A program made the position numbers and the translations under genes. The notes below the pieces were generated by a model. The model was given only the letters and a program-made list of their open reading frames with translations. It had not been told where the DNA came from and searched no databases. A DNA stretch of 10,225 nt from Dehalococcoidales bacterium (GTDB taxonomy: Bacteria; Chloroflexota; Dehalococcoidia; Dehalococcoidales; Fen-1064): the NCBI GenBank assembly GCA_030667735.1, contig DAOUVG010000027.1, forward strand, positions 1 through 10,225, in the 5' to 3' direction. This document shows positions 1 to 10,225 of the stretch, in pieces. Position 1 is the first letter of the stretch. The number at the start of each line of letters is the position of its first letter.

Positions 1-1845
1 GCCGGTGACCTCGTTGATGACATTGAGTTCGGCAAAGCCTACGACCAAACAGTTATAACCCGCCTCTTCAAGTATCTCAAAGACTTTAAGCTCCGCTTCG
101 TCCTGGCGATACTGGGAATGCTTGGCTTCACGCTGACAACGCTGGCAATGCCTTACCTGATCGGCTATGCCATTGACACACCGATCGCTCAGGGCAACCT
201 GTCAGGATGGGACATAGCGAATCCATCGCTTATGCTCGTTTTCATTGCCTTTATCTTCAATGGGCTGCTGAGTTGGGGAAGCCAGTGGCTGCAGCTGCTG
301 TCCATGGCCTATGTCGGTCGCGGAGTTCTCTTCCAGCTACGCACCCAGATGTTCAACCACCTCCAGAAGCTCTCCATGTCCTTCTACGACCGACATGAGG
401 TGGGCCGTGTCATGTCGCGCGTGCAGAATGATGTCGGCGCGCTGCAGGAAGTCCTTGCCAGCGGCGTCATTGTTATCGTTGCCGACGTGCTGAGCCTGGT
501 AGGCATAGTCTTCATGCTCTTCTTCATGAATACCAGGCTGGCACTGATTACTATCACGATGATCCCGGTTATGGTGATTGTACTGGTCATCTGGCAGAAA
601 TATGCCCGGGTTGCCTTCATGCGTGTACGGATGGCCATATCTGTGGTCAATGCCGGACTGCAGGAGAATATCTCCGGTGCCAGGGTCATCCAGAGCCTGT
701 CCCGTGAGACCGAGAACTACGGGAGATTCGACAGCGTGAACGAGGCCAATCTGGGTGCCAATCTCTCGGCGGCCCGTCTCTCTGCCGGTATCCTGCCTAT
801 GATTGAATTGCTCATGGGCGGTGCCACGGCACTGGTAATCATCTACGGTGGTGCTCAGGCCATCGCCGGAGAGCTGATGCTGGGGCAGCTTGTTGCCTTT
901 ATCCTCTACGTGCAGCGATTCTTCGAACCGGTACGGAGCCTTACCATGCAGTATACGGAGTTGCAGCGGGCTATGGCCGGCGGACAGCGGATATTCGAGG
1001 TACTTGACACCCAGCCAGAGATAACCGATGTCACTGACGCTATCGACCTGCCTACCATCAAAGGGGACATCGAGTTCGATGATGTCAGCTTTGAGTACGT
1101 GCCCGGCCTTGAGGTACTGCATGGCATCAACTTGCACATACGCCCCGGCGAAACGGTGGCTCTGGTTGGTGCGACCGGGGCAGGGAAGAGCTCCATGATC
1201 AACCTAGTCGGCCGGCTCTACGACATTACCGGGGGACACCTGAGAATCGACGGCCATGACATCAAAATGGTCACTCAGAGGTCGCTGAGGCAACAGATCG
1301 GCGTCGTCCTTCAGGAACCCTTCCTTTTCTCGAGTACAGTACGGGAGAACATCATGTACGGTCGGGAGGGTGCCACTGAAGAGGAGATGATCGAAGCCGC
1401 CAAGACAGTCGGTGTGCACGACTTCGTCCAGCGCCTTGAATATGGCTACGACACCGAGCTGCATGAAAGAGGCAGCAACCTCAGTGTGGGGCAGCGTCAG
1501 TTAATCAGTTTTGCCAGAGCAGTTCTGGCTGACCCGCGTATTCTCATGCTCGATGAAGCGACGGCCAACGTTGACACTCAGACCGAGATACTCATCCAGC
1601 AGGCCCTGCAGCGCCTCCTCAAGGGCCGTACCTCCCTGGTCATCGCTCACCGTCTCTCAACTATACATGATGCCGACCGCGTGGTGGTGCTTGATGACGG
1701 GAAAATAGCGGAAATCGGGAGTCACGCACAGCTCATGCAGAAGCAGGGCATATACTACCGTCTGTATTCCATGAGCTATGCGGCTGCCGGTGGGAACGGC
1801 TCAGCAGGTAATGATGCTCCGGCAGAAGACAGACCGGCCAACTGA
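1..1845 (+). CDS. ABC exporter, fused membrane and ATPase domains (5' end outside window)
   Basis: ATP-driven exporter half-transporter of the inner membrane, in the multidrug/lipid exporter (MsbA/BmrA-like) superfamily; the substrate cannot be told from sequence. The frame is open from base 1 with no stop before the first ATG at 118, so the true start lies upstream and that ATG is not reliable. The first half is a six-helix ABC membrane domain (to about base 930). The ATPase domain follows with Walker A GATGAGKS (1168-1191), signature LSVGQ (1480-1494), Walker B ILMLDEA with its catalytic Glu (about 1540-1560), a D-loop with NVD, and the switch His of IAHRLS (1648-1650). All catalytic motifs are intact; the signature has Val instead of the usual first Gly. 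The gene ends in TGA, followed at once by two hairpins. Exporters of this build often pair with a second subunit encoded next door, which could lie upstream of the window (inference). Confidence 0.95.
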   Translation, partial: AGDLVDDIEFGKAYDQTVITRLFKYLKDFKLRFVLAILGMLGFTLTTLAMPYLIGYAIDTPIAQGNLSGWDIANPSLMLVFIAFIFNGLLSWGSQWLQLLSMAYVGRGVLFQLRTQMFNHLQKLSMSFYDRHEVGRVMSRVQNDVGALQEVLASGVIVIVADVLSLVGIVFMLFFMNTRLALITITMIPVMVIVLVIWQKYARVAFMRVRMAISVVNAGLQENISGARVIQSLSRETENYGRFDSVNEANLGANLSAARLSAGILPMIELLMGGATALVIIYGGAQAIAGELMLGQLVAFILYVQRFFEPVRSLTMQYTELQRAMAGGQRIFEVLDTQPEITDVTDAIDLPTIKGDIEFDDVSFEYVPGLEVLHGINLHIRPGETVALVGATGAGKSSMINLVGRLYDITGGHLRIDGHDIKMVTQRSLRQQIGVVLQEPFLFSSTVRENIMYGREGATEEEMIEAAKTVGVHDFVQRLEYGYDTELHERGSNLSVGQRQLISFARAVLADPRILMLDEATANVDTQTEILIQQALQRLLKGRTSLVIAHRLSTIHDADRVVVLDDGKIAEIGSHAQLMQKQGIYYRLYSMSYAAAGGNGSAGNDAPAEDRPAN

Positions 1846-1849
1846 TGTT

Positions 1850-1871
1850 TGTCCAGCCGCCAGGCTGGACA
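1850..1871 (+). terminator. hairpin after ABC gene
   Basis: A perfect 9-bp inverted repeat (TGTCCAGCC at 1850-1858, GGCTGGACA at 1863-1871) with loop GCCA begins five bases after the ABC stop codon. There is no T-run on the + side, so it is not a textbook intrinsic terminator. It probably ends or stabilises the ABC transcript together with the next hairpin. Confidence 0.5.
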
Positions 1872-1875
1872 ACTA

Positions 1876-1904
1876 GCGGAATGCCCGCTACCCGGGCATT
1901 CCGC
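1876..1904. terminator. bidirectional hairpin between convergent genes
   Basis: A perfect 11-bp stem (GCGGAATGCCC at 1876-1886 with GGGCATTCCGC at 1894-1904) closes a 7-base loop. It sits between the ABC gene and the leftward membrane-protein gene, whose TAG stop (1890-1888) lies inside the loop. Its position suggests a shared terminator for both converging transcripts. No clear T-run follows on either side, so it would be a U-poor terminator or a 3'-end stabiliser. Confidence 0.6.
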
Positions 1905-2859
1905 CCCTTCTACGGAGCGACCTGCCAAGGTACTCAGCCAGGCGGAAGATGTGGACAGCCACGGCGGCCATTACCAGTTTGGGCACCAACATCCACAAAC
2001 CGTTAAGGCCCAACGCCATGAACAGGACCGGGTCTTCTACCATGCTGTGGTTGATGCCGATTGAGATATGAAGGTGCTCCAGTTCTGCCTTTGTCAAGTC
2101 CCCTTGCCTTGCCTTTTCCTGAATAACGGCCCCGCCGTACATGAGACCGAAGACAACCGCGGTCACCCAGAGCATCGCCGCCCTATCGGATAGCCCGATT
2201 ATCTTCATCAGTGGCCGGGAGACATTGAACATTCTATCCGTCAAGCCGAGCCGCATCAGGGATTCCAGGGCTATCATGATAGCCATAATGATGCCGAATA
2301 TCTTGGCCAGCAGGATGAGCGTGTCCAGTGCCCACTGCCCCAGGGCTTCGAGAATCGGGGTACCGGTAGCGAGGTCCGCCGCTCCGGGAATATTCTCGGA
2401 TGTGTCACCCAGGAACCGGGAGACAATAAGCACAGTGACAATAGCAGCCGCAAGGCGTACCAGTGTTACCTTGGCGGCATTGATTCCGGACCGGTGCTGG
2501 ATAATCCCTTCCACAATCAGGTTATGCGCAATCAAGACAAAGATGGCGATAAGTGTCATCTGGCCGATGCTGAAGGGAAGAACCGTCATCGTTGCTATGG
2601 TGGCATATACATTGATTATCATGCCGCTGATTATCGGCAGTGCCGCTTCACTGGGCAGGCCAAGCCACCCCATCAATGGATTCAGCACCACCTCCGCATG
2701 GTATAGCCAGCCAGACCACTGCAGCAGCATAACCAGGAAAGAGACAGGGATGATAACCTTGCATATCCAGAGAAAGCTGCCCCAGCCCTTCTTTATCCCG
2801 GAGATGAAAGCGCCCTTAAGTTCCACCAGGTAACCGGATGTACCGTTAGCTGCCAGCAT
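1888..2859 (-). CDS. nucleoside-recognition (Gate) domain membrane protein
   Basis: Polytopic membrane protein of 323 residues with two halves resembling the nucleoside-recognition/Gate domain shared by SpmA/SpmB and nucleoside transporters; substrate unknown. The first half (about residues 14-125) and second half (about 175-310) each begin with a helix pair, followed by a Gly/Pro-rich turn and more hydrophobic segments. Each half carries a matching motif: IAHNLIVEG in the first and INHSMVEDP in the second, which points to an internal duplication. The tail is basic (SLRRRGG) and probably cytoplasmic. The start is ATG 2859-2857, preceded on its strand by GGAGGTG, a strong though close ribosome site. 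A promoter with a perfect TATAAT lies just upstream. The gene stands alone and diverges from the amidohydrolase. The family call is fairly safe; the function is open. Confidence 0.85.
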   Translation of the reverse strand: MLAANGTSGYLVELKGAFISGIKKGWGSFLWICKVIIPVSFLVMLLQWSGWLYHAEVVLNPLMGWLGLPSEAALPIISGMIINVYATIATMTVLPFSIGQMTLIAIFVLIAHNLIVEGIIQHRSGINAAKVTLVRLAAAIVTVLIVSRFLGDTSENIPGAADLATGTPILEALGQWALDTLILLAKIFGIIMAIMIALESLMRLGLTDRMFNVSRPLMKIIGLSDRAAMLWVTAVVFGLMYGGAVIQEKARQGDLTKAELEHLHISIGINHSMVEDPVLFMALGLNGLWMLVPKLVMAAVAVHIFRLAEYLGRSLRRRGGMPG

Positions 2860-2883
2860 TCACCTCCATGACAGTCAAGCATC

Positions 2884-2912
2884 ATTATAAAGCAATCCTC
2901 GCCCGGTGTCCC
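2884..2912 (-). promoter_or_regulatory. sigma-70 type promoter of the Gate-protein gene
   Basis: Read on the minus strand: GGGACA (2912-2907, 4 of 6 match to the -35 consensus), a 17-base spacer, then a perfect TATAAT (2889-2884). Transcription would start near 2877, giving a leader of about 18 bases that contains the GGAGGTG ribosome site. Confidence 0.65.
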
Positions 2913-2957
2913 TGTGGCACCTGGCCACGCAAGAACTCCACCACGCATACTATCATA

Positions 2958-2986
2958 TTGACAGAGGTAATGAACGCCTGTAAACT
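2958..2986 (+). promoter_or_regulatory. sigma-70 type promoter of the amidohydrolase gene
   Basis: A perfect TTGACA (2958-2963), a 17-base spacer and TAAACT (2981-2986, 4 of 6). The expected transcript start is near 2993. This lies downstream of the TTG at 2987 that a longest-frame rule would pick, so it supports the later start at 3041. It is back to back with the leftward promoter at 2884-2912. Confidence 0.6.
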
Positions 2987-3026
2987 TTGTCTCAGGAGCA
3001 AGATGGCGGACAGCCCGGTTCCCGGG

Positions 3027-3033
3027 AAAGGAG
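3027..3033 (+). promoter_or_regulatory. ribosome binding site deciding the amidohydrolase start
   Basis: AAAGGAG lies 7 bases before TTG 3041. No comparable site precedes the TTG at 2987. Confidence 0.65.
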
Positions 3034-3040
3034 AGGGTAT

Positions 3041-3961
3041 TTGATTATTGACGTCCATTATCACTACATGCGTCTGCCTGCCAGTGACGCCATTGCCCGA
3101 AACATGGCATCCGGACTTCTTCTCGATGCCGAAAGGGGCGGTGTCAAGAAATCTCTGGAAGATGTTCTGCCGGCCTATCGTGACCTGATGGATGACCCCG
3201 AATGCGACAAACTTGTCAGGCGGATGGACGAGAACGGCATTGATGTCACCGCAATCTGCGTGGTTGATAACGTGGACTTCGGTGTAGACAATGAGCGTGT
3301 CCTGCGCATCAATGATTACTGCGCGAAGGCTGCCGCCAAACACCGCGGCCGACTCATCTCCCTGGCTGGTATCGACCCCAGAAGACCCGAAGCCCCTGCC
3401 CTGTTCCGCAAGTGTATCGAAGAATTCGGCATGAACGGCCTGAAGTGGCATCCCGATAACGGCTACTATCCTAATAGCCCGGAGGCCTATACAGTGCTTG
3501 AGGTGGCTAATGAGCTGGGCGTTCCCCTGCTGACACATTGCTCCCCGCTGCCGAGTTCCCGTGCCAAGTACGCCATGCCGATTTACCTTGATGACATCGC
3601 TCTCGATTTCCCCAACCTCGAGATTATTGCTGCCCATATGGGGCACATCTGGTGGCACGACTGGGCGGCTCTGGCGAAGTACAAGAGTAATATCTCCGGC
3701 GACCTGGCCATGTGGCAGTTGATGGTTGTCAGTAAGCCAGGTCTTTTCCGCCGCTACCTGCGGGAGATTCTGGATATCCTTGGTCCGGAGCAGGTGCTCT
3801 TTGCCTCTGACGGCCCTGTATTCGAACCCATAGTCAGTAACCAGGATTGGGTGGGGATTATCAAAGGTCTCACGACCAGAGGTGCTGACGGCATCATTTT
3901 TACCGAAGAAGAAGTAGACGCTATACTCGGCGGCAATGCTGCCCGTATCTTCAGACTGTAG
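3041..3961 (+). CDS. amidohydrolase-2 family metal-dependent hydrolase
   Basis: TIM-barrel metal-dependent hydrolase or decarboxylase of the amidohydrolase-2 family (ACMSD-like), 306 residues, predicted cytoplasmic; substrate unknown. The N-terminal metal motif HxH appears as DVHYHY directly after the start. Further signatures are KWHPDNGYY near the middle, a metal His in LLTHCS, the AAHMGHIWWHDW segment, and the C-terminal metal Asp in LFASDGP. These match the His-x-His, His and Asp ligands known for ACMSD-type enzymes. I take TTG 3041 as the start because it has an AAAGGAG site at ideal spacing, lies after the predicted transcript start, and places the HxH motif at residues 5-7, as is usual. 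A longer frame from TTG 2987 would add 18 unlikely residues. The gene ends in TAG, 71 bases before the selenoprotein candidate, probably in the same transcript. The family assignment is strong; the specific reaction cannot be assigned. Confidence 0.88.
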   Translation: MIIDVHYHYMRLPASDAIARNMASGLLLDAERGGVKKSLEDVLPAYRDLMDDPECDKLVRRMDENGIDVTAICVVDNVDFGVDNERVLRINDYCAKAAAKHRGRLISLAGIDPRRPEAPALFRKCIEEFGMNGLKWHPDNGYYPNSPEAYTVLEVANELGVPLLTHCSPLPSSRAKYAMPIYLDDIALDFPNLEIIAAHMGHIWWHDWAALAKYKSNISGDLAMWQLMVVSKPGLFRRYLREILDILGPEQVLFASDGPVFEPIVSNQDWVGIIKGLTTRGADGIIFTEEEVDAILGGNAARIFRL

Positions 3962-4032
3962 CAATAAGCACACGGCGTACTGATTATTGAGAAGCATTAG
4001 TAGCGAATAACGAATGGGGAGGACAACAAGCA

Positions 4033-4506
4033 ATGCCGTTCAAGATGTCACTTGAAGAAGCCCTGGAGCGGGTAATCGAGCACATGCATGGAGGCTTTCA
4101 CTGAGGGCCGAGCGTCCTGCAAGTTATGTGGGAAGCAGAAGAACTTGGTCCGGAGGACGTGCTCTGGTCATCCACCGCCTTTAACGGCGGCATCGCCGGC
4201 CAGCAGAAGGCTCCATGCGGTGCCGTTTCAGCAGCAGCGGTCTGTCTGGGACTACGCCACCGCTGCCCTATCAGTGATAAGGAACGAGCTAACGAGGCCC
4301 GCGAGACCGCTCGTGGTGATGCCAGACTCTTCGTCTCAAAATTCCTGGATGAGTATGGCTCCATAACCTGCGGTGAGCTGCTGGGTGTTGATTTTTCATT
4401 ACCGGAAGGGTACCGTAAATTCCGCGAATCGGAGCTATGGCGTGATAAGTGTGATAATTATGTCAAGTTCGCTGTCCGGCAACTCTACGAAATGGCCGGG
4501 TCCTAG
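4033..4506 (+). CDS. C-GCAxxG-C-C family protein, probable selenoprotein (in-frame TGA at 4102-4104)
   Basis: Small protein of the C-GCAxxG-C-C family, thought to be redox-active or metal-binding but of unknown exact role. Read through one TGA it gives 157 residues, the family's usual size. ATG 4033 has a strong GGGGAGGA site (4016-4023) about 9 bases upstream. TGA is codon 24, in the context GGFH-TGA-GPSVL. Family members, as I remember them, read GFNCAQSVL there, so the TGA replaces the first conserved Cys. The rest is intact: APCGAVSA with Cys62, GSITCGELLGVD with Cys113, and DKCDNY with Cys140. Ala stands where the GCAxxG motif usually ends in Gly. The frame is the same on both sides of the TGA and a SECIS-like hairpin follows, so selenocysteine is the best reading. 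The alternative is a nonsense mutation, leaving a caller only the fragment from about 4126. It probably shares the amidohydrolase's transcript. Confidence 0.8.
4112..4136 (+). promoter_or_regulatory. candidate bacterial SECIS element
   Basis: Seven base pairs (TCCTGCA 4115-4121 with TGTGGGA 4127-4133, two of them G-U) close the five-base loop AGTTA. Two more G-C pairs (4112-4136, 4113-4135) lie outside a G-A mismatch. Seventeen bases separate the TGA from the loop, and G is the second loop base. This fits the known bacterial pattern of a short hairpin right after the UGA with an early loop G, and the spacing is close to that of E. coli fdhF. It was paired by eye, not folded by computer. Confidence 0.6.
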
Positions 4507-4540
4507 TCTGGAATAGACAGTATAGCGGTGCAGAGCGCTG

Positions 4541-4576
4541 TGATTGGCGGGAATGGTTCAATATTCCCGCCAATCA
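4541..4576 (+). terminator. strong hairpin after the selenoprotein candidate
   Basis: A perfect 14-bp stem (TGATTGGCGGGAAT at 4541-4554, ATTCCCGCCAATCA at 4563-4576) with an 8-base loop, 35 bases after the stop. It has no T-run and otherwise looks like a terminator closing the amidohydrolase/selenoprotein unit. An imperfect copy of its left arm occurs at 4648-4662. Confidence 0.65.
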
Positions 4577-4671
4577 GGCTTGGAGTCGCAGGATATGGAG
4601 TCACGCCAGCGAGACTTCTCTAGAGTGCGGATGGACATAACTGACCGTGATTGCGGGAATGGATGTTGCTT

Positions 4672-5376
4672 ATGACAGGACTACTGAAAAGTATGCTACT
4701 ACGTTTGATAATTGTCCTGGTGATACCGGTGATAGTTGCCACGCTGCTGGCAGCCATGCCGGTTGAAGCCGGCTGACCTGGGAACTCTTTCAGGCTGACG
4801 GTCGATGTCAGCCCGGCAGAAGGCGGCGGTATCCAGGTGGAATCGCTGCTCCCAGACAAATTCCCTATGAGTTACACTTATCCGACCGATTACTCTGTGG
4901 TACTCAGGGCAATACCGGTACCCGGTTACCGGTTTGTAAACTGGAGCGGTGATGCTAGTGGCAATAATGAAACGGTCGAGCTCACAATGGACTGCGGTAA
5001 GAGCGTTACCGCAGTCTTTTCAGTGGCAACCTATACACTGACGGTTCAAGTCGACCAATATGCCGGCGGTAAGGTTACCGTGGAACCGCAACCCGGTACC
5101 GGAGAAGGCTACGCTATGGGAACGCAGGTCACACTAATTGCCAATGCCACCGAGGGATACCGGTTCAGTCACTGGAGCGGCGATATTTCCGGTCAGGATA
5201 ACCCGGTCACCCTGGTTATGAACTCGGCCCGTGAGGTGAACGCTCACTTCGTGGAGCCTTCGACTTTCGCCTGGTGGTGGATAGCCCCCGGTGCTGGTGT
5301 CGTCATTATCGCCCTGTTGATATACTTCCTGACAATCAGGAGACAGGGTTCCTCACGGAAGTTGTTCGCTCCGTGA
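4672..5376 (+). CDS. secreted, membrane-anchored InlB-B-like repeat protein, frame interrupted by TGA at 4774-4776
   Basis: Cell-surface protein of unknown role. From ATG 4672 (ATG 4663 is also possible) the frame gives a typical signal peptide: Lys/Arg, a long Leu/Ile/Val core and a cleavage-like PVEAG end. TGA is codon 35. The same frame then runs without break to 5376. After it come two repeats resembling divergent InlB-B/bacterial-repeat domains, with matching cores GYRFVNWSGDASG and GYRFSHWSGDISG, each ending in a short AVF/AHF strand. A C-terminal transmembrane helix (WWWIAPGAGVVIIALLIYF) and a basic tail would anchor the protein. The conservative start is GTG 4837, but that removes the first strands of repeat 1 and all export signal, so I doubt it. 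The TGA may be a nonsense mutation, a sequencing error or, less likely, a recoded codon; a hairpin follows at 4793-4813. Stop is TGA. Confidence 0.6.
4793..4813 (+). promoter_or_regulatory. hairpin downstream of the in-frame TGA (weak SECIS candidate)
   Basis: A perfect 7-bp stem (GGCTGAC 4793-4799, GTCAGCC 4807-4813) closes the loop GGTCGAT. The loop lies 23 bases after the TGA at 4774 and begins with GG, which meets the loose bacterial SECIS rules. Such hairpins arise by chance in G+C-rich DNA, and nothing in the protein calls for selenocysteine here, so the functional reading is weak. Confidence 0.25.
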
Positions 5377-5419
5377 AGCTATGGCTGCCAACAGCGTCGC
5401 TCCGCAAGCTTAGCCAAGG

Positions 5420-5448
5420 TTGACACTCCGATCAGGTAATGCTATCGT
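5420..5448 (+). promoter_or_regulatory. sigma-70 type promoter of the TPR lipoprotein gene
   Basis: A perfect TTGACA (5420-5425), a 17-base spacer and TATCGT (5443-5448, 4 of 6). A start near 5455 would give a leader of about 40 bases before ATG 5497. It separates this gene from the repeat-protein gene upstream. Confidence 0.65.
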
Positions 5449-5496
5449 TCTTTAACCATAGACACTGATATTAACTCGTTCGCAGAGAGGTAAATA

Positions 5497-6153
5497 ATGA
5501 TTCAACGCGGCATCATCCTCTTTCTGGTAATGTCGCTTGTTATTATGGGCATACTCACAAGCTGTTCGGCTCCACCGGAAGGTTCCTCAGTGTGGTATTT
5601 TGACCGGGCTTATGAAATGGCTGCTAAAGGGCACTTTGAAGAAGCAGTAATTGAGTACACCAGGGCCATCGATGTCGACCCTGCCATGGCGAGGGCCTAC
5701 ATCAACCGGGCGGCTGCCTATGCCAGCCTGGAGAAGTATGACCAATCAATAGCCGACTGCGCCAAAGCCATCTCTCTTGATTCGGAGTTGGCTCTTGCCT
5801 ACACCAACCGCGCCTATGCCTACAACGCCAAAGGCGAATACGAACTGGCTGTAACTGACTGCGCAAGGGCTATTGAGATTGACCGCAGCATCGCCGAGGC
5901 CTACATCAACCGGGCTGGGGCCTACATCGGACTTGGTAAAACACACCTTGCAGTTGCCGACAGCAACAAGGCCCTGGAAATTAACCCTGACCTGGCCCTG
6001 GCATACTTCTACCGTGCTCTTGCCTACAAGGACATGGGAATGAAGGACGAGGCAATAGCAGATTTCGAGAAGTTCATCACCTTGACCAGTGACCCGGCGT
6101 TGAGTGAAGCCGCTACCCACGAAATCAGCCAGCTCTCCGAAGAAAAGGAATAA
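5497..6153 (+). CDS. TPR-repeat lipoprotein
   Basis: Predicted exported lipoprotein of 218 residues that likely serves as a protein-binding scaffold at the cell surface; partner unknown. A hydrophobic signal peptide leads to the lipobox LTSC with the lipidated Cys at residue 23. From about residue 30 to 200 the protein is five consecutive 34-residue tetratricopeptide units, seen in the recurring pattern AYxNRAxAYxxxGxxxxAxxDxxxAIxxD. Units 2 and 4 are similar even in DNA: GCCTACATCAACCGGGC occurs at 5695-5711 and 5899-5915, which suggests fairly recent internal duplication. A short acidic tail (QLSEEKE) ends the protein. ATG 5497 follows an AGAGGT ribosome site at normal spacing and a good promoter at 5420-5448. 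It appears to be a single-gene unit. Confidence 0.9.
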   Translation: MIQRGIILFLVMSLVIMGILTSCSAPPEGSSVWYFDRAYEMAAKGHFEEAVIEYTRAIDVDPAMARAYINRAAAYASLEKYDQSIADCAKAISLDSELALAYTNRAYAYNAKGEYELAVTDCARAIEIDRSIAEAYINRAGAYIGLGKTHLAVADSNKALEINPDLALAYFYRALAYKDMGMKDEAIADFEKFITLTSDPALSEAATHEISQLSEEKE

Positions 6154-6260
6154 GCCCCATAGCTCCTGCCCGGTCCTCTCCCTCCTGTGTCTTCGCTTTC
6201 AAATATCATACCGTTATACCCGGACTATCCTGACCCCACAAGTGTGAACCCGGTCATTTG

Positions 6261-6269
6261 TGTTATCAT
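6261..6269 (+). promoter_or_regulatory. possible extended -10 promoter of the TauE gene
   Basis: TGT-TATCAT: a TGn extension followed by a 5-of-6 match to TATAAT, about 45 bases before ATG 6314. I see no convincing -35 at the proper distance. The rest of the 6154-6313 gap shows no other clear signal. Confidence 0.35.
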
Positions 6270-6313
6270 TCAGTACGACCATAAGCTTATAGCCTGAATG
6301 TGAAACAGACACC

Positions 6314-7069
6314 ATGCATTCTCTGGATATTTTCAGCCTTCAGTGGTTTCTCGCTCTGGCCGCGGTTCTCATCGCTGCCCTTGTTCGCGGGACGGCAGGG
6401 TTTGGTTTAGCCCTTGTTCTGGCGCCAATTCTTCTCTTTGTTCTCGAACCGAAGTCCGTGGTCGTTGTCTGCCTGATTCTTGGTGTGCTCAGCCATATCA
6501 TGGTTCTGGGTTCCGCATACAGAGGATTGGACCTGAGAAGGATACTTTCTATGACTGTCGGTAGTCTGATAGGCATACCTCTGGGAGTGCTAATCATAAC
6601 GGCCATCAGTCCTTCCGCACTGAAGGTCCTCATCGGAGCAGTAATCGTGTTTTTCGCCGTACCTCTTGCCATCGGGTTCACCAGAACCTTCCAGAGAGAG
6701 AAGCGAATTGCCGTGGTCGCCGGTTTCCTCAGTGGCGTTCTCAACAGCTCAACCAGCCTGGGAGGTCCACCGGTTGTTCTTTTCATGCATAACCAGAAGT
6801 GGCCCAAGGAGGTGATTCACCCCAGCCTGGCTGCATACTTTCTCGTTGCTTCTCTGTTCACACTGTTAGGCCTTTTCATTGTCGGGCTGGTAGATATCCC
6901 TCTGGTTGTAACCGCAGTGTCTCTTGCGCCCGCGATGTTGGTCGGTGTCGGCATCGGGATGCTGGCATTTCGCAAAATAAATGAGCATTTCTTCAGGATG
7001 CTCTCGATAGCCATTGTTTTCTGCTCCGGAATACTGGCAATTCTGTCCGGACTGGGTATCTTCCGCTGA
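6314..7069 (+). CDS. TauE/SafE family membrane permease
   Basis: Integral membrane protein of 251 residues in the TauE/SafE family, members of which export sulfite, sulfoacetate or other small organic anions; the substrate here is unknown. About eight hydrophobic helices fill the whole length. The two family hallmarks, one per half, are visible: RGTAGFGLALVLAPIL after the first helix, and SGVLNSSTSLGGPPVVLF near residue 150. The size is normal for the family. ATG 6314 is the only good start, since an in-frame TAG lies at 6290; its ribosome site is weak. The gene ends in TGA; reading past it gives about 50 more sense codons, but the protein is already complete. It is not obviously linked to its neighbours, though it is codirectional with the following kinase operon after a 187-base gap. 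Confidence 0.88.
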   Translation: MHSLDIFSLQWFLALAAVLIAALVRGTAGFGLALVLAPILLFVLEPKSVVVVCLILGVLSHIMVLGSAYRGLDLRRILSMTVGSLIGIPLGVLIITAISPSALKVLIGAVIVFFAVPLAIGFTRTFQREKRIAVVAGFLSGVLNSSTSLGGPPVVLFMHNQKWPKEVIHPSLAAYFLVASLFTLLGLFIVGLVDIPLVVTAVSLAPAMLVGVGIGMLAFRKINEHFFRMLSIAIVFCSGILAILSGLGIFR

Positions 7070-7202
7070 ACTGCTACATCGTACACGGGTAGCATGGTGG
7101 TTACCACGCACAGGTTGAAGCCCTCTTTGCATGCCTCTGTATTTATTTACCAAAACTTTAGCTCACTGTTTGTTAATCTTTACCTTCTTTCTCCGAATCT
7201 TA

Positions 7203-7220
7203 ATATCCACGTGATATATT
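7203..7220 (+). promoter_or_regulatory. extended -10 promoter overlapped by a palindrome, upstream of the kinase operon
   Basis: TGA-TATATT (7212-7220) is a TGn extension plus a 5-of-6 match to TATAAT, about 37 bases before ATG 7257; no good -35 is seen. It overlaps the palindrome ATATC-CACGT-GATAT (7203-7217), which contains CACGTG and is placed as a repressor site would be. The surrounding 7140-7230 stretch is markedly A+T-rich compared with the genes. Confidence 0.4.
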
Positions 7221-7256
7221 AGTAAGTGTAACTACATACCCGTAAGGTGTAACTCA

Positions 7257-8030
7257 ATGGAGGACGTGGTGCCGCAACTTACCAGAGAAGCATTTCCAGT
7301 ACAGGGACTCCCGGAGAGGCCGGAGAGGAAGGATGCCGAAGACTCTGACTTCGGTGAAAACGGGAGTAAGATTCTTTCCATGGTCTGCCATGAATTACGT
7401 ACCCCTCTGGCGATAATCAGAGGATACACTACCCTTCTCCTCGACTATGAAGGTAGTCTGAAAAACGTAGAGAAGCGCGAGTACGTTGAGTCGATTGACA
7501 AGGCCACCAGCCGATTGGTCGAACTGGTGGACCATATTTTGGATGTGTCCCGCCTGAAATCACGCCTGCTCAAGTTAGAGAAGACTCTGACAAACGTTTC
7601 AGAAGTTATCCGTGAAGCGGTGGCTGAGGCCCGGCTCAGGGCGACAGGACACACTATACGATTGGAACTAAATAGTGGATTGCCCGGTGTCCGAATCGAT
7701 ACCAAGCGTATCCGGCAGGTGATGGATAACATCCTTGACAACGCCATCAAGTATTCCGCAGAGGGCACAGAGATAATAGTATCGGTAGTACCACAAGAGG
7801 AGAAGCTACTTATCAGTGTCTCAGACCAGGGTGTCGGCATCCCCGCCAGTGACCTGGAGAGAGTGTTTGACCGTCTGTACCGTGTAGAGTGCCAGTTGAT
7901 GCCGGACAGTAAGGGGCTTGGCCTCGGTCTGTCAATCTGCCGCGGCCTGGTTGAGGCGCACGGCGGGCACATTTGGCTGGAGAGTGCGGAGGGCAAAGGG
8001 TCTACGGTATTCTTTACACTATCGTTATAG
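7257..8030 (+). CDS. soluble histidine kinase without a sensor domain
   Basis: Compact two-component histidine kinase of 257 residues with no membrane segment. About 36 charged N-terminal residues show no recognisable sensor domain, so the signal must come through a partner or this short region. The dimerisation/phosphoacceptor domain has the H-box SMVCHELRTPL with phospho-accepting His45 (7389-7391). The ATP-binding domain has the N box NILDNAIKYS, G1 DQGVGIP, an F box VFDRLYR and G2 GLGLGLSI, all intact. ATG 7257 follows AAGGTG at good spacing, and an in-frame TGA at 7212 limits any longer start. The receiver gene follows after 21 bases in the same direction, so the two form an operon and its product is the obvious phosphate acceptor (inference). 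Confidence 0.92.
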   Translation: MEDVVPQLTREAFPVQGLPERPERKDAEDSDFGENGSKILSMVCHELRTPLAIIRGYTTLLLDYEGSLKNVEKREYVESIDKATSRLVELVDHILDVSRLKSRLLKLEKTLTNVSEVIREAVAEARLRATGHTIRLELNSGLPGVRIDTKRIRQVMDNILDNAIKYSAEGTEIIVSVVPQEEKLLISVSDQGVGIPASDLERVFDRLYRVECQLMPDSKGLGLGLSICRGLVEAHGGHIWLESAEGKGSTVFFTLSL

Positions 8031-8051
8031 AGATGAAGGGTCGGATAGTTA

Positions 8052-8531
8052 ATGAGAGACCTTAAGGGAAAGTCAGTCCTTGTTATTGAGGATGAAGCCG
8101 ATATCCGGCAATTTACATTCCGCGTTCTCGACTTCGAAGGGTACACGGTACTCCAGGCCGAGAACGGTGAGGAAGGTCTAAGGCTGGCAAGAGAGACGTG
8201 CGGGCTCTCAATGGTGCTTCTGGACTTGAGACTGCCGGATTGTGATGGATGGGCGATACTGGAGGAGTTGAAGAACGACCCCGAACTCTCCTCGATACCA
8301 GTGATGATTTTCAGCGTCTCGGCTACACTACGACATCAGAACAAGGCATTTCTGATGGGTGCCTCCGGCTATCTAGCCAAACCTGTGGATGCATCAAGCC
8401 TGAGACAGGCCATTGCGGCTACTATACACTGGGAGGGAGTGAGTGCCACAAGTTGCCCGGAAAATGCTACTCCGATGGCAAGGAGCACCACCCACGCGGC
8501 AATCACCACGCAGCAGTGCCTGAAGACGTAA
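8052..8531 (+). CDS. stand-alone response regulator receiver protein
   Basis: Single-domain receiver (CheY-like) of 159 residues, likely phosphorylated by the kinase encoded just upstream. The receiver spans about residues 6-127. It has the acidic pocket Glu13-Asp14, phospho-accepting Asp58 in LLDLRLPDCDGW, Ser88 in IFSVSA at the switch position, and Lys110 in LAKPVD. No DNA-binding or enzymatic output domain follows. The last 30 or so residues are an Ala/Thr/Ser-rich tail with two Cys and no recognised fold, perhaps read-through of an ancestral stop. With no output domain it probably acts by protein contact or passes phosphate on. ATG 8052 has an AAGGGT site about 11 bases upstream. The stop is TAA, with no clear terminator after it. 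Confidence 0.9.
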   Translation: MRDLKGKSVLVIEDEADIRQFTFRVLDFEGYTVLQAENGEEGLRLARETCGLSMVLLDLRLPDCDGWAILEELKNDPELSSIPVMIFSVSATLRHQNKAFLMGASGYLAKPVDASSLRQAIAATIHWEGVSATSCPENATPMARSTTHAAITTQQCLKT

Positions 8532-8638
8532 TGGCTGAGCTAAGAAACATAGATATTTATAGCTCCGCGGGCCCGCACTAGTACACAAGCAGATGGTCTG
8601 AGGGCCGGAGTGCCTGCTGATAGAATTTCAGTATTCCG

Positions 8639-10225
8639 TCATGCGTGAGCAGATACATCAATCTTTTTCCGGATATCCACGTTCTGCGCAACAGGCACAG
8701 AGAAAAAGAAGGTACTGCCTTCGCCTATCTTGCTTTTCAACCAGATATTCCCTCCGTGAAGCTCGACCAGAGATTTTGCGATAGCCAGTCCCAACCCGCT
8801 GCCTGTGTAGTATCCCGAGTTAGCTGTTACCTGGTAATAGGGTTCGAATATCTTCTCATGCTCATCTTCAGGAATACCCGGTCCGGTGTCTTCGACTCCC
8901 ACTGTGATTCCTGACTGAGCGTCTTCACTGGCATGCACCGTTATCTGACCACCTCTCGGGGTGAATTTAATGGCATTCTCCAGCAGGTTCACCAGGACCT
9001 GACTCAGACGCTGCTGGTCAATCATAACGAGTGGCAAAGGGTCGAGGAGTGCCAGTTCCAGGTGCTGCTTTCTGCGCTGAAGTGCCGGGGTCATTAGCAC
9101 AGCAATATCATGTATTAAATATGTGATATCCGAAGGCTCCCGATGAATATCCAGGGTAGCAGTCTGCATTTTTGCGAAGTCCAGCACCTCATTGACCAGT
9201 CTCTGTAGCGATTCAACACCCATGTTCAGTGTCTGAATCATCTGAAGACGGGATGCCGATGATTCCTTTTCTTCTTGCTCAATAAGCATATCGGCGGCTA
9301 CCTTCACCGATGTAAGGGGAGTCTTGAGCTGGTGTGACGTTTGGACCAGGAACTCAGACTTCATCCGGTCCAGCGTCTTCAGTGCGGAGGCACGCTCCCT
9401 CTCCTCGGCATAAAGCCGCGCGTTCTCGATACTCATTGCTGCCTGCCTGGTGAGTGTCCACAGGAGGGTGATGTCTTCGCTGGAATACGGTTTCTGGGAA
9501 AGCTTCGGAGCTAGAATGAGAACACCGGTCAGACCGGCCGGGGTCTTCAGAGGCATATAGATTTCACCACCCAACGCCTTCAGATATTCTCTTTCGCTTG
9601 CTCTGAGGCCCCTGAACTCAGGTAATATATCAAGGTCGCCGGACCTGAGAAAACCGTCGTTTCGCCTCATCCAGGTCAGGAAAGCACTATCCGTCGATAT
9701 CGAGCCTGTAGCAAGCGCGTCGTCGCTGGCTGGCGAATGCAGTATAAAGTCGTTTGTCTGTGGCGAAGATAACAGGAGGTATGCGTTTTTAGACTGCATA
9801 GCAAGGGCCACAGCATTTGTCAGTGCAGAGGATAGACCCTGAAAGTCGGTAACGCTCTGGGTTTCCTGCGAGAAGCTCCTTAATGCCTGGATGTAATCAT
9901 ACCGTTCGCGGTAGAACCATCGGTCCACAATGCGCTGGAAGAGGGGTAGCACCGGCTGGAAGAATGTGAAGACAAGAAGGGCAATAAGTACAGAGACTAT
10001 CATAATCGTTATTGAAATGGGATTCAGGGCGGTCTGGAAGACGCTGCTGAGCAGTAGTATCATGCCTCCGAATATGCCCAGAACAAGCACCACTACCAAT
10101 GAATAGGCAGTTCCCTTGCGGATTATGACCTTCGTTTCCAGGAGGTCATAGCGCAGCATTGCCACCGTGGCCAGCACGCAGAACAGGATGTTACCAACAA
10201 TTCCCAGCGGGTACATACTTATCCC
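8639..10225 (-). CDS. membrane GAF histidine kinase, N-terminus outside window
   Basis: Sensor histidine kinase, at least 525 residues. The frame is still open at the window edge (three sense codons precede ATG 10216), and the visible N-terminus looks like the last helices of a 7TM kinase sensor, with the typical RYDLLETKVIIRKGTAYSL stretch, so the true start lies beyond 10225. Numbered from ATG 10216: membrane helices about 1-95, a linker, a GAF-like sensor about 110-270, and a coiled linker to 290. The H-box SHQLKTP follows with His295, then the N box LLENAIKF (Asn414), G1 DTGPGIP (443-449), an F box and G2 GSGLGLAI (472-479). Gln replaces the usual Glu after the His, a variant I recall from other 7TM-type kinases. 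No receiver is fused. It converges with the kinase/receiver operon across a 107-base gap, so cross-talk with that receiver is possible but unproven. Confidence 0.9.
   Translation of the reverse strand, partial: GISMYPLGIVGNILFCVLATVAMLRYDLLETKVIIRKGTAYSLVVVLVLGIFGGMILLLSSVFQTALNPISITIMIVSVLIALLVFTFFQPVLPLFQRIVDRWFYRERYDYIQALRSFSQETQSVTDFQGLSSALTNAVALAMQSKNAYLLLSSPQTNDFILHSPASDDALATGSISTDSAFLTWMRRNDGFLRSGDLDILPEFRGLRASEREYLKALGGEIYMPLKTPAGLTGVLILAPKLSQKPYSSEDITLLWTLTRQAAMSIENARLYAEERERASALKTLDRMKSEFLVQTSHQLKTPLTSVKVAADMLIEQEEKESSASRLQMIQTLNMGVESLQRLVNEVLDFAKMQTATLDIHREPSDITYLIHDIAVLMTPALQRRKQHLELALLDPLPLVMIDQQRLSQVLVNLLENAIKFTPRGGQITVHASEDAQSGITVGVEDTGPGIPEDEHEKIFEPYYQVTANSGYYTGSGLGLAIAKSLVELHGGNIWLKSKIGEGSTFFFSVPVAQNVDIRKKIDVSAHA

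Follow-up and report, generated by a model that had tools for sequence, protein, structure and literature searches.

Selenocysteine (Sec) is already on record in the protein family to which the first gene described here belongs. PMC13188914, in the part of its text that was available, lists Sec forms 1 and 2 of the C_GCAxxG_C_C family, and a HUGP/GUXX-star fusion selenoprotein, for which the model is printed there as NF041212, is credited to Haft and Tolstoy 2025. The same partial text gives limits for bacterial SECIS elements: a loop of 3-9 nt with G in the first two loop positions, a stem of 4-16 bp, a spacing of 16-37 nt, and an energy at or below -7.5 kcal/mol. We compared with these systems a locus in a window, by which we mean the whole 10,225-nt stretch of DNA analysed, from the draft genome of a Dehalococcoidales bacterium (contig DAOUVG010000027.1).

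Read through on the forward strand, positions 4033-4506 encode a single 157-residue protein, which runs from ATG 4033 to TAG 4504-4506 and has U at residue 24 (MPFKMSLEEALERVIEHMHGGFH-U-GPSVLQ...), where the TGA at 4102-4104 stands in frame. The original prediction, made from the letters of the window, held that this TGA joins two parts into one C_GCAxxG_C_C protein that a standard gene call would truncate, and on these points it has held up well. The C_GCAxxG_C_C profile PF09719 is matched from end to end by residues 22-154 (profile positions 1-118 of 118; 54.4 bits, against a cut-off of 27), while the TIGR01909 cut-off for the same family is missed by 1 bit (46.4 versus 47.4). The TGA falls, as proposed, on the first conserved Cys of the family, and the other three (Cys62, Cys113 and Cys140) are kept; an alignment of 19 sequences shows positions 62, 113 and 140 invariant, as is position 24, where U or C stands. 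The ribosome-binding site noticed ahead of the upstream part is GGGGAGG at 4016-4022 (forward strand), and a purine-rich site precedes the start in the other HUGP homologues whose start was shown. A standard ORF call does cut the gene, yielding 126 amino acids from ATG 4126.

The best NCBIfam match is NF045501, with residues 1-155 lying on profile positions 1-155 of 236, the HUGP motif included. Because only this part of the profile is matched, we interpret the protein as the stand-alone HUGP half of the fusion; it ends at 157 amino acids, has no GUXX-star half, and at 234.8 bits does not reach the model's cut-off of 325. The predicted structural model is all-helical (mean pLDDT 86.9), with U24 and C113 as the first residues of helices, C62 just before a helix and C140 inside one. 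A PDB sequence search at E values up to 0.1 gave no matches, and a Foldseek search with the model gave 27, none at E 0.001 or better. The same genome encodes a second C_GCAxxG_C_C protein (contig C12, 7598-7993), which is stop-free, of the Cys type, and 29% identical.

Homologues of the HUGP gene were sought in the genomes of 60 relatives and in its own genome. All nine homologues with at least 50% identity in the 60 other genomes (ten of ten with the window's own) contain exactly one internal stop, a TGA, and in the alignments it occupies the same codon throughout, in keeping with the original argument that a chance nonsense mutation is an unlikely cause. Distant matches in this search, with 36% identity or less, are stop-free, and a scan of the genome contigs found one locus. 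An exchange of Cys and Sec at the codon-24 column had also been suggested as a check, and the aligned relatives display it. Among the 120 protein-database relatives listed, of 132 found, 22 retain the N-terminus, and these have Cys (21) or Trp (one, P0033) at the Sec24 column. The N-terminus is missing from the other 98, of which 92 begin MWE, like the 126-residue call, and we infer that a TGA is present in the genes of these 98. For 27 of the 120 listed relatives the protein stops near GFGG, which is what a fusion form cut at its second TGA would give. The TGA of the HUGP gene very probably encodes selenocysteine, and on this comparative evidence its identity as a selenoprotein gene is well supported.

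A candidate SECIS hairpin follows the HUGP codon at 4115-4133 (forward strand), with a 7-bp stem and a loop that starts 17 nt past the UGA and reads AGUUA in nine of the ten genomes and AGUCA in the tenth. Its energy is -10.4 when the lower pairs are counted and -6.2 for the upper stem alone; by the former value the hairpin lies within the SECIS limits in the available text of PMC13188914. Codon choice is nearly frozen in this zone. At the five degenerate codons that specify invariant residues, the ten genomes use 1, 1, 1, 2 and 1 codon types; the other 29 positions of this sort average 2.97 types, and a single one of them shows one type. Codon freezing is a stronger SECIS sign for HUGP than hairpin energy, which does not stand out from single-gene synonymous shuffles (p = 0.219) and is unremarkable among dinucleotide shuffles of 65 nt (z = -1.0). 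Rfam, searched at gathering thresholds, gave zero matches in the whole window.

The machinery for selenocysteine was proposed as a further check: selA (505.9 bits) and a selD that itself contains Sec are present, while selB over its cut-off and tRNA-Sec were not found in this fragmented draft, which is 88% complete and in 315 contigs. In a complete genome the original prediction would have counted such an absence against itself. The selD gene (contig C46, 1465-2529; 394.9 bits) has one internal TGA and reads HGAG-U-ACKIGPG; upstream of it is a small ORF (1246-1464) that we take to be TusA/YedF-like. The best selB candidate in the draft scored 187.8 against a cut-off of 242.25, and we presume that the candidates below the cut-off are other translation GTPases. 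For tRNA-Sec, 150 of 227 candidates were scored and ARAGORN was run on five of the 11 matches; the best match (49.6 bits, cut-off 47) is tRNA-Ser(UGA) by ARAGORN and was rejected. The missing selB and tRNA-Sec are most likely an assembly gap, because the selA contig (C180), which breaks off at SelA residue 391, ends just before the place that they occupy in a congener. The congener's contig is 92% identical to C180 over 2442 nt and has selB 28 nt after selA and tRNA-Sec(UCA) about 600 nt beyond selB on the other strand. Eight of the nine other HUGP genomes have selB over the cut-off, and for the ninth (G007) there is a 69-bit match to tRNA-Sec. The genome's Uxx_star match (63.3 bits, cut-off 66) was considered as a GUXX-star protein and set aside; it is instead a UPYC glutaredoxin (contig C129, 956-1204) whose active-site TGA lies near the N-terminus (TPT-U-PYC; hairpin p = 0.010), and a nearby ORF on the opposite strand looks to us like a P-type ATPase.

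The window holds a second candidate selenoprotein gene, at 4663-5376 on the forward strand, which is absent from the original prediction. Its start is placed at 4663 from aligned orthologues (4672 is possible), and its layout is a predicted signal peptide, a probable Sec, two InlB/B-repeat units (PF18998) and a C-terminal membrane helix. The TGA, at 4774-4776, is residue 38 counted from ATG 4663 (VEAG-U-PG) and comes directly after the signal peptide in all eight exported-gene loci beside HUGP, the window's own included. A profile of the first 130 residues was run against 298 genomes, with at most 14 candidates scored per genome. It yielded 35 matches that cover the N-terminus and contain a single TGA, spread over 22 genomes at up to four copies each, and neither TAA nor TAG is listed in any of the 35 rows. 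The 29 that were read in sequence (27 sites and two further) have the TGA after the signal peptide in each case, including one (L185) whose contig holds only the last residues of the signal. Several genomes have two to four TGA paralogues (L089/L111/L121 in G112, L119/L113 in G098, L117/L122 in G106 and L116 in G124, among others), and paralogues in one genome differ in their outer domains.

The count leaves out a class-level TGA match (G614) and the stop-free matches below 85 bits that reach the N-terminal part (G065:C8, G057, G090:C27, G095, G098:C102 and others). The latter were rejected as family members; those that were read are distant B-repeat proteins whose N-termini differ. TAG also occurs in the matches that another search gave in G001, G002 and G035; in G001 and G002 it is the natural stop of the gene, reached since the query extends further. 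A search of 400 genomes across the phylum found a TGA-bearing match in the window's own genome only, so the family looks limited to the order. NCBIfam release 20 has no selenoprotein model for nine members of the family (eight with TGA, one with Cys); the repeat model TIGR02543 is over its cut-off in four of them, and the other matches are to unrelated models far below their cut-offs. For the window protein the sole NCBIfam match listed is TIGR02543, at 15 bits against a cut-off of 20.95. Taken at the level of sequence, gene 4663-5376 looks like a member of an exported selenoprotein family that is so far unlisted.

Cysteine replaces Sec in this family as well. Four genomes have Cys at the exported TGA site (L124-L127), with match scores similar to those of the TGA forms, and a protein search with profile A5 returned 25 proteins, including one more full-length Cys form (P0191). 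A selB match was found in 18 of the 22 genomes with exported TGA genes and in none of the four Cys genomes, compared with 120 of 200 genomes searched; the TGA genomes that have no strong selB match are G000 (the window's own), G007, G013 and G125, the last a single contig at 75% completeness. Because three of the four Cys genomes come from one family, the Sec/Cys contrast by selB presence may represent one event, and given such shared ancestry the association of selB with TGA is support rather than proof.

The exported gene has its own candidate SECIS hairpin at 4793-4813 (forward strand), 24 nt after the UGA, with an 8-bp stem and the loop GUCGA; at -12.2 it is within the limits in the available text of PMC13188914. 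A contiguous-stem hairpin at or below -7.5 kcal/mol occurs at 16 of the 27 exported TGA sites. Against synonymous shuffles, in which the codon usage of the window genes was applied to all genomes, p is 0.010 in the window and below 0.05 at 14 of the 27 TGA sites, versus none of the four Cys sites. Covariation was assessed on the 15 of the 27 sites that align gap-free. The six-pair core is paired in 97.8% of cells, and at three pairs both partners have changed, which concerns eight cells. The observed pairing, the eight cells and the covariation score were each reached by 0 of 500 shuffles; the number of pairs changed on both sides (reached by 16 of 500) and the number of pair types (500 of 500) do not stand out. 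The hairpins of L111 and L123 are no better than chance. In a second exported group, whose TGA is followed by a Gly/Ser-rich linker, there is a different strong hairpin, with loops such as AGGUCC. The Cys form L124 (G074) retains a GGSS-type linker where some Sec forms encode a hairpin, and this linker may be a decayed SECIS.

The exported gene lies near HUGP at eight of the ten loci and does not adjoin it in G006 and G048. An ATGA overlap joins the two genes in G003 and G007, a gap of 3 nt divides them in G004, G008 and G010, and the gap is about 150 nt in the window's own genus (three genomes). In the window this interval contains an inverted repeat at 4542-4575 with 13-nt perfect arms and no T-run, which is shorter in G002, and none of that kind was found in G001. 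To judge from this arrangement, HUGP and the exported gene form a predicted operon in most of the loci read, and therefore both proteins probably serve one pathway. The pairing with an amidohydrolase (PF04909; 2987-3961, forward strand), which the original prediction had counted as part of the novelty, proved not to be fixed: the gene is an inconstant neighbour, found beside HUGP at seven of the ten loci, and in G004 and G008 there is no amidohydrolase between HUGP and the next gene. A Gate-domain membrane protein (PF07670; 1888-2859, reverse strand) is a neighbour at eight of the ten loci, and a TPR protein (5497-6153, forward strand) at nine.

We hold it highly probable that both TGA codons encode Sec, directed by hairpins and inserted by SelA/SelB/SelC/SelD, and that the locus specifies a cytosolic HUGP protein and an exported protein from one operon. 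The observations behind this reading are the frames, the conservation of TGA, the Cys/Sec exchange, the hairpins, the Sec genes and the gene order; Sec insertion, signal cleavage, membrane topology, co-transcription and a redox or metal role are its interpretive part. SelA, SelB, SelC and SelD would insert Sec at both codons, each directed by the hairpin just downstream. The HUGP product would be cytosolic and all-helical, Sec24 beginning a helix, and Sec24 with Cys62, Cys113 and Cys140 would probably make up a selenol/thiol redox site or a soft-metal site. The fusion of this domain to a glutaredoxin-like domain (PF00462) in relatives of 202 amino acids suggests, by analogy, a role in thiol/selenol exchange or with soft metals. 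The C-terminal helix would anchor the exported protein in the membrane, leaving Sec outside the cell, at or next to the first mature residue; cleavage by signal peptidase I after the Ala that precedes (G)U is the favoured possibility. The two proteins would then probably contribute to a single pathway from opposite sides of the membrane.

A bolder extension is offered tentatively, and we think it rather unlikely to hold in full: that the two genes, as one operon, specify a membrane-spanning two-selenoprotein unit of a cytosolic HUGP protein and an exported, membrane-anchored one, the latter representing an undescribed, order-wide family with Sec at the mature N-terminus or one residue away, where ordinary B-repeat lipoproteins have their lipid-bearing Cys. 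If true, electrons, or else a soft metal or metalloid, would pass from one side of the membrane to the other by way of the two Sec residues of this unit.

The cleavage site bears on the strongest competing view, in which the exported Sec is itself the lipid-attachment residue of a lipoprotein, at the place of the +1 Cys of remote B-repeat lipoproteins. Remote relatives (L107, L160, L150 and L106) have, in the TGA column of the profile alignment, the Cys of LFSGC, LSGC and LGGC boxes, which we take to be lipoboxes, and the residues before the exported U are often A-G or A-A. Yet E, K, S or W frequently occupies position -3, and the KPVEA of the window protein resembles, in our judgement, a signal peptidase I site. 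Moreover, 18 of the 21 members in which the stop is reached have, by eye, a hydrophobic stretch and basic residues at the end, which makes a lipid anchor unnecessary; L117, L118 and L116 (masked in that part) lack this ending. We consider lipid attachment at Sec improbable.

Less probable still is the view that accepts HUGP as a selenoprotein and takes the exported-gene TGA for a real stop, after which a separate repeat protein would begin, leaving a short exported leader peptide upstream. Leader peptides are known in bacteria. Gene finders do start the repeat protein downstream (GTG 4837), and the closest database relatives have 129-182 amino acids. However, all eight loci read keep the upstream part and the repeats in one frame, the first B-repeat begins ahead of the downstream starts, and the Cys forms L124-L127 run straight through the TGA site. 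The stop is TGA in 35 of 35 rows, and the hairpin after it covaries. Mild coding constraint is seen before the TGA as well: within the genus, pS is 0.155-0.250 and pN 0.077-0.102 before it (0.098-0.230 and 0.049-0.098 after it), a difference that is weak evidence alone because the part before the TGA has only 37 codons.

A changed genetic code, by which this lineage would translate TGA as tryptophan or some other amino acid, might explain the Trp at the Sec position of P0033, the HUGP relative for which a gene call under another code is our guess. TGA ends four of the ten window genes, Cys occupies both sites in relatives, and Sec genes are present; on these grounds the changed code was rejected, and we give it scarcely any weight. 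The fragmented state of the draft (315 contigs) would speak for decaying genes in which each TGA arose on its own, by nonsense mutation or sequencing error. This idea is in effect refuted, with a negligible chance of being right: many genomes that were assembled separately have the stop at an identical codon, it is TGA in 35 of 35 rows, and the reading frame is open on both sides of it.

The preferred reading, with Sec at both TGA codons, has consequences for annotation. Both proteins are truncated at the TGA by standard gene calling; for the exported one, the export signal and the putative reactive residue are lost from view, and its 17 best-scoring database relatives all begin beyond that point. 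The stand-alone HUGP form scores under the existing model's cut-off. The exported family would add a kind of selenoprotein outside the usual thioredoxin-like ones, with an extracellular Sec near the mature N-terminus, and the Cys versions in sister genomes with no selB match would offer a natural test of Sec/Cys exchange.

Searches of the literature did not find the exported family; their coverage was mostly of papers outside subscription, so its absence from print is unproven. In the available text of PMC13188914, Table 1 (119 families, by that text) has no B-repeat or PF18998 entry. The original prediction was right that Sec-containing members of the C_GCAxxG_C_C family were already known (NF045501), and since the HUGP selenoprotein is already a named family, the novelty claimed for this instance is smaller than hoped. 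The window protein aligns end to end with positions 1-155 of the NF045501 fusion profile, H-U-G-P included, and differs from the fusion in having no second, glutaredoxin-like half. It resembles C_GCAxxG_C_C proteins in matching the whole of PF09719, with Sec at the first conserved Cys position, whereas ordinary members have NCAQ where the window protein has HUGP. The exported protein shares with InlB/B-repeat proteins (PF18998) its two repeats, its export signal and its C-terminal hydrophobic helix, and unlike them it would have Sec after the signal peptide. Its likeness to the transporter-associated selenoproteins SaoX and SaoB, as these appear in the available part of PMC13188914, is that Sec occurs in membrane-tied proteins; in contrast to that kind, it is matched by no NCBIfam selenoprotein model. 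By this comparison the HUGP gene would be a known kind of selenoprotein gene in unfused form, and the exported family is probably a new selenoprotein family.
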